A stretch of 64,000 nt of DNA from Sphingopyxis lindanitolerans (GTDB taxonomy: Bacteria > Pseudomonadota > Alphaproteobacteria > Sphingomonadales > Sphingomonadaceae): the NCBI RefSeq assembly GCF_002993885.1, contig NZ_CM009578.1, positions 62,001 to 126,000 of the forward strand, read 5' to 3'. Of the stretch, positions 1 through 64,000 are shown piece after piece. The notes beneath the pieces are model-generated. The model ran no database searches. It was not told the DNA's origin and saw nothing but the letters and a program-made list of their open reading frames with translations. Made by a program: the position numbers and the translations under genes. Positions within the stretch are counted from its first letter, which is position 1. Each line of letters opens with the position of its first letter.

Positions 1-39
1 GACGCTGCCATCGCCAAGGCGACGGGCGGTGCCGCATGA
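1..39 (+). CDS. C-terminal tail of a phage-region gene (truncated by window)
   Basis: The first reading frame is open from the window edge to a TGA at 37-39, giving only DAAIAKATGGAA. The TGA overlaps the ATG of the next small ORF, the same stop/start coupling seen throughout this cluster. Too little is visible to name a product. Confidence 0.35.
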   Translation, partial: DAAIAKATGGAA

Positions 40-209
40 CCGTCGCCCTCCGCCTCCGCGAGATCGAGGAAGCCCACGCCGATGACGCTTTCCTCGCCAT
101 GTCGAAGTTGCGCGACGAGTTCGTGCGGTCGAACAACAACCATGCCGCGTGCCTCGTCGATGAAGCGATCGAGAAGTTGATGGCGGCCCTCCGAAAGATG
201 GGAGCCTAA
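36..209 (+). CDS. Small phage-region protein, 57 aa, function unknown
   Basis: An ATG overlapping the previous stop opens a 57-residue frame beginning MTVALRLREIEEAHADDAF and ending at TAA 207-209. It is charged and predicted mostly helical, with no membrane segment. It fills the space before the next gene exactly, with 2 bp between them, and matches the coupled style of the cluster. I do not recognise the family. The gene is supported by position and coupling rather than homology. Confidence 0.5.
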   Translation: MTVALRLREIEEAHADDAFLAMSKLRDEFVRSNNNHAACLVDEAIEKLMAALRKMGA

Positions 210-211
210 CC

Positions 212-532
212 ATGGACGGCAGCTTCACCACCACCGTCATCTGGCACGACAGCCGGGGCAGCGAATGCGAGGCCGAGGTGCGCGTGACCTATGTCGGGCG
301 CCACGGGTTCCCGGAAACGCGGACCGACCCGGCTGAACCCGCGACGGTCGAAATCACGGACATCGTGCCAATCAACGACGATGCCTGGGCCTACATTCCC
401 GACGACCTTTTCGAGCGCGACGACCTGATCGCGGAATGTTTCGAGGACTGGGACGCCACCTGTGAGGCCGCCGAGGAAGCGCGCGCCGAGGATTACCGCG
501 ACCGCATGAGAGAGGAAGCCGACAATGGATAA
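212..532 (+). CDS. Hypothetical phage protein, 106 aa
   Basis: Acidic soluble protein of 106 residues. The N-terminal half looks like beta strands (TTTVIWHDSRG, AEVRVTYVG) and the C-terminal half is a highly charged helix rich in Glu, Asp and Arg. Its last codons overlap the start of the exonuclease gene by 8 bp, so it is probably co-translated with it. Position directly before a YqaJ exonuclease suggests an accessory role in the phage early or recombination operon, but no function can be assigned. Confidence 0.7.
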   Translation: MDGSFTTTVIWHDSRGSECEAEVRVTYVGRHGFPETRTDPAEPATVEITDIVPINDDAWAYIPDDLFERDDLIAECFEDWDATCEAAEEARAEDYRDRMREEADNG

Positions 533-1310
533 CCCATTCAGCCGGGATTACGTCGCCGCGCCCGTTGACGACCAGCCGGAACCCGCGCGCACGGCAACCC
601 CGGCACCGGGGAAGGGCCGCGTCGTCTATCACCGGGACGTCATCCAAGGCACCGCCGAATGGATGAAGCTGCGGACTGGCATTTTGACGGCGAGCGAAAT
701 GAAGCTGATCCTGACCCCGACACTCAAGGTCGCCAACAACGACAAGGCGCGGGCGCATCTTTGGGAACTGCTCGCCCAGCGGATCACCGGCTTTGTCGAA
801 GAGACATATGAAAGCTGGGACATTCTGCGCGGTCGCGAGGATGAGATCGAGGCCCGGCTGCAATATTCGCAGCACTATGCGCCGGTTGAGGAATGCGGCT
901 TCATTACGAACGACGAATGGGGCTTCACGCTCGGCTATTCGCCCGACGGTCTGGTCGGTGACGACGGCCTGATCGAGTGCAAGTCACGGAAGCAAAAATA
1001 CCAGATCGAGACGATTGTCGAATATGCTTCGAAGAAGCTGATCCCGACCGAGTTCATGCTTCAGCATCAAACCGGGCTTGTCGCGTCCAAGCGCAAGTGG
1101 ATCGACTTCATCAGCTATTCGGGCGGACTGCCCATGTCGACGACCCGCGTTGACCTGATCCCCGAATATGAGGACGCGATACTTTCCGCATCCGAAAAGT
1201 TCGAGGCCGACCTCGCTGACAAGCGAGCGATCTACGACGCGATGATGGCGTCCGGCGCGCGGTTGATCCCCACCGAACGCTCAATCTTTACCACCGGAGA
1301 CCTGAAATGA
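525..1310 (+). CDS. YqaJ-type phage exonuclease (lambda Exo-like recombinase nuclease)
   Basis: Predicted 261-aa nuclease of the PD-(D/E)XK superfamily that resects double-stranded DNA ends for phage single-strand-annealing recombination. Visible motifs fit the YqaJ family: GTAEWMKLRTGILTASE near residues 42-58, then GYSPDGLVG followed by LIECKS around residues 138-153, which carry the metal-binding Asp and the E-x-K pair. A C-terminal helical region follows. It overlaps the genes on both sides by 4-8 bp. The partner annealing protein (RecT or ERF type) is not obvious; the next gene is the positional candidate. Family call is confident; activity is inferred. Confidence 0.85.
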   Translation: MDNPFSRDYVAAPVDDQPEPARTATPAPGKGRVVYHRDVIQGTAEWMKLRTGILTASEMKLILTPTLKVANNDKARAHLWELLAQRITGFVEETYESWDILRGREDEIEARLQYSQHYAPVEECGFITNDEWGFTLGYSPDGLVGDDGLIECKSRKQKYQIETIVEYASKKLIPTEFMLQHQTGLVASKRKWIDFISYSGGLPMSTTRVDLIPEYEDAILSASEKFEADLADKRAIYDAMMASGARLIPTERSIFTTGDLK

Positions 1311-2191
1311 CGGGCGACCTCGCCTCGACCATTGTTCCCAAGTCGGACCAGCTCAATGCCGATGACCTGATCGCCGGCCCGATCACCATTACGGTTCGCG
1401 ACGCCTATGTCCGCAAGGGCGAGGATCAGCCGTGCTACATCTTCTACGAAGGCGACAACGGGAAGCCGTACAAGCCCAACAAGGGGCAGCGGCGGCTGCT
1501 GATGCTCGTTTGGAAGACCGACGAGAGCAAAGACTTCATCGGTCGGTCGATGACGCTTTTCCGCAATCCCGACGTCCTTTGGGCGGGGAAGCCAGAAGGC
1601 GGCATTCAGGTCAGCCACGTCTCGCATATCACCGAGGCACAGACGCATATGATCACGGTCCGCCGCGGACTGCGCGTTGCCATGACGGTGAAGCCGCTCG
1701 CGATCGACAACCAGCGCGGCGACAACGGCGCGCGCGAGGTTGCCGACGACCTGATCCGCCGCGCAGAGGCCGCGCCCGACGTCGAGGCACTGGCTGCGCT
1801 GGCGGAGGTGCCAGGCATCATCAAGCGCCGCGAATGGCTGCGCGACACCGACCCCGCGCTTTACGACAAGGTGGGCGAGGCGTTCGAGGCCCGCGAGCGC
1901 GAATTGACGCCCGCCGACACCGCCACCCCCGACAACCCGACCGCAGCGGAAGGCCCGGCAGACGATGACCGGGGCGACCAGTTCGACGGGACCGACGAAG
2001 CCCCTGCATGGCGCAAGGCGGTTGACGATCACCTCGATGCGATCCGCGCGGCAGAAACTGTTCTCGACCTCAAGTCCGCGATCAACCGCTTTGAACAACA
2101 TCGCGAGTTTCTGAGCGCCGATGCGCTGGCCGAGGTCGAGGCCGCCGAAAATGACCGGGCCGGACGGCTTAACCCGCTGGCTGGCGGCTGA
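1307..2191 (+). CDS. Phage protein of unknown function downstream of YqaJ exonuclease
   Basis: 294-aa protein starting at an ATG that overlaps the exonuclease stop (ATGA). Residues about 15-130 form a conserved-looking globular domain (DLIAGPITITVRDAYV, FYEGDNGKPYKPNKGQRR, GRSMTLFRNPDVLWAGK, GGIQVSHVSHI) of a type I recall beside phage exonucleases in proteobacterial prophages. The rest is acidic and low in complexity (TPADTATPDNPTAAEG) with helical ends. Its place suggests a DNA-binding or annealing partner of the nuclease, but this is inference; no RecT, ERF or SSB signature is visible. Confidence 0.75.
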   Translation: MTGDLASTIVPKSDQLNADDLIAGPITITVRDAYVRKGEDQPCYIFYEGDNGKPYKPNKGQRRLLMLVWKTDESKDFIGRSMTLFRNPDVLWAGKPEGGIQVSHVSHITEAQTHMITVRRGLRVAMTVKPLAIDNQRGDNGAREVADDLIRRAEAAPDVEALAALAEVPGIIKRREWLRDTDPALYDKVGEAFEARERELTPADTATPDNPTAAEGPADDDRGDQFDGTDEAPAWRKAVDDHLDAIRAAETVLDLKSAINRFEQHREFLSADALAEVEAAENDRAGRLNPLAGG

Positions 2192-2211
2192 ATTTTAGAA
2201 GGAGAATGGAC

Positions 2212-2622
2212 ATGAAGTTTGAAGTCGACGAGAAGTTGGTCGAACCGATCATTCGGGACCAGATTGCCACGGCGGTCATCGCTCAAATCGGTGATCCTAC
2301 GGCGCTGATCCGGCACTGCATCGAGCAGACCTTGAAGCAAAAGGTCAGCTCAAACGGCACGATCTCGACATACAGCAGCGAGAATAAGTTCGACTTCATC
2401 GAAGTCCTTTCGGCCAACGCCATCCGCGCCGCTGCGAAGGCCGCTGTCGAGAAGATCGCTCAGGACGCCGCCCCGCAGATTGAGGCGGAAATATCCCGCC
2501 AGATCAAAGCCGCGCCGAAGAAGACCGCCGCCGCGATCATGGCCGGCTTCATGGGCCTCGCCGGTCAGCCCAACAATTACCGGCTCACCGCCAACTTTGC
2601 CTTTCAAGCAACGGAGAACTGA
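2212..2622 (+). CDS. Hypothetical phage-region protein, 136 aa
   Basis: Soluble helical protein beginning MKFEVDEKLVEPIIRDQI. An ATG lies six bases upstream at 2206, but it sits only one base after the GGAG at 2201-2204. The ATG at 2212 is seven bases from that Shine-Dalgarno sequence and is the better start. The middle is Ala-rich and helical (ANAIRAAAKAAVEKIAQDA); the C-terminus has a Gly/Met patch (IMAGFMGLAGQP). No known domain is recognised. It lies in the early-type phage cluster after a 20-bp gap. Confidence 0.65.
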   Translation: MKFEVDEKLVEPIIRDQIATAVIAQIGDPTALIRHCIEQTLKQKVSSNGTISTYSSENKFDFIEVLSANAIRAAAKAAVEKIAQDAAPQIEAEISRQIKAAPKKTAAAIMAGFMGLAGQPNNYRLTANFAFQATEN

Positions 2623-2623
2623 C

Positions 2624-2971
2624 ATGGGATTTCTATCGATGATCGGCGCGGTGTCCGCCGAAGAGCACGCGAAGCTGGACACGAAATTCAAGACGGCGAT
2701 CAAGGATTTGGCCGCCCGAGATGATGAACTCGACAGCGCAGAAAAGCGCATCGAGGGGCTGCTCCGCGATGCCACGGTCCGCGCGAAATGGAACAAGGAT
2801 GTCACCGACCGGCTCGCAAAGGCCGAAGTCGAGATTGCCGCCCTCAAGCCCGACGCCGAAGCCATGCGGGCGAAGCGGCAGGCGGACATCATCCGTCGCC
2901 AGAAGAACCGCGACGACGCCAAGGCCGGGAAGGTGCGGGCCGCTGTCGTGGCGAAGAAGGCGGCGCGCTGA
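2624..2971 (+). CDS. Hypothetical coiled-coil phage protein, 115 aa
   Basis: The start is the ATG at 2624, one base after the previous stop, with a CGGAGA ribosome site at about 2612. An upstream in-frame extension would overlap the preceding gene and is not credible. The product begins MGFLSMIGAVSAEEHAKLDT and is almost entirely charged heptad-like helix (DDELDSAEKRIEGLLRD), with a basic Lys/Arg/Ala tail. This looks like a small coiled-coil scaffold or DNA-contacting protein; function unknown. Confidence 0.6.
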   Translation: MGFLSMIGAVSAEEHAKLDTKFKTAIKDLAARDDELDSAEKRIEGLLRDATVRAKWNKDVTDRLAKAEVEIAALKPDAEAMRAKRQADIIRRQKNRDDAKAGKVRAAVVAKKAAR

Positions 2972-3177
2972 TGGCCCTCTATGCAGTCCGCAACAAGGCG
3001 ACCGAATCCATCCGGCTCGTCGATGCGCCCACCAATGCGGCGGCGCTCCGTCATGTAGCTGGCGATGAATTCGCCGTGACGATCCCGAAGTCTCGCGAGG
3101 TGGCCAAACTGGTCGCTGATGGGGTGAAGGTCGAGGACTATGGCGAGCAGCCGGAAGCCGGGGAGGGGGAAGGCTGA
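2971..3177 (+). CDS. Hypothetical phage protein, 68 aa
   Basis: The ATG shares its A with the preceding TGA (TGATG). The frame begins MALYAVRNKATESIRLVDA and ends with an acidic GEQPEAGEGEG tail. The pattern (IRLVDAPTNAAALRHVAGDEF) resembles small phage proteins sometimes found with recombination genes, but no function is known to me. The stop is again fused to the next start. Confidence 0.6.
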   Translation: MALYAVRNKATESIRLVDAPTNAAALRHVAGDEFAVTIPKSREVAKLVADGVKVEDYGEQPEAGEGEG

Positions 3178-3389
3178 TGGCGTCCGATCCGTTCTATGTC
3201 GTCTGGAACCCCAAGGGGCCGCACTCGCCGCGCGAACGCCATAGCGCAATGCACTTGGCGGAAGCCGAGGCTGAGCGGCTGGCAGTCCAGAACCCCGGTC
3301 AAGACTTCTACGTCCTTGCGACAGTCAGCCGGACGCGGACGACGCGGCCGATCGAGGTCGAGCGGTTCGACCCGGACATTCCATTCTGA
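3177..3389 (+). CDS. Hypothetical phage protein, 70 aa
   Basis: Small soluble protein beginning MASDPFYVVWNPKGPHSPRE. The start overlaps the previous stop by one base and the stop overlaps the next start by one base. It contains an aromatic FYVVWNP opening, a helix (HLAEAEAERLAVQN) and a beta strand (DFYVLATVSRT), so it may be a compact alpha-beta fold. Not recognised; assigned as a gene because of perfect coupling in the cluster. Confidence 0.6.
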   Translation: MASDPFYVVWNPKGPHSPRERHSAMHLAEAEAERLAVQNPGQDFYVLATVSRTRTTRPIEVERFDPDIPF

Positions 3390-3736
3390 TGCGCGTCGAC
3401 ACCCGCCCTCGCATCCGCAACGCCGGTCGCCCGGCAGAGAAGTCCGCACCGGCCTTCCTGCAATGGGTCCGGTCCCGCCGCTGCATCCTCGAAAAGACCG
3501 GGGCTTGCAGCGGCAAGGTGAGGGCGTGTCACGTCGATTACGCGGGCGACAAGGGCATGGGGACCAAGGTCAGCGACCGGCACTCGTTCCCTGCCTGTGA
3601 CGGCCACCACGACGAGCAGCACCGCATCGGCTGGCGAACCTTCGAAGCGAAATACCGAATCATCTGCCTCGACCTGGCTGCGCAGTTTTGGCGCGCATGG
3701 CCCGGACGATTGGCATGGGAAAGGAAGCATGACTGA
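3389..3736 (+). CDS. HNH-like phage protein (DUF968/Ref-like)
   Basis: 115-aa basic protein. After an Arg-rich N-terminus it has a Cys/His-rich core: CILEKTGACSG, then ACHVDYAG, then DRHSFPACDGHHDEQHRIGW. The order C-H ... D-R-x-x-P-x-C-x-x-H-H-x-x-x-H resembles the HNH fold of phage DUF968 and Ref-type nucleases, which handle branched or RecA-bound DNA. The metal and catalytic His residues are present, so it is probably intact. Start is coupled to the previous stop. Family assignment is by motif pattern only. Confidence 0.65.
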   Translation: MRVDTRPRIRNAGRPAEKSAPAFLQWVRSRRCILEKTGACSGKVRACHVDYAGDKGMGTKVSDRHSFPACDGHHDEQHRIGWRTFEAKYRIICLDLAAQFWRAWPGRLAWERKHD

Positions 3737-3996
3737 TGTGCGTCACCAAAGTCACGGCCTTTGAACACGCCGGAAAGCTGTTCACGACCGAAGAGGACGC
3801 GCTGAAAGCCGCCCTCAAGGACATCGCCGAGAAGCTCATGAAGGAGCATAGCGCCGCGCTTCATACGGGGCTGCTGGCGCATAGTGATCAGCTTCGGTCG
3901 GTGCTGGCGGCGCTTGACGTGATCGAGCGGGCGAAGCCGGTTGCTGCGGAACCGGTCGCGGCTTTCGTCGACGAGGCTGTGAGGGAAGCGGCGTGA
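3736..3996 (+). CDS. Hypothetical phage-region protein, 86 aa
   Basis: Small helical protein beginning MCVTKVTAFEHAGKLFTTEE. The start shares one base with the preceding TGA. A short beta hairpin around residues 4-17 is followed by long amphipathic helices with many Ala and Lys. No domain recognised. It directly precedes the excisionase-like gene and is coupled to it by TGATG. Confidence 0.6.
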   Translation: MCVTKVTAFEHAGKLFTTEEDALKAALKDIAEKLMKEHSAALHTGLLAHSDQLRSVLAALDVIERAKPVAAEPVAAFVDEAVREAA

Positions 3997-4385
3997 TGGG
4001 CATCCACAGCCATATCCTGCCAGAGCATGACGTCCGGCCCTATTCGATCGCCCAATTGGCCGACCGCTGGGGATGCAGTGACAGCATGATCCGCAAACTT
4101 GTCAATCAGGGCGAGTTGCAAACATTTCGGATCGGTGCGCTTATTCGCGTCAGTGCAGCCGAAGTGGAGAGGTATGAGAAATGTCCAGCGGAACCGAGCC
4201 CTATTCCGTCCAGCGATTCCGGGGAGGGTTCGCCCTCGTCTGGCGAGAGCCCCCAGAAGTCGACCCCGAGCAAAAGCGCCGCCGTCGTCAACTCGCCGCG
4301 CAAGATAGGGCGAGCGCCGAATCGGAAGCGCGCACCATCTGGGAAGGGGCCGACGATAGTCCGTGGACCGTGGAACGGATCATGA
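3996..4385 (+). CDS. Excisionase-like HTH DNA-binding protein
   Basis: Residues about 15-60 form a helix-turn-helix of the excisionase/AlpA (MerR-like wing) type: YSIAQLADRWGCSDSMIRK, then LVNQGELQTFRIGALIRV and a capping helix SAAEVERYE. Such proteins bend attachment-site DNA and steer integrases toward excision. The start at 3996 gives the TGATG overlap used throughout the cluster; a GTG one codon earlier is possible. After about residue 64 the protein becomes Ser/Pro/Lys-rich and low in complexity. That stretch overlaps the integrase gene by 205 bp in another frame, so the functional part is probably only the N-terminal half. Confidence 0.75.
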   Translation: MGIHSHILPEHDVRPYSIAQLADRWGCSDSMIRKLVNQGELQTFRIGALIRVSAAEVERYEKCPAEPSPIPSSDSGEGSPSSGESPQKSTPSKSAAVVNSPRKIGRAPNRKRAPSGKGPTIVRGPWNGS

Positions 4386-5197
4386 CCGGCTATATGGCAT
4401 CTATCGCGCACAAGCCGTCGCACGGTCGAACGCAGGACGCATGGAAGGCAATGAAGCCCTTCTGGCAGAACGTGGACCCGGCGATGATCGACGAGCCGAT
4501 GTGCCGCGAGTATCGCCGAACCCGCAAGGTCGAGGATGCCACTGCGCGGCTCGAACTGATGAAGCTTTCGACGGCGCTCAATTGGGCGATGAAGGCGCCG
4601 CACAAGCATATCACCGAGCGCGGAACCGTCTGGCTCCCGCCGAAGTCGGAGCGCAAGACGCGGCACCTGACCCGGAAGGAATTCGACCGGCTGCACGACG
4701 GCATGATCGCGCCTCACGCCAAACTCTATGCGCTGATCGGGCTGTTCACCTGCGCCCGGCCCGGTGCGATCCTCGACCTGACATGGGATCGAGTCGACTT
4801 CATGCGCAGCCAGATCGACCTCAACCCCGTCGGACGAACGCAAACCGCCAAGCGCCGGCCAGTCGTGCCAATCGGGGATCGGCTGCTGACTGCCATGCAG
4901 GAAGCCTATGCCGCGCGGACCTCGATCTATGTCGTCGAGCGGGCAGGGAAGCAGGTCGGCAACATCAAAAAGGCGTTCCAGGCGGCGTCCGAAAGGAGCG
5001 GTGTCCACGCAACGCCTTACACGCTGCGCCATACGGGCGCGGTCTGGGCCGCTGAAGCTGGGGTGCCGATGTCAGAATTGGCGCAAATGCTGGGGCACGA
5101 CGACGACCGAACGACGCAACAGCATTATGCTCGATATTCGCCGGGCTATCTGAAGCGCGTTGCCGATGCGATTGAGAAAGGGAGAATTAGCGCATGA
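4181..5197 (+). CDS. Tyrosine-type site-specific integrase
   Basis: 338-aa phage integrase. The N-terminal region ([14 protein letters not shown]) resembles an arm-binding segment, a core-binding domain spans about 60-160, and the catalytic domain covers 165-330. Visible active-site residues are Arg193 ([10 protein letters not shown]), Lys224, Arg283-His284 (YTLRHTG), His306 (LGHDD) and the nucleophile Tyr316 (QQHYARY). The usual His of the HxxR box is Tyr280 here. The gene points toward tRNA-Pro and ends 56 bp from its 3' end, the normal arrangement for an element inserted in that tRNA. The ATG start lies inside the excisionase-like frame, but the encoded N-terminus looks genuine. Confidence 0.92.
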
Positions 5198-5253
5198 GGT
5201 TCAACATGAACCGCCAACCCCTGTCTATCTCAAGACAGAATTGGCGGAAAAGC

Positions 5254-5290
5254 TGGTCGGGGAGAGAGGATTCGAACCTCCGGCCCCTGC
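5254..5290. other. Putative attachment site (att) in the 3' half of tRNA-Pro
   Basis: Tyrosine integrases commonly recombine within the T-arm to CCA portion of tRNA genes and restore the gene on insertion. Here the integrase gene runs toward and stops next to the tRNA 3' end, so the crossover should lie in this part. The other copy would be at the far end of the element, to the left of the window, so the direct repeat itself cannot be seen. Confidence 0.4.
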
Positions 5291-5330
5291 CTCCCGAAGA
5301 CAGTGCTCTACCAGGCTGAGCTACTCCCCG
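5254..5330 (-). tRNA. tRNA-Pro (anticodon CGG)
   Basis: A complete 77-nt cloverleaf on the minus strand: acceptor CGGGGAG pairs with CTCCCCG, D-arm GCTC/GAGC, anticodon stem CTGTC/GGCAG with loop TTCGGGA (anticodon CGG, reading CCG), T-arm GGAGG with TTCGAAT loop, discriminator A, and encoded CCA at 5254-5256. The phage-like integrase lies just beyond the 3' end, so this gene is the probable integration target and appears intact. Confidence 0.95.
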
Positions 5331-5445
5331 ACCGATCTTTACGCCGGCGGACCGGCGCGAAGGCAGGGCGGTCCTCTAGACGCGCAATTTGCGAACATCA
5401 AGCGCCAATCGGCTTGGTTGCGACGATTGTGTCAGGGGCTGGATT

Positions 5446-6042
5446 CTAGATCAGCCCGGCGCCGCGAAAGCTGAAATGTCCGCTCTCGACGAAAATCAGA
5501 TGATCCGAAAGGTCGATGCCAAGCAGCCGCAGAAACTGACCGGCTTCTTGCGTGCAGCGAAGGTCGGCGTCGCTCGGCCGGGCGATGCCGGAAGGGTGAT
5601 TGTGCGCCATCAGCACCGTGGCGACGCGCTGGCCGAGCAGGCGGTTCCAGCATGACGGCGTGATCACGCAGCGTCCGGTCGTATCGCCCGCGGCGCTTTC
5701 GAGTCCGGCGAGTCGGCCATAGGCGTCGAAGCCCGCGAGCAGCGCGATCTCGCGATCAGCGAACAGCATCGGGCGGAGCAGATGCCGCGCGATCGCATCC
5801 TCGGCATCGCGGGACACGAAACCGGCGGCCCCCGCGGCGCGCGGCAGCTTGTCGATGGGTTCGAGCAGGATCATCGCATGGGTCATGCGACGCACGGCAT
5901 CGTCGCCCAAGCGGCGATTGGGCCGTATCGGAGCATTGGCGGGCGCCTTTGCCTGCGCCTGGTCGTCGAACCCCTTGTCGCGCCGCGGCGCGCGGCCTAG
6001 CAAAGACGGCGATAGCGAGGAGCGCGTGTTGCCCGATTCCAT
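5446..6042 (-). CDS. Short RadC-family JAB/MPN-domain protein
   Basis: The C-terminal ~120 residues carry the RadC JAB1/MPN metalloprotease-like fold: ATVLMAHNHPSGIARPSDAD holds the H-x-H-x(n)-S-x-x-D zinc-site pattern, followed by LLGIDLSDHLIFVESGHFSF. Full-length RadC is about 225 aa with an N-terminal helix-hairpin-helix; here that part is short or degenerate. The true role of RadC proteins is unresolved. The longest start overlaps the divergent thyA start by 17 bp, so translation may begin at the internal ATG at 5886 (MTHAMILLEP). The gene sits just outside the integrated element. Confidence 0.8.
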   Translation of the reverse strand: MESGNTRSSLSPSLLGRAPRRDKGFDDQAQAKAPANAPIRPNRRLGDDAVRRMTHAMILLEPIDKLPRAAGAAGFVSRDAEDAIARHLLRPMLFADREIALLAGFDAYGRLAGLESAAGDTTGRCVITPSCWNRLLGQRVATVLMAHNHPSGIARPSDADLRCTQEAGQFLRLLGIDLSDHLIFVESGHFSFRGAGLI

Positions 6043-6964
6043 CCATTATGAGCTGCAATATCTCGACCTGATGCGGCGCATCTGGACGGAAGGCGACGAA
6101 CGCGTCGACCGCACCGGGGTCGGCACGCGCTCGCTGTTCGGCGAGACGATGCGATTCTCGCTGAACGACGACGCCATTCCGCTGCTGACGACCAAGCGCG
6201 TCTATTGGAAGACCGCGCTGCGCGAACTTCTCTGGTTCCTGACCGGCGACACCAATATCCGTCCGTTGCTGGCGCAGGGCGTGAAAATCTGGACCGACTG
6301 GCCGCTCGACACCTATCGCAGCGCGACCGGCGACGAGATGAGCGCCGAGGATTTCGAGGCGCGGATCGTCGCCGACGCGGCGTTTGCGGCGAAATGGGGC
6401 GACCTGGGCCCGGTCTACGGCCATCAGTGGGTCAACTGGCCGCGTTACGAGCCGGTGGGCGAGGGGCTGTTTCGGCGCGCCACGCAGGGGCACAACCAGA
6501 TTTCGGCGCTGATCGAGTCGCTCCGGAATAATCCGGGCTCGCGCCGCCATATCTTCACCGGCTGGAATGTCGCCGACCTCGACCGGATGGCGCTGCCGCC
6601 GTGCCACATGACCTATCAATTCCACGTCCGCAGCGACGGCGGGCTGTCGTGCCTGCTGTTTCAGCGGTCGTGCGATCTTGGGCTCGGCTTTGCCTTCAAC
6701 ATCTTTGAGGCGGCGTTGCTGACGCGGATGATCGCGGATCAGTGCGACCTTCACGCGCACGAGGTCGTGTGGACCGGCGGCGATGTGCATCTGTATCTCA
6801 ACCACAGCGAACTGGTCGAGCAGCAATTGCGGCGGGTTCCCGAAGGGGCGCCGAAGCTTCGCATCCTTCGCCGTCCGGCGACGCTTTTCGATTACCGGTT
6901 CGAGGATTTTGCGGTCGAATCCTATGCCCCGCAAGCGCATATTCCGGCGCCCGTCGCGGTCTGA
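6026..6964 (+). CDS. thyA: Thymidylate synthase
   Basis: Makes dTMP from dUMP with methylenetetrahydrofolate. The sequence has the classic DRTGVGTRSLFG and LLTTKRVYWK folate/phosphate regions, WLDP-type WTDWPLD segment, catalytic Cys in LPPCHMTYQFHV, the RSCDLGLGFAFNI dUMP-binding region and GGDVHLYLNH near the C-terminus. At about 312 aa it is longer than E. coli ThyA (264 aa) because of a ~40-aa insertion (YRSATGDEMSAEDFEARI), as is usual for long ThyA forms. No ATG is available: GTG at 6026 or TTG at 6029 follows a GAGGAG site. Confidence 0.96.
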   Translation: MLPDSIHYELQYLDLMRRIWTEGDERVDRTGVGTRSLFGETMRFSLNDDAIPLLTTKRVYWKTALRELLWFLTGDTNIRPLLAQGVKIWTDWPLDTYRSATGDEMSAEDFEARIVADAAFAAKWGDLGPVYGHQWVNWPRYEPVGEGLFRRATQGHNQISALIESLRNNPGSRRHIFTGWNVADLDRMALPPCHMTYQFHVRSDGGLSCLLFQRSCDLGLGFAFNIFEAALLTRMIADQCDLHAHEVVWTGGDVHLYLNHSELVEQQLRRVPEGAPKLRILRRPATLFDYRFEDFAVESYAPQAHIPAPVAV

Positions 6965-6973
6965 GCGCCGCCG

Positions 6974-7009
6974 TTGCATTCATATGGCGACTGAAATAAT
7001 ATGTCGCCA
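6974..7009 (+). promoter_or_regulatory. Predicted bkd promoter with overlapping dyad
   Basis: TTGCAT at 6974-6979 and TAATAT at 6997-7002 are spaced by 17 bp, a good sigma-70-type pair. A dyad, TGGCGAC (6985-6991) and GTCGCCA (7003-7009), spaced by 11 bp, flanks and overlaps the -10 element. It lies 47 bp before the E1 alpha start and could be the operator of a regulator of branched-chain catabolism. No regulator gene is adjacent. The dyad could alternatively be a transcript hairpin after thyA. Confidence 0.5.
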
Positions 7010-7055
7010 CTGCGAAATATAACTAGGCGCTGATTCGCGCCCGGAGGGAGACGAT

Positions 7056-8366
7056 ATGCCCGAGACGCCCCCCAAGGCGAGTTTACGGCGCCCGGCGGGC
7101 AATTTGCCGCCGCTGTCGCTCCACATTCCCGAGCCGCGCTACCGTCCCGGCGACACTCCCGACTTCGGCGATATCGAAGTTCCCGCGGTCGATGCGACCC
7201 CGCGCCCCGGCGAAGCAACCAAGCCCGATGCGATGCGCGAGCTTTGCTATGGCCTCGTCCGCGTGCTCGATTTCGATGGCGTCGCGAAGGGGCCGTGGAA
7301 TCCGAAACTGTCGCCCGAACGCCTCCGCATGATGCTGCGCACCATGATGCTCGTTCGTGCGTTCGACGACCGCATGTTCCGCGCGCAGCGACAGGGCAAG
7401 ACCAGCTTTTACATGAAATGCACCGGCGAGGAGGCCACCTCGGTCGCCTCGACGATGGCGATCGACCGATCGGACATGTGCTTCCCCAGCTATCGCCAGC
7501 AGGGCATATTGATCACGCGCGACTATCCGCTGATCCAGATGATGAACCAGATCTATTCGAACCGCGGCGACCATCTGATGGGTCGGCAACTGCCGATCAT
7601 GTATTCGGCGCCCGAATATGGTTTCTTCAGCGTTTCGGGCAATCTCGCCACCCAATATCCGCAAGCGGTGGGCTGGGCGATGGCGTCGGCGTCGAAAGGC
7701 GACAGCCGGATCGCGACCGTCTGGTGCGGCGAGGGATCGTCGGCCGAGGGCGATTTCCACTCGGCGTTGACCTTCGCGACCGTCTATAACGCGCCGGTCA
7801 TCTTCAACGTCGTCAATAACCAATGGGCGATCTCCAGCTTTTCGGGCTTCGCGGGCAGCGAGCGCACGACTTTTGCGGCGCGCGCGGTGGGTTATGGCAT
7901 CGCCGGGCTGCGGGTCGACGGCAACGATCCGCTCGCGGTCTACGCCGCGACGCAATGGGCGGCCGATCGGGCGCGGACGAACAACGGCCCGACGCTGATC
8001 GAACATTTCACCTATCGCAGCGAAGGGCACAGCACCTCGGACGACCCGAATGCCTATCGTCCGGCCGACGAGGCGACCGCCTGGCCGTTCGGCGACCCGA
8101 TCGCGCGGCTGGCGCAGCACCTCGAACTGCTGGGCGAATGGGACGCCGACCGCCATCAGGCGCAAGCGAAAGACCTCGAAGGTATTGTGAAGACGACACA
8201 GAAGCAGTCGGAAAAGCTCGGTATTTTGGGTCACGGCATGCACCAGCCGTTCGAAACGATGTTCCAGGATGTGTTCGAGGAGATGCCCTGGCACCTCAAG
8301 GAGCAATGCGATCAGATGCTCGCCGAGCGCGAGGCCAAATTCGGCCCCGATTGGAAGCCCGAATGA
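7056..8366 (+). CDS. bkdA1: Branched-chain 2-oxoacid dehydrogenase E1 alpha subunit
   Basis: Thiamine-diphosphate-dependent decarboxylase subunit acting on the 2-oxoacids of valine, leucine and isoleucine. 436 aa. The N-terminal extension (LSLHIPEPRYRPGD) is typical of the Pseudomonas-type BkdA1. The core shows GEEATSVASTMAI, SYRQQGILI, the ThDP-binding GEGSSAEGDFH ... NNQWAISS segment, and the phosphorylation-loop-like region TYRSEGHSTSDDP. A GGAGGG ribosome site precedes the ATG. It is followed after 32 bp by the E1 beta gene, so the two are co-transcribed. Confidence 0.95.
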   Translation: MPETPPKASLRRPAGNLPPLSLHIPEPRYRPGDTPDFGDIEVPAVDATPRPGEATKPDAMRELCYGLVRVLDFDGVAKGPWNPKLSPERLRMMLRTMMLVRAFDDRMFRAQRQGKTSFYMKCTGEEATSVASTMAIDRSDMCFPSYRQQGILITRDYPLIQMMNQIYSNRGDHLMGRQLPIMYSAPEYGFFSVSGNLATQYPQAVGWAMASASKGDSRIATVWCGEGSSAEGDFHSALTFATVYNAPVIFNVVNNQWAISSFSGFAGSERTTFAARAVGYGIAGLRVDGNDPLAVYAATQWAADRARTNNGPTLIEHFTYRSEGHSTSDDPNAYRPADEATAWPFGDPIARLAQHLELLGEWDADRHQAQAKDLEGIVKTTQKQSEKLGILGHGMHQPFETMFQDVFEEMPWHLKEQCDQMLAEREAKFGPDWKPE

Positions 8367-8398
8367 TGCCAGAATCTTCCAGTTCCGAGGTGAAAACC

Positions 8399-9403
8399 AT
8401 GAACATGATCGAGGCGATCAACAGCGCCATGGACATCATGCTCGAACGCGATCCCGCCACCGTGGTGATGGGCGAGGACGTCGGCTATTTCGGCGGGGTT
8501 TTCCGCGCCACCGCGGGCCTCCAGAAAAAGCATGGCAAGACCCGCGTCTTCGACACGCCGATCAACGAATGCGGCATCATCGGCGTCGCCGTCGGCATGG
8601 GCGCGTACGGCCTGCGGCCCGTCCCCGAAATCCAGTTCGCCGATTATATCTACCCGGGGCTCGACCAACTTGTCAGCGAGGCGGCGCGGCTGCGCTATCG
8701 CTCGGCGAACGATTTCATCTGCCCGATGACGGTGCGTACGCCCTTCGGTGGCGGTATCTTCGGCGGCCAGACGCACAGCCAGTCGCCCGAAAGTATCATG
8801 ACGCATATCTGCGGCGTGAAGACGGTGATCCCGTCGAACCCCTATGATGCCAAGGGCCTGCTGATCGCGGCGATCGAGGATAATGATCCCGTCGTCTTCC
8901 TTGAGCCCAAGCGTATCTATAACGGTCCGTTCAGCGGCTATTACGACCGCCCGGTCGAGCCCTGGTCGAAGCATGATGCGAGCGCGGTACCTGAGGGCTA
9001 TTACCGCATTGACCTCGGCAAGGCGGCGACGGTGCGCGCGGGCGAGGCGGTGACCGTGCTTGCCTATGGCACGATGGTCCATGTCGCGAAGACGATCATC
9101 GACGAGATAGGCATCGACGCCGAAATCCTTGACCTCCGCACACTGCTGCCGCTCGATATCGAGGCGATCGAAACGTCGGTGAAGAAGACCGGGCGCTGCC
9201 TGATCATCCACGAAGCGACGCGCACCTCGGGCTTTGGCGCCGAACTCGCGGCGCTGGTGCAGGAACGCTGCTTCTATCATCTCGAAGCGCCGGTCGAGCG
9301 CGTCACCGGCTTCGACACGCCGTATCCGCACAGCCTCGAATGGGCCTATTTCCCTGGCCCCGTCCGCATCGCGACCGCGTTGACCAAGATATTGAAGGAC
9401 TGA
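8399..9403 (+). CDS. bkdA2: Branched-chain 2-oxoacid dehydrogenase E1 beta subunit
   Basis: 334-aa partner of E1 alpha. Recognisable from MNMIEAINSAMDIMLERDP, VVMGEDVGYFGGVFRAT, FDTPINECGIIGVAVGMG, the substrate-channel region VRTPFGGGIFGGQTHSQSPE and the C-terminal transketolase-like domain ending VTGFDTPYPHSLEW. ATG at 8399 follows CCGAGG at a good distance; earlier in-frame ATGs at 8363 and 8366 overlap the E1 alpha stop and would add 11-12 non-conserved residues. E2 follows after 4 bp. Confidence 0.95.
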   Translation: MNMIEAINSAMDIMLERDPATVVMGEDVGYFGGVFRATAGLQKKHGKTRVFDTPINECGIIGVAVGMGAYGLRPVPEIQFADYIYPGLDQLVSEAARLRYRSANDFICPMTVRTPFGGGIFGGQTHSQSPESIMTHICGVKTVIPSNPYDAKGLLIAAIEDNDPVVFLEPKRIYNGPFSGYYDRPVEPWSKHDASAVPEGYYRIDLGKAATVRAGEAVTVLAYGTMVHVAKTIIDEIGIDAEILDLRTLLPLDIEAIETSVKKTGRCLIIHEATRTSGFGAELAALVQERCFYHLEAPVERVTGFDTPYPHSLEWAYFPGPVRIATALTKILKD

Positions 9404-9407
9404 CGTC

Positions 9408-10706
9408 ATGGCCCGCTATTCATTCCGTCTGCCCGACATCGGCGAAGGCATCGCCGAGGCCGAAATCGTCGCCTGGCATGTGAAGGTCGGCGACCGCATC
9501 GAGGAAGATGCGCAGCTTGCCGACATGATGACCGACAAGGCGACCGTCGAAATGGAATCGCCGGTGTCAGGGATCGTCGTCGAACTGGCGGGCGAGGTCG
9601 GCGACATGGTGGCGATCGGCTCGACGCTGGCGGTGATCGAGACCGAGAGTGACGGCGATGTCGAAGCGTCGCCGGCGGATACGCCGGTCGAACGGCAGAT
9701 CGAGGCTGAGACGCCGGGGGGCGAAGAGGTAGTAGTTCCCCTCCCGCTTTCGGGAGGGGCTAGGGGAGGGCCTGTTGAACCCACTCCGGTCGCCGTCGAA
9801 ACAAGCCCTCGCCCGACCCCTCCCGCAAGCGGGAGGGGAGAAGAGGCGAAGGTTCTGGCTTCACCCGCCGTTCGGGCGCGCGCCAAGGATCTCGGCATCG
9901 ATCTCGGCCAGGTTCACGCCGAGGGTGACCGCGTTCGTCACGCCGACCTCGACGCATATCTCCGCTACAGCGTCGGGCAGGGCTATCATGCGCCGGGTGC
10001 CAGCCGCGCCCGCGCCGACGAGCCGGTCAAGGTCATCGGCATGCGTCGCAAGATTGCCGAGAATATGGCGGCGTCGAAGCGGGCGATCCCGCATTTCACC
10101 TATGTCGAGGAAATGGACGTCACCGCGCTCGAGGAGATGCGCGCCGACCTCAACGCCCATCGCGGCCAGCGCCCCAAGCTGACGATGCTGCCTTTTCTGA
10201 TCGTCGCGATTTGCCGCACGATCCCGCAATTCCCGATGATCAACGCGCGCTATGACGACGAGGGCGGTGTGGTCACGCGACACGGCGCGGTGCATCTTGG
10301 CATGGCGACGCAGACCGACGCGGGGCTGATGGTCCCGGTGATCCGTGACGCACAGGATATGAATGTATGGCAGCTCGCGAGCGAAATCACGCGCCTGGCC
10401 GACGCTGCGCGCACGGGCAAGGCGAAGGTAGAAGAACTGACCGGCGGCACGCTGACGGTGACGTCGCTCGGCCCGCTTGGCGGCATCGCGACGACGCCGG
10501 TGATCAACCGGCCCGAGGTTGCGATCATCGGCCCGAACAAGATCGTCGAGCGCCCGGTCTTTGACGGCGACGATATCCGCCGCGCCAAGCTGATGAATTT
10601 GTCGATTAGTTGCGACCACCGCGTCGTCGATGGCTGGGACGCCGCGAGCTACGTCCAGGCGCTCAAGAAGCTTATCGAGACGCCGATCCTGCTGTTCGCG
10701 GATTGA
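9408..10706 (+). CDS. bkdB: Branched-chain 2-oxoacid dehydrogenase E2 (lipoyl acyltransferase)
   Basis: Transfers the acyl group from lipoyl-lysine to CoA and forms the core of the complex. Domains in order: lipoyl domain (about 1-78, with the lipoylated Lys in MMTDKATVEM); a linker; the peripheral-subunit-binding domain (about 150-186, ASPAVRARAKDLGID); and the catalytic acyltransferase domain (about 207-432) with the HRVVDG active site. The linker between residues about 110 and 144 is encoded by an in-frame palindromic repeat (separate entry), giving an unusual Pro/Gly/Glu-rich stretch (VVVPLPLSGGARGGPVEP). No E3 gene follows, so lipoamide dehydrogenase must come from elsewhere. Confidence 0.95.
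   Translation: MARYSFRLPDIGEGIAEAEIVAWHVKVGDRIEEDAQLADMMTDKATVEMESPVSGIVVELAGEVGDMVAIGSTLAVIETESDGDVEASPADTPVERQIEAETPGGEEVVVPLPLSGGARGGPVEPTPVAVETSPRPTPPASGRGEEAKVLASPAVRARAKDLGIDLGQVHAEGDRVRHADLDAYLRYSVGQGYHAPGASRARADEPVKVIGMRRKIAENMAASKRAIPHFTYVEEMDVTALEEMRADLNAHRGQRPKLTMLPFLIVAICRTIPQFPMINARYDDEGGVVTRHGAVHLGMATQTDAGLMVPVIRDAQDMNVWQLASEITRLADAARTGKAKVEELTGGTLTVTSLGPLGGIATTPVINRPEVAIIGPNKIVERPVFDGDDIRRAKLMNLSISCDHRVVDGWDAASYVQALKKLIETPILLFAD
9736..9840. repeat. Palindromic repeat inserted in frame in bkdB
   Basis: Two inverted arms of about 37 nt flank a ~30-bp spacer. The left arm holds CTCCCGCTTTCGGGAG and then GGGGAGGGCCTGTT; the right arm holds AACAAGCCCTCGCCCGACCC and CTCCCGCAAGCGGGAG. 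Each arm also folds on itself. The element is nearly the same as the intergenic copy at 24708-24815. It keeps the E2 frame open in the one frame used, while TAG occurs in the left arm in another frame. It sits exactly in the flexible linker between the lipoyl and E1/E3-binding domains. Confidence 0.85.
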
Positions 10707-10737
10707 TCGCCCCGTCGTCTCCGCGCAGGTGGGGGTC

Positions 10738-11202
10738 TTATTTGACAACGCCCCTGAACATCAGCTTTCCGGCGCCTCCCGCCGGGATCGGTTTCTGGAA
10801 CGCCCAGCGGATATGGGTGACGTCGGCGGGCTGCGCCGGGCGGCGGCTGCCGTCGGTAAGCGGAACGGTCAGCGTGTCGAGCGCGCCCCAGCTTCTGCCA
10901 CCATCGACCGAGACGATCGGCCGGGTGTCGCCCGCGCCGACAAAGCGGACCGCCGATGGCATGGGGTTCGTAATCACGAACCGGTCGGCCGCTCGCGCGC
11001 CCGCGTTGCGATAGTTCAGCACGAAGACGAGCCGGTCGCCGGGAACGACGGCCTTGGGCTCCTCGAGCAATATGCGCTGCCGGCCGCTGGCGTCGGTCGT
11101 GACACGCTCGACGAACACGCTGTTGTCGAGCGCAACCTGGTTCGCCGCGAGCGCCGGCGCTGGAGCGAAAGCGGCGGATAGAAGGACAAGGGCGGTGCGC
11201 AT
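10738..11202 (-). CDS. Secreted protein with a DUF11-like repeat domain
   Basis: 154-aa protein with a clear signal peptide (MRTALVLLSAAFAPAPALA, cleavage before NQV). The mature part resembles a DUF11-type beta-sandwich: VVPGDRLVFVLNYRNAGARA, then FVITNPMPSAVRFVGAG. Such domains occur in surface and periplasmic proteins. The ATG at 11202 is six bases after a GGAG; longer in-frame starts up to 11304 would precede the signal sequence and are unlikely. Convergent with bkdB. Function unknown. Confidence 0.75.
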   Translation of the reverse strand: MRTALVLLSAAFAPAPALAANQVALDNSVFVERVTTDASGRQRILLEEPKAVVPGDRLVFVLNYRNAGARAADRFVITNPMPSAVRFVGAGDTRPIVSVDGGRSWGALDTLTVPLTDGSRRPAQPADVTHIRWAFQKPIPAGGAGKLMFRGVVK

Positions 11203-11422
11203 CGGCATCTCCATCATGCGGCGGACGCTTTCACCATGACCATGACTCCCAAGCTGAACCTTGACGCTCGTTCTCGCGATAAAAGGGAAACTTATGGTTA
11301 ACACGGCGATAGGAAATGGAATTTTCGACCGGTAGAGGGAGGCAAAAGGTCGGGCGGAGAAGGATTCTGGCGCGGCGGAGAAAGCTCGCGTAGGATGAAG
11401 CAGTTAACCGGGAGATGACGTC

Positions 11423-12622
11423 GTGGGCGAAGAAGGGGGGAGCAAGGACAAGCGGTCGCCGCGCGCCAGTTCCCTGCGTCAGATCGAAGTCGATGATTTC
11501 CGGCGCGATCGGCTGCTCGCGGCGCTCGCGCTGATCGTCGGCGCGGCCTTTTGCCTGGCTTTACCGTTCGCCTTGCAGGCGGGAGCGGAATTTTTCCTGC
11601 CGCTGACGGCGGCGATCGTCATCTCGATCGCGCTGGTGCCGCTGCTCGAATGGCTCGAGCGCCGCAGCGTGCCTTCGGGGCTGGCCGCCTTCCTGTCGCT
11701 GGCGGGGTTCCTGATGATCGTCAATGCGGCGCTGGCGATCATCGTCGTGCCCGCGACCGGCTGGTTCGCGCGCATCCCTGAATCGATCCCGCGCATCCAG
11801 AGCAACCTCGCTCCGCTCATCGATTTCTATTCGAGCCTGCAACGCTTCGTCGATCGCACGCTGATGTCGGTCGCCAGCGGCACCGAGGCGACGGCGCAGG
11901 CGGTCGCGGCGCAGGCGCCATCGTCGGTGGTCGACTATTTCATCTCGGCGGCGCCCGCGGCGGCGATCCAGCTTTTCTTCGCCGTCCTCGTCATCTTCTT
12001 CTTCCTCGCCGGCTGGACGCGGCTGCGGCGCGGGACGATCCGTCGCCGCGGCAGTTTCGACGGTGCGATGCAGACCGCGCGCGTGATCCAGAATGTCGTC
12101 GATGCAACCGCCGATTATCTGGCGACGATCACGATCATCAACGCGATTCTGGGGCTGGTCGTCTCGTTGCTGCTCTGGGCGCTCGGCATGCCGTCGCCCT
12201 TCATGTGGGGCGGGATCGTCAGCCTTTGCAATTTCGTACCCTATCTGGGGCCGATCGTCGCCGCTGTGCTGCTTGGGCTCGGCGGACTGATGACGTTTGA
12301 TGCGGTGGGATTCGCACTGCTGCCGGCGCTGATCTTCATCGGCGTGCATCTGGTCGAGGCGAATCTGGTCACGCCGCTGGTGCTCGGCCGGCGGCTGACG
12401 ATCAATCCGCTGCTGATCCTCGTATCGCTGAGCTTTTGGGGATGGGTCTGGGGAACGCCCGGCGCGCTGCTAGCGGTGCCTCTCCTCCTGATCCTCCAGA
12501 CCATCCTCCACTCGACCGGAACGCCCGATCTTGGGGGTTTTCTGTTCGAGCGCGGCACGCTGACGGCGACCGACGAGATGCGCGATCGATTAAATCGCAC
12601 AAAGGGCGAAAGCGACGGTTGA
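11423..12622 (+). CDS. AI-2E family (PerM-like) membrane transporter
   Basis: 399-aa inner-membrane protein starting at GTG after a GGGAG site. The basic cytoplasmic N-terminus is followed by paired membrane helices (ALIVGAAFCLALPFALQAG, FFLPLTAAIVISIALVPLLE), a soluble loop, and a C-terminal cluster of helices with the family-typical region PSPFMWGGIVSLCNFVPYLG and HLVEANLVTPLVLGRR. Members export varied substrates, AI-2 in the named example; the substrate here cannot be inferred. It stands alone before tRNA-Asp. Confidence 0.88.
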   Translation: MGEEGGSKDKRSPRASSLRQIEVDDFRRDRLLAALALIVGAAFCLALPFALQAGAEFFLPLTAAIVISIALVPLLEWLERRSVPSGLAAFLSLAGFLMIVNAALAIIVVPATGWFARIPESIPRIQSNLAPLIDFYSSLQRFVDRTLMSVASGTEATAQAVAAQAPSSVVDYFISAAPAAAIQLFFAVLVIFFFLAGWTRLRRGTIRRRGSFDGAMQTARVIQNVVDATADYLATITIINAILGLVVSLLLWALGMPSPFMWGGIVSLCNFVPYLGPIVAAVLLGLGGLMTFDAVGFALLPALIFIGVHLVEANLVTPLVLGRRLTINPLLILVSLSFWGWVWGTPGALLAVPLLLILQTILHSTGTPDLGGFLFERGTLTATDEMRDRLNRTKGESDG

Positions 12623-12665
12623 CAGGCCGGAGCGCGGCGCATATTGGCGCTGCTCCCAAGCACAC

Positions 12666-12742
12666 GCGGGTGTAGCTCAGTTGGTTAGAGTGCCGGCCTG
12701 TCACGCCGGAGGTCGCGGGTTCGAGCCCCGTCACTCGCGCCA
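12666..12742 (+). tRNA. tRNA-Asp (anticodon GTC)
   Basis: Complete 77-nt cloverleaf: acceptor GCGGGTG/CACTCGC, D-arm with GTTGGTTA loop, anticodon stem CCGGC/GCCGG with loop CTGTCAC (GTC), T-loop TTCGAGC, discriminator G and encoded CCA at 12740-12742. Confidence 0.97.
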
Positions 12743-12767
12743 TTCCCTGTCCTTTTGGACGGAATGG
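12740..12767 (+). terminator. Hairpin after tRNA-Asp
   Basis: CCATTCC-CTGTCC and GGACG-GAATGG form a stem with a TTTT loop, beginning within the CCA tail. No long T tract follows, so it may act as a weak terminator or processing hairpin, also serving the convergent DUF2842 gene. Confidence 0.5.
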
Positions 12768-12830
12768 CGGCCGCGGCTTGGGATCATGTCATCGCTGGAA
12801 ATCGGGGCTGGAAGTTCAGGGACCGGCGCG

Positions 12831-13061
12831 TCAGCCGCGCCAGCGCCCCAATTCCATCCAGCGCAGCAGCGGCTTCAACGGCAAGACCCAGATGATGCCT
12901 GCGACGAGATAGAAGATCGCCTGGACGAGCACCGGCCATGCTCCCACCCACGGCGACAGCGCGACGATCAGCGTGGCCCATAGCGCGATCAGCAGCAGGA
13001 TCAGGAAAATGCCCGCGGGCTTGCGCCAGCTCGGTGGCGGATCGGCTGGAATCTGGCTCAC
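12831..13061 (-). CDS. DUF2842 family small membrane protein
   Basis: 76-aa protein with a short N-terminal Pro-rich stretch (DPPPSWRKPAG), two membrane helices (IFLILLLIALWATLIVAL and AIFYLVAGIIWVLPL) and a basic C-terminus KPLLRWMELGRWRG. The pattern fits the DUF2842 family, found next to 5-formyl-THF cyclo-ligase in alphaproteobacteria. Its start overlaps the stop of that upstream gene by 4 bp. Function unknown. Confidence 0.8.
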   Translation of the reverse strand: MSQIPADPPPSWRKPAGIFLILLLIALWATLIVALSPWVGAWPVLVQAIFYLVAGIIWVLPLKPLLRWMELGRWRG

Positions 13062-13633
13062 AGGCGGTCTCCGGTCATGATATATTCCTGTTCGGTCAGC
13101 ACGGCGTCGAGCCGGACGTCGGTCGGCTCGATGGGAACAGTGTCAACTTCCTGCACCGACCAGGCGACACCGATCCGGATCAGGCCGGGATGCGCGGCGA
13201 AAAAGCGGTCATAATGACCGCCGCCCTGGCCGAGCCGGCCGCCTTGGCGGTCGAAGCCAACCAGCGGGCAGAAGATGAGGCCGGGAAGCAGGCGGTCGGT
13301 GTCGTCGGCGGGCTGCGGCGTTCCCCACGGACCCTTGACGAGCGGCTCCCCGGCTCGCCAGCGGCGAAAATCCATCGTTTCGATGCGTCCCTCGTGGTAG
13401 GGAAGTGTCAATATTACACATGTTAACATCGGCAATATGTCGGGTTCGGAATCCCAAGCAGCGTAAGCGGCCACGGGATTGGACGCCGCGACGAGATCGG
13501 CAAGGGGGGCGGGCAGCGCGCGGAAGGCACCCAAGCGCGCCATGTCGCCCAGATTGGCGACGAAATGCCGACGCCGGAAACGTAGCTTATCGCGGAGTTT
13601 CTGCTTCCGCTGAGCGAGGCTGTCGGAAAGCAT
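13058..13633 (-). CDS. 5-formyltetrahydrofolate cyclo-ligase
   Basis: ATP-dependent conversion of 5-formyl-THF to 5,10-methenyl-THF. 191 aa from MLSDSLAQRKQKLRDKLRF, with the ATP-binding signature GFDRQGGRLGQGGGHYDRF and the substrate region KGPWGTPQP. A longer in-frame start at 13678 would run into the upstream RNA region; ATG at 13633 follows AGGAGCGG. It lies downstream of a 6S-like RNA and zapA, the arrangement known from E. coli (zapA-ssrS-fau/ygfA). Confidence 0.9.
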   Translation of the reverse strand: MLSDSLAQRKQKLRDKLRFRRRHFVANLGDMARLGAFRALPAPLADLVAASNPVAAYAAWDSEPDILPMLTCVILTLPYHEGRIETMDFRRWRAGEPLVKGPWGTPQPADDTDRLLPGLIFCPLVGFDRQGGRLGQGGGHYDRFFAAHPGLIRIGVAWSVQEVDTVPIEPTDVRLDAVLTEQEYIMTGDRL

Positions 13634-13720
13634 GTCGTTTCCGCTCCTCGGAACGTAAATGGCGGGTGGCGGGACCACCGTGGGTCGTTTGCTGGAAGAT
13701 CCTCTGACGCCAGTAACGTC

Positions 13721-13864
13721 AGGTGGGGACCATATACGTCGGACCAGGGTCCGGGCAGGGACAGCCCCCTAGGATGATGTATCGCCTCAGGGATTTTCGC
13801 AAAAGCTCGTACCGGGCAGTGCCCGCCGCCCCCTATGTAGGGCGGCTGCGGTGCGGTCTCAAGG
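13721..13864 (-). ncRNA. ssrS: 6S RNA (ssrS) candidate
   Basis: The ~230-bp gap between zapA and the cyclo-ligase gene, both on the minus strand, is the classical 6S RNA position. Read on the minus strand it starts near TTGAGACCGCACCGCAGCCG and ends near ATATGGTCCCC. GAGACC can pair with GGTCCCC as a closing stem, with GC-rich stems (CCGCCC...GGGCGG) and an unpaired AT-richer centre, as expected for a promoter-mimic bubble. A further hairpin, CTGACG/CGTCAG (13703-13721), follows the 3' side. Exact ends are uncertain. 6S RNA sequesters sigma-70 RNA polymerase. Confidence 0.7.
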
Positions 13865-13867
13865 GAT

Positions 13868-14293
13868 TTAGGGAATTTGCTCGATCCGCGTCACCAGCGT
13901 CTCAATACGATCGGCGATCTGCAGCAGCGCGCGGTCGTGCGACGGCCTAGCGTCTGTTGGGTTCGAGGGCGGCGCTTTTCTGAGCGCGTTGAGGTCGGCG
14001 AGCGCGGCTTTCAGCTCCTCGCGCGCCTGCGCTTCGCGGCTTTCGGCGAGCGCTACCGCGGCGCGCAGCGAATCGGACTGCGGTTCGGCCTTCGCGGCCT
14101 TGCCCTTGGCGTCCTGCGCTTCGTCGGCGAGCATCAGTGCCGCGAAGAGCAATTGGCGAAGTTCGGTGCCGCCCGGCATCGCGCGCACTTTCTCGTCTAC
14201 CACGGTCGCGAGGGTCAGCAACTGCGGTTCCTGCCCGTCGGCGCAATGGACGTCGTAGACGCGCCCGGCGATGTTGAGCTTGACGTCAGCCAT
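13868..14293 (-). CDS. zapA: Cell division protein ZapA
   Basis: Stabilises FtsZ filaments at the division septum. 141 aa. The N-terminal ZapA domain (MADVKLNIAGRVYDVHCADG, then LLTLATVVDEKVRAM and LLFAALMLADEAQD) is followed by a long coiled coil from about residue 65 onward, with an Arg/Asp-rich end. The start overlaps the upstream 71-aa gene by 8 bp. Confidence 0.92.
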   Translation of the reverse strand: MADVKLNIAGRVYDVHCADGQEPQLLTLATVVDEKVRAMPGGTELRQLLFAALMLADEAQDAKGKAAKAEPQSDSLRAAVALAESREAQAREELKAALADLNALRKAPPSNPTDARPSHDRALLQIADRIETLVTRIEQIP

Positions 14294-14501
14294 TTTTCGC
14301 CTCCGCGATCAGGCGGTCGAGTTCGCCGATCACCGCGACGACTTCGGCCTTCAGCGCCGACGGGTCGCCCGCGGCGGATTCGGAGGAAACGGGTTGCGGC
14401 GCAGGGCGATTCGCCCGCTCGGTGAGCGCGTTCTCGATCCGGCTCAGCGCCCGTTCGATGCGGCCGATGGCCAGGCTGGATTCGTCGAGGTCGAGTTCCA
14501 T
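14286..14501 (-). CDS. Small coiled-coil protein upstream of zapA
   Basis: 71 aa from ATG 14501 (MELDLDESSLAIGRIERALS); a GTG two codons earlier is also possible. Two amphipathic helices (RIERALSRIENALTER and ALKAEVVAVIGELDRLIAEA) flank a Pro-rich hinge. Its overlap with zapA suggests translational coupling and a possible role beside ZapA in division, but this is only positional inference. Confidence 0.75.
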   Translation of the reverse strand: MELDLDESSLAIGRIERALSRIENALTERANRPAPQPVSSESAAGDPSALKAEVVAVIGELDRLIAEAKNG

Positions 14502-14666
14502 GACCACGGGTTAGCAGCGCCGGGGATGTCGTGCAATCGCCTCTCCGCGCCGAAATAGCCGGAATAAGCGCTATTTTGTGCCGTGGCGGTTGACTCCTGC
14601 GCCCGTCGCCGCGAAGGGCTGTCCCCATCGAATCCGGCCATCTTCACATCCTTTTCCGGGGAACCC

Positions 14667-16634
14667 ATGACACTGTCCGAACGTCAACTCGCCAACGCGA
14701 TCCGCGCGCTCGCGATGGACGCCGTCCAGGCTGCGAACAGCGGTCATCCTGGGATGCCGATGGGCATGGCCGACGTCGCGACCGTCCTTTATTCGGATTA
14801 TCTGAAATTCGACCCTTCCGATCCGAAATGGGCCGATCGCGATCGCTTCGTCCTGTCGGCGGGCCACGGCTCGATGCTCGCTTACGCGACCTTGCATCTC
14901 GCGGGTTATGCGCGGCCGACGATGGACGACATCCGCAATTTCCGCCAGCTCAACAGCCCGTGCGCCGGCCACCCCGAAAATTTCGAACTGGCGGGCATCG
15001 AGACGACCACCGGGCCGCTGGGGCAGGGGCTGGCGACCGCGGTCGGCATGGCGATTGCCGAGCGCCATCTCAACGCGATCTATGGCGACGATCTGGTCGA
15101 CCATCGCACCTGGGTCATCGCCGGTGACGGCTGCCTGATGGAAGGCATCAATCACGAAGCGATCGGTCTGGCCGGGCATTTGCAGCTTGGGCGCCTGGTC
15201 GTGCTGTGGGACGACAACAAGATCACCATCGACGGATCGACCGACCTGTCGACGAGCGAGGATGTGCGGGCGCGCTACGCCGCGACCGGCTGGCACGTCG
15301 ATAGCTGCGATGGTCACGACCCCGCCGACATCTGCCGCGCGATCGACGGCGCGATCGCCGACAATCGTCCGTCGCTGATCGCTTGCCGCACCGTGATCGG
15401 CTTTGGCGCGCCGAACAAGCAGGGCACTTCGGCGACGCACGGCTCGCCGCTCGGCGCCGATGAAGTCGCCGCGGCGCGCGAAACGCTCGGCTGGACCGCC
15501 GAGCCGTTCGTCATTCCCGCCGACATCGCCGAGGCGTGGAAAGCGTTCGGGGCGAAGGGCAAGGCGCTTCACGCCGAATGGAATAGTCGCCTTGCAAGGA
15601 ACGAAAAGAAAACGGATTTTTCTGATCGTCTGAATGGCCAGGTCGCGCCGGGCGCGGCGTTCAAGGCCTATCTCGACGGGCTCGTCGCCGAGCCGCCGAA
15701 GGTCGCGACGCGCAAGGCTTCGGAGAATGCGCTTGGTGCACTCACCGCCGATATCGACGCACTCGTCGGCGGCAGCGCCGATCTGACGGGTTCGAACAAC
15801 ACCAAAACTTCATCCACCAAGCCACTGACAAAAAGTGATTATTCTGGCCGTTACATCTATTACGGCATCCGCGAGTTCGGCATGGCGGCGGCGATGAACG
15901 GCATGGCGCTGCACGGCGGAATCGTCCCTTATGGCGGCACCTTCCTGGTCTTTGCCGATTATTGCCGCGGCGCGATCCGCCTGTCGGCGCTCCAGCGGCA
16001 GCGCGTCGTCTATGTGATGACGCACGATAGCATCGGGTTGGGCGAAGATGGCCCGACGCATCAGCCGATCGAGCATCTCCAGTCGCTGCGCGCGATGCCG
16101 AACCTCCTGGTCATGCGCCCCGCCGATGCGGTCGAAACTGCCGAATGCTGGGCGATCGCGCTTGCGCAGGATAGTCGTCCGTCGCTGCTCGCCCTGACCC
16201 GCCAGAACCTTCCGCCGCTGCGCCATGACGTCACGGAAAATCTTTGCCTGAAAGGCGGTTATCGCCTGCGCGCCGCGTCGGCGGCGAAGAAGGTGGTGCT
16301 CGTCGCCACCGGCTCCGAAGTGTCGCTCGCGATCGAGGTCGCTGACAAGCTCGAAGCCGCGGGCCAAGGCGCCGACGTCGTCTCGATGGTGTCGACCGAG
16401 CTGTTCGACGAACAGGATGCCGCCTATCAAGCCGATATCCTGCCCGCCGACACGCTGATCGTCTCGATCGAGGCGGGCACGACGTTCGGTTGGGAACGCT
16501 ACACCGGCCGCGACGGCCTGCGCTTTGGCATCGACAGCTTTGGTGCGTCGGCGCCGATCGACGACCTTTACCGGCATTTCGGCCTGACCGGCGATGCCAT
16601 CACCTCCCAGATACTGGCACGGCTCGGCGCATAA
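14667..16634 (+). CDS. tkt: Transketolase
   Basis: ThDP enzyme exchanging two-carbon units in the pentose phosphate pathway. 655 aa, normal length. Motifs include [16 protein letters not shown], the ThDP-binding [14 protein letters not shown] ... [10 protein letters not shown], the pyrimidine-binding [17 protein letters not shown] and [19 protein letters not shown]. The ATG at 14667 follows CCGGGGAA; upstream in-frame sequence is not conserved. It leads a carbon-metabolism run, tkt-gap-pgk-fba, 37 bp before gap. Confidence 0.97.
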
Positions 16635-16671
16635 AGACCGGGCCACCATAGGCAGAAAGGACTCCCTCGAC

Positions 16672-17679
16672 ATGGCAGTGAAAGTCGCAATCAACGGTTT
16701 CGGACGCATCGGTCGCCTGGTAGCGCGCGCCATCCTCGAGCGCCCCGACTGCGGTCTCGAACTGGTCGCGATCAACGATCTTGCCGACGCCAAGTCGAAC
16801 GCGCTGCTGTTCAAACGCGACAGCGTTCACGGCGCTTTTCCGGGCGAGGTTTCGGCCGATGGCGACGCGATGGTTGTCAATGGCAAGCGCATTCGCGTCA
16901 CCGCCGAGCGCGACCCGGCCAACTTGCCGCACGCCGAGCTGGGCGTCGATATCGCGCTGGAATGCACGGGTTTCTTTGCTGACCGTGATAGCGCGTCGAA
17001 GCATCTGACTGCGGGCGCCAAGCGCGTGCTGATTTCGGCCCCCGCCAAGGGCGTCGACCTGACCGTCGTCTATGGCGTCAACCATGACAAGCTGACCCGT
17101 GAGCATCATGTCGTCTCGAACGCGAGCTGCACCACCAACTGTCTCGCGCCGGTCGCCAAGGTGTTGAACGACACGCTGGGTATCGAGCGCGGGTTGATGA
17201 CTACGGTCCACGCCTATACCAACGATCAGAAGATCCTCGACCAGATCCACCCCGACATGCGCCGGGCGCGCGCCGCCGCGATGTCGATCATCCCGACGAC
17301 GACGGGCGCGGCCCGCGCGGTCGGCGAAGTGTTGCCCGAGCTCAAGGGCAAGCTCGACGGCTCGGCGATCCGCGTGCCGACCCCGAATGTCAGCCTGGTC
17401 GACCTGACCTTCACCCCGAAGCGCGACACGAGCGTCGAGGAAGTGAACAAGATCCTGAAAGACGCATCGGAAGGCGCGCTGAAGGGCGTTCTGGCTTTCT
17501 CCGACGAGCCGCTGGTCTCGATCGACTATAATCACTGTCCGGCAAGCTCGACCATCGACAGCCTCGAAACCTCGGTTCTCGAAGGCAAGCTGGTTCGCGT
17601 CGTCAGCTGGTACGACAATGAATGGGGCTTCTCGAACCGCATGGTCGATACTGCGGGCGTGATCGCCGGGCTGCTGTAA
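16672..17679 (+). CDS. gap: Glyceraldehyde-3-phosphate dehydrogenase (type I)
   Basis: NAD(P)-dependent oxidation of glyceraldehyde 3-phosphate. 335 aa. N-terminal Rossmann motif [15 protein letters not shown], catalytic Cys in [25 protein letters not shown], phosphate-binding region [20 protein letters not shown] and C-terminal [13 protein letters not shown]. An AGAAAGGA ribosome site precedes the ATG. Lies between tkt and pgk; a palindromic repeat fills the gap to pgk. Confidence 0.97.
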
Positions 17680-17690
17680 TTCCACTGCCG

Positions 17691-17797
17691 TGCCCTCCGC
17701 GAAGGCGGGGCCCATCTCCGACCGTGTCGGAATGGAACGGACGGAGGTTGGCCACGAGAGCGTAGGAGATGGACCCCTGCCTTCGCAGGGGAACATT
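17691..17797. repeat. Long palindromic element between gap and pgk
   Basis: CGAAGGCGGGGCCCATCTCC (17700-17719) is matched by an inverted GGAGATGG-CCCC-GCCTTCG arm (17765-17786), with ATTCCACT/GGAAC-type flanks. It occupies most of the 137-bp gap and would form a hairpin of about 20 bp in the transcript between the two glycolytic genes, where it could stabilise or separate the two messages. It belongs to a class of scattered sphingomonad intergenic palindromes. Confidence 0.65.
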
Positions 17798-17816
17798 CCG
17801 CATCGGAGTGAACAAG

Positions 17817-19013
17817 ATGACCGCGTTCAAAACCCTCGACGATATCGGCGACGTCACCGGCAAGCGCGTGCTCGTCCGCGTCGATCTCAACGTCCCGATG
17901 TTCGAAGGCGCGGTCAGCGACACGACGCGTATTCAGGCGGCTCTGCCGACGATCCACGAGCTGTCGGACAAGGGCGCGATCGTCCTGCTGCTCGCCCATT
18001 TCGGGCGGCCAAAGGGCGCGAAGAATCCGACCCAGTCGCTCAGTCTGGTCATCGACGGAGTCGCCAACGTGCTTGGCCATTCGGTGATGTTCATTCCCGA
18101 TTGCATCGGCGAGGGCGCGAAAGCGGGGATTGCGGTGCTCGCCGCCGGCGACGTCGCGGTGCTCGAAAATACGCGCTTCCATGCCGGTGAGGAAAGCAAC
18201 GATCCGACCTTTGCCGATGCGCTTGCCGAAATCGGCGATCTTTATGTTAACGACGCTTTCTCGGCCGCGCACCGTGCGCACGGCTCGACCGAAGGCATCG
18301 CGCACCGCTTGCCGTCCTATGCCGGCCGCGCGATGGAGACCGAGCTCAACGCGCTCGACGCGGCGCTCGGCAATCCGGCGCATCCGGTCGCGGCGGTGGT
18401 CGGCGGCGCGAAAGTGTCGAGCAAGATCGACGTTCTCAGGAATCTCGTCGGCCAGGTCGATCATCTGATCATCGGCGGCGGCATGGCGAACACCTTTCTC
18501 GCCGCGCGCGGGGTCGATGTCGGCAAGTCTCTGTGCGAGCATGATCTGGTCGATACCGCGAACGCGATCTTCGATGCCGCCGATAGCGCGGGCTGCACGA
18601 TCCATCTGCCCTATGACGTCGTGGTGGCAAAACAGTTCGCGCCGAACCCGCCGACCCGCACCGTCAACGTCCATGAGGTCGCGGCCGACGAGATGATCCT
18701 CGACATCGGCCCGGCGGCGACCGAAGCGCTCGCCGATGTGCTCAAAAATTGCCGCACCCTGGTGTGGAACGGCCCGCTCGGCGCGTTCGAGACGCCGCCG
18801 TTCGACACCGCGACCGTCGCGCTGGCCAGGACCGCTGCGGCGCTGACCCGCGAAGGCTCGCTGACCTCGGTCGCGGGCGGCGGCGATACCGTCGCGGCGC
18901 TCAACCACGCGGGGGTCGCCGGCGATTTCACCTTCGTCTCGACCGCGGGCGGCGCATTCCTCGAATGGATGGAAGGCAAGCCGCTGCCGGGTGTCGACGC
19001 CCTTCAGGCCTGA
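17817..19013 (+). CDS. pgk: Phosphoglycerate kinase
   Basis: Transfers phosphate from 1,3-bisphosphoglycerate to ADP. 398 aa, normal length. N-terminal [14 protein letters not shown], substrate region [32 protein letters not shown], hinge [14 protein letters not shown] and the C-terminal nucleotide-binding WNGPLGAFE and [16 protein letters not shown] at 17817 follows CGGAGTG; an upstream in-frame extension is encoded by the palindromic element and is unlikely to be translated. Confidence 0.97.
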
Positions 19014-19090
19014 ACGAGCGTCGCATTGCTTCCCGCACGGGGCGGGGCTATGCGCTCGATCCCATACGTATGCAGCCAACTGGAGATGAC

Positions 19091-19981
19091 ATGACTGCCG
19101 CCAATGCCGCGATGCTGGAACAGATCAAATCGGGTCAGGGCTTTATCGCCGCGCTCGATCAGAGCGGCGGATCGACGCCCAAGGCGCTGAAAGGCTATGG
19201 CATCGACGAAGATGCCTTTTCGAACGACGAGGAAATGTTCGGCCTGATCCACGCGATGCGTAGCCGCATCGTCACTGCGCCCTGCTTCAACGGCGACAAG
19301 GTGATCGGCGCGATCCTGTTCGAACGCACGATGGATGGAGAAGCGGGCGGCCAGCCTGTCCCGGCGTTGCTTTGGGACCGCGGCGTCGTTCCCTTTCTGA
19401 AGGTCGACAAGGGGCTCGAAGCCGAAGCCGAGGGCGTCCAGTTGATGAAGCCGATGTCCGACCTCGACGCATTGTGCGACCGCGCGGTCGCCAAGGGCGT
19501 GTTTGGCACCAAAATGCGCAGCGTCGTCAACCTTGCCAACGCCGACGGCATCAAGGCGATCGCGCGCCAGCAGTTCGCTGAAGCGAAACGCATCGCCGCG
19601 CACGATCTGGTCCCGATCATCGAGCCCGAAGTGAATATCAAGAGTGTCGAGCGCGCCGCAGCGGATCGCCTGCTACTGAACGAAATGCTGGCGGAACTCG
19701 ACGCTTGGGACGGCGCCCCGGTCATGCTGAAGCTGTCGCTGCCGACCGAACCCGGCCTGTTCCAGCCGCTGGTCGATCACCCCAAGGTGCTGCGCGTCGT
19801 CGCCTTGTCGGGCGGTTTCGTGCGCGCCGAGGCCTGCGCCGAACTGGCGAAGAACCCCGGCATCATCGCCAGCTTCAGCCGGGCGCTGCTCGAAGACCTC
19901 CGCCACCAGATGAGCGACGACGAATTCAACGCCTCGCTCGGCGGGGCGATCGGCGAAATCCACGCGGCGTCGGTCGCGTAA
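19091..19981 (+). CDS. Fructose-bisphosphate aldolase, class I
   Basis: Schiff-base aldolase of 296 aa. Features: GQGFIAALDQSGGSTPKAL, FERTMDGE, VVPFLKVDKGLE, FGTKMRSVVNLANADGIKA, IIEPEVNIKS and VMLKLSLPTEPGLF, which contains the Schiff-base Lys region of this class. No class II metal-binding His motif is present. Starts at ATG 19091 after TGGAGATGAC. Its stop overlaps the ATG of the methyltransferase gene. Confidence 0.93.
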   Translation: MTAANAAMLEQIKSGQGFIAALDQSGGSTPKALKGYGIDEDAFSNDEEMFGLIHAMRSRIVTAPCFNGDKVIGAILFERTMDGEAGGQPVPALLWDRGVVPFLKVDKGLEAEAEGVQLMKPMSDLDALCDRAVAKGVFGTKMRSVVNLANADGIKAIARQQFAEAKRIAAHDLVPIIEPEVNIKSVERAAADRLLLNEMLAELDAWDGAPVMLKLSLPTEPGLFQPLVDHPKVLRVVALSGGFVRAEACAELAKNPGIIASFSRALLEDLRHQMSDDEFNASLGGAIGEIHAASVA

Positions 19982-20637
19982 TGGCCACGGGCTGGCAAGC
20001 CGTCGACGATTATATCGCCGAAAAATTGCTCGGCGCCGACGATGCGCTTGCCGCCGCCCTCGCCAATAACGCAGCCAACGGCCTGCCACCGATCGACGTG
20101 TCGGCGGCGCAGGGCAAGATGCTGTTCCTGCTCGCGCAGATGGCGGGGGCGAAGCGCATCCTCGAAGTCGGGACGCTCGGCGGCTATTCGACGATCTGGC
20201 TGGCGCGCGCTCTACCCGCGAGTGGCACGCTGGTGACGCTCGAACTCGAACCGCATCATGCGGCCGTGGCGCGCGAGAATCTGGAGCGGGCGGGCGTCGC
20301 GGACAAGGTCGACATCCGCGTCGGCCCCGCCGCCGACAGCCTGGCCGGGATCGCCGCCGACGCGCCGTTCGATTTGGTCTTCATTGACGCCGACAAGCAG
20401 AGCAACGCCCATTATGTCGCCGAAGCGATCCGGCTGGGGCGCAGCGGCACGACGATCATCGTCGACAATGTCGTCCGCGAAGGCGGCGTGCTCGACGCCG
20501 ATAGCGGCGACGAGCGAATAGAGGGCACGCGCGCGCTGTTCGCTCGGCTGAGCGCCGACCCGCGACTCGACGCCACCGCGATCCAGACCGTCGGGGCGAA
20601 AGGCTGGGACGGGTTCGTGCTGGCGCGGGTGCGCTGA
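19981..20637 (+). CDS. Class I SAM-dependent O-methyltransferase
   Basis: 218-aa enzyme of the catechol/caffeoyl-CoA O-methyltransferase family. SAM-binding motif I is ILEVGTLGGYSTIWLA (residues about 60-75), acidic motif II TLELEPHHA, then DLVFIDADKQSNAHYV and the metal-binding DN pair in IIVDNVVREGGVLD. The substrate is unknown. ATG shares one base with the aldolase stop, so it is translationally coupled to a glycolytic gene. Confidence 0.88.
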   Translation: MATGWQAVDDYIAEKLLGADDALAAALANNAANGLPPIDVSAAQGKMLFLLAQMAGAKRILEVGTLGGYSTIWLARALPASGTLVTLELEPHHAAVARENLERAGVADKVDIRVGPAADSLAGIAADAPFDLVFIDADKQSNAHYVAEAIRLGRSGTTIIVDNVVREGGVLDADSGDERIEGTRALFARLSADPRLDATAIQTVGAKGWDGFVLARVR

Positions 20638-20651
20638 GCAACCTACTCCGT

Positions 20652-20669
20652 CTTCGCTTGCAATGACGA
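20652..20669. repeat. Fragment of the 30338-30439 repeat family
   Basis: CTTCGCTTGCAATGACGA matches the right end of the palindrome between nuoE and nuoF (CTTCGCTGCGCTCGCAATGACG) with a short deletion. It lies in the 39-bp gap between two convergent genes and looks like a decayed copy. Confidence 0.5.
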
Positions 20670-20676
20670 ATATGCT

Positions 20677-21093
20677 CTACAACCCGCCCATGAAACGGAA
20701 CGAGAAGCGATAATCCTCAGAGCGGATGGCTCCGCCGGTGCGTTTTGCCGGACGCACCGATTCGAGCGTGATCGTGCCGTCGGCGAGGTGCGTGGGTTTA
20801 CCGAGCGTCACCTCGAATGGCTGCTTCTCGCCATTGCCGCGAATCCAAACCATTTGCAGCCGCACGCGGCCCGCCCAGACGCAGCGCGCATTCATCGGGC
20901 AGCGGCTGTCCTCCAGCAGCTTGACCGGCTGGACGATGGGGCCGTCGACATAGGCGCGCTGGCCGAACGCGACGTCGCGGCCGTCGGGCAGCGGCGCCTG
21001 TTCGCGGGTTGTTGCGCAGGCCGACACAGCGAAAGCGGCGGCGAGCGCGGGAAGGACCAAGGCGGGAATAGGGAGGCGGGGCAGGTTCTGCAT
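20677..21093 (-). CDS. Putative lipoprotein
   Basis: 138 aa from MQNLPRLPIPALVLPALAAA, with lipobox AVSACA, so it is probably a lipid-anchored protein. The mature part has a Cys pair (DSRCPMNARCVWAG) and a beta-rich end (FEVTLGKPTHLADGTITLES). CPMNARCVWAG is a recurring pattern in small periplasmic proteins of unknown function. Longer starts up to 21141 overlap the divergent thiE start and are disfavoured. Confidence 0.78.
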   Translation of the reverse strand: MQNLPRLPIPALVLPALAAAFAVSACATTREQAPLPDGRDVAFGQRAYVDGPIVQPVKLLEDSRCPMNARCVWAGRVRLQMVWIRGNGEKQPFEVTLGKPTHLADGTITLESVRPAKRTGGAIRSEDYRFSFRFMGGL

Positions 21094-21128
21094 TTGCGGG
21101 ATAATCGCCGCATCGCTATGAACCCGCC

Positions 21129-21755
21129 ATGACCACGCCAACCTGCCAGCTTTACCTGATCTCGCCGCTCGACGTCGGGGGCGATTTTCCCGCCAAACTC
21201 GAGGAAGCGCTCGCCGCCGCGCCGGTCGCGGCGTTCCAGTTTCGGATCAAGGGGCTGAATCAGCACGCCGCCGCGCGGCTCGCCGAGCCGTTGCAGGCGA
21301 TCTGCGCCGCGCATGACACCGCATTCATCGTCAATGATGATGTGGGGCTTGCTAAGCGGCTCGACGCCGACGGTGTGCACTTGGGGCAGGGCGATGGCGA
21401 TCCGCGCGAGGCGCGCCGCCTGCTTGGACCGCAGGCGCAGATCGGCGTGACTTGCCACGACAGCCGCCATTTCGCGATGGAAGCAGGCGAGGCGGGGGCC
21501 GATTATGTCGCGTTCGGGGCTTTCTTTCCGACGACCACCAAGGCGGTGGAGCATTATGCCGAGCCCGACATCCTGGTCTGGTGGCAGGGATTGTTCGAGC
21601 TTCCCTGCGTGGCGATCGGCGGTATCACCCCCGACAATGCCGCGATATTGATCGAGGCGGGCGCCGATTTCCTGGCGGTGTCGAGCGCGGTGTGGGCGCA
21701 TCCCGAGGGGCCGGGGGCCGCCGTGCGGGCGTTCGATGCACTGCTGAGAGGGTAA
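21129..21755 (+). CDS. thiE: Thiamine phosphate synthase
   Basis: Joins the thiazole and pyrimidine halves of thiamine. 208 aa TIM-barrel: QFRIKGLNQHAAARLAEPL, FIVNDDVGLAKRLDADGVHL (pyrophosphate site), GVTCHDSRHFAMEAGEAGAD, FGAFFPTTTK and the phosphate-binding AIGGITPDNAAILIEAGAD. Thiamine diphosphate is the cofactor of the nearby bkd and tkt products. No TPP riboswitch is evident upstream; the start is 35 bp from the divergent lipoprotein gene. Confidence 0.93.
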   Translation: MTTPTCQLYLISPLDVGGDFPAKLEEALAAAPVAAFQFRIKGLNQHAAARLAEPLQAICAAHDTAFIVNDDVGLAKRLDADGVHLGQGDGDPREARRLLGPQAQIGVTCHDSRHFAMEAGEAGADYVAFGAFFPTTTKAVEHYAEPDILVWWQGLFELPCVAIGGITPDNAAILIEAGADFLAVSSAVWAHPEGPGAAVRAFDALLRG

Positions 21756-21779
21756 TCCGCGCGTGAATCGCGGCGGACC

Positions 21780-21938
21780 CTAAGCGAGCGGATAGCCGCT
21801 GCGCGGCTTGTCCTTGTCGGGTGGACGCGGCGCGGCTTCCTTGCGCCAGCCGAACAGGCCAGCGCAGGGCGCGGGGCGCCGGGCCGGTTTCTGCGGCGTG
21901 CGGGGCGGCGCCCGGTCGGGAAGATCGATATTCGTCAT
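21780..21938 (-). CDS. Small Pro/Arg-rich protein, 52 aa
   Basis: A minus-strand frame from ATG 21938 to TAG 21780 encodes MTNIDLPDRAPPRTPQKPAR ... GLFGWRKEAAPRPPDKDKPR ... YPLA. It has a single Cys and an aromatic GLFGWRK core in an otherwise disordered basic/proline-rich chain. It fills the gap between thiE and the OPT gene. Its composition is coherent for a small conserved protein, but there is no recognised family. Confidence 0.45.
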   Translation of the reverse strand: MTNIDLPDRAPPRTPQKPARRPAPCAGLFGWRKEAAPRPPDKDKPRSGYPLA

Positions 21939-22061
21939 GCCCGCCTTATGAATTGCGGGCAGGGCGATATATTGGATCGATGCGTCAAATCGGCTTCGGT
22001 TCGTCGCCTTTTCGCTTGCCTAGGAGCGCGGCGCCCGCGACAGGTTGCGGCGAGGGAGACC

Positions 22062-24029
22062 ATGATGACGAATGGAAACCAGGGTGGCGCGGCGATGCGC
22101 GAACTGACGCTGCGCGCGATCGTGCTGGGGGGGCTGCTGACCTTTCTGTTCACGGCGGCGAACGTCTATTTCGGGCTGCGTGTCGGCTTGACCTTTTCGA
22201 CCGCGATTCCCGCCGCGGTGATCTCGATGGCGGTGCTGCGGACGCTCGGCGGGTCGAACATGGTCGAAAATAACATCGTCCAGACGATCGGCAGCGCCGC
22301 GGGTGCGGTGGCGACGATGATCTTCATCCTTCCCGGCCTCGTCATCGTCGGCTGGTGGACGAATTTCCCCTATTGGACGACGATGCTGACCTGCGCCGCG
22401 GGCGGGGTGCTGGGCGTGATGCTGTCGGTGCCGCTGCGCCGCGCGCTCGTCATCAATTCGGACCTTCCCTATCCCGAAGGCGTCGCGGGCGCCGAAATCC
22501 TGCGCGTCGGCATGGCGGGGGATGAAGGCGCGCGCGAGAACCGGCTTGGCCTGTCGACGATCATCCTCGGTGCGCTGGTCGCCGCCTTCTATGGCGTGAT
22601 GACCGCGCTCAAGGTAGCGGCGGGCGAGGTCGCCAAGAATTTCAAGCTCGGCGCCGGGGTCGGCGGCGTCGCGGGCACCATGTCGCTGGGGCTGATCGGC
22701 GTCGGGCACCTGATCGGGCTGGCAACGGGGATCGCGATGGCGATCGGCACGGCCATTTCCTGGTTCGTCCTGCTGCCATGGCTCAGCGCCGGAAAGAGCG
22801 GCGCGGTCGATGATGTGGTTGGCGCGGTGTTCAGCCAGGAAGTGCGTTTTGTCGGCGCCGGGGCGATCGCGGTCGCGGCGATCTGGGCGCTGATCCGCAT
22901 CGCGGGATCGATCGCGCAGGGGCTGAAGGGAATTGCCGCGGCGGCGCGCGCGCGCAAGGGCGGCCAGGTGCTCGAACTGACCGAACGCGACCTGCCTGGA
23001 TCGATCGTGATCGGAACCAGCCTCGCGCTGCTGATCCCGATCGGCGTGCTGATCTGGCATTTCGTACAGGGTGGCCCGCTCGCGGGCGCATTCGGCGCGG
23101 CGCTGACGCTCGCATTGCTTTTCATTCTGGTGGTCGGGATCGCGACCGCGATCGTCACCGGCTATATGGCCGGGTTGGTCGGCACCTCGAACAGCCCGGT
23201 TTCGGGCATCGGTATCCTGTCGATCCTGATCGCCGCGGTGCTTGTCGCCGCGATCTTCGGCGGCGAAGTGGCGGCGGCCGACCGCGCGCCGCTGATCGCC
23301 TTTGCGCTGTTCGTCACCGCTTTCGTCTTTGGGATCGGGATCGTCGCCAACGACAATCTCCAGGATCTCAAGACCGGGCAACTCGTCGGATCGACGCCGT
23401 GGAAGCAGCAGGTCGCGCTGATCCTGGGCGTGCTGGCGGGATCGTTCATCATCCCGCCGGTGCTGGACCTTCTCAACACCGCATTCGGTTTCGCCGGCGC
23501 CCCGGGGGCCGGGCCGAACGCGCTTGCCGCGCCGCAGGCTTCGCTGATCGCGTCGATCGCGCAAGGGGTGCTTGGCGGGACGCTGCGCTGGGACCTCGTC
23601 GGGCTCGGCGGCGGAATCGGGGTCGTGGCGATCGTCGCCGACGAATGTCTGGGCCGCGCGGGCAAGATGCGCCTGCCGCCGCTCGCCATCGCGATGGGCA
23701 TGTATCTGCCGATGTCGGTGACGTTACCGACGATCATCGGCACCGTGATCGGCCATTTTTGGAACCGTATGTCGGACAGGACGACGCGCCCCGATTTCGC
23801 GCGGCGGATGGGCGTGCTGCTGGCGACCGGGCTGGTCGTCGGCGACAGCCTTTACGGGCTGGTCTTTGCCGGGACGGTCGCGGCGGTCGGCGATGCCGAC
23901 CGGCTCGCGATCGTCGGTGACGGGTTCGGGGTGGCGTCGCAGTTCATCGGCCTCGGCCTGCTCGCGGCGCTTGGCTGGTTCGCCTATGCGCGGACGCGCA
24001 GGCGCATCGACGAGACGCCCGCCGAATAA
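22062..24029 (+). CDS. OPT family oligopeptide transporter
   Basis: 655-aa polytopic inner-membrane protein with about 15 hydrophobic segments. Family features include TAANVYFGLRVGLTFSTAIP, VQTIGSAAGAVATMIFILPG, NSDLPYPEGVAGAEILRVG and GYMAGLVGTSNSPVSGIGI. It probably imports peptides or metal-chelate substrates by proton symport. Starts at ATG 22062 or 22065 after GAGGGAG; the second gives better spacing. Followed by a strong hairpin. Confidence 0.93.
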   Translation: MMTNGNQGGAAMRELTLRAIVLGGLLTFLFTAANVYFGLRVGLTFSTAIPAAVISMAVLRTLGGSNMVENNIVQTIGSAAGAVATMIFILPGLVIVGWWTNFPYWTTMLTCAAGGVLGVMLSVPLRRALVINSDLPYPEGVAGAEILRVGMAGDEGARENRLGLSTIILGALVAAFYGVMTALKVAAGEVAKNFKLGAGVGGVAGTMSLGLIGVGHLIGLATGIAMAIGTAISWFVLLPWLSAGKSGAVDDVVGAVFSQEVRFVGAGAIAVAAIWALIRIAGSIAQGLKGIAAAARARKGGQVLELTERDLPGSIVIGTSLALLIPIGVLIWHFVQGGPLAGAFGAALTLALLFILVVGIATAIVTGYMAGLVGTSNSPVSGIGILSILIAAVLVAAIFGGEVAAADRAPLIAFALFVTAFVFGIGIVANDNLQDLKTGQLVGSTPWKQQVALILGVLAGSFIIPPVLDLLNTAFGFAGAPGAGPNALAAPQASLIASIAQGVLGGTLRWDLVGLGGGIGVVAIVADECLGRAGKMRLPPLAIAMGMYLPMSVTLPTIIGTVIGHFWNRMSDRTTRPDFARRMGVLLATGLVVGDSLYGLVFAGTVAAVGDADRLAIVGDGFGVASQFIGLGLLAALGWFAYARTRRRIDETPAE

Positions 24030-24038
24030 GCGATGCTT

Positions 24039-24066
24039 GCCCTTAGCCGCGCGCGCGGCTAAGGGC
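24039..24066. terminator. Perfect GC-rich hairpin after the OPT gene
   Basis: GCCCTTAGCCGCG and CGCGGCTAAGGGC form a 13-bp perfect stem around CG. No T tract follows, so it may act with Rho or as a 3' stabiliser. It separates the OPT gene from efp. Confidence 0.55.
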
Positions 24067-24137
24067 GCGCTCCTGAACCGGTGCGCGGGTGCGCGTGTCG
24101 GTGGCTCTTTCCATTCTTGTTGAAGCGAGTGTGCGCG

Positions 24138-24701
24138 ATGAAAATCACCGGCGTTGAAATCCGTCCCGGCAATATTATCGAATATGAAGGCGGCATCTGG
24201 AAGGTCACCAAGATCCAGCACACCCAGCCGGGCAAGGGCGGCGCCTATATGCAGGTCGAAGCCAAGAATCTGATCGACGGGCGCAAGCTCAACAACCGCT
24301 TCCGCAGCGCCGACACGGTCGAGAAGGTCCGCCTCGACACCAAGGATTTCCAGTATCTTTATGCCGAGGGCGACGACCTCGTCTTCATGGACAAGGATAC
24401 GTACGAACAGATCACCATATCGAAGGACGTCGTCGGCGACGCGCATGAATTCCTGCAGGACGGCATGGAAGTCGTGCTCGAACTGTGGGAAGAGCGTCCG
24501 ATCTCGGTCGAACTGCCCGAGCAGATCGAAGCGACGATCGTCGAGGCCGACGCGGTGGTGAAGGGGCAGACGGCGTCGTCGTCGTACAAGCCCGCGATCC
24601 TCGACAATGGCGTGCGCGTGATGGTGCCGCCGCACATCACCAGCGGCACCCGCATCGTGGTCAATGTCTATGACCGCGAGTATGTCCGCCGCGCGGATTG
24701 A
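24138..24701 (+). CDS. efp: Translation elongation factor P
   Basis: Relieves ribosome stalling at polyproline. 187 aa with three beta-barrel domains; the tip loop [13 protein letters not shown] carries Lys33, the position of the modified Lys in E. coli EF-P. The C-terminal signature runs through [18 protein letters not shown] and [17 protein letters not shown] at 24138 is chosen because the upstream in-frame extension ([10 protein letters not shown]) is not family-like. A palindromic repeat lies right after the stop. Confidence 0.96.
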
Positions 24702-24707
24702 TTGCGC

Positions 24708-24815
24708 TCCCCTCCCGCCTGCGGGAGGGGTCAGGGGAGGGCCTGTCGAGGGACGGGCGTTCTTCCGATATGAAACATTCCCTCCCCCGACCCCTCCCGC
24801 AAGCGGGAGGGGGGA
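24708..24815. repeat. Palindromic repeat between efp and suhB (same family as in bkdB)
   Basis: Left arm with CTCCCGCCTGCGGGAG and GGGGAGGGCCTGTCG; right arm with CCCTCCCCCGACCCCTCCCG and CAAGCGGGAGGGG, separated by a ~35-bp variable spacer (ACGGGCGTTCTTCCGATATG region). It matches the bkdB copy in both arms. Its right end, GGGGGGAG at 24808-24815, lies 9 bases before the suhB ATG and is the only plausible Shine-Dalgarno sequence. Confidence 0.85.
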
Positions 24816-24824
24816 GATTTAGCT

Positions 24825-25643
24825 ATGGCCGTATCGGGCATCATCACCGTCATGGAACGCGCCGCGCGCAAGGCCGGCACGAAGCTGCGCCGCGACTTCG
24901 GCGAGATCGAGCATTTGCAGGTTTCGCAAAAGGGACCGGCGGATTTCGTGTCGAAGGCCGACCAGGCGGCCGAGCGCACGCTCTATGACGAACTGACCCA
25001 CGCCCGTCCCGGCTGGGGCTTTCTGATGGAAGAGGCCGGCGAGATCGAGGGCGAGCCGGGCAAGCCGCGCTTCATCGTCGATCCGCTCGACGGGACGTCG
25101 AACTTCCTCCACGCCATCCCGCATTTCGCGATCTCGATCGCGGTGCAGGAACCCAAGCTGGGCGGCGGCTGGGGCGATATCACCGCGGGCCTGATCTATC
25201 AGCCGGTGACCGACGAAAGCTATTGGGCCGAGCGCGGCCGCGGCGCGTGGCTGCACGACCGGCGCCTGCGCGTTTCGTCGCGCCGTTATCTCAACGAATG
25301 TCTGATCGCGACCGGCATTCCGTTCATGGGGCATGGCGACATGGCGCAGTGGAGCCGCATCTTCGGCGCGGTGGCGCCCGAAGTCGCAGGGCTGCGCCGT
25401 TTCGGCGCCGCCAGCCTCGACCTTGCCTGGGTCGCGGCGGGGCGCTTTGACGGTTTTTGGGAAAGTCAGCTCAATATCTGGGACGTTGCCGCGGGCATGT
25501 TGCTGGTGCGCGAGGCCGGCGGCTTCGTCAGCGATTTCAGGGGCGGCGAGCGCGCGATCGAGCGCAGCGAATATGTCGCGGGCAGCGCCGCGGTGCACAG
25601 CAAGCTGCAGAAACTGGTCGCGGGCGCGCTGCGCAACGCGTGA
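24825..25643 (+). CDS. suhB: Inositol monophosphatase family protein (SuhB-like)
   Basis: 272-aa Mg-dependent sugar-phosphate phosphatase; SuhB in enterics also modulates transcription and ribosome assembly. Motifs: EEAGEIEG with the metal-binding Glu, FIVDPLDGTSNFLHAIPHF, and the second metal motif NIWDVAAGMLLVREAGG. Length is normal. It directly follows a palindromic repeat that provides its ribosome site, and converges on the YbjN gene across a hairpin. Confidence 0.92.
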   Translation: MAVSGIITVMERAARKAGTKLRRDFGEIEHLQVSQKGPADFVSKADQAAERTLYDELTHARPGWGFLMEEAGEIEGEPGKPRFIVDPLDGTSNFLHAIPHFAISIAVQEPKLGGGWGDITAGLIYQPVTDESYWAERGRGAWLHDRRLRVSSRRYLNECLIATGIPFMGHGDMAQWSRIFGAVAPEVAGLRRFGAASLDLAWVAAGRFDGFWESQLNIWDVAAGMLLVREAGGFVSDFRGGERAIERSEYVAGSAAVHSKLQKLVAGALRNA

Positions 25644-25650
25644 ATGATTC

Positions 25651-25676
25651 AGCCCTCCCCTTGATGGGAGAGGGCT
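25651..25676. terminator. Hairpin between convergent suhB and YbjN gene
   Basis: AGCCCTCCCC and a GGGAGAGGGCT arm with a TTGAT loop form a stem within the 41-bp gap between convergent stops. It can work for either strand. The CTCCCCTTGATGGGAG core resembles another scattered short repeat of sphingomonads. Confidence 0.55.
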
Positions 25677-25684
25677 GGACCGGC

Positions 25685-26167
25685 TTATTTTTCGAAGATG
25701 AACTCGCGATAGCTGTCCATCAGCGACGCCCAGGTGTTGAAGCTGTCGGCAACATTTTCGCGCGGGATGCCCGCGAAATCGACGTCGACGTCCATTTCCA
25801 GGACCGGGTCGCCCTCATCATCCTTGTAACCGCGCGCAAAGCGCTTTTCCCGGTTCCACTGGTTGAAGCGGTCGAGCGACACGTCCTTGGCGTCGCTGAA
25901 ACCCATGTAATATTGCATCGTCTTGCAATTCTGATGGTCTTCGCAATTCATGAAGATGACCAGGAATTTGATGCCGTTGCGGTTGCTTTCGATATAGGGG
26001 TCGGCGTCGGCCTTGGTCACGAGCGTGGCAGGCCAGCCTTGTGATTCGATGATCGCCTTGATCGTCGCCGGATTCTTCGCATTGACCAGCTCGGCCTGCG
26101 CCGGCGTCGCGGAAAGTGCGAGCGCGGCCGCCATTCCCAGCGCAGTCCCGAATGAAAATGATCGCAT
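25685..26167 (-). CDS. Secreted YbjN-domain protein
   Basis: 160 aa with a signal peptide (MRSFSFGTALGMAAALALSA, cleavage after AQA). The mature chain fits a YbjN-like fold: LVNAKNPATIKAIIESQGWP, FLVIFMNCEDHQNCKTMQYY with two Cys that could form a disulfide, and LDRFNQWNREKRFARGY. YbjN proteins resemble type III secretion chaperones in fold; function is unknown. Oriented opposite to the nuo operon. Confidence 0.8.
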   Translation of the reverse strand: MRSFSFGTALGMAAALALSATPAQAELVNAKNPATIKAIIESQGWPATLVTKADADPYIESNRNGIKFLVIFMNCEDHQNCKTMQYYMGFSDAKDVSLDRFNQWNREKRFARGYKDDEGDPVLEMDVDVDFAGIPRENVADSFNTWASLMDSYREFIFEK

Positions 26168-26188
26168 GTCAGCTCCCTAGTTGAAATG

Positions 26189-26205
26189 CGGGCGATAATC
26201 GCCCG
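26189..26205. promoter_or_regulatory. Perfect dyad between YbjN gene and nuoA
   Basis: CGGGCGAT-A-ATCGCCCG is a perfect 8-bp inverted repeat just upstream of the YbjN start and about 180 bp before nuoA. It could be an operator in this divergent promoter region or a leader hairpin of the YbjN transcript. The remaining ~180 bp up to nuoA must hold the nuo promoter, but I see no convincing -35/-10 pair. Confidence 0.4.
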
Positions 26206-26384
26206 AAATGCCGACCCACGCAGGCGGCGTAACACAGCTATGGGCGGTCGGGCCAGCGCCCATTGTGCATTTGGTCACAACGGCAACGAAAATCCTGTCC
26301 GCGGTGCTTGCGAGGCGCGGCGCACTGGCCTAAAGCGCGCGCAACAAAGGGTGGTAAACGCCTCAAAACGGACTGCGAGCTCCC

Positions 26385-26759
26385 ATGGTCGATCTTACGC
26401 AATATCTGCCGATTCTGATCTTTCTGGTCATCGCCGTTGGCTTGTCCTCGGCGTTCGTCTTCCTGCCGATGGGCGTCGCGCGGCTGACCGGCACGCACAA
26501 GCCCGACCCGGCGAAGCTGACCGAATATGAATGCGGCTTCCCCGCGTTCGAGGATGCGCGCAGCCAGTTCGACGTGCGCTTCTACCTTGTCGCCATCCTC
26601 TTCATCATCTTCGACCTCGAAGCGGCGTTCCTCTTTCCCTGGGCGGTCAGCCTCAAGGAAATCGGCTGGGCCGGCTGGGCGACGATGATGGTCTTTCTCG
26701 CCGAGCTTGCGATCGGCCTTGTATATGCGTGGAAAAAAGGCGCGTTGGATTGGGAATGA
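26385..26759 (+). CDS. nuoA: NADH-quinone oxidoreductase subunit A
   Basis: First gene of the respiratory complex I operon; a small membrane-arm subunit at the quinone-site interface. 124 aa with three membrane helices. Family motifs are [20 protein letters not shown] and [20 protein letters not shown]. The stop overlaps the nuoB start. Confidence 0.96.
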
Positions 26760-27319
26760 TGGGAATGAGCAGCACAACCATCGTGACTCCCGGCCAGATG
26801 CCGGTCGCTCCGGGCACCAACCCCGACGCGGGCTTCTTCGACGATCTCAACAGCGAGGTCGGCGACAAGGGATTCCTCGTCACCTCGACCGAGGATCTGT
26901 TCAACTGGGCGCGCACCGGCTCGCTGTGGTGGATGACCTTCGGGCTTGCGTGCTGCGCGGTCGAGATGATCCACGTCAACATGCCGCGCTATGACATGGA
27001 GCGCTTCGGCGCCGCGCCGCGCGCATCCCCGCGCCAGTCCGACGTGATGATCGTCGCGGGAACGCTGTGCAACAAGATGGCGCCCGCGCTGCGCCGGGTT
27101 TACGACCAGATGTCGAACCCCAAATATGTGATCTCGATGGGTAGCTGCGCCAATGGCGGCGGCTATTATCACTACAGCTATTCGGTGGTGCGCGGCTGCG
27201 ACCGCATCGTGCCGGTGGACATTTACGTCCCCGGATGCCCGCCGACCGCCGAAGCGCTGCTTTACGGGGTGATGCAGTTGCAGCGGAAGATCCGCCGCAC
27301 CGGAACGATCGAACGCTGA
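26759..27319 (+). CDS. nuoB: NADH-quinone oxidoreductase subunit B
   Basis: Carries the terminal 4Fe-4S cluster N2 that reduces quinone. About 186 aa. Ligands are visible in [12 protein letters not shown] (tandem Cys), [10 protein letters not shown] and [15 protein letters not shown]. Clustered ATGs at 26756, 26759 and 26765 make the exact start uncertain; 26759 shares one base with the nuoA stop. Confidence 0.96.
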
Positions 27320-28224
27320 TGGCCAGTCCCGCTCCCCTGGTCGCGCCCCGCGAGGGCGTTGGCGCCGCGCTGGCGAAGCTGCTCGGTGACGATCTGATCG
27401 ACCATGTCTTCGCGGTCAGCGAGGACAGCATCACCGTGCGCCGCGAGGCGATCGCGGGGGTGATGATCAGCCTTCGCGACAATTTGGGCTATCAGCAGCT
27501 CATGGAGATCGCCGGGGTCGATTATCCCGACCGCGCCGAACGCTTCGAGGTCGTCTATCACCTGCTCAGCGTGACCAAGAACCACCGCCTGCGCGTGCGC
27601 GTTTCGACCGATGAGGCGACCCCGGTGCCGAGCATCGTGCCGATCTGGCCGGTCGCCGGCTGGCTCGAGCGCGAAGTGTTCGACATGTATGGCGTGCTGT
27701 TCGCGGGCAACCCCGACCTGCGCCGCATCCTGACCGACTATGGCTTCCAGGGGCATCCGCAGCGCAAGGACTTTCCGCTGACCGGCTATATCGAGCTGCG
27801 TTACAGCGAAGAGGACAAGCGCGTCGTCTATGAGCCGGTGAAGCTGGCGCAGGATTTCCGCAGTTTCGACTTCCTCAGCCCGTGGGAAGGCGCCGACTAT
27901 GTGCTGCCGGGCGACGAAAAGGCCGGCGGCACCGGCGAAGCACCGGGCAAGGGCGCGCCGACCCCGATGACCGCGCAAGCGGTCAAGAAGGCCGACGAGG
28001 CCGCCGACAAGAAGGCGCCGCCGCCGACGCCGAAGACCACGGAAAAACCGGCACAGACCGGGGCAGGGGCGAAGACCAATTTGAAGGCCGCGAAGACCAG
28101 CCGCGACGGCGCGAGCGCCAAGGTCGCGACGAAGGCCGCGAAGACGCCCGCAACGACCAAGGCCGAAAAGGCACCGGCCAAGCCGCGCGCGCCGCGCAAG
28201 CCCAAGGCAGGAGGTGACGCATGA
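27319..28224 (+). CDS. nuoC: NADH-quinone oxidoreductase subunit C with Lys/Ala/Pro-rich tail
   Basis: The peripheral 30-kDa subunit. The core spans residues 1 to about 195, with the signature [20 protein letters not shown] and [20 protein letters not shown]. From about residue 200 to 301 the protein carries a low-complexity tail of Ala, Lys, Pro and Thr ([20 protein letters not shown]) that resembles histone-H1-like tails and is absent from typical ~200-aa NuoC. ATG shares one base with the nuoB stop; the end overlaps nuoD by 4 bp. Confidence 0.95.
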
Positions 28225-29477
28225 CCGACTCTCCCACCGTTCAACATTATGGCGGCGACATGTTCGAGGGCTATCCGGTCGATACCGCGAACACCGCGGG
28301 CGACCAGGCGGTCACCAATTACACGATCAACTTCGGCCCGCAGCACCCCGCGGCGCACGGCGTGCTGCGCCTGGTGATGGAGCTTGATGGCGAGATCATC
28401 GAGCGGGTCGATCCGCATGTCGGGCTGCTCCATCGCGGCACCGAGAAGCTGATCGAATATAAGACCTATTTGCAGGCTTTGCCCTATTTCGACCGGCTCG
28501 ATTATTGCTCGCCGCTGTGCATGGAGCACAGCTATGTGCTCGCGATCGAGAAATTGCTCGACCTCGAGGTGCCGGCGCGCGCGCAATATCTGCGCACTCT
28601 GTTCGCCGAGCTGACGCGCATCTGCAATCATATGCTCAACATCGGCTCGCACGTCATGGACGTCGGTGCGATGACCCCGAACCTGTGGGTGTTCGAGCTG
28701 CGCGAGGATTGCCTGAACTTCTTTGAGCGCGCATCGGGTGCGCGGATGCACAGCGCCTATTTCCGTCCGGGCGGCGTTCATCAGGATGTCCCCGAAAAGC
28801 TGCTTGTCGACATCGGCGAATGGTGCGAGACGCGGCTGCCCAAGCTGTTTGGCGACGCGATGAGCCTGGTGATCGACAACCGCATCTTCAAACAGCGCAA
28901 CGTCGATATCGCGACGGTGAGCAAGGAAGATGCGCTGGCATGGGGCTTCTCCGGCCCGATGATCCGTGGCAGCGGCATCGCATGGGATTTGCGCAAGTCG
29001 CAGCCCTATGACGCCTATGCCGCGATGGATTTCGAGATTCCGGTCGGCACGCGCGGCGACTGTTACGACCGCTTCATGGTGCGCGTCGAGGAAGTCTATC
29101 AGTCGGCGAAGATCATCAAGCAATGCCTGCGCGATATGCCGAGCGGCCCGATCGCCAGCCTCGACCGCAAGGTCGTCCCGCCGAAGCGCGGCGAGATGAA
29201 GCAGTCGATGGAATCGCTGATCCATCACTTCAAGCTCTATACCGAGGGTTTCCACGTCCCGGCGGGCGAGGTTTATGTCGCGACCGAAAGCCCCAAGGGC
29301 GAATTCGGCGTCTATCTGGTCAGCGACGGCACCAACAAGCCGTACCGCTGCAAGATCCGCCCGACCGCGTTCAGCCATTTGCAGGCGATGGACATGATGG
29401 CGAAGGGCCACATGCTCGCCGACACCACCGCGATCATCGGTGCGATCGACGTCGTGTTCGGGGAGTGCGATCGGTGA
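28221..29477 (+). CDS. nuoD: NADH-quinone oxidoreductase subunit D
   Basis: The 49-kDa subunit lining the quinone cavity with NuoB. 418 aa. Key regions are [74 protein letters not shown] and the C-terminal [12 protein letters not shown]. It overlaps nuoC by 4 bp, and its stop shares one base with a small non-nuo ORF. Confidence 0.97.
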
Positions 29478-29659
29478 TGAGGCTATTGGATGTCGTTCAT
29501 ACTATGGGCCTCGGTGCTGCGCTTGCGTTCAGCTACTTGCATTTCGTTCGTGGATTAGACGTGGGCGGCGAACTCGCGGCTGCAAATTTGCTCTGGGTGG
29601 GCGCGTATTTTGCGCAGCTCGCCGTTAAAAAAGGCTCGAAGGTTTCTGCGCATGGCTGA
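29477..29659 (+). CDS. Small two-helix membrane protein inserted between nuoD and nuoE
   Basis: 60 aa, beginning [20 protein letters not shown]. Two hydrophobic segments (GLGAALAFSYLHFV and ANLLWVGAYFAQLAV) end in a basic KKGSKVSAHG tail. Its ATG shares the last base of the nuoD stop and its stop overlaps the nuoE start by 8 bp, so it is translationally coupled on both sides. It is somewhat less GC-rich than its neighbours. It is not a known complex I subunit; it may be an accessory membrane peptide, or a lineage-specific insertion. Confidence 0.7.
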   Translation: MRLLDVVHTMGLGAALAFSYLHFVRGLDVGGELAAANLLWVGAYFAQLAVKKGSKVSAHG

Positions 29660-30320
29660 CGCACCCCAAATCCCCGACGAAACCGAAACTCGCGCGCGCT
29701 GGGGCGCGTTTGCGTGGACGGCGGAAAATGCCGAGAAGGCGAAGGCGATCGTCGCGCGCTATCCCGCGGGGCGCCAGCGTTCGGCGGTGATGCCGTTGCT
29801 CGACCTCGCGCAGCGCCAGGTCGGCGCCGAGACGCAGACGCAGGGCTGGTTGCCCGTGCCGGTGATCGAATATGTCGCCGCCGCGCTCGATATGCCGTTC
29901 ATGCGCGCCTATGAGGTCGCGACCTTCTACACCATGTATAATCTGGCGCCGGTCGGCCGCTATCATGTGCAGGTGTGCGGGACGACGCCGTGCCTGCTGC
30001 GCGGGTCGGACGATGTGATGGCCGCGTGCAAGAATCGCGGCATGACCAAGGGCAAGACGACCCCCGACGGGCTGTTCACGCTGACCGAGGTCGAGTGTAT
30101 GGGCACCTGCACCAACGCGCCGATGGTCCAGATCAACGACGATAATTACGAAGACCTCGACTATGATTCGATGGTCCGCATCCTCGACGATCTGGCGGCG
30201 GGCAAGCAGCCCAAGGCCGGCCCCCAGAACCCCAAGCGCCATACGAGCGAGCCCGAGGGCGGCCCGACGACGCTGGTCGAGATGGTCAAGGCCAACCATG
30301 ATTACCGGAAGGCGTGGTGA
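29652..30320 (+). CDS. nuoE: NADH-quinone oxidoreductase subunit E
   Basis: 24-kDa subunit with the 2Fe-2S cluster N1a. 222 aa. The four Cys ligands are in VCGTTPCLLRG and VECMGTCTNAPM. N-terminal helical region RYPAGRQRSAVMPLLDLAQ is family-typical; a ~45-aa C-terminal extension (KPKAGPQNPKRHTSEPEGG) is common in alphaproteobacteria. ATG at 29652 lies inside the end of the small membrane ORF. Confidence 0.95.
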   Translation: MADAPQIPDETETRARWGAFAWTAENAEKAKAIVARYPAGRQRSAVMPLLDLAQRQVGAETQTQGWLPVPVIEYVAAALDMPFMRAYEVATFYTMYNLAPVGRYHVQVCGTTPCLLRGSDDVMAACKNRGMTKGKTTPDGLFTLTEVECMGTCTNAPMVQINDDNYEDLDYDSMVRILDDLAAGKQPKAGPQNPKRHTSEPEGGPTTLVEMVKANHDYRKAW

Positions 30321-30337
30321 TGACCGTTCTGTTTTCC

Positions 30338-30439
30338 GTCATCGCGAGGAGCGAAGCGACGCGGCGATCTCCAGCGATCGTCTCCAGCGCTGCGCGTGAG
30401 TTGCGCGCTGGAGATTGCTTCGCTGCGCTCGCAATGACG
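30338..30439. repeat. Palindromic intergenic repeat between nuoE and nuoF
   Basis: Left arm CGTCATCGCGAGGAGCGAAG ... GGCGATCTCCAGC and right arm GCGCTGGAGATTGCTTCGCT ... CTCGCAATGACG are inverted copies around a ~25-bp centre. The ends CGTCATCGCGAG and CTCGCAATGACG match a family widely scattered in alphaproteobacterial genomes. It sits inside the operon, so the nuo transcript would carry a ~100-nt hairpin here. Confidence 0.8.
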
Positions 30440-30456
30440 AAATTGGGGGATGGCGC

Positions 30457-31749
30457 ATGAGCCTCCACGACAAGGATCGCATCTTTACCAATCTCTATGG
30501 TTTCCAGCCATGGAACCTCAAATCCGCGCAGGCGCGCGGCGATTGGGACAAGACCAAGGATTTGATGACGCGCGGCCAGGACGCGATCATCGAAGAGGTC
30601 AAGGCGTCGGGGCTGCGCGGCCGTGGCGGCGCGGGCTTTCCGACCGGCCTGAAGTGGAGCTTCATGCCGAAGGAGCCGCGCGCCGACCGCCCGAGCTTCC
30701 TCGTCATCAACGCCGACGAATCCGAACCCGGTTCGTGCAAGGATCGCGAGATCATCCGTCACGATCCGCACAAGCTGATCGAAGGCGCGTTGATCGCGGG
30801 CTATGCGATGCGCGCGCGCGCCGCCTATATCTATATTCGCGGCGAGTTCATCCGCGAGGCGGAGACGCTGTTTGCCGCGGTGCAGGAGGCGTATGACGCC
30901 GGGCTGCTCGGCAAGAATGCCGCCAAGTCGGGCTATGATTTCGACGTCTTCGTCCATCGCGGCGCCGGCGCCTATATCTGCGGCGAAGAAACCGCGATGA
31001 TCGAAAGCCTTGAGGGCAAGAAGGGCCAGCCGCGCCTGAAACCGCCGTTCCCGGCGGGCGCGGGCCTCTATGGTTGCCCGACCACCGTGAACAATGTCGA
31101 GAGCATCGCGGTCGTCCCGACGATCCTGCGGCGCGGCGCGTCGTGGTTCTCCTCCTTCGGGCGTGAGAATAACAAGGGCACCAAACTCTTCCAGATTTCG
31201 GGCCATGTCGAACGCCCGTGCGTCGTCGAGGAAGAGATGGGCATCCCCTTCCGCGAGTTGATCGACAAGCATTGCGGCGGCATAAGAGGCGGCTGGGACA
31301 ATCTGCTCGCGGTGATCCCCGGCGGCTCGTCGGTGCCGCTGGTGCCGGCGGCCGAGATCATGGACGCGCCGATGGATTTCGACGGGCTGAAAGCGCTCGG
31401 CTCGGGCCTCGGCACCGCCGCCGCGATCGTGATGGACAAGTCGACCGACGTTGTCCAGGCGATCAGCCGCATCAGCTATTTCTACAAGCATGAAAGCTGC
31501 GGCCAGTGCACCCCGTGCCGCGAAGGCACCGGCTGGATGTGGCGCGTGATGGAGCGGCTGCGCACCGGCGACGCCGACATCGGCGAAATCGACACGTTGT
31601 TCGACGTCACCAAGCAGGTCGAAGGCCACACCATCTGCGCATTGGGCGACGCGGCGGCGTGGCCGATCCAGGGGCTGATCCGCCATTTCCGGCCCGAACT
31701 GGAACGGCGCATCCGCGATAATGGCGGCGCGCTGGAGGCGGCTGAGTGA
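30457..31749 (+). CDS. nuoF: NADH-quinone oxidoreductase subunit F
   Basis: NADH- and FMN-binding subunit with 4Fe-4S cluster N3. 430 aa. NADH site [23 protein letters not shown]-binding [16 protein letters not shown] and [19 protein letters not shown], and cluster ligands [15 protein letters not shown] with the fourth Cys in [11 protein letters not shown] at 30457 follows GGGGGA; upstream in-frame codons lie in the repeat. The stop overlaps the GTG of the next gene. Confidence 0.97.
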
Positions 31750-32501
31750 AATTGCCGACGCGCCTCGGACTTATGCGACAGATCGGGCGTGCTGTGCTTG
31801 CCTGCACGGCACTGGTCGCCACAACCCACATTGCGCCCGGTGCCAGCGGCAAGGAGTCGTCGCAGACGGACGCATTGCGGTCAGCCAAGGCGTTTGCCGA
31901 TTGCATCGTCAAGAAGCGGCCCGAACAGGCGCGCGAAGTCGTGTTTCTGAGCCGTCGAGACGTCGACACGCGATTTCCCAAATTGCTCGACAAGGAATGC
32001 CTGCCCCACAAGTCAAGCGGCTATTTCATCAGCCAGTTGCGGTTTCCGGGCGAAACGCTGCATCAAATGCTTGCCAACGCATTGATCCGTCTCGAGTATT
32101 CCTCTTCCGGCCCTGACCTGTCGACATTGAGCCCGACTGACATTCCGTTACCTCAGGCGACGGCCCCCGAATTGCTCGCCAAAATGTCGGCAAAGGAACG
32201 CGAGGCGGACGCCGCGCGGTTCTCGGCATTGCAGAACTGGTACATGCTGTACATGCTCGGCGATTGCGTTTCACGGCGCGATTCCGAAGGCGTTCGGGCG
32301 CTCGCGCTGACCGATATCGCAAGTGCCGAGGAAAAGGCGATCATCGGCAGGCTGCAACCGCAAATCGCGGGCTGCTGGTCGGCGGGGCAGACGCTGCGCA
32401 TGAGCATCAGTGATTTTCGCGGTCCGGCGCTGCGGGCCTATTACCATCTCGCGAGCCGCTTTGCGGCTGAATCCGACAAGTCGAAAGAGGCAGCCGAATA
32501 A
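31746..32501 (+). CDS. Secreted hypothetical protein inserted between nuoF and nuoG
   Basis: 251 aa from a GTG that overlaps the nuoF stop (GTGA); its TAA shares one base with the nuoG ATG. The N-terminus looks like a signal peptide ([20 protein letters not shown], cleavage near PGASG). The mature protein is helical with Cys at [21 protein letters not shown] and GCWSAG, which suggests disulfides in the periplasm. I recall proteins of this general type in sphingomonads but no function. Complex I has no such subunit. GC is lower than in the flanking nuo genes. Confidence 0.8.
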
Positions 32502-34513
32502 TGCCTAAAGTTACCGTAGATGGCATAGAAATCGACGTCCCGCAGGGCGCGACCGTGCTGCAGGCGTGCGAGCTGGCGGGGAAGGAAATCCCGCGTTTCT
32601 GCTATCATGAGCGCCTGAGCATCGCGGGCAATTGCCGCATGTGCCTGGTCGAGGTCGCGCCTGGGCCGCCGAAGCCGCAGGCGTCGTGCGCGCTGCCCGC
32701 TGCCGAGGGGCAGATCATCAAGACCGACAGCCCGATGGTCAAGAAGGCGCGCGAAGGGGTGATGGAGTTTCTGCTCATCAACCACCCGCTCGACTGTCCG
32801 ATCTGCGACCAGGGCGGCGAATGCGATTTGCAGGACCAGTCGGTCGCTTATGGCCGCGGCGCGACGCGCTATGAGGAGAATAAGCGCGCGGTCACCGAGA
32901 AATATATGGGGCCGATCGTCAAGACCGTGATGACGCGCTGCATCCAGTGCACGCGCTGCGTCCGTTTTGCCGAGGAAGTCGCGGGCGTCGAGGATATCGG
33001 CGCGATCGGGCGCGGCGAGAATATGCAGATCACCTCCTACCTGGAACGCGCGGTGGCGAGCGAGCTTTCGGGCAATGTCGTCGACCTCTGCCCGGTCGGC
33101 GCGCTGACGTCGAAGCCCTATGCTTTCGAGGCGCGGCCGTGGGAACTGACCAAGACGCTCGGCATCGATATGAGCGACGCGGTCGGCACCAATGTCCGCA
33201 TCGACAGCCGCGGGCGCCAGGTGCTGCGCGTGCTGCCGCGGGTCAATGACGATGTGAACGAGGAATGGGCGAGCGACAAGACGCGCCACCATGTCGATGG
33301 GCTGGTCCGCCGCCGCCTCGACCGGCCCTACATCCGCAAGGGCGGCCAGCTTGTCGAAGCAAGCTGGGCCGAAGCGTTCGCGGCGATCAAGGATGCGAAG
33401 GCCGGCAAGTCGGTCGCCGCGATCGCGGGCGACATGGCCGATTGCGAGACGATGTTCGCGGCAAAGGCGCTGGTCACCGCGCTCGGCGGCACGTTGTTCG
33501 AGGGACGTCAGACGGGCCTCGACTATGATGTCACCAGCCTGTCGGCGGTCAATTTCAATACCGGCATCGCGGAGGCGGAGAATGCCGACGTGATCCTGCT
33601 CGTCGGCACGAACCTGCGCTGGGAAGCGCCGCTGATCAACACGCGCGTCCGCAAGGCGGCGTGGAAAAAGGGCGCGAAGGTGTTCGGGATCGGTCCCGAG
33701 ATCGACCTGACTTACAAGGTCGCATGGCTCGGCGACGATGCCTCGCTGGTCGCGAAACTGCCCAAGGCGGCGCTCGACGCGCTGAAGGGGGCCGAGCGGC
33801 CGATGCTGATCTTTGGCGGCGGCGCGCTGTCGGTGCCCGGCGTCCATGGCGCGGCGCTGGCGCTCGCCAAGTCGGTGAACGCGGTCAAGCAGGGCTGGAA
33901 CGGCTTCAACGTCGTCCATTTCTCCGCCGCGCGGATGGGCGCGCTGATGCTCGGCTATGCACAGCCGGGCGGGATCAGGGATGTGATCGCGGCCAAGCCG
34001 AAGCTCGCTTTCTTCCTCGGCGCCGACGAGGTCGATTTCGCGGCGTTTGCGGGGACGCTGAAGGTCTATGTCGGCCATCATGGCGACAAGGGCGCGCACG
34101 CCGCCGACGTCATCCTGCCGGCGGCCGCGTGGACCGAGAAGAATTTCACCAGCGTCAACACCGAAGGCCGCGTCCAGCGCAGCGACAAGGCGGTGTTCGC
34201 TCCCGGCGACGCGCGCGAGGATTGGAGCATTTTCCGCGCGCTCGCCGATACGCTCGGCGTGTCGCTCGGCTTCGACAGTTTCGATGCGTGCCGCGCGGCG
34301 ATGGTCGCCGCGGTGCCGGCATTGGGGGTCGAGGGCCTCGCCGATTATGGCTGGGCGCCGCCCAAGCTGCCCGCCAAGCCCGAAGCGCGCGCGATCCCGT
34401 CGCCGATCAAGGATTTCTATCTGACCAACGCCATCTGCCGCGCCTCGCCGACGATGCAGCGCTGCTCGGAGGAAATCCTCCACGGCGGTGATTATGCGGA
34501 GGCGGCGGAATGA
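32501..34513 (+). CDS. nuoG: NADH-quinone oxidoreductase subunit G
   Basis: 75-kDa subunit relaying electrons through several FeS clusters. 670 aa. The 2Fe-2S ligands are in [20 protein letters not shown], then [18 protein letters not shown] (His-ligated N5) and [10 protein letters not shown] with [13 protein letters not shown] (N4). The rest is a molybdopterin-oxidoreductase-like fold without cofactor residues. Much shorter than E. coli NuoG (908 aa), as is usual in alphaproteobacteria. Overlaps nuoH by 4 bp. Confidence 0.97.
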
Positions 34514-35553
34514 CCGAAACCTTCATCAATTGGGGCATGGCCCCCGACTGGGCGTGGGGCGTCGCCACCATCTGCGGCATCCTGCTCATCGCGCTGCCGC
34601 TGATGCTCGCGGTGGCGATGATCATCTATGCCGATCGCAAGATCTGGGCGGCGATGGCGCTGCGGCGCGGGCCGAACGTGGTCGGGCCTTTCGGCCTGCT
34701 CCAGAGCTTCGCCGATGGTTTGAAGGTGTTCCTTCAGGAAACGATCATCCCGAGCGGCGCGAACCGCGGGCTGTTTCTGATCGCGCCGATCATCACCTTC
34801 ACCGTCGCGCTGATGGCGTGGGCGGTGATCCCGTTCAATTCGGGCGCGGTGCTCGCCGACATCAATGTCGGGCTGCTCTATATCCTCGCGATCAGCTCGC
34901 TCGGCGTCTATGGCGTGATCCTGTCGGGCTGGGCGTCGAACTCGAAATATCCCTTCTTCTCCGCGATGCGCGCCTCGGCGCAGATGATCAGCTATGAAGT
35001 GTCGATCGGCTTCATCCTGATCGGCGTCGTGCTGTTCGCCGACAGTTTCAACCTGAACGAGATCATCAAGGCGCAGCAGGGGCATGGGCTGGGCATCGTC
35101 AACGCGTTCGGCTTCAACCTGCTGCTCTTCCCGCTCGCGGTGCTGTTCTTCATCTCGTCGCTGGCGGAGACGTCGCGCACGCCGTTCGACTTGACCGAGG
35201 CCGAGAGCGAGCTGGTCGCGGGGTATCAGACCGAATATTCGTCGATGAGCTTCGCGCTGTTCTGGCTCGGCGAATATGCCAACGTCCTGTTGATGTGCAC
35301 CCTCAACGCGGTGCTGTTCTGGGGCGGCTGGCTGCCGCCGATCGACTGGGCGCCGCTCTATGCCGTTCCGGGCATCATCTGGCTGTTCGCGAAGATCCTG
35401 TTCTTCTTCTTCGCCTTTTCATGGGTGAAGGCGACCGTTCCGCGCTATCGCTATGACCAACTCATGCGGCTGGGCTGGAAGGTCTTCCTGCCGATCTCGC
35501 TGATCTGGATCTTCCTGATTTCCGGCTATCTGATGCTGACGAGGTATTCATGA
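34510..35553 (+). CDS. nuoH: NADH-quinone oxidoreductase subunit H
   Basis: Membrane subunit at the junction of the two arms, forming part of the quinone channel. 347 aa with eight membrane segments. Signatures: [70 protein letters not shown] and the C-terminal [20 protein letters not shown]. Confidence 0.97.
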
Positions 35554-36038
35554 GCACCATCGCCCACCTCATCAAAACCTTCACCCTGTGGGAATTTGTG
35601 CAGGCCCATTGGCTGACGCTCAAATATTTCTTCAAGCCGAAGGCGACGATCAACTATCCGTTCGAGAAGAACCCGCTGTCGCCGCGTTTTCGCGGCGAGC
35701 ATGCGTTGCGGCGCTATCCGAACGGCGAGGAGCGTTGCATTGCGTGCAAGCTGTGCGAAGCGGTGTGCCCGGCGCAGGCGATCACGATCGAGGCCGAGCC
35801 GCGCGAGGACGGTTCGCGCCGCACGACGCGCTACGACATCGACATGACCAAGTGCATCTATTGCGGCTTTTGCCAGGAAGCGTGTCCGGTCGATGCGGTG
35901 GTCGAGGGGCCGAATTTCGAATATGCGACGGAAACGCGCGAAGAATTGCTGTATGACAAGGCCAAGCTGCTCGCCAATGGCGACAAATGGGAACGCGCGA
36001 TCGCGGCTAACCTTGCCGCCGACGCGCCCTACCGGTAA
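35550..36038 (+). CDS. nuoI: NADH-quinone oxidoreductase subunit I
   Basis: Ferredoxin-like subunit with clusters N6a and N6b. 162 aa with two ligand sets: [16 protein letters not shown] and [17 protein letters not shown]-terminal amphipathic region [20 protein letters not shown] contacts the membrane arm. After the stop, a 175-bp palindromic element precedes nuoJ. Confidence 0.97.
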
Positions 36039-36068
36039 GGGCGCCGCGATGATGGATTCAGTCAACAT

Positions 36069-36243
36069 GATCCTCCCCGGAACGGGGAGGGGGAGCGAGC
36101 GGAAAGAAGGAACGCGCGGGGCGCGTTGCTTCCCGCGAGGCCGCAGGGTGGTGGAGGGGCACATGGTGTCGAACGCAGTGGATGCGGGCCTGTGCCCCTC
36201 CACCATGCTTCGCATGGTCCCCCTCCCCCGTTGGGGGAGGATC
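36069..36243. repeat. Nested palindromic element between nuoI and nuoJ
   Basis: Outer arms: GATCCTCCCCGGAACGGGGA (36069 onward) against TTGGGGGAGGATC (ending 36243), with matching GGGGGA/TCCCCC continuations. Inner arms: GTGGTGGAGGGGCACA (about 36147) against TGTGCCCCTCCACCATG (about 36190). Each outer arm also folds on itself. It is similar in logic but not in sequence to the 9736/24708 family. Its right end, GGGGGAGG at 36233-36240, is placed 8 bases from the nuoJ ATG and is the apparent Shine-Dalgarno sequence. Confidence 0.75.
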
Positions 36244-36248
36244 GCGGC

Positions 36249-36860
36249 ATGATCCAACTCATCGCCTTTTATCTGTTCGCGACCATCACCATCGCCGCCG
36301 CGGCGATGGTCATTTTCGCGCGCAACCCGGTCCACAGCGTGATGTGGCTGATCCTCGCCTTCTTCAACGCGGCGGGGCTGATGCTGCTCGCGGGGGCGGA
36401 GTTCATCGCGATGCTGCTCGTCATCGTCTATGTCGGCGCGGTCGCGGTGTTGTTCCTGTTCGTGGTGATGATGCTCGACATCGATTTCGCCGAATTGCGC
36501 GCCGGTTTCGTGCGTTACCTGCCGCTTGGCGCGCTCGTCGCGATCATCCTGGCCGCCGAACTCGTCTTTGCGGTCGGCGCGTGGCAGGCGGGCGGGGTCG
36601 ACCTGGCGGCGCGCGCGGCGCCGATCACCAGCGACACCAGTAATATCCAGCAGATCGGCGAGCTGCTCTATACGCGCTACATCTTCCTGTTCGAGGCGGC
36701 GGGGATCGTCCTGCTCGTCGCGATGGTCGGCGCGATCGCGCTGACCCATCGCCAGCGCGGCGGCACGCGGACACAGAATATTTCGGCGCAGAACCGACGT
36801 CGCCCGTGGGAGGCGACACGGCTCGTCGATCCGGGCGTCGGGCAGGGGATGGACTTGTGA
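36249..36860 (+). CDS. nuoJ: NADH-quinone oxidoreductase subunit J
   Basis: Membrane subunit with five helices, including the pi-bulge helix region [20 protein letters not shown] and [13 protein letters not shown]. 203 aa. The C-terminal extension is basic and polar ([20 protein letters not shown]), ending GQGMDL. The ATG follows the right arm of the preceding repeat. The stop overlaps the GTG of nuoK. Confidence 0.95.
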
Positions 36861-37162
36861 TCTCCGTCGGCCATTATCTCGCCGTTTCGGCGGTGCTGTT
36901 CACGCTTGGCGTGCTGGGCATTTTCATCAATCGCAAGAATATCATCGTCATCCTGATGGCGATCGAGCTGATCCTGCTCGCGGTGAACATCAACCTCGTC
37001 GCGTTCAGCGCCGCGCTTGGCGATCTCGTCGGGCAGGTGTTCGCGATGTTCGTGCTGACGGTGGCCGCGGGTGAAGCCGCCATCGGTCTCGCCATTCTCG
37101 TCATTTATTTCCGCGGCCGCGGCACGATTGCCGTCGACGATGCCAACCGGATGAAGGGGTAA
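36857..37162 (+). CDS. nuoK: NADH-quinone oxidoreductase subunit K
   Basis: 101-aa proton-channel subunit, three helices, with the conserved membrane Glu in [20 protein letters not shown] and the second in [21 protein letters not shown] at 36857 overlaps the nuoJ stop; the length matches the family exactly. Confidence 0.95.
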
Positions 37163-37166
37163 GCCG

Positions 37167-39194
37167 GTGATCCAGGCGATCGTTTTCCTGCCGCTGCTCG
37201 CGGCGATTGTCGCTGGCCTCGGCCAGCGCGTCATCGGCAATGGGCCGTCGAAGATCATCACCACGGGCGCGCTGTTCGTAAGCTGCGCCTTGAGCTGGCC
37301 GATCTTCCTGTCGTTCGTCGCGGGAAGTGCCGAGCCGAGCGTGACGCCGGTGCTGCACTGGGTTTCGTCGGGCGCGCTTCAGTTCAACTGGGAATTGCGC
37401 GTCGATGCGCTGACCGCGGTGATGCTCGTCGTGGTCACGACGGTGTCGGCGCTCGTCCATCTTTATAGCTGGGGCTATATGGAGGAAGACCCGGACCAGC
37501 CGCGCTTCTTTGCCTATCTGTCGCTGTTCACCTTTGCGATGCTGATGCTGGTGACCGCGAACAATCTGGTCCAGATGTTCTTCGGCTGGGAAGGCGTCGG
37601 GCTCGCGTCATACCTGCTCATCGGTTTCTGGTACAAGAAGCCGAGCGCCAATGCCGCCGCGATCAAGGCGTTCGTCGTCAACCGCGTCGGCGACTTTGCT
37701 TTCATGCTCGGCATCTTTGGCACGTTCCTGGTGTTCGGCACCGTCTCGATCCCCGAGATTCTGGCCGCCGCGCCGGGCATGGCGGGATCGACGATCGGCT
37801 TCCTGGGCATGCGGCTCGATACGATGACGGTCCTCTGCCTGCTGCTGTTCGTCGGCGCGATGGGCAAGTCGGCGCAGCTTGGGCTGCACACCTGGCTTCC
37901 CGACGCGATGGAGGGGCCGACCCCGGTGTCGGCGCTGATCCACGCCGCGACGATGGTCACCGCGGGCGTGTTCATGGTCTGCCGTCTGTCGCCGATGTTC
38001 GAGACATCGGACGTCGCGCAGGGCGTCGTGATGTTCATCGGCGCCGCGACCTGCTTTTTCGCGGCGACCGTCGCGACGACGCAATGGGACATCAAGCGGG
38101 TCATCGCTTATTCGACCTGTAGCCAACTCGGCTATATGTTCTTCGCCGCGGGCGCCGGCGCCTATAGCGCGGCGATGTTCCACCTGTTCACCCACGCTTT
38201 TTTCAAGGCGCTGCTGTTCCTTGGCGCGGGCAGCGTGATCCATTCGATGCACCACGAGCAGGACATGCGCTATTATGGCGGGCTCCGGAAGCGCATCCCG
38301 CTGACCTATTGGGCGATGATGGCGGGGACGCTGGCGATCACCGGCGTCGGCATCGCGGGCGTTGCAGGCTTCGCGGGCTTTTATTCGAAGGACGGTATCC
38401 TCGAGGCGGCCTTTGCCGCGGGCGGCGGCGGTCAGGTCGCCTTCTGGGTCGGCACCTTCGTCGCGCTGCTCACCAGCTTCTATTCGTGGCGCCTCGTCTT
38501 CCTGACCTTTCATGGCAAGCCGCGCTGGGAGCAGAGCGAGCATATCCAGCATGCGGTCCACGACGATCATGGGCATGACGCCCATCACCACGACGCGCCG
38601 CATGGCGCTCCGGGTGACGGCACCGCGGGCTATCATCCGCACGAAAGCCCGCTTTCGATGCTGATCCCGCTCGGCCTGCTGTCGCTCGGCGCGGTGTTCG
38701 CGGGGTACGCTTTCCACCATGCGTTCATCGATCCCGAGGGCGGACTCGCCTTCTGGAAGGGCAGCCTCGCGTTCGACGAACATCTGATGCACGCCGCCCA
38801 TCAGGTGCCGACGATCATCAAGTGGATGCCCTTCACCGCGATGGCGATCGGCCTGTTGATCGCGTGGAACAATTATATCCGCGACACCAGCCTGCCGGCG
38901 AAATTCGTGGCGCAGTTCAGGCTGCTCTACCAATTCCTGTACAATAAATGGTATTTCGACGAGCTCTATGACGTCCTGTTCGTGAAGCCCGCCTTCGCGA
39001 TCGGCCGCTTCTTCTGGAAGCGCGGGGACGAAGGCACCATCGACCGCTTTGGTCCCGATGGCGCCGCGGCGCTCATCCAGGGGGGCACGCGGCTCGCGGT
39101 CCGGCTGCAATCGGGTTATGTTTATGGATATGCGTTCGTGATGCTGCTCGGTCTTGTCGGCCTCGCCAGCTGGGCGATGGTGAAATTCCTGTGA
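37167..39194 (+). CDS. nuoL: NADH-quinone oxidoreductase subunit L
   Basis: Distal antiporter-like subunit with the long lateral helix. 675 aa. Features: [89 protein letters not shown] and [15 protein letters not shown] cytoplasmic or periplasmic loop around residues 460-490 is strikingly His/Asp-rich ([15 protein letters not shown]). Starts at GTG 37167. Confidence 0.97.
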
Positions 39195-40729
39195 GCGGGC
39201 TTCCCATCCTGTCGCTGATGCTGGCGGTCCCCGCGATCGCCGCCATTCTTTGCCTGTTCGTCGAGGCCAGGCCCGCACGCGCGATCGCGCTCGCCGCGAC
39301 GCTGATCGACTTCGCGCTAGGCATCGCGCTGTGGGCGAATTTCGACATCGGCGGCGCGCAATGGCAGTTCGTCGAGCGCGCCGACCTGTTCGGGCGTTTT
39401 CAGTGGGCGCTGGGCGTCGATGGCGTCGCAATGATGCTGATCGTGCTCAGCACCTTCCTGATGCCGCTGTGCATCCTCGCGAGCTGGGAATCGATCAAGG
39501 AGCGTGTCGGCCTCTACATGGCGATGTTCCTGGTCATGGAAGTCATCATGATCGGCGTCTTCGCGGCGCAGGATCTGCTGCTCTTCTACATCTTCTTCGA
39601 GGGCGTGCTGATCCCGATGTATCTGATCATCGGCATCTGGGGCGGGCAGAACCGCATCTATGCGGCGTTCAAATTCTTCCTCTATACGCTGCTCGGGTCG
39701 GTGCTGATGCTCGTCGCGATGATCGCGATGATCCGCGAAGCGGGGACGACCGAGATTCCGGTCCTGCTGAACTATGACTTCCCACCCGAAATGCAGACCT
39801 GGCTGTGGCTCGCCTTCTTCGCGAGCATGGCGGTCAAGATGCCGATGTGGCCGGTCCACACCTGGCTTCCCGACGCGCACGTCCAGGCACCCACGGCGGG
39901 GTCGATGATCCTGGCGGGCGTGCTGCTGAAGATGGGGTCGTACGGCTTCCTGCGCTTCATGATGCCGATGTTCCCCGATGCCTCGGCCCAGTTCATGTGG
40001 GTCGTCTTCGCGCTGTCGATGATCGCGGTGATCTATACCAGCCTCGTTGCGCTGGTGCAGAGCGACATGAAGAAGCTGATCGCTTATTCGTCGGTCGCGC
40101 ACATGGCGATCGTCACCGCCGGCCTCTATGCCTTCAACCAGCAGGGGATCGAGGGCGCGCTGATCGTCATGCTCAGCCATGGCGTCGTGTCGGCCGCGCT
40201 CTTCTTCTGCGTCGGGGTGATCTATGACCGGCTGCACACGCGCGAGATCAACCGCTACGGCGGGCTTGCGGTGAATATGCCGGCCTATGCGCTGTTCTTC
40301 ATGCTGTTCACCATGGCGTCGATCGGCCTGCCGGGCACCAGCGGCTTCGTCGGCGAATTCCTGAGCCTTGCCGGCATCTATGAAGCGTCGAGCTGGGCCG
40401 CCTTTGCCTGCACCACCGGTATCATCCTCGGGGCCGCGTACATGCTCTATCTCTATCGCCGCGTCGTGTTCGGCGAACTGACCAAGGACGATGTGAAGGC
40501 CATGCCCGACATCAGCCCCCGCGAATGGGCGATCTTCGTGCCGCTGGCTGCGGTGACATTATGGATGGGCGTCTATCCCGAAAGCTTCCTCGCGCCGATG
40601 CGCGGCGACGTGACGGCGGTGGTCGCGCGGCTCGCCCCGGCAAAGCCCGCGGGTGACGCGCATGTCGCCGTCGGCAAGGCCAAGGCGGCCGCGCTCGGCG
40701 AAGCGCATCATGCGGGAGGCGTCCAATGA
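39191..40729 (+). CDS. nuoM: NADH-quinone oxidoreductase subunit M
   Basis: Antiporter-like proton-pumping subunit, 512 aa, about 14 helices. Motifs: [74 protein letters not shown] and [13 protein letters not shown] at 39191 overlaps the nuoL stop. A short Ala/Lys tail ([18 protein letters not shown]) ends the protein. Confidence 0.97.
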
Positions 40730-42165
40730 CCGCCGATCTCGCCCTTATCTGGCCCGAACTGATCCTGACGATCGGCGGGCTGATCACGCTGATGCTCGGC
40801 GCCTTTGCCGGCGACCGCCAGGTTGGCCTCTATCAGCTCGCGGCGCTGCTGACGCTGGCGGCGGCGGCGGCGGCGGTGGTGGCGCTGTTCGGCACCGAGG
40901 CGTCAGTCTTTTCGGGGACGCTCGCGGTCGATGGCTTCGGCGGTTTTGCAAAGCTGCTCATCTATGCCGCAAGCTTCGTCTGTATCGCGATCGCGCCGCG
41001 CTATTTCGGCGATGCGATGCGCGCCGAATATTCGGCGCTGATCGTCTTTGCCGCGCTCGGCATGGGCATCATGGCCTCGTCGCGCGACCTGATGACGCTT
41101 TATGTCGGGCTCGAACTCAACAGCCTGGCCTCCTATGTGCTCGCCAGCTTCATGCGCGGCGACGATCGGTCGAGCGAGGCGGGGCTCAAATATTTCGTCC
41201 TCGGCGCGCTCGCCTCGGGCATATTGCTGTTCGGCATCTCGCTGCTCTATGGCTTTTCGGGCACCACCGATTTCGCCGGGGTCGCCGCCGCGATGGCGGG
41301 CGGCGTCAATATCGGCCTGCTGTTTGGCATCGTCTTCGTGATCGCGGGGCTGGCGTTCAAGATCAGCGCCGTGCCGTTCCACATGTGGACCCCCGACGTC
41401 TATGAAGGCGCGCCGACCCCGGTGACGACCTTCTTTGCCAGCGCCCCCAAGGTCGCGGCGATGACGCTGCTCGTGCGCGTCCTGATCGACGCGATGGGCC
41501 CGGCGGGTCCGGCGCTCGCGGCGTGGCAGCAGATCATCATCTTCCTGTCGCTCGCCTCGATCATCCTCGGCGCGGTCGGTGCGATCGGGCAGAAGAATAT
41601 CAAGCGCCTGCTCGCCTATTCGTCGATCAACAATGTCGGCTTCATGCTGATCGGTCTTGCCGCGGGAACGCAGCAGGGGGTCGAGGCGGTGCTGACCTAT
41701 CTGCTCGTCTATGTCGTCACGACGATCGGCGCCTTCCTGTTCGTGATGCAGCTTCGCGACGCCGACGGACAGATGGTCGAGAGTATTCCCGCCTATGCGG
41801 GCCTGTCGAAACGCCAGCCGGGGCTTGCCGCGGCGATGGCGGTGTTCCTGTTCAGCCTCGCCGCGATCCCGCCGCTTTTCGGCTTCTGGCCGAAATATCT
41901 GGTGTTCGAGGCCGCGGTGAACGCGGGCCTCGTGCCGCTGGCGGTCGCCGGGGTGGTCGTGTCGGTGATCGGCGCCTTTTATTATATCGCAATCATCAAG
42001 ACGATGTACTTCGATGATGAGCCCGAGACGGTGATCCAGAGGGGCGGATCGCGGGTCGAGGGCGCAGTGATCGGCGTCAGCGCGCTGTGGCTGTCGGTGA
42101 TCGGCTATCTCTTCATCCCGATGCTGGCGGCGACCGCGGCGAGCGCCGCCTCGGTGCTGTTCTGA
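40726..42165 (+). CDS. nuoN: NADH-quinone oxidoreductase subunit N
   Basis: Third antiporter-like subunit, 479 aa. Motifs: [60 protein letters not shown] and [18 protein letters not shown]. It closes the nuo set. Its stop overlaps the likely CTG start of birA. Confidence 0.97.
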
Positions 42166-42890
42166 TCCCGCCGATCGAGCGGATCGCGCAGACAGGTTCG
42201 ACCAACGCCGACCTGCTGGCGCGGCTGGCAGGCGGCGAGCATATCGGCGAAGGGCATTGGCTCGTCGCCGATCGCCAGACCGCCGGGCGCGGGCGGCTCG
42301 GCCGCGCGTGGGGTGACGGGCAGGGCAATTTCATGGGCTCGACCGTTGTCCGGTTGACCGCCGGCGACCCATCGCCTGCGACGCTGGCGCTGGTCGTCGG
42401 GGTCGCACTGGCAAAGGTGGTGGCGATTTTTGCGCCGTCGCTTCCGGTGCAGCTCAAATGGCCGAACGACCTGCTCGTCGAGGGCGCGAAATGTTCGGGC
42501 ATCCTGCTCGAACGCAGCGGCAATGCGGTGGTGATCGGGATCGGGGTCAATCTCGTCTCCGCGCCCGAATTGGCCGATCGCGCGACCTTCGCCTTCGCCG
42601 ACGCCGGTGTCGCGATCGATCGCGACCGCTTCGCCGAGGCACTGGCGATCGCGGTCGTCGATGCGCTTTGGACCTGGCGGCAGGAAGGGGTCGAGCGCAT
42701 CGTGCGCGCGTGGTTGCCGCTCGGCCATCCCGTCGGCACGCCGCTTCGCGTGTCGGAGCAAGGCATCGACGGGCGTTTCGACGGACTTGCCCCCGATGGC
42801 GCGCTACGCTTGCGCCGCGTTGATGGGGAGATCATGCTGATCCACGCGGGCGACGTCGAACTGCGACGCCCACTCCAGGAAGGGACATAG
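42162..42890 (+). CDS. birA: Biotin--[acetyl-CoA-carboxylase] ligase
   Basis: Attaches biotin to carboxylase carrier proteins. About 242 aa, a monofunctional form without the DNA-binding domain of E. coli BirA. Motifs: ERIAQTGSTNADLLARLA, biotin-binding GRGRLGRAW, VQLKWPNDLLVEGAKCSGIL and IGIGVNLV. There is no ATG in the right place: the frame offers GTG at 42087, which would overlap nuoN by 79 bp and add unlike residues, or CTG at 42162, which forms CTGA with the nuoN stop. The latter gives an N-terminus of family-like length and is preferred. Confidence 0.9.
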   Translation: MIPPIERIAQTGSTNADLLARLAGGEHIGEGHWLVADRQTAGRGRLGRAWGDGQGNFMGSTVVRLTAGDPSPATLALVVGVALAKVVAIFAPSLPVQLKWPNDLLVEGAKCSGILLERSGNAVVIGIGVNLVSAPELADRATFAFADAGVAIDRDRFAEALAIAVVDALWTWRQEGVERIVRAWLPLGHPVGTPLRVSEQGIDGRFDGLAPDGALRLRRVDGEIMLIHAGDVELRRPLQEGT

Positions 42891-42893
42891 CCT

Positions 42894-43679
42894 GTGCTGC
42901 TCGCGATCGATGTCGGCAACACCAACGCCAAATTCGCGCTCTTCCGCGGAACCGAGTTGCTTGCGCGCTGGCGCATCGCGACCGATGACCGGCGCACTGC
43001 CGACGAATATATGGTCTGGCTCGACCAGTTGATGCGCATCGAGGGCCATGACCGCGCCGAGATCGACGCCATCATCATCTCGACCGTCGTCCCGCGCGCG
43101 CTGCATAATCTGCAATTGCTGGCCCACAAATATTTCGGGGTCGATGCGCTGGTCGCCGGGCGCGATCCGGTGAGCTGGGGCATTGCGCTGAAGGTCGATG
43201 AACCGCGGTCGGTCGGCGCCGACCGTGCGGTCAACGCGATTTCGGCGCAGGCGGTCGAGCCCGGCAAGGACAAGCTCGTCATCAGTTTCGGCACCGCGAC
43301 GACGCTCGACCATATCGGGGTCGATGGCGCCTATCTGGGCGGGATCATCGCGCCGGGGGTCAATCTGTCGCTCGAAGCGCTGGTCGCCGCCGCCGCCAAG
43401 CTGCCGCGCATCGCGATCGAGGCGCCGCCGACCGCCAGCGTCATCGGCCGCACCACCGAAAGCCAGATGCTGATCGGCGTCTATTGGGGCTATGTATCGA
43501 TGATGGAAGGGCTGATCGCGCGCATGAAGGCCGAGATCGGCAAGCCGTTGACCGTCATCGCGACGGGCGGCCTCGCGACCCTGTTTCAGGAACAGGCCCA
43601 TCTGTTCGACCGTATCGAGCCCGACCTGACGCTGAACGGGCTGATGCACCTCTTTAACCAAAGGAATATGAGCGCATGA
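42894..43679 (+). CDS. coaX: Type III pantothenate kinase
   Basis: First step of CoA synthesis; potassium-dependent and not feedback-inhibited by CoA, unlike CoaA. 261 aa. N-terminal phosphate motif [16 protein letters not shown], then [49 protein letters not shown] and [15 protein letters not shown]. Starts at GTG 42894, 3 bp after birA; stop overlaps rnj. Confidence 0.95.
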
Positions 43680-45310
43680 CAACTCCCGGCAAGGAGCTGC
43701 TTTTCCTCGCGCTCGGCGGATCGGGCGAGATTGGCATGAACGCCAATCTCTATGGCTGCGACGGCAAATGGATCATGCTCGACCTCGGTGTGACCTTCGG
43801 CAGTCAGGATTATCCGGGCATCGACATCGTGATGCCCGACCTCGAATTCATCGAGGATCGCAAAAAGGATCTGCTCGGCATCGTGCTGACCCACGGGCAC
43901 GAGGATCATATCGGCGCGCTCCCCTATCTGGCCGCCGACCTCGGCGTGCCGCTCTATGCCAATCGCTTCACCGCGGGGCTGATCGCGAACAAGCTTGCCG
44001 AAGAGGGGCTGGAAAAGGAAGTCGAGGTCAAGGTCGTCGATATCGACGCCCGCCTGCGGATCGGCCCCTTCGATATCCGCCTGGTCCCGCTTGCCCACTC
44101 GATCCTCGAAATGAGCGCGGCGGTGATCGACACGCCCTATGGCCGGGTGTTCCATACCGGGGACTGGAAGCTCGACGAGGAACCGATCCTGGGGACGCCC
44201 GCGACCGCGGCGGCGCTGACCGCGATCGGCGACGAGGGCGTCGACATGCTCGTCTGCGATTCGACCAATGCGTTCAACACCGAGGCGTCGGGAAGCGAAG
44301 GCAGCGTCCGCGACGGATTGATGCAGGCAGTCGGCGCGGCGAAGGGCAGGGTGGTCGTTACCACCTTTGCCTCCAATGCCGCGCGGCTTGCGACTCTCGG
44401 CGCGGTCGCCAAGGCGACGGGGCGCACCTTGTGCGTCGCCGGGCGCTCGCTCGACCGCATTCTCGGCGTCGCGCGGTCGGTCGGCTATCTCAGGGATTTC
44501 CCGCCGACGGTCGATTTCGACGAGGCGATGCGACTGCCGCGCGACAAGCTGATGGTCGTCGCGACCGGCGGGCAGGGCGAGCCGCGCGCGGCGCTGGCGC
44601 GCATGGCCGCCGATGGGCATCAGATCAAGCTGCAGGCGGGCGATACCGTCGTCTTTTCCTCGAAGCAGATTCCCGGCAACGAGGTCGCGATCGGGCGGAT
44701 CATGAACCAGCTCGCCGCCAAGGACGTGCTGACCGTGACCGAAAAGCAGGCGCATATCCACGTCAGCGGCCATCCGGGGCAGCCCGAACTGGCCGCGCTT
44801 TACGGCTGGCTGCGGCCAAAGCTGCTCGTGCCGGTCCATGGCGAGATCCGCCACATGCACGAACAGGCGCGCTTCGCGCTCGAAAAGGGCGTTCCCGATG
44901 CGCTGGTGCAGGAAAATGGCGACCTCGTCCGCCTTGCACCGGGGCCGGCGCGGATCGTCGAGCGCGTGCGCTCGGGGCGGCTCCTCCTCGATGGCGACGT
45001 GATCCTTCCCGCCGATGGCGAGACGATCAACGAGCGGCGCAAGCTGGCGCTGAACGGGCAGATTTCGGTGGCAGTGGTGCTGTCGGGCGGCAAGTTCCAG
45101 GGCAGCAGCGTCCAATATCGCGGCGTCCCGGTCGAGGATGATCGCGAGACCTTCCTCGAAGAGATGAACGAAGCGGCCGAGCAGGCCGCGACCGGAAAGG
45201 CGCGCGGCCGCGATGCGCTGAAGGAAGCGATCCGCCTCGGCGTCCGCCGCGTCGCGACCGACTGGACCGGCAAGAAGCCGATCACCGACGTGCTGATCGT
45301 GGATATCTGA
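43676..45310 (+). CDS. rnj: Ribonuclease J
   Basis: Metallo-beta-lactamase/beta-CASP nuclease that processes and decays RNA (5' exo and endo). 544 aa. The zinc motif [15 protein letters not shown] is followed by [21 protein letters not shown], the beta-CASP region with [34 protein letters not shown], and [20 protein letters not shown], then a C-terminal domain. Immediate neighbours coaX and DUF1467 gene are coupled. Confidence 0.95.
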
Positions 45311-45313
45311 GCG

Positions 45314-45574
45314 ATGAAATGGACCTCCGCCCTGGCGATCTACACGCTCTTCTGGGCGTTCAGCGCTTTCTTCGTGCTGCCGTTTCACGGCCGCCGGACC
45401 GAAGACGATGGCGTGCCGCTGGTGAAAGGGCAGGAACCGGGCGCGCCCGCACGCTTTCGCCCGCGGCGCATCCTGGTGCAGATGACGATCGTCGCGACGA
45501 TCGGGTTCGTCATCTTTTACATCGGCTATGCGCAGGGCTGGGCCGACCCCGACGTGCTGAGCGGACGGGCCTGA
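45314..45574 (+). CDS. DUF1467 family small membrane protein
   Basis: 86 aa with two membrane helices (SALAIYTLFWAFSAFFVLP and MTIVATIGFVIFYIGYAQG) separated by a polar loop (GVPLVKGQEPGAPARFRPRR). The pattern WxxFWxxSAFFVLPFxGR fits DUF1467, which in alphaproteobacteria follows rnj. Three bp after rnj, so part of the same operon. Function unknown. Confidence 0.88.
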   Translation: MKWTSALAIYTLFWAFSAFFVLPFHGRRTEDDGVPLVKGQEPGAPARFRPRRILVQMTIVATIGFVIFYIGYAQGWADPDVLSGRA

Positions 45575-45660
45575 TCCGGGCGGCCTTCTTCGGAAGAATG
45601 TCGACTTTGGGGTGGGGAGCGGAAGTTGACTTAATGCACCAGAGGGCCAATCCTGACGTC

Positions 45661-46185
45661 ATGCAGCGCGTCGCCTCAATCTTGCTTCTCTTATGCGCCA
45701 GTTGCGGTGCCGTAGAGCAGCCAAAATCAGCGCAGACAGTTGCAGCCTATGAAATTCCTTTACCCACAGCTTCCGACAAGAGCCATTTCCTTGCACTCCT
45801 GACCAAGAAAGCCGTGGCTTACGGTTTCCACGTCGATGCCGCGACAGATTCCGAACTAAAGATAATGTCGGAAGTCTCTCCCCAAACCTTCAACGCGACT
45901 GTGTGGCGCGGAAAGAATGACGAGGAGCCGATCGCTTCTGCGATGGATTTCCAAGATCGCCTTGGGCGAGTTTGGATTTCATTCTCACTCGGAGAAGACC
46001 CGGTTCGATCACGCCAATTCCAAGAGTCTCTGATGCCCGTTATCAAAGATGCTTGGCCGGAAACGACTTCGCTTCCGATCACGCCAAACGGCGGCATCCC
46101 GCTGACCGAGGATTTGGTTCGCACGTCGAACGGTTACACAGCCGATCCTGCTGCCGCGAAAAAATACGAAGACGGGGCTCGATAG
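45661..46185 (+). CDS. Putative lipoprotein, low-GC gene
   Basis: 174 aa from MQRVASILLLLCASCGAVEQ; the Cys in CASCG suits a lipoprotein signal. The mature part has a mixed alpha/beta pattern (SHFLALLTKKAVAYGFHVDA, then ATVWRGKNDEEPIASAMDF). Unlike its neighbours the gene is visibly AT-richer, with codons rarely used nearby, which suggests more recent arrival. An alternative start lies at 45634. Function unknown. Confidence 0.7.
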   Translation: MQRVASILLLLCASCGAVEQPKSAQTVAAYEIPLPTASDKSHFLALLTKKAVAYGFHVDAATDSELKIMSEVSPQTFNATVWRGKNDEEPIASAMDFQDRLGRVWISFSLGEDPVRSRQFQESLMPVIKDAWPETTSLPITPNGGIPLTEDLVRTSNGYTADPAAAKKYEDGAR

Positions 46186-46230
46186 AGAGTCGTCAGCAAC
46201 CGGCCGACAGCCTTCCTTGCCGAAACCCGG

Positions 46231-48609
46231 TCAGTTCCGCAGCCGGTCGATCGCCTGCGCCAGCGCGACATAGAGCTTGCCGATATCCGACGACAGCAGG
46301 GTGACGCTGATCGCCGACCCGTCGCGCGCGCCGATCAGCAGGCGCAGCATTGCCTCGAAATCGTGGATGAACTGGTTCACCGACGCGTGGAATCCGTCGT
46401 CATTCTGGTAGAGGCGCAGGATTTCCTTGGCCTCGCTATTTTCGAGCAGCTTGACCGCGCGGCGCGAAAAGACACCGCGGTCGCCCTTCAGATAGGCGTC
46501 CCAGGCGGTGTCGCTGACTTCGCTCGACAAGATTTTGGTCATGTCGATCGCGGTCGATTTCAGCGCTTCGGTGAGGACGCCGACCTGCTTCGCGAGCGAA
46601 TCGCGGTCCGATGCGGCGATCGCCTGCTCGGCCTCCAGCGCGCGCTGCTCGACGCTGGCGCTGGTGTCCATGATCGTGATGAGCTGGCGCATCAATCGGT
46701 CGGCAGCGCCGTTCGCGGCCTCGACCGCGCGCTGCGACGCTTCCTCGATCGCGGTGAGCTGCGCCATGATCTCCGTCTTGAAGGCGGCATCGATTGCCTC
46801 GGTCGCGGTCGCCTGCATCGCTTCGCGGGCGCCGGAAACCAGCTTGTCGAGCGTCTGGCGCGCTTCCTCGGCCGCGGCGTCGGCGGTCTTGCGCACTTCG
46901 CCCAGCGTCGCGATCATCCGTGCGCCGCCCTGTTCGGCGAAGTCGTCGGCGCCGCTGCGTAGCCGCGCCAGCGCGGCGTCGGCCTCGGCGAGCGATGCGT
47001 TGACGCGATCGGCGAGCGCCTGCTGGCTCTCGGCATGCGCAGCCATCTTGTCCTCGCTCGCCTGGAGCGTCGATTTGGTTGCGCTGACGTGCGACAGCGC
47101 CGACTGCGCGACCAGTTCCGACGCTTCGAGCATGGGTTTGAGCTGGGCGAGCGTCGTTTGCGTCGTCTTGCCGTGCGAGGCCATGCGATCGAGCGCGCGC
47201 GGCAGCGTCTCGTCGAGTTCGCGCGTCACCGCGTCGAGCGCGAGGAGCAACGATTCGGCCTGGGTGATAAGCTGGTGTGCCGAGCCGTTGCCGGTCTGCA
47301 CTTCCGCCATGAAGGCGGAGAGTTGGCCCTTGGTATCGTCGATCGCGCGGCCGATCACGCCGGTGCTCGCCGAAACGCTGACGTCGAGCAGTTCGAGCTG
47401 GTCGCCGACGTCGGTGACATGCGCCTTGATTCGCGTCGCCAGCGCTTCGCTCGCGTCGCCATGCGCGGCGAGCTGAGTCCCGATCGCGTTGCCGGCATCG
47501 GTCGCGGCGGCGAGCCGCGCGTCGAGCTGGGTCGCGGCGGTATCGACGCCGTCGCGAAACTGGCGCCAGCTCCCGTCCATCCGCGCGGTCACCGTGGCGA
47601 TCGTCGATTGCAGATCGTCGCGTGCGGTCGCGGCTGCCTGGGTCATGCGGGCGAAGGCGACGTCATGCGCTTCGGTGACGTGGGTCGATGCCGCGACCAG
47701 CCCCGCTTCGGCCTCATGCGCCTGTTGCTGGAGGGCGCCGATCGCTTCGTGCAAGCTCGCGGCCGATGCTTCGCCGGCCTCCCTGGCCTTGACCGCTTCC
47801 TCGGACAGCGCGGCGAGCCTGGCTTCGAGATTGGCGCCTTGCTGGTGCGCGACGAGTCCCGCCTCGCGGAAATTGACCGCGAGGCGCTGCGCGACATCGT
47901 CGATCCGGGGCAGCCCGGCAAGCAGGCCGTCCATGCGCTGCGTCGCGACATCGCCCGACCGCGCGAGCTGGTCGTGCGCATTGGCGATCACCGACGCATT
48001 GGTCGCGAGCCGGTCGCTGCTTTCGTTGAGCCGGGTCACCGTATCGAGCCCGAGCTGCTGCACGCTGCGCGCCTGTTCGGCAAGTTGCCGCTGCGCGTCG
48101 GCAAGGTGCGCGGCGAGCGCGCGCATCGAGTCGTTGAGCGAGTCATTCTCGATACGGAGCGCGTTCGCGGCGCGCGCGAACCGCGCCTGTTCGGATCGGC
48201 CCGAACGCAGCAGCGCCATCCACAGCACCGCGAGCAGAGTCAGCGGCATCGCGACCGTCGCGACGAGGGCGGGCCAGTCGGCGAGCGCGGGCGCGCGCGC
48301 GAAACCATCGGTCGCGGCGGCGAGCGCGAACAGCGTCCAGCCGAGGCCGAGGAGGATCAGCAGCGTGGGGGCGATCCGGTCGCGGAAGGGCGATGCGGAG
48401 ATTTCCGCCGCATTGGAAATGTCATGATCTTCAGATTCGGCGAGCGCCGACATATCGAGCCAATCCCGCTCCACCGGCGCCGCGGTTTCGGCCCGAGGCG
48501 CGGATTCGGGCGCCGCGACCTCTGCCGGAGCAGCGTCATCCGCACCGTTCGATTCCGGCTTTGCCGCGGAATCCCGCCACAATCCGACGATCTTTTTTTC
48601 CCCTGCCAT
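46231..48609 (-). CDS. Large two-TM coiled-coil protein (TipN-like architecture)
   Basis: 792 aa. An acidic, Pro/Ala-rich cytoplasmic N-terminus (1 to about 75) is followed by two membrane helices (about 80-100 and 112-134), then ~560 residues of continuous Ala/Glu/Gln/Arg-rich coiled coil, and a small globular C-terminus (SDTAWDAYLKGDRGVFSRRA, then LYQNDDGFHASVNQFIHDFE). The layout resembles Caulobacter TipN, a pole-marking protein with two N-terminal TM segments and a long coiled coil, but sequence identity cannot be tested here. It lacks the GHxAED-type chemoreceptor hairpin, so it is not a methyl-accepting protein. Divergent from the Hpt-like gene, 68 bp apart. Confidence 0.8.
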   Translation of the reverse strand: MAGEKKIVGLWRDSAAKPESNGADDAAPAEVAAPESAPRAETAAPVERDWLDMSALAESEDHDISNAAEISASPFRDRIAPTLLILLGLGWTLFALAAATDGFARAPALADWPALVATVAMPLTLLAVLWMALLRSGRSEQARFARAANALRIENDSLNDSMRALAAHLADAQRQLAEQARSVQQLGLDTVTRLNESSDRLATNASVIANAHDQLARSGDVATQRMDGLLAGLPRIDDVAQRLAVNFREAGLVAHQQGANLEARLAALSEEAVKAREAGEASAASLHEAIGALQQQAHEAEAGLVAASTHVTEAHDVAFARMTQAAATARDDLQSTIATVTARMDGSWRQFRDGVDTAATQLDARLAAATDAGNAIGTQLAAHGDASEALATRIKAHVTDVGDQLELLDVSVSASTGVIGRAIDDTKGQLSAFMAEVQTGNGSAHQLITQAESLLLALDAVTRELDETLPRALDRMASHGKTTQTTLAQLKPMLEASELVAQSALSHVSATKSTLQASEDKMAAHAESQQALADRVNASLAEADAALARLRSGADDFAEQGGARMIATLGEVRKTADAAAEEARQTLDKLVSGAREAMQATATEAIDAAFKTEIMAQLTAIEEASQRAVEAANGAADRLMRQLITIMDTSASVEQRALEAEQAIAASDRDSLAKQVGVLTEALKSTAIDMTKILSSEVSDTAWDAYLKGDRGVFSRRAVKLLENSEAKEILRLYQNDDGFHASVNQFIHDFEAMLRLLIGARDGSAISVTLLSSDIGKLYVALAQAIDRLRN

Positions 48610-48677
48610 CCCGCCATCTTAGCATCAAATGCCGTCCATGGAACGGAAACTTAACCACGATATGCCAAGGCTGTGGA

Positions 48678-48974
48678 ATGTCGTTCGATAGCGGGCCCCT
48701 CGATCGTTATATCAGCGCGGCGGTCGGTGACGATCCGGCCGCGGCGCGCGAATTGCGCATGAGCTTTGCCGCAGGCGCGCGCGAGCTTGCCGACCTGATG
48801 CGCCGCGCCCGCTGTGACGCGAACTGGCGCGTCGCGGCCGAACGGCTGAAAAGCCTGGCTGCGACCTTTGGCATCATCCCGTTGATCCAGCTTGCCGAAG
48901 CGGCGATGGACGGTGTGCCCGGCGACCCCGCTGTCCTGCGCGATATCAACGTGGCGATCGAACGCATCGCCTGA
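48678..48974 (+). CDS. Degenerate Hpt-domain-like protein
   Basis: 98-aa helical protein. AAERLKSLAATFGIIPLIQL aligns in pattern with the Hpt phosphorelay motif A-H-x-L-K-G/S-x-A-x-x-x-G, but the phospho-accepting His is replaced by Glu55 (A54-E55-R56-L57-K58-S59). If this is an Hpt fold, it cannot accept phosphate and may act as a binding mimic or inhibitor. Starts at ATG 48678, divergent from the coiled-coil gene, with TTAACCA in the spacer. Identification is by pattern only. Confidence 0.6.
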   Translation: MSFDSGPLDRYISAAVGDDPAAARELRMSFAAGARELADLMRRARCDANWRVAAERLKSLAATFGIIPLIQLAEAAMDGVPGDPAVLRDINVAIERIA

Positions 48975-49140
48975 CCGCTCTGCGGCCCAGGTTCAATCGG
49001 CGTTCAGCCGCCCGCCGCCAATGGAAATATCGATCCCGGCCGTCTTGCCTTGGCAACGCTACGGGTCTAGCCGCGTTTGGAATCGCGGCTGGCCCCCGCT
49101 TGCCTAAAGGCAAGGCGGCCGTTTCTGAGGAGAGATTTTG

Positions 49141-50436
49141 ATGTTCACCCGTTTCCGCCCAATGTCCGCAACGGCCATGGCGGCTATTCTTGGCTGCTCG
49201 ATGATGGCGATCTCCGCCCCCGTCGCGGCGAAGGAAAAGCCGAAGAAGGAAGAGGCGGCGAAGGGGCCGTCGATCAGCCCGAGCAAGGCCTTCATTCCTG
49301 CCGCCAAAAAGATGGAAGAGGCCACCAAGAAGAAGGATGCGGCCGCGCTCCAGGCCGCCGTGACCGAAGCGCAGGGCGTCGCGAGCAGCAATGACGACAA
49401 ATATTTCCTGGGCTTCTACACGCTGCAACTCGGCGTGATGACCAAGAATGAGGCGTTGCAGGCGCAGGGCCTCGACATGGCGCTCGATTCGGGGTTCGTC
49501 CCGGCGTCCGATGCCGGACTCTATAATTTCTATTCGGGCCGCTTCGCCTATATCAAAAAGGATTATCCGAAGGCGATCCAGCGTTTCGAGGCGGCCAAGG
49601 CCGCCGGGTCGACCGAAGAGTCGCTGGCAACCCTGCTCATGGACAGCTATTTGAACGCCGGTCAGGTCGATCAGGGAATCGCCATCGCGAAGGCGGGGAT
49701 CGCAGCGGCGCATGCCGCGGGACGGCCCGCGCCCGAAGATTTATTCGTCCGCCCCGCCAAGGCGCTTCAGGCCGCGAATCGGACCGACGATTTGCTCGAT
49801 ATCCTGACGCTGCGCGTGCGCGACTATCCGCAGCCGGAGATTTGGCGCAACACGCTCTATATCCTGTTGCAGCAGGTTGGCGGCGACAAGGATCTGAATC
49901 TCGACATCCTGCGCCTGATGCGCGCCACCGGCGCGATGACCAATCGCGGCGAATATCTGGAATATGCGGCGCTGGCGACCGAAGCCGGTTATCCGGGCGA
50001 GGTCGTCGCGTTGATCAACGAAGGCGTCGCCAAGAACGTCTTCCCGAAGACCGATGAGCGTTTCGGCCCGCTTCTCGCCTCGCAGACCGAGCGCGCGAAG
50101 GCCGATCATGCGGGTCTGATCGCCGACGCGGGCAAGCCGGGATTGACCGCCAATGCCAAGGCCGCGCGCGGCACCGCCGACGCGCTGGTCGGTATCGGTG
50201 AGATCGCGAAGGCGATCCCGATCTATGAGGCGCTCGCGGCGACCGATCCGGTCGCGCAATATCGCCTCGGTGTCGCGCAGGCGATGATCGGCCAGTCGGA
50301 CGCCGCCGCCGCGAGCTTTGCGAAGGTGCAGGGCAATCGTGCGCGCCTTGCCAAGCTGTGGGCCGTCCATGTCCAGACCAAGGCGGCCCCCGCGGCTCCG
50401 GCCGCTGCTGCGCCGGCTCCGGCTCCCGCCAACTGA
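49141..50436 (+). CDS. Periplasmic TPR-like repeat protein
   Basis: 431 aa. Signal peptide about residues 1-30 (MAAILGCSMMAISAPVAAKE), then a Lys/Glu-rich linker and a long array of helix pairs with TPR spacing (FYSGRFAYIKKDYPKAIQRF, SLATLLMDSYLNAGQVDQGI, AKAIPIYEALAATDPVAQYR). It ends with an Ala/Pro-rich tail (APAAPAAAAPAPAPAN). Probably a secreted or periplasmic scaffold; function unknown. ATG 49141 follows GAGGAGAG; a dyad CTTGCCT/AGGCAAG (49099-49114) lies just upstream. A strong terminator follows. Confidence 0.82.
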   Translation: MFTRFRPMSATAMAAILGCSMMAISAPVAAKEKPKKEEAAKGPSISPSKAFIPAAKKMEEATKKKDAAALQAAVTEAQGVASSNDDKYFLGFYTLQLGVMTKNEALQAQGLDMALDSGFVPASDAGLYNFYSGRFAYIKKDYPKAIQRFEAAKAAGSTEESLATLLMDSYLNAGQVDQGIAIAKAGIAAAHAAGRPAPEDLFVRPAKALQAANRTDDLLDILTLRVRDYPQPEIWRNTLYILLQQVGGDKDLNLDILRLMRATGAMTNRGEYLEYAALATEAGYPGEVVALINEGVAKNVFPKTDERFGPLLASQTERAKADHAGLIADAGKPGLTANAKAARGTADALVGIGEIAKAIPIYEALAATDPVAQYRLGVAQAMIGQSDAAAASFAKVQGNRARLAKLWAVHVQTKAAPAAPAAAAPAPAPAN

Positions 50437-50448
50437 CCGCGCGAATCT

Positions 50449-50491
50449 AAAAAAAGGGGGCGCCTTCCCATGGGAAGGCGCCCCCTTTTTT
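50449..50491. terminator. Bidirectional rho-independent terminator
   Basis: A run of seven A, then GGGGGCGCCTTCCCA and TGGGAAGGCGCCCCC, then six or more T. The 15-bp perfect GC-rich stem with A tract on one side and T tract on the other serves both convergent genes (TPR-like protein and Lrp/AsnC regulator). Confidence 0.95.
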
Positions 50492-50511
50492 GATGCCGAC
50501 GCGAGTCGCGG

Positions 50512-50985
50512 TCAGGATTCGACGGGAATACCCGAAAGCTGCTTGGCGGTGCGGATCGTCAGCGAGGTTTTCACGCTGGTGACATTAGGCGCCGAGGTGA
50601 GGTGCGCGGTCAGGAAGGATTGAAAGCTTTGCAGGTCGCGCGCGACGACCTTGAGCAGGAAGTCGATCTCGCCATTCAGCATATAGCATTCGCGCACTTC
50701 GGGCAGTTGGCCGACATAATCCTCAAAGGATTTGAGGTCGGATTCGGCCTGGCTACGCAGGCTCACCATCGCGAAGACGGTGATGCCATATCCGAGCTTC
50801 GCGGCGTCGAGGTCGGCGTGATAGGATCGGATGACGCCCGACTCCTCGAGCGCCCGCACCCGGCGCAGGCAGGGCGGCGCGGTCAGCCCGACCATCTGCG
50901 CCAGCTCGACATTGGTCATCCGCCCGTTTTGCTGCAGCTCGGCGAGTATCTGCAAGTCGATCTGATCGAATTTCTGGCTTGCCAT
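50512..50985 (-). CDS. Lrp/AsnC family transcriptional regulator
   Basis: 157 aa. N-terminal winged HTH (FDQIDLQILAELQQNGRMTN, VELAQMVGLTAPPCLRRVRA) and C-terminal RAM/AsnC ligand-binding domain (VFAMVSLRSQAESDLKSFED, then VRECYMLNGEIDFLLKVVAR). Such proteins respond to amino acids and often control their own gene. The 167-bp divergent region upstream is AT-rich, with ATAATATTAT at about 51020, suitable for an Lrp-type site. The target may be the neighbouring kinase-like gene or distant amino-acid genes. Confidence 0.93.
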   Translation of the reverse strand: MASQKFDQIDLQILAELQQNGRMTNVELAQMVGLTAPPCLRRVRALEESGVIRSYHADLDAAKLGYGITVFAMVSLRSQAESDLKSFEDYVGQLPEVRECYMLNGEIDFLLKVVARDLQSFQSFLTAHLTSAPNVTSVKTSLTIRTAKQLSGIPVES

Positions 50986-51152
50986 CGTTGAAACATCCGC
51001 TTTCTAAAACTGCCATGACCATAATATTATTTCAGCCGATTGCAATTGTCCCACAATGTGACGTGGATGGTTAAGGCACTTTCATGACCGGATGATTCAC
51101 GCTAGCCGCTAAGCTTACGCTAACCAACGAACAGCTGTGGGGCCGGCTTCGC

Positions 51153-52778
51153 GTGACCGATGACTCGATGATCGCGACCATCTTGCGCCAGGCACCTGGC
51201 GATCCGCGCGCGCGCATCGCGGCGTGGCGCCAGATCTCCGATATTCTCGCGCAGCGCGGCAATCAACTATCCGATGGCGATATCCGGCGCGCGCTTCACG
51301 CGCTCGCCGTTTTGCGGCCCCAGGTTCCCGAAAAGATACGCCGCGACTGCGCCGCGGCGATCGCGCGCCACGGTCGATTCGCGCCGCTCGTCGCTTTTTA
51401 TGCCAATGACGTGCCCGCGGTGTCGGCGGCGATGCTCCGGCGCGCGCGGTTGGCGGAGGCCGACTGGCTCGCGCTCCTTCCCGCCACCGCCGCGACCGCG
51501 CGCTCGATTCTCGCCGGGCGCGACGACCTGCCCGACAATGTCCGGCGCGCGCTCGAAAGCCTGGGCGCGGGATCGGTCGCGCTGCCGCAACCCGCCGCGG
51601 CGTCGGCAGCGAGCGAAGCGCCGGCCGACGAGTCGCCGGTGGCAGCGGATAGCGCGCCGAGCCAGATCAGCGAACTCGTCCGGCGTATCGACCGTTTCCA
51701 GTCGGCGCGGGCACAACCCGCGGTGCGCAAGGCCCGCACCGGCTTCATGTTCGAGGCGGGGCCGGACGGGCTGATTCGCTGGGTCGACGGCATCACGCGC
51801 GGCGCGGCGATCGGCCTGTCGATCGCCGAATCCGCTTTTGGCGGCGAGCCGGGCGCCGACGGGGCGGCCGCGGGCGCGTTTCGCCAGCGCGCGGAGATCG
51901 TCAACGCGCGCATGATACTCGAAGGCGCGGCGGCCGACGCCGGCGAATGGCGTTTTTCGGCGGTGCCATGGTTCGATTCGGCAACCGGGCAGTTTCGCGG
52001 CTATCGCGGCAGTGCGCGCCGACCGCAGCCGAGTGAAATGCCTTATGGGCGCCCGGCGGTGGAGGAATCGGGTGATTCGATCCGCCAGTTGATTCACGAG
52101 CTGCGCAGCCCGCTCAACGCGATTTCGGGTTTCGCCCAGATCATCTCGGGCCAGATGTTCGGGCCGGTCAGCGCTTCCTATCGCGCGATGGCGGAAGCGA
52201 TCGTCGCCGACGCGGCCGCGATCCAGGCGATCATCGAAGACCTCGACACCGCGACCCGCGCCCCCGGGCCGTCAACCCCGTCGCTGGCGGGCGAGACCGC
52301 GGACCTGGGGACCGTGATAGCGCAGGTCGAGATGGATTTGGGCGCAATCCTCGCCGACCAGCGGGTCGACCTCAGCATCTCACGGGTCGGCGGACCTTTC
52401 CTCGCGCAGGTCGGCGACGCCAATTCGCGGCGCATGATCGGGCGACTGCTGACTGCGCTTGTCGATATTTCGGAGCCCGGATCGGTGCTCGTCGGGCAGC
52501 TTGTGACCGAATCGGCGCAGGACGACATGCTGCAACTGCGCGTGGTCCGGCCGCTCGCGATTCGTTTCGCGACCGCCGCCGATCTGCTCGACCCCGGTTT
52601 CAGCCCCGAAGGCGAGGCGCCGGGCGCGGCGATCCTGAGCCTTGGCTTTTCGCTGCGTCTGGTCGACAGCCTCGCGCGCGGGGCGGGGGGACGCCTCGAT
52701 ATTGGGCATAACGCCTTGACCTTGCATCTGCCCTCGGCCAACCCAAGCACCGAGCTCGGCGTTCAGCAGGGCGAATAG
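51153..52778 (+). CDS. Histidine-kinase-like protein with degenerate ATPase domain
   Basis: 541 aa, no membrane segment. Residues 1 to about 140 form helical repeats resembling DUF2336/HEAT (RFAPLVAFYANDVPAVSAAM). An Ala-rich linker and a PAS-like region (about 195-285, FMFEAGPDGLIRWVDGITRG) follow, then a clear HisKA H-box with His315 (RQLIHELRSPLNAISGFAQI). The C-terminal ATPase region keeps the overall plan (LRLVDSLARGAGGRLDI, HLPSA) but lacks the N-box Asn (LLTALVD) and the G1/G2 glycine motifs (PLAIRFATA, SLGFSLRL). It may therefore be a pseudokinase. GTG start; polysaccharide deacetylase gene 5 bp downstream. Confidence 0.8.
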   Translation: MTDDSMIATILRQAPGDPRARIAAWRQISDILAQRGNQLSDGDIRRALHALAVLRPQVPEKIRRDCAAAIARHGRFAPLVAFYANDVPAVSAAMLRRARLAEADWLALLPATAATARSILAGRDDLPDNVRRALESLGAGSVALPQPAAASAASEAPADESPVAADSAPSQISELVRRIDRFQSARAQPAVRKARTGFMFEAGPDGLIRWVDGITRGAAIGLSIAESAFGGEPGADGAAAGAFRQRAEIVNARMILEGAAADAGEWRFSAVPWFDSATGQFRGYRGSARRPQPSEMPYGRPAVEESGDSIRQLIHELRSPLNAISGFAQIISGQMFGPVSASYRAMAEAIVADAAAIQAIIEDLDTATRAPGPSTPSLAGETADLGTVIAQVEMDLGAILADQRVDLSISRVGGPFLAQVGDANSRRMIGRLLTALVDISEPGSVLVGQLVTESAQDDMLQLRVVRPLAIRFATAADLLDPGFSPEGEAPGAAILSLGFSLRLVDSLARGAGGRLDIGHNALTLHLPSANPSTELGVQQGE

Positions 52779-52783
52779 CCCGC

Positions 52784-53839
52784 GTGAACGGGCTGGGGGC
52801 GGAAGGGGAAAAGGTGCAGCCCGCGGGCAGTTTCCAGGCATATCCGGCGGCTGCGGACCTCGTCGGCCTCGGCGACGGCGAGCGGCCGCGTTTCTGGGTG
52901 ACCTGCGACACCGAGGAGGATTTCGACTGGTCGGCGCCGTTCGCGCGTACCGGATATCGGCTCGATTCGGTCCCGGCGCTCGCCGATTGCCAGCGTTATT
53001 TCGAGCAGGCGGGGGTGAAGCCCATCTATCTGGTCGACTGGCCGATCGTGGCGGACGATCGCGCGGTCGCCATATTGGGCGACGCGCTGGCGCAGGGACA
53101 TTGCGAGATCGGTGCGCAGCTCCACCCCTGGGTGACACCGCCGCACGACGAGCCGGTGAACGAGCGCAACAGCTATACCGGCAACCTGCCCCCCGCGCTG
53201 CAACGCGCCAAGATGGCGGCGCTGCGCGACGCCATCCGTGACCGGTTCGGGATTGCGCCCACCGTCTATCGAGCCGGGCGCTATGGCCTGGGGTCCGAGA
53301 CGGCCACGATGCTCGCCGAACTCGGTTTTCGCTGCGACACGTCGGTGCGCGCGGGTTTCGATTATCGCGGCGGGCACGGCCCCGACTATCGCGCCGCGCC
53401 GCTCAAGCCATGGTGGGTGCCGACCGCGCACGGCGCGGTGCTCGAGGTGCCGGTGACGACCATGTTCGGCGGTTTTCTGGGGGCGAGGGGGCAGGGCCTC
53501 TATCACCGCATCGCGCGAAACGGCAGGCATGCGCGGGCAGCGCTCGCGCGGCTCGGGCTCGTCGAACGAATCGCGCTGACGCCCGAGGGCATTCCCGCCG
53601 ATCGCGCGTGCCGCGCGATCGACATCGCACTGGAACAGCGGCTGCCGGTGCTCAATTTCTCCTTTCATTCGCCGTCGCTGCAACCCGGAAACACGCCTTA
53701 TGTCCGCAGCGACGCCGATCTCGACCTTTTTTATCGCTGGTGGGGCGCGGTGCTCGATCACCTCGCGCTGCGTGGGATCGAGGCGACCGACGCCGTGGGC
53801 ATCCTGGCGATGGCCGAACGGAAAGCGCCCGCCGGCTGA
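52784..53839 (+). CDS. Polysaccharide deacetylase family protein
   Basis: 351 aa, NodB-like barrel. Metal-site elements: WVTCDTEEDFDWSAPF for the N-terminal Asp/Glu, and GAQLHPWVTPPHDEP for the His. PTVYRAGRYGLGSETATMLA and FSFHSPSLQPGNTPYVRS are further conserved-looking parts. Family members remove N-acetyl groups from cell-wall or capsule sugars; the substrate is unknown. No signal peptide is evident, so it may act in the cytoplasm. GTG start, 5 bp after the kinase-like gene, suggesting co-expression. Confidence 0.85.
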   Translation: MNGLGAEGEKVQPAGSFQAYPAAADLVGLGDGERPRFWVTCDTEEDFDWSAPFARTGYRLDSVPALADCQRYFEQAGVKPIYLVDWPIVADDRAVAILGDALAQGHCEIGAQLHPWVTPPHDEPVNERNSYTGNLPPALQRAKMAALRDAIRDRFGIAPTVYRAGRYGLGSETATMLAELGFRCDTSVRAGFDYRGGHGPDYRAAPLKPWWVPTAHGAVLEVPVTTMFGGFLGARGQGLYHRIARNGRHARAALARLGLVERIALTPEGIPADRACRAIDIALEQRLPVLNFSFHSPSLQPGNTPYVRSDADLDLFYRWWGAVLDHLALRGIEATDAVGILAMAERKAPAG

Positions 53840-53915
53840 CCCGGCCCCAAACCCGCTTGCCAATCGCCGCCGGGCTCCGCTATCGCCCACACACCCCACC
53901 GGGTGTCGAAACGGG

Positions 53916-53991
53916 GGGCCTGTAGCTCAACGGTTAGAGCTGGCCGCTCATAACGGCTAGGTTGCGGGTTCGAGTCCTGCCGGGCCCACCA
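53916..53991 (+). tRNA. tRNA with anticodon CAT, probably tRNA-Ile2 (lysidine type)
   Basis: 76-nt cloverleaf: acceptor GGGCCTG/CGGGCCC with one T-G pair, short D loop (AACGGTTA), anticodon stem GGCCG/CGGCT with loop CTCATAA, T-loop TTCGAGT, discriminator A and encoded CCA. C4-G69 and C5-G68 pairs and the short D loop match the type recognised by TilS in E. coli tRNA-Ile2, rather than elongator Met. T5 follows immediately. Assignment between Ile2 and Met is by these features only. Confidence 0.85.
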
Positions 53992-54439
53992 TTTTTAAAA
54001 AAGTCAATTAAATCAAGTAGTTAAATTGATTTGATTGGGCTGGAACCGCGGAAGTCGCGAAATTATAATATTTGTTTTCAATATCATAAGTGAGCTTTTC
54101 TAGTTTTTTGGCGCAGTTTGGGGGTGTTCGCGGCGATGTCGAGAAGCCCTACGTTTCGGTTGTCCGTAATAGCACGATGCAGATTCAAGAGTGCCGGTTC
54201 ATTCCATAAGTTCCATAAGACGATGCATCGGCGGTACGCTCGAGCCATGACGGCTTTGCGCCTGATTCATGCCGTTCGGCCACTACGGGTTAGAGCCTCA
54301 AAGCGGTCGTTCCATTAGCAAGCTTAGATCGACAGCCTCCTCCCCTTTCCGCCGGATGGGCCGGAATGAGGTTTGAAGAGGGGCTAGATCAGTTGTTAAG
54401 ATAAGGTAAAGTAATCGTTAAATTAAAAAACTATTTTGG
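53992..54439. other. AT-rich intergenic stretch, no supported gene
   Basis: About 450 bp of strikingly lower GC than the rest of the window, beginning right at the tRNA 3' end with TTTTTAAAAAAG and containing runs such as AATTAAATCAAGTAGTTAAA. A 66-aa plus-strand frame at 54118-54318 has no ribosome site or plausible composition and is not called. It may be the edge of an insertion at the tRNA. Confidence 0.6.
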
Positions 54440-55870
54440 TTAATTTTTGGCAAAATTATTAAATTTTCTTGGACGACGTCGTTCGATAAGTGAAATTATC
54501 TCCGGATCCGATTGCCAAACAATTTGAATGCGCGCTAATAATCCGGCTTCACCCCATTGTTCTCGCCTATTTTCTGCTAGATTCAATATTGAAAGAACTT
54601 GCGAACGGCTGCGCTCTGTCGATGCAATCATCGTTGGCCATACATATGTCCGACTGTCGTCCTGCGACGCATCATCTAGCGCTTGGCGCATCATTTCCTT
54701 TTTTAGAGCAGGCTTGCCGGCGCGGATTGCCATGGTCACGGCTTGCGCGCGTTCGATCAAAAATGGGTCTTGCTTGAGCTCGGCAAAACGGGCGGAATGC
54801 TTGGCATAGCCTGCATAATCGCCTTGAACGAATGCAATGATCGCAAGGCAATCCTGTGCGACCGCAAAATTGGGGTGCCGATTGGCGATGTCGGTCAGTT
54901 GTGAGATGGCTAAGGCATCATGGCCCGCGGCCCAATGCGCCCAAGCAAGATCTGTTCGAATGGCAACCGATCCGGGTTCCATCAGACGGGCGCGGTTGAG
55001 CTGTTCCAGAGCAGCCTTATGATCACCATGGTCGGACAATATATTGCCGTACCAAAAATGGATCAGCGGATCGTTGCTATCAAGCGATATGGCGTGGCGG
55101 AACTTTGCATCGGCCTCCGGGAAATCGTGATCGGCCCAATAGGCGATAAAGCCCAGCAGACGATGTCCGGTTGCATCATCTGGCGCGAGCCGATTGGCCG
55201 TGCGCGCAGCGAGCCGTGCGCGCGGAAAGGCGTCACGGTTGCTGCGCATACCAAATTCGCGCGAGAGAAGCAGGGCTTCGGCCAGGCTGGCGTGCCCTGG
55301 TGCATAAAGCGGGTCGTCGCGTATGATCTGTTCGAGCAAGGCGATTGCGCGCTCGAGACCCGCTGCCTCCCGGTCCACCACAAGATCCCGTGCCGTTAGA
55401 AAATTGGCCGCGATTTCGGGGTTTGTGGGCAATATCAAGGAAGCCGCCACTCCCTTGGCAGAGGTGGCCGGAGCCGATGGCTGGAAGGCGATCGTGACCG
55501 ATGCCCCGACAGTGAGAATGATAGCCGCTGTACCGATTGTCCATCGGCGCCACTGTGGGCTCGGCCATCTCGGGGATGGAACAGGCGGCAATGGGCCGGG
55601 ATCTGCGGTGTCCGATCCCTTTTCAACCTCCGGCGCACCCGCCCAGCGGTCGAGTTCGGACCTCAGCGCATAAACCGTCGCGGTCTTGCCCCCCGGCAGG
55701 CGATACACGGGCAACGCCCGTTCGCGGGCCCAGCGAATAACGGTTGTCCGGTCCCTTCCAAGATAGGCGGCGACGGATTTCCAACCGTCCAGCCGGTCCA
55801 GCGGACGCGCCACGCTGTGCGACGGGGGGACGGTTCGGGACGATGGCGACCAAGCGGATTCATGCCCCAT
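54440..55870 (-). CDS. Membrane-anchored HTH-TPR regulator
   Basis: 476 aa. Residues 29-76 form a MerR/excisionase-like HTH (GWKSVAAYLGRDRTTVIRW, then RLPGGKTATVYALRSELDRW). A Pro-rich linker leads to one membrane helix at about 110-130 (WTIGTAAIILTVGASVTIAF), and the rest is a periplasmic TPR-like array (APGHASLAEALLLSREFGMR, HFWYGNILSDHGDHKAALEQ). The topology, cytoplasmic DNA binding plus periplasmic sensing, recalls ToxR/CadC-type one-component regulators. GC is lower than in core genes, most of all toward the 3' end. A perfect dyad lies 82 bp upstream. Confidence 0.8.
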   Translation of the reverse strand: MGHESAWSPSSRTVPPSHSVARPLDRLDGWKSVAAYLGRDRTTVIRWARERALPVYRLPGGKTATVYALRSELDRWAGAPEVEKGSDTADPGPLPPVPSPRWPSPQWRRWTIGTAAIILTVGASVTIAFQPSAPATSAKGVAASLILPTNPEIAANFLTARDLVVDREAAGLERAIALLEQIIRDDPLYAPGHASLAEALLLSREFGMRSNRDAFPRARLAARTANRLAPDDATGHRLLGFIAYWADHDFPEADAKFRHAISLDSNDPLIHFWYGNILSDHGDHKAALEQLNRARLMEPGSVAIRTDLAWAHWAAGHDALAISQLTDIANRHPNFAVAQDCLAIIAFVQGDYAGYAKHSARFAELKQDPFLIERAQAVTMAIRAGKPALKKEMMRQALDDASQDDSRTYVWPTMIASTERSRSQVLSILNLAENRREQWGEAGLLARIQIVWQSDPEIISLIERRRPRKFNNFAKN

Positions 55871-55951
55871 TTGCGAATGATACCCCTGTGCAGCCGCGCC
55901 TCTATCGAACTGCTCAGGGGTTTATTTGCTGCGGCCACACCATGCGTCCAT

Positions 55952-55972
55952 CATCTGTTTACCCAACAGATG
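55952..55972. promoter_or_regulatory. Perfect dyad between the HTH-TPR and LuxR genes
   Basis: CATCTGTT (55952-55959) and AACAGATG (55965-55972) are perfect 8-bp arms around TACCC, in an AT-rich patch 82 bp upstream of the HTH-TPR gene and 44 bp after the LuxR stop, both genes on the minus strand. No T tract follows on the minus strand, so an operator is more likely than a terminator. Confidence 0.5.
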
Positions 55973-56015
55973 TTTATCATATTGTTGTTTACGCTGGCCC
56001 GATCCGTCCGGGCGT

Positions 56016-57089
56016 TTATTCCGGAGTCAAACGGGCAAAGCGATGGGCCAGGTTCGACAGGCCGACAAAGCTGCCGGTCCGGGTCTTGTCATAGATGCGG
56101 TGGAGATGCGTCCGGGTCGTCGCCCTGGCCATGCCCACCCGCTCACCAATGCCGACAAGATCGCCATGTTCGATGGCATCGCGCAAGACGCGCAATTCCG
56201 TGGGGGTCAGGCGATAGAGGTCCGCAATGGCTTCAAAGGCGATCGGCGGCGTCTGTTCAAGCTCGGTGATATGGACGGCGTGCGTTGGTACAGGCCCGGT
56301 TGCAAAGCGTCCGAACCGGTTCGGCTCCAGCGTCCTTGCCTGGCACAGAAGATTTGCGGGGGCGGCGCTGTCGTTGCCGGGCCATTCGAGAGCGACCGGT
56401 TCGCCGCTTGCAATGGCCGCCGATATCGTCCGTCCCAGCGCGCCGTCGCCAATACCGTCGCCGACGCGCAATGTCAGCAACGAAGCGAGCGGCGGATCGA
56501 TCTCCGCTATGACATGCTTGTCGGTCAGCAGCAGGACGTGGCGGCTGACCCCGCTAAAGGCCAGGCGCGTCGCCTGCTGATCGGCGGCATGGACCAGGTG
56601 GCTCTGGATATAGATCGCCCGGCGCAGATGCGGGACCAGCCCCGATAGTTCGGCACATTCGTCCGGCGTGAAGGGGCCCGCCGGCGCCATTCTGATCAAG
56701 GCCAGATGGGCCACGAAACTGGACTGCTTGATCAGGTTCACCGCCAGATTATCGATGATATTCTGTGGCGCCAGATATTCGCGGTAGAATATGCTGTCGC
56801 GCACCTCGTCCGTTTGCAGGTGGGGATAAGCCGGCGCGCAGACACCTTCCGGCGTCGCTCTCAATATCGGTTGCAGCAGATCATGCTGCGCATAGGTTTC
56901 GACATAGCGCTGCAACCAGACGGGGTCGTTGCCGAATTGCGTATGGAAGCCCGCGTCGCGCTCCATATCGCTCCAGCCGATAAAACCGGCCTGCGCGCCG
57001 AATGCGTGGACCAGGCGTTCGATGAGCACGGAAAACAGATCGCGGTCGAATGCCGCGTCGTAAATTTCCTCTATCCCGACCGATTTCAT
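56016..57089 (-). CDS. LuxR-type transcriptional regulator
   Basis: 357 aa from ATG 57089; a TTG five codons earlier is less likely. The C-terminal ~60 residues are a LuxR/FixJ HTH (YRLTPTELRVLRDAIEHG, then ERVGMARATTRTHLHRIYDK). The N-terminal ~280 residues form an unassigned sensory region, possibly PAS/GAF-like (FGAQAGFIGWSDMERDAG), without the typical acyl-homoserine-lactone-binding pattern. It is divergent from the autotransporter gene, with a dyad in the shared promoter region, so it may control that gene. Confidence 0.85.
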   Translation of the reverse strand: MKSVGIEEIYDAAFDRDLFSVLIERLVHAFGAQAGFIGWSDMERDAGFHTQFGNDPVWLQRYVETYAQHDLLQPILRATPEGVCAPAYPHLQTDEVRDSIFYREYLAPQNIIDNLAVNLIKQSSFVAHLALIRMAPAGPFTPDECAELSGLVPHLRRAIYIQSHLVHAADQQATRLAFSGVSRHVLLLTDKHVIAEIDPPLASLLTLRVGDGIGDGALGRTISAAIASGEPVALEWPGNDSAAPANLLCQARTLEPNRFGRFATGPVPTHAVHITELEQTPPIAFEAIADLYRLTPTELRVLRDAIEHGDLVGIGERVGMARATTRTHLHRIYDKTRTGSFVGLSNLAHRFARLTPE

Positions 57090-57178
57090 TTCACTGTCCC
57101 ACAAGGTCCCGTCGCGACGCCATCACAACCGCACATACAGGCGAATGTCGAGCGCGCTCAGGCCCGATGCGACGATTT

Positions 57179-57190
57179 GCAACAGGTTGC
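57179..57190. promoter_or_regulatory. Dyad in the LuxR/autotransporter divergent promoter region
   Basis: GCAAC-AG-GTTGC gives perfect 5-bp arms with 2-bp spacing; related half-sites (GACAAGTTAC, GCAACAAC) follow within 35 bp. It lies 90 bp upstream of the LuxR ATG and 131 bp upstream of the autotransporter ATG, a suitable place for a LuxR-family operator. Confidence 0.45.
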
Positions 57191-57320
57191 GACAAGTTAC
57201 CCGGTTCCCGCAACAACTGTTTACGCGCCACTTGGCCGCCCCGGAATGCCGCCGAAAATCTATTCGGAAAGCCGGGAAAAAACCCTTGATCCGTGCGTCA
57301 AAATAAATGGGGAAATCACG

Positions 57321-60300
57321 ATGATCACCACCAATCTGCTCAAATCCAGCTCAGTCATCGCTCTGGTCGTCGGGGCAAGCTTTGCCTTCATGGCTATGCC
57401 AGCGTTGGCGAACGACTGGACCGGCGCGGTGGATAATGATTGGAACAATCCCGGCAACTGGAGTGACGGGGTCGTACCCCCCTCGGGCAACACCTTCGTC
57501 GATACCACGGCCAACGCGCCGATCATCGGCGCCGGGGTTGATGCCAAGACGAGCCGCCTGGTCGTCGGATTCGACGGCACCGGCAGCCTGACCGTTCGCG
57601 ATGGCGGCACGTTGACGCAGGACGGCGACATCGGGGTCGGCGGCAGGCCGCTCGACGGAACAGCGGGCAACGGAACGCTTTTGATAACGGGAGCCGGCTC
57701 GCGCGTGACCGCGACCAACGGACGCCTTTTCCTGGCCACGCGGCCCAATTCACAAGGCAGGGTGACGATTGACGCGGGCGGCGTCATGCGCGTGGTCGGG
57801 GCGAACATTGGATCCGAGACGTCGACTGCGAACATCACGGTAACCGGTGCGGGTTCTTTGCTCGACCTCGGATCGCTGAACGCCCTCAGCCTCGGTAGCG
57901 ACAATGGTCCGCTCGGTTCGGCTTCGCTCAGCATTCTCGACGGCGGGCGCGTCACCTCGACGTCGGGAGACAGGCACGTAGTAGGCCGAACCGGCACCAT
58001 CACGATCGGTGGCGCAAACTCCGCCCTTATACTGTCCTCTAGAACCGACATTGACGGCAGTTTGATTGTCGAGAACGGCGGGCTTGCCCAGCTTTCCAGC
58101 CTGTCGCAGTTCGGCAATTTCTTCGACGGCTCGCTGATGTTGCGCAGCGGTGGGCGACTGGAAACCATCGGTTCTCAGCCGATGATATTCAACGAGCGCA
58201 CCAAGGTGTTGGTCAGCGGTGCCGGAACGCAGTGGACGACCGAAGGCGGGATCATCATCAATGCCCGGGCCGTGGCGGCTAACCCGATATTCGATTTCGT
58301 GATCGACGATCGCGCGACCTTGACCACGCCCAGCCTGCTTGTCGGCCCCGACGGGATTGGCGCGATCACGGTTCAGGGCGGCGCGACCGTGACAGCAGGA
58401 AGTTTCGGTGTTGGCGGGGGGCAGTCGACAGGAGTGAACGGTCGGGGCACAATGCTCATCACCGGCGCGGGAACGCTGGTGACGACGCCCAGCCAGATTT
58501 ACGTCGCACCGCAGGCCAATTCACAAGGCAATCTGACGGTCGCGGCAGGGGCTGTGCTCCGTGGTAATTCTTTACAGATCGGGATCGGAGAAGGGGCGAC
58601 CGGAATCGTGACGGTCACCGGTGCCGATTCGCTGATCGATCACGGTGGCCTAGCGTTGTTGCTGGGGAATAGCGGAGCCAATCCGGGCGTGGGGACGTTG
58701 AACATCCTCGACGGTGGCCAAGTGACTGGCTCCAGAGGGGGCAACTCCGTTGGGATCGGCAGCGCAATCAACATCAGCGGTGCGAACTCACTGCTCTCCG
58801 TCATAGGGAGCATTTTTATCGACGGCACATTGCTCGTCGAAAACGGCGGCGCCATTTCTTACACCAGCATCGGCCTCAACGGCACAGCATCGCTGCGTAA
58901 CGCCAGATTATCGGTCCCGCTTGGCAACGGCTTTAACGACTTCGATGTCAATCCGGGAGGGTCGTTGATCGCCGAGAACAGTACGGTTTCGGTTGGCTCA
59001 AGCTTCAATGTAGCGGGATCGGCGACGCTTCACGGCATCGAAATGTCCGCAGCCCAGATCGAAATCTCGCAGAACGGCGTCCTGAACATTGGCGGGGCCG
59101 ATGGCGCGGCGGCGGGTGACGGGGGAACGCTGACCGCCCAAAGCATCACGGTCGGCGACCCCGATTCGCGGCTGGTGTTCAACCACAGCAGGGCCGACCT
59201 GATCGTGAGCGCACCGATTATCGGCAACGGCCGCGTCTTGCATCGTGCGGGCACGACGATATTAACGACCGGTGCCCATACAGGAAGCATAGCCAATATC
59301 GATGTGACGGGCGGCCGGTTGTTCGTTGACGGGCGCGTCTCCGCAAGAAACCTGACGCTGGAGGGCGGCGCGACGCTGGGCGGCGCTGGCACCCTGAATG
59401 GGTCCGTCGCTGTGACGGATGGAATTGTTGCGCCGGGCAATCGCGGTGTGGGCACGCTGACCCTCGGGAATCTTTCGCTGACCGCCGCGTCAGTTCTCAA
59501 CTTTGAGTTGGGCGCGCCCGGCACGCCTAGCGTCGGCAGCGACCTCATCAAAGTGGGCAATATCGACAATAGCGGCAATCTGACCCTCGACGGGACGTTG
59601 AACGTCACCAATGTCGGCGGCTTTGGCGCCGGGCTTTACCGGTTGATCGATTACAACGGCGGATTGACGAATGAGGGTCTGAACATCGGGGCGACGCCGG
59701 CGGGCTTTGCAGCCACCGATTTGACCGTACAGACTGCGGTTGCGCGTCAGGTCAATCTGTTGGTCGCAGCTTCGGCGGGCAATTTCAGCTTTTGGGATGG
59801 TCCGAACATCACGGGCAATAATATCGTCGATGGCGGCACCGGCACATGGACGGCCACTGGTCCCAATTGGACGGGTGCCGACGGGGCCGCGAACGGCGCC
59901 TATGATCCGACGACGCTGCTGATCTTTGCTGGCACTGGCGGAACGGTCACAGTCGACAACAGCGCTGCACCGATCACCATCGCCAGCGGAATGCAATTCG
60001 CGACAAATGGCTACACGCTGACCGGAGGTGCGCTCGAATTGACCACCCCGGTATCTGCGTTCGTCAGGGGGGCGACGATTCGTGTCGGCGACGGCACCGC
60101 GGCAGGCGCTGATATTGCCGCGACCATCAAAACTGCGCTCACGGGGCCTTCGGGCTTCGACAAGACCGATCTCGGTACTCTGCGTTTGACGGGTGCAAGC
60201 AGCATCAATGGCGAAGTCGGGGTGCTGGCGGGCAACCTGACGCTCGACGGCGGCACTCTGGAAACAAGCGCGCTGCGCGTCGCACCGGATCCCGGATCGA

Positions 60301-63300
60301 CGGCAACTGTCCTGGTAACTGGCGGCGCAGTGCTGACCACCATGGGAGCGTCGGTCGCGCCCGAAACCGATTCGACGGGCACAGTGACCATTTCGGGTGA
60401 GGGGTCGCGCTGGAACATCGTCGGCGCCGGCGGAGTCCGCGTCGGCAGCGTCACTGCGCCCAATGCCCGCGGCCTCATCGACATCGTCGATGGCGGCGTG
60501 ATGAGCTACACGGCGGCATTTAGAAACGATCCGGTTCTCGTGAGCAATGACAGCGGCATCCGGGTGTCGGGAGCCAGTTCGCGCTTCGAGGCTGACGCCA
60601 TCGTGCTGTTCAACACCGGCAGGGGCGGTGCAATGCTGCTCGAAAACGGCGGCGTCGCGCGGGTAGAAAATGCAGAGTTCGGTAACCTGTCCTCGTTGAC
60701 CGTGCAGAGCGGTGGACGTTTCGAGACGACCGGCACCGGCAGCCTGTCCTTTGGCACGGGGGCGAGCATGCTTGTCACCGGTGCCGGAACACAGCTCAAT
60801 TCAGCGGGCGCATTCTCCTTCGGAGGCAATGGAGTTGGCGGACAGGACCTCGTCATCGACGACAATGCCATCGTCACCTCGACCGCCAATACCGACAGCG
60901 GCTTGGGCTTCGACACCGGGCGGCGTCTGATCATTAGCAATGGCGCCCAATTCAATCTGACCGGCGGAACCAACGCCGGCTTGCAGATGGAAAATTCGAT
61001 GCTGCTGGTGACCGACGCCAGTGTAACACTTGGCGGAGGGCTGCTGGCCGGGCAGCGTTTCGGTAACTCGACCATCGTCCTGCGGAATGCGAATTTCACT
61101 GCCGGCTCGGTCGAGTTGCGGGCAGGAACCGATCGGATAGTCATCGGGGCGGACGTCGGCGAGGCGGCGGGTGGGGTCGGTCTTTTCGACGTGGCCGGTT
61201 CGTTCTCGCTCGGCAATGCGGCCACGACTCTTGTCCTGAATCATACAGGGACCGGGTTTACGATCGGATCGGAGTTTCGGGGGCTGGGGACGATCCGCCA
61301 CTTCGCGGGCGATACGCGCTTCACCAGTGCCACGACGCAGTGGCGCGGCAACACGCTTCTCACCGGAGGGGCCCTTGCCGTCGATGGCCTGCTTGGTGAC
61401 AGCCAAGGCCCCGCGACCAGCATGACGGTCAGCGGCGGCGCGACTCTGTCGGGCCGCGGGACGATCGGTGGATTGGTGACCGTTGCCGACGGCATCATCC
61501 GTCCCGGCGGCGACGCGCTGGACGCGCCAGCCGAGACCCGTGGGCGCAATGCGGGCCAAGCCCTGCTTGGCGGAGATGCGGTCGGCACGCTGACATTCAG
61601 CGGGCAACTGGCGCTTGGCGCCGCGTCGCGGCTTGGGTTTCAGCTCGGTGCACCGACGGGCGCTTCGGGCGTGGACAGCGACCTGATCAATGTCGCGGGC
61701 AATCTGACGCTCGACGGCACGCTCGAGGTGACGGACGTCGGCGGGTTCGGTGAAGGTGTGTACCGACTGATCAACTATGGCGGCACGCTGACCGACAATG
61801 GTCTGGACATCGGGACGGTGCCCGGCGGTTTCAGTGCGACCGACCTGGCGGTGCAAACATCGGTGGCGAGCCAAGTCAACCTGATCGTCGCCGCCCCGGC
61901 TCCCACGACCAGCAGTTTCACCTTCTGGGACGGCCCGAACATGACGGGCAATAGCGCCGTCGATGGCGGCAGCGGAACATGGTCGAGCGCGGGCACCAAC
62001 TGGTCGATTGCAGACGGTTCCATCAACGGTGTCTATGACCGCTCGCGTCTGCTGATCTTCAGCGGCACGGGCGGCGTCGTGACGGTCGATAATACAGGCT
62101 CACCCGTAACACTGGAAAACGGCGTCCAGTTCGCCGCCGACGGCTACACGGTGGCGGACGGAAATATCGTTCTGGACGATGACAATGTCGACCAGGTGAT
62201 CTTTCGCGTTGGCGACGGTACCGCGGCCGGTGCGGGATTCACTGCAACGATCGGGTCTGCTCTGACTGGCGGAGCCGAGCTTCAAAAGACCGACCTCGGC
62301 ACGCTCGTGCTGACCGGGGCCAATAGCTACAGCGGCGGGACGCATATCGTGAATGGCGCCATCCGCGGCAATGCGACGAGCATTCAAGGCAATGTCCGCC
62401 TTGAAGATGGTGGCACGCTGGTTTTCGATCAGGCAAGCGATGGCGTCTTTGCCGGACTTTTTTCGGGAAGCGGGGTGGTTCGCACACGGGGCACCGGTGT
62501 TCTCGACATCACGGGTTCGTCGGATGCGTTTGAAGGCATGACCATTGTCGAGGCAGGCGCGTTGCGGCTGACCGGTGCGCTTGGCGGTTTGACGAGGATC
62601 GGATCCGCTGGCGCCCTGACGGGTGACGGCACATTGGCGCAGCTGGACGTTTCGGGCCGCGTGTCTCCTGGCGGGGCCGGTATCGCGACGTTAACGGTCG
62701 ACAATTTCAACAATAATCAAGAAACACGTTTGCCTGCCAACAGCAGTTTCGCACGCGGAAGCATCGCCGCAGCAGTCGCGACCACGCCGGACATCGTCTT
62801 CCGCGCCGGGTCGATCTACGCGGTCGATCTGGCGGCATCCGGTGCGGGTGACAGGATCAACGCCACCGGCACAGCGACATTGGAGGGCGGCACCGTCGCG
62901 ATTACGACGCTCGACGCCGATCTTGCCTATACTGACGGCGTGATATTCCGCATCTTGAATGCAGAGGGCGGGTTGACCGGAACGTTCGCCGGACTGACCG
63001 AAAGTTCGGCGTTCCTCGATTTCGCGCTCGGCTATGATCCGACCGGGGCTTTCCTCCGGCTTTCCCAGGTTCGCATGTTCCCCGATGTCGCCCGGACCAT
63101 CAACCAAAAGGCCGCCGCAAGCGCGCTTGGCACCCTATTGCGCCCGGCGGGTTCGGACGGTTTGGCGGTCTATAACGCCGTGCTCGGGCTTGATGAAGAT
63201 GCGGCGCGCGCGGCATTTGATGCCAGCTCCGGTGAAATCTACGCTAGCCTCTTAGCTGCACGTCAGCGTCAGGGCTTTGCCTTGACCAGCCGGTTTACCT

Positions 63301-64000
63301 CGCGGGCGCAGGCCGATTTGCGCGAGGGTTTGGGAATTTGGGGCGGTATTACGGGCCATGATGGCCGGATCGATGCCGACGATGATCTGAACGCCGGACG
63401 CGTTTCCAGCGACGGTATCGGCGGCGAAATCGGCATCGATTACCGCGGCGACAATAATGCCTGGGCGGCGGGCTTAGGCGGCGGATGGCAAGACGGTAAC
63501 GTCGATCTGCCTATCCGTGCCTCTCACGCGAAGAACAAGACATGGCACGTCGGGGGCTATCTACGCGCCGGAACCGGCGGTCCGGGCTTTACGGCTGTTG
63601 CGACGGCGGTTCATGCCAGAGCGGACACCGATGTTGCCCGCTCGATCAACTTTGGCACAATCGCGCGCACGGCAAGCGCCAACACTGATATCTCGACCAC
63701 CGCGCTCGGCGTCGATGTGCGCTACGGTTGGGGCATCGGGAATTGGTCCCTTGGCCCGGCTGCGAGTGCAGGATTGGCGAATAGCCGTTTCTCCGCCTTT
63801 TCGGAAAGCGGTGCTGACACGCTGAACTTGTCGGGCAGCGGGAACCGCGACAAATTGAGCCGCTACGGTGTGGGAGGCTTCGTCCGCAACAGCGGGCCGG
63901 CAGGCTATATCGATCTGACAGCTTACTACGTGCCCGGCGACCGCGACGATGCACGCGCCACACTCAGCATGGCCGGATCGCCACAAGCTTTCACGGTGTT
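57321..64000 (+). CDS. Giant autotransporter (type V secretion), C-terminus beyond window
   Basis: An open frame of at least 2226 codons without a stop. Signal peptide 1-30 (ending AMPALA, then NDWTG). The passenger is a beta-helix type built of Gly/Thr/Asn-rich strands with recurring TITGAGS, SQGNLTVAAGAVL and LNILDGGQVT units. Two large modules begin with FSFWDGPNITGNN (59784) and FTFWDGPNMTGNS (61917), each followed by an NW...DG...NG.YD segment and later VGDGTAAGA...TDLGTL. From about 63240 a linker helix (YASLLAARQRQGFALTSRF) leads into the outer-membrane barrel (GIWGGITGHDGRIDADD, AWAAGLGGGWQDG), cut by the window end. ATG follows GGGGAAAT. Likely a surface adhesin or matrix protein. 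All reverse-strand frames here are shadows. Confidence 0.93.
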   Translation, partial: MITTNLLKSSSVIALVVGASFAFMAMPALANDWTGAVDNDWNNPGNWSDGVVPPSGNTFVDTTANAPIIGAGVDAKTSRLVVGFDGTGSLTVRDGGTLTQDGDIGVGGRPLDGTAGNGTLLITGAGSRVTATNGRLFLATRPNSQGRVTIDAGGVMRVVGANIGSETSTANITVTGAGSLLDLGSLNALSLGSDNGPLGSASLSILDGGRVTSTSGDRHVVGRTGTITIGGANSALILSSRTDIDGSLIVENGGLAQLSSLSQFGNFFDGSLMLRSGGRLETIGSQPMIFNERTKVLVSGAGTQWTTEGGIIINARAVAANPIFDFVIDDRATLTTPSLLVGPDGIGAITVQGGATVTAGSFGVGGGQSTGVNGRGTMLITGAGTLVTTPSQIYVAPQANSQGNLTVAAGAVLRGNSLQIGIGEGATGIVTVTGADSLIDHGGLALLLGNSGANPGVGTLNILDGGQVTGSRGGNSVGIGSAINISGANSLLSVIGSIFIDGTLLVENGGAISYTSIGLNGTASLRNARLSVPLGNGFNDFDVNPGGSLIAENSTVSVGSSFNVAGSATLHGIEMSAAQIEISQNGVLNIGGADGAAAGDGGTLTAQSITVGDPDSRLVFNHSRADLIVSAPIIGNGRVLHRAGTTILTTGAHTGSIANIDVTGGRLFVDGRVSARNLTLEGGATLGGAGTLNGSVAVTDGIVAPGNRGVGTLTLGNLSLTAASVLNFELGAPGTPSVGSDLIKVGNIDNSGNLTLDGTLNVTNVGGFGAGLYRLIDYNGGLTNEGLNIGATPAGFAATDLTVQTAVARQVNLLVAASAGNFSFWDGPNITGNNIVDGGTGTWTATGPNWTGADGAANGAYDPTTLLIFAGTGGTVTVDNSAAPITIASGMQFATNGYTLTGGALELTTPVSAFVRGATIRVGDGTAAGADIAATIKTALTGPSGFDKTDLGTLRLTGASSINGEVGVLAGNLTLDGGTLETSALRVAPDPGSTATVLVTGGAVLTTMGASVAPETDSTGTVTISGEGSRWNIVGAGGVRVGSVTAPNARGLIDIVDGGVMSYTAAFRNDPVLVSNDSGIRVSGASSRFEADAIVLFNTGRGGAMLLENGGVARVENAEFGNLSSLTVQSGGRFETTGTGSLSFGTGASMLVTGAGTQLNSAGAFSFGGNGVGGQDLVIDDNAIVTSTANTDSGLGFDTGRRLIISNGAQFNLTGGTNAGLQMENSMLLVTDASVTLGGGLLAGQRFGNSTIVLRNANFTAGSVELRAGTDRIVIGADVGEAAGGVGLFDVAGSFSLGNAATTLVLNHTGTGFTIGSEFRGLGTIRHFAGDTRFTSATTQWRGNTLLTGGALAVDGLLGDSQGPATSMTVSGGATLSGRGTIGGLVTVADGIIRPGGDALDAPAETRGRNAGQALLGGDAVGTLTFSGQLALGAASRLGFQLGAPTGASGVDSDLINVAGNLTLDGTLEVTDVGGFGEGVYRLINYGGTLTDNGLDIGTVPGGFSATDLAVQTSVASQVNLIVAAPAPTTSSFTFWDGPNMTGNSAVDGGSGTWSSAGTNWSIADGSINGVYDRSRLLIFSGTGGVVTVDNTGSPVTLENGVQFAADGYTVADGNIVLDDDNVDQVIFRVGDGTAAGAGFTATIGSALTGGAELQKTDLGTLVLTGANSYSGGTHIVNGAIRGNATSIQGNVRLEDGGTLVFDQASDGVFAGLFSGSGVVRTRGTGVLDITGSSDAFEGMTIVEAGALRLTGALGGLTRIGSAGALTGDGTLAQLDVSGRVSPGGAGIATLTVDNFNNNQETRLPANSSFARGSIAAAVATTPDIVFRAGSIYAVDLAASGAGDRINATGTATLEGGTVAITTLDADLAYTDGVIFRILNAEGGLTGTFAGLTESSAFLDFALGYDPTGAFLRLSQVRMFPDVARTINQKAAASALGTLLRPAGSDGLAVYNAVLGLDEDAARAAFDASSGEIYASLLAARQRQGFALTSRFTSRAQADLREGLGIWGGITGHDGRIDADDDLNAGRVSSDGIGGEIGIDYRGDNNAWAAGLGGGWQDGNVDLPIRASHAKNKTWHVGGYLRAGTGGPGFTAVATAVHARADTDVARSINFGTIARTASANTDISTTALGVDVRYGWGIGNWSLGPAASAGLANSRFSAFSESGADTLNLSGSGNRDKLSRYGVGGFVRNSGPAGYIDLTAYYVPGDRDDARATLSMAGSPQAFTV

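Follow-up and report, generated by a model that had tools for sequence, protein, structure and literature searches.

In-frame copies of a dispersed palindromic repeat in bkdB and other housekeeping genes of Sphingopyxis, and different palindrome families at the same protein places

Results

A palindromic element read through in the BkdB linker

The window, the whole stretch of DNA analyzed here, comprises 64,000 nucleotides of the 4.37-Mb genome of Sphingopyxis lindanitolerans (G000, C1:62001-126000, so that a window position is the C1 position minus 62000). It contains bkdB, the gene for the E2 component of a branched-chain 2-oxoacid dehydrogenase (Table 1), whose closest records among the matches listed are mostly from Sphingopyxis. 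A preliminary description of the window had reported an interrupted palindrome of ~105 bp in this gene, lying in a flexible linker, and an intergenic copy at about 24708-24815, and these points were borne out, the second copy being apparently intergenic. The arms in bkdB (9737-9776 and 9800-9839) are 40 nt long, 85% complementary, and separated by a 23-nt gap, and the reading frame is open throughout the element. As Pfam ends the lipoyl domain at residue 77 and starts the E3-binding domain at residue 149, the residues encoded by the element belong to the linker between the two domains. This linker has an inverted-repeat score of 22, whereas the maximum was 11 over 40 codon shuffles and 9 over the other windows of bkdB. 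The RNA strand of the element folds at -75.2 kcal/mol (z -4.76), and none of 200 dinucleotide shuffles was equally stable. A search of the window with Rfam at gathering scores returned three tRNAs and nothing else, and an AlphaFold2 model of BkdB (29 similar sequences) was uninformative, with a mean pLDDT of 33.4.

Table 1. Features of the window and in-frame family-A copies elsewhere in G000 (window positions unless stated otherwise)
Feature	Position	Strand	Basis
bkdB, branched-chain 2-oxoacid dehydrogenase E2, 432 aa	9408..10706	+	ORF; Pfam
BkdB layout: lipoyl domain, linker, E3-binding domain, catalytic domain	Biotin_lipoyl 6-77, E3_binding 149-180, 2-oxoacid_dh 204-430 (residues)		Pfam
Family-A palindromic element, two inverted hairpins, read as ~residues 110-144	9737..9839		Inverted repeat, fold, genome-wide repeat
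First hairpin, CCCCTCCCGCTTTCGGGAGGGG	9738..9759 (G000:C1:71738-71759)	+	Genome pattern match
Second hairpin, CCCCTCCCGCAAGCGGGAGGGG	9817..9838 (G000:C1:71817-71838)	+	Genome pattern match
Second family-A copy, apparently intergenic	24709..24812		Inverted repeat, pattern match, flanks by eye
In-frame family-A copies, glyS	788580 and 789465 (G000)		
In-frame family-A copy, sufC	978186 (G000)		
In-frame family-A copy, coaBC	1962951 (G000)		
In-frame family-A copy, carA	3865084 (G000)		

Family A is a dispersed double-hairpin repeat

The second copy in the window has arms of 38 nt (24709-24746 and 24775-24812) that are 89% complementary; by eye, a TGA ending at ~24701 precedes it and an ATG at ~24825 follows. 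When the arms were sought elsewhere in the genome, as the preliminary description had proposed, the hairpin CCCCTCCCGCNNNCGGGAGGGG with up to two mismatches gave 104 forward and 103 reverse matches, and the reversed pattern gave 0 and 0. The significance of the repeat is judged from the exact matches, the pairing, and this genome-wide count rather than from loose matches within the window, where a 16-base form of the hairpin with two mismatches occurs 9 times, which is the chance level (shuffle mean, 7.06). Among the matches listed of the 104, we examined 60 hairpin clusters (58 from 46 fetched regions plus the 2 of the window), of which 34 contain two hairpins and measure 87-149 bp end to end. 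Family A is a dispersed double-hairpin repeat of ~100 bp, mostly 87-149 bp. One of the 34 two-hairpin clusters, at 978851, is a different hairpin; this core-D-like palindrome (G000:C1:978851-978976, region L135) is found a short way downstream of sufC, a gene with a family-A copy of its own. In another region (L171, G000:C1:3863403-3865163), several family-A-like hairpins are packed into 1.8 kb, some upstream of carA and others within it. In regions L130, L133, L137, L138, L139, L151, and L168, the family-A copy is embedded in a longer repeat that is itself dispersed, and the pairwise identity of 88-98% over 157-336 bp suggests that this longer repeat spread recently. Family A is not especially open to translation: 27 copies have on average 3.22 of six frames open, compared to 3.08 in shuffles.

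REPINs are mobilized by RAYT transposases. The Y1/RAYT domain PF01797 has no match in G000, although the same search was positive in 5 of 14 known genomes used as a control, and the reading of family A as a RAYT-driven REPIN was rejected for that reason. A target-site duplication of at least 4 nt flanks 2 of 31 copies, with a mean of 0.97 and a maximum of 4 after shuffling. Inspection by eye of the flanks of the 34 two-hairpin clusters revealed no common GTAG or CGTC tag, GTAG being seen near the window copy only. A different family, H, which is found as inserts in SufC, GlyS, and PdhC, has many arms with CGTC at or near the outer end and others without it (by eye). The pdhC gene of G000 holds, in its own linker, a palindrome different from family A (G000:C1:586979-587054, region L173), which starts with CGTC and is one of those with this tetranucleotide at or near the outer arm end.

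In-frame copies in other housekeeping genes of the same genome

Six of the 60 clusters lie in frame and free of stops between coding flanks, in five genes: bkdB, glyS (twice), sufC, coaBC, and carA. Pfam confirms the protein families of the genes with in-frame copies; the sufC copy passed one flank test and failed a second, different one. Four further clusters have flanks in the same frame but contain a stop, which by eye stands at or in the element with a new start after it, and these look like gene boundaries. At several clusters, same-strand flanks in different frames represent either two genes or one broken gene, and family-A copies that break genes out of frame may exist.

Alignment with solved structures places the inserts where the query departs from the chain. 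In SufC the alignment breaks at the insert (query 63 to 98 versus chain 63 to 66); in CarA, query 200 to 229 corresponds to chain 180 to 182, with the alignment resuming within the tail of the insert; and in CoaBC, query 170 to 236 corresponds to chain 170 to 188. GlyS breaks near both inserts (query 370 to 411 versus 378 to 384, and 674 to 726 versus 601 to 629). In place of the insert the solved SufC and CarA have one or two residues, and opposite the 65 query residues at this point the solved CoaBC has 17, which are unaligned.

Empty and filled alleles in relatives

For sufC, carA, coaBC, and glyS we searched 40 genomes of the genus and aligned the best-scoring 30 loci per gene, a choice that favors insert-bearing alleles. 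Long alleles account for 9 of 30 at sufC (20 others read DGQD or similar, and G022 is intermediate), 10 of 30 at carA, 6 of 30 at coaBC, 12 of 30 at the first glyS place, and 19 of 29 at the second, where one row gave no parse; a full-length SufC match was found in 9 of the 40 genomes. Over these five sites outside bkdB, an inverted repeat with a score of at least 10 is present in 53 of the 56 long alleles, three of which score below 10, versus 1 of the 93 short ones. Among 212 control windows matched for gene and length, 12 reach this score, some of them perhaps overlapping the other glyS place. At the first glyS place (loci L297-L326), filled and empty alleles differ also in their flanking residues, the filled ones sharing residues that most empty ones lack. 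The impression at this place is of two lineages of alleles passed between species. Since filled and empty alleles sometimes differ in this way, the pattern may be due in part to recombination that transferred whole alleles.

This pattern of presence and absence is seen at sufC, carA, coaBC, and glyS rather than at bkdB. The expectation of the preliminary description that relatives would lack the ~35 residues in BkdB did not hold: the 120 homologs listed of 7,999 have 419-441 aa, with a single exception of 411. The length is nearly constant because the linkers of relatives contain this same element, a different palindrome, or a comparable length of Pro/Ala-rich or other sequence. A rule based on protein motifs labeled 71 of the 120 homologs, and the other 49 are Pro/Ala-rich by eye. 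At the DNA level, 49 of 96 distinct sequences (110 loci) have a linker inverted repeat that scores higher than any of 60 codon shuffles and than any other window in the gene, a count in which L084 figures as a miss (score 0, owing to parsing) though its protein reads as family C. Two species have a pair of bkdB copies that differ in this respect: in S. panaciterrulae, L078 is without and L080 with family C, and in S. tagetis, L085 has family B and L098 has none.

Different palindrome families share one place

In Sphingopyxis relatives, the spots in SufC, CarA, CoaBC, and GlyS are empty or hold family A, at some of them in another frame, or hold unrelated palindromes: the SufC place and both GlyS places have A or H, and the CarA and CoaBC places have A in two frames or I. 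Depending on the frame, family A reads as PLPLAGG..PPPTPPASGRG, SPLPLAGG..PSRKREG, or SPSRLREGLGEG..PPPTPPASGRG. The PdhC linker contains H, B, or neither, with 10 of 21 hand-picked loci scoring at least 14. SucB had no linker palindrome by eye in 13 hand-picked sequences (scores of 7-12 in a rough window). Cores of types A, B, C, D, E, H, and I were assigned in the BkdB linker, where the label "b" in seven rows reflects fortuitous matches within ordinary linkers and L114 appears to be E, not C. The core of B and I is TGTCGAAG or GTCGAG, H often goes with a CGTC tag, and C, D, and E are pyrimidine-rich variants. As A, C, D, and E, all of them pyrimidine-rich, may be kin, and B and I likewise, we limit our claim to at least three core groups in BkdB linkers that appear unrelated by sequence.

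Most of these families are themselves repeats in the genomes concerned. In genome searches that covered 50 of the 80 BkdB loci, B was dispersed in 44 of 50 genomes, C in 34 of 50, and A plus E in 49 of 50 (controls, 0-2); one subtype of H was present in 40 of 40 genomes with 2-110 copies (controls, 0-2). Counting both strands, with some loci overlapping, I occurs 107 times in 54 of 326 fetched loci and D 33 times in 13 of 326. B is rare in the genome of L085 (1 forward and 2 reverse occurrences) though it occupies the linker there. Copy number alone does not predict filling, since G005 has 70 H hairpins, yet 0 of its 6 places are filled.

We counted state changes on a tree of 36 genomes built from five concatenated proteins with gapped columns removed. 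The minima, which include losses and possible allele exchange, are 7 for bkdB, 8 for sufC, 6-7 for carA, 4 for coaBC, 7-8 for the first glyS place, and 8-10 for the second, the lower figures of the ranges being obtained with nodes below 0.9 support collapsed. Five labels were set by eye (bkdB of G011 and coaBC of G004, empty; sufC of G111 and the first glyS place of G029, H; carA of G013, A); before this correction the counts were 8, 8, 6, 5, 8, and 8-10, respectively. A single-gene tree of bkdB, with mislabeled rows included, was uninformative (45 label changes versus a shuffled mean of 51.9).

Discussion

Origin of the inserts and rival explanations

The bkdB segment is very probably a family-A copy inserted in frame, one instance of a process in which palindrome families spread, permissive linkers and loops are refilled, and new protein segments result. 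A double-hairpin copy would have entered the inter-domain linker of BkdB and would now be part of its reading frame; we infer that such segments are translated and that the host proteins tolerate them. Family A and the unrelated families (B/I, H, C, D, and E) would spread through sphingomonad genomes by a copying process. The intragenic survivors would mainly be those copies that keep the frame in a linker or loop, with selection presumably acting as a filter and with insertion presumably followed by decay. The linkers of BkdB and PdhC, the domain junctions of CarA and CoaBC, a loop of SufC, and two places in GlyS would be permissive in this sense and would have been refilled repeatedly by different families, thereby yielding new protein segments. 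A stronger version, which we put forward tentatively and think is somewhat improbable as it stands, is that these linkers and loops are standing landing places at which unrelated families swap as translated cassettes, through either preferred insertion or exchange of the resident copy. If so, intergenic repeats would be a continuing source from which the clade renews the same segments of its proteins.

The alternative that each gene received a single old insertion, from which the present families descend through divergence, loss, and allele exchange among species, accords with the scattered occurrence of the inserts on the tree of 36 genomes (a minimum of 4-10 changes per place) and with the flanks shared by filled glyS alleles at the first place and mostly absent from empty ones. 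It has to derive from a common ancestor, however, cores at one place that look unrelated (CTCCCG; GTCGAG or TGTCGAAG; GCGAAAGC with CGTC), and to accommodate family A in different frames at one place in carA and coaBC, as well as the fact that A plus E, B, C, and the H subtype are repeats in the sampled genomes and that I recurs in 54 of the 326 fetched loci; we regard it as unlikely.

A role in the mRNA, such as ribosome pausing between domains, for which the hairpin rather than the peptide would be kept, seems more improbable still. The fold is very stable and several of the places are domain boundaries, but about half of the BkdB sequences are without such a linker hairpin (49 of 96 have one), short alleles make up 93 of the 149 at the other places, with scores below 10 in 92 of them, and SucB showed none by eye in its 13 sequences. 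With so many alleles devoid of it, the mRNA hairpin was rejected as the selected trait. That Pro/Gly-rich linkers in a GC-rich genome merely look palindromic by accident of composition might be suspected from the low complexity of linkers, the Pro/Ala-rich linkers of many relatives, and the control windows that reach score 10, yet it is hardly credible: the window linker far exceeds its codon shuffles (22 versus at most 11), the Pro/Ala-rich linkers listed in that comparison score ~6-10, and the same hairpin recurs ~100 times across the genome. These three observations refute it.

The phenomenon is broader than one copy in bkdB, and what is unusual about it is that unrelated repeats have converged on the same places in proteins. 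Palindromic elements in frame are best known from Rickettsia; sphingomonads are a clade with many cultured and sequenced members, in which the same enzymes come with and without inserts in dozens of alleles and one place may contain any of several unrelated inserts. It can thus be tested directly how a non-coding repeat turns into part of a protein, and whether such segments are neutral, selected, or targeted.

Comparison with known systems

Parts of this picture have precedents. GTAG- and CGTC-tagged REPs have been reported inside open reading frames of several species, including tRNA synthetase genes of S. alaskensis, and for Xanthomonas recB different REPs at about one place have been described; the authors suggested that intragenic REPs occupy flexible linkers or loops (PMC3733652). 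Intragenic REPs in Sphingopyxis are accordingly not new, having been published in 2013 (PMC3733652). The preliminary description had proposed that a sphingomonad repeat can create protein segments, which the copies in bkdB and four other genes support; that such repeats enter genes is partly in print (PMC3733652). A literature search over titles and the beginnings of abstracts, with the supplement of PMC3733652 and most subscription papers outside its scope, returned nothing on E2 linkers or on palindromes of unrelated families at common places in a range of housekeeping genes.

Like the CGTC-tagged REPs, which are intragenic in S. alaskensis (PMC3733652), many copies of family H have CGTC at or near the arm end. 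In contrast, family A is without the tag, and E2 linkers go unmentioned in the portions of the main text of PMC3733652 considered here. With REPINs family A shares an architecture of two inverted hairpins and a spacer, as generally understood, along with a length of ~100 bp and many copies (PMC3116915), but G000 has no match to the Y1/RAYT domain (PF01797). Bacterial MITEs are likewise short and non-coding, have inverted repeats, and sometimes form in-frame fusions (PMC10969869); unlike them, family A shows no target-site duplication beyond chance (2 of 31 copies; shuffled mean, 0.97), and the search with PF01797 revealed no parent transposon. As neither a tag nor a RAYT was found, we keep family A out of both the tagged REPs and the RAYT-linked REPINs.

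The closest parallel is with the Rickettsia palindromic elements (RPEs), which lie in frame inside Rickettsia genes and for which a similar process has been thought conceivable in other prokaryotes (PMC10969869). Both are dispersed palindromic repeats of several families found in frame in unrelated metabolic genes (PMC10969869), and the six in-frame copies among 60 clusters, in five genes, show this behavior here. The likeness to RPEs drawn in the preliminary description holds for dispersal, the open frame, the linker position, and the five more in-frame copies in four genes, but not for a BkdB segment simply lacking in relatives. The comparison is one of behavior and not of sequence: R. conorii RPEs end in CGTC (PMC3733652), whereas family A is a GC-rich, double-hairpin repeat of sphingomonads without a CGTC end. 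Family A works like the RPEs. What sets the sphingomonad system apart from the RPEs is that unrelated families share the same places, and its new part is that palindromes of unrelated families have repeatedly come to occupy the same loops of a protein.
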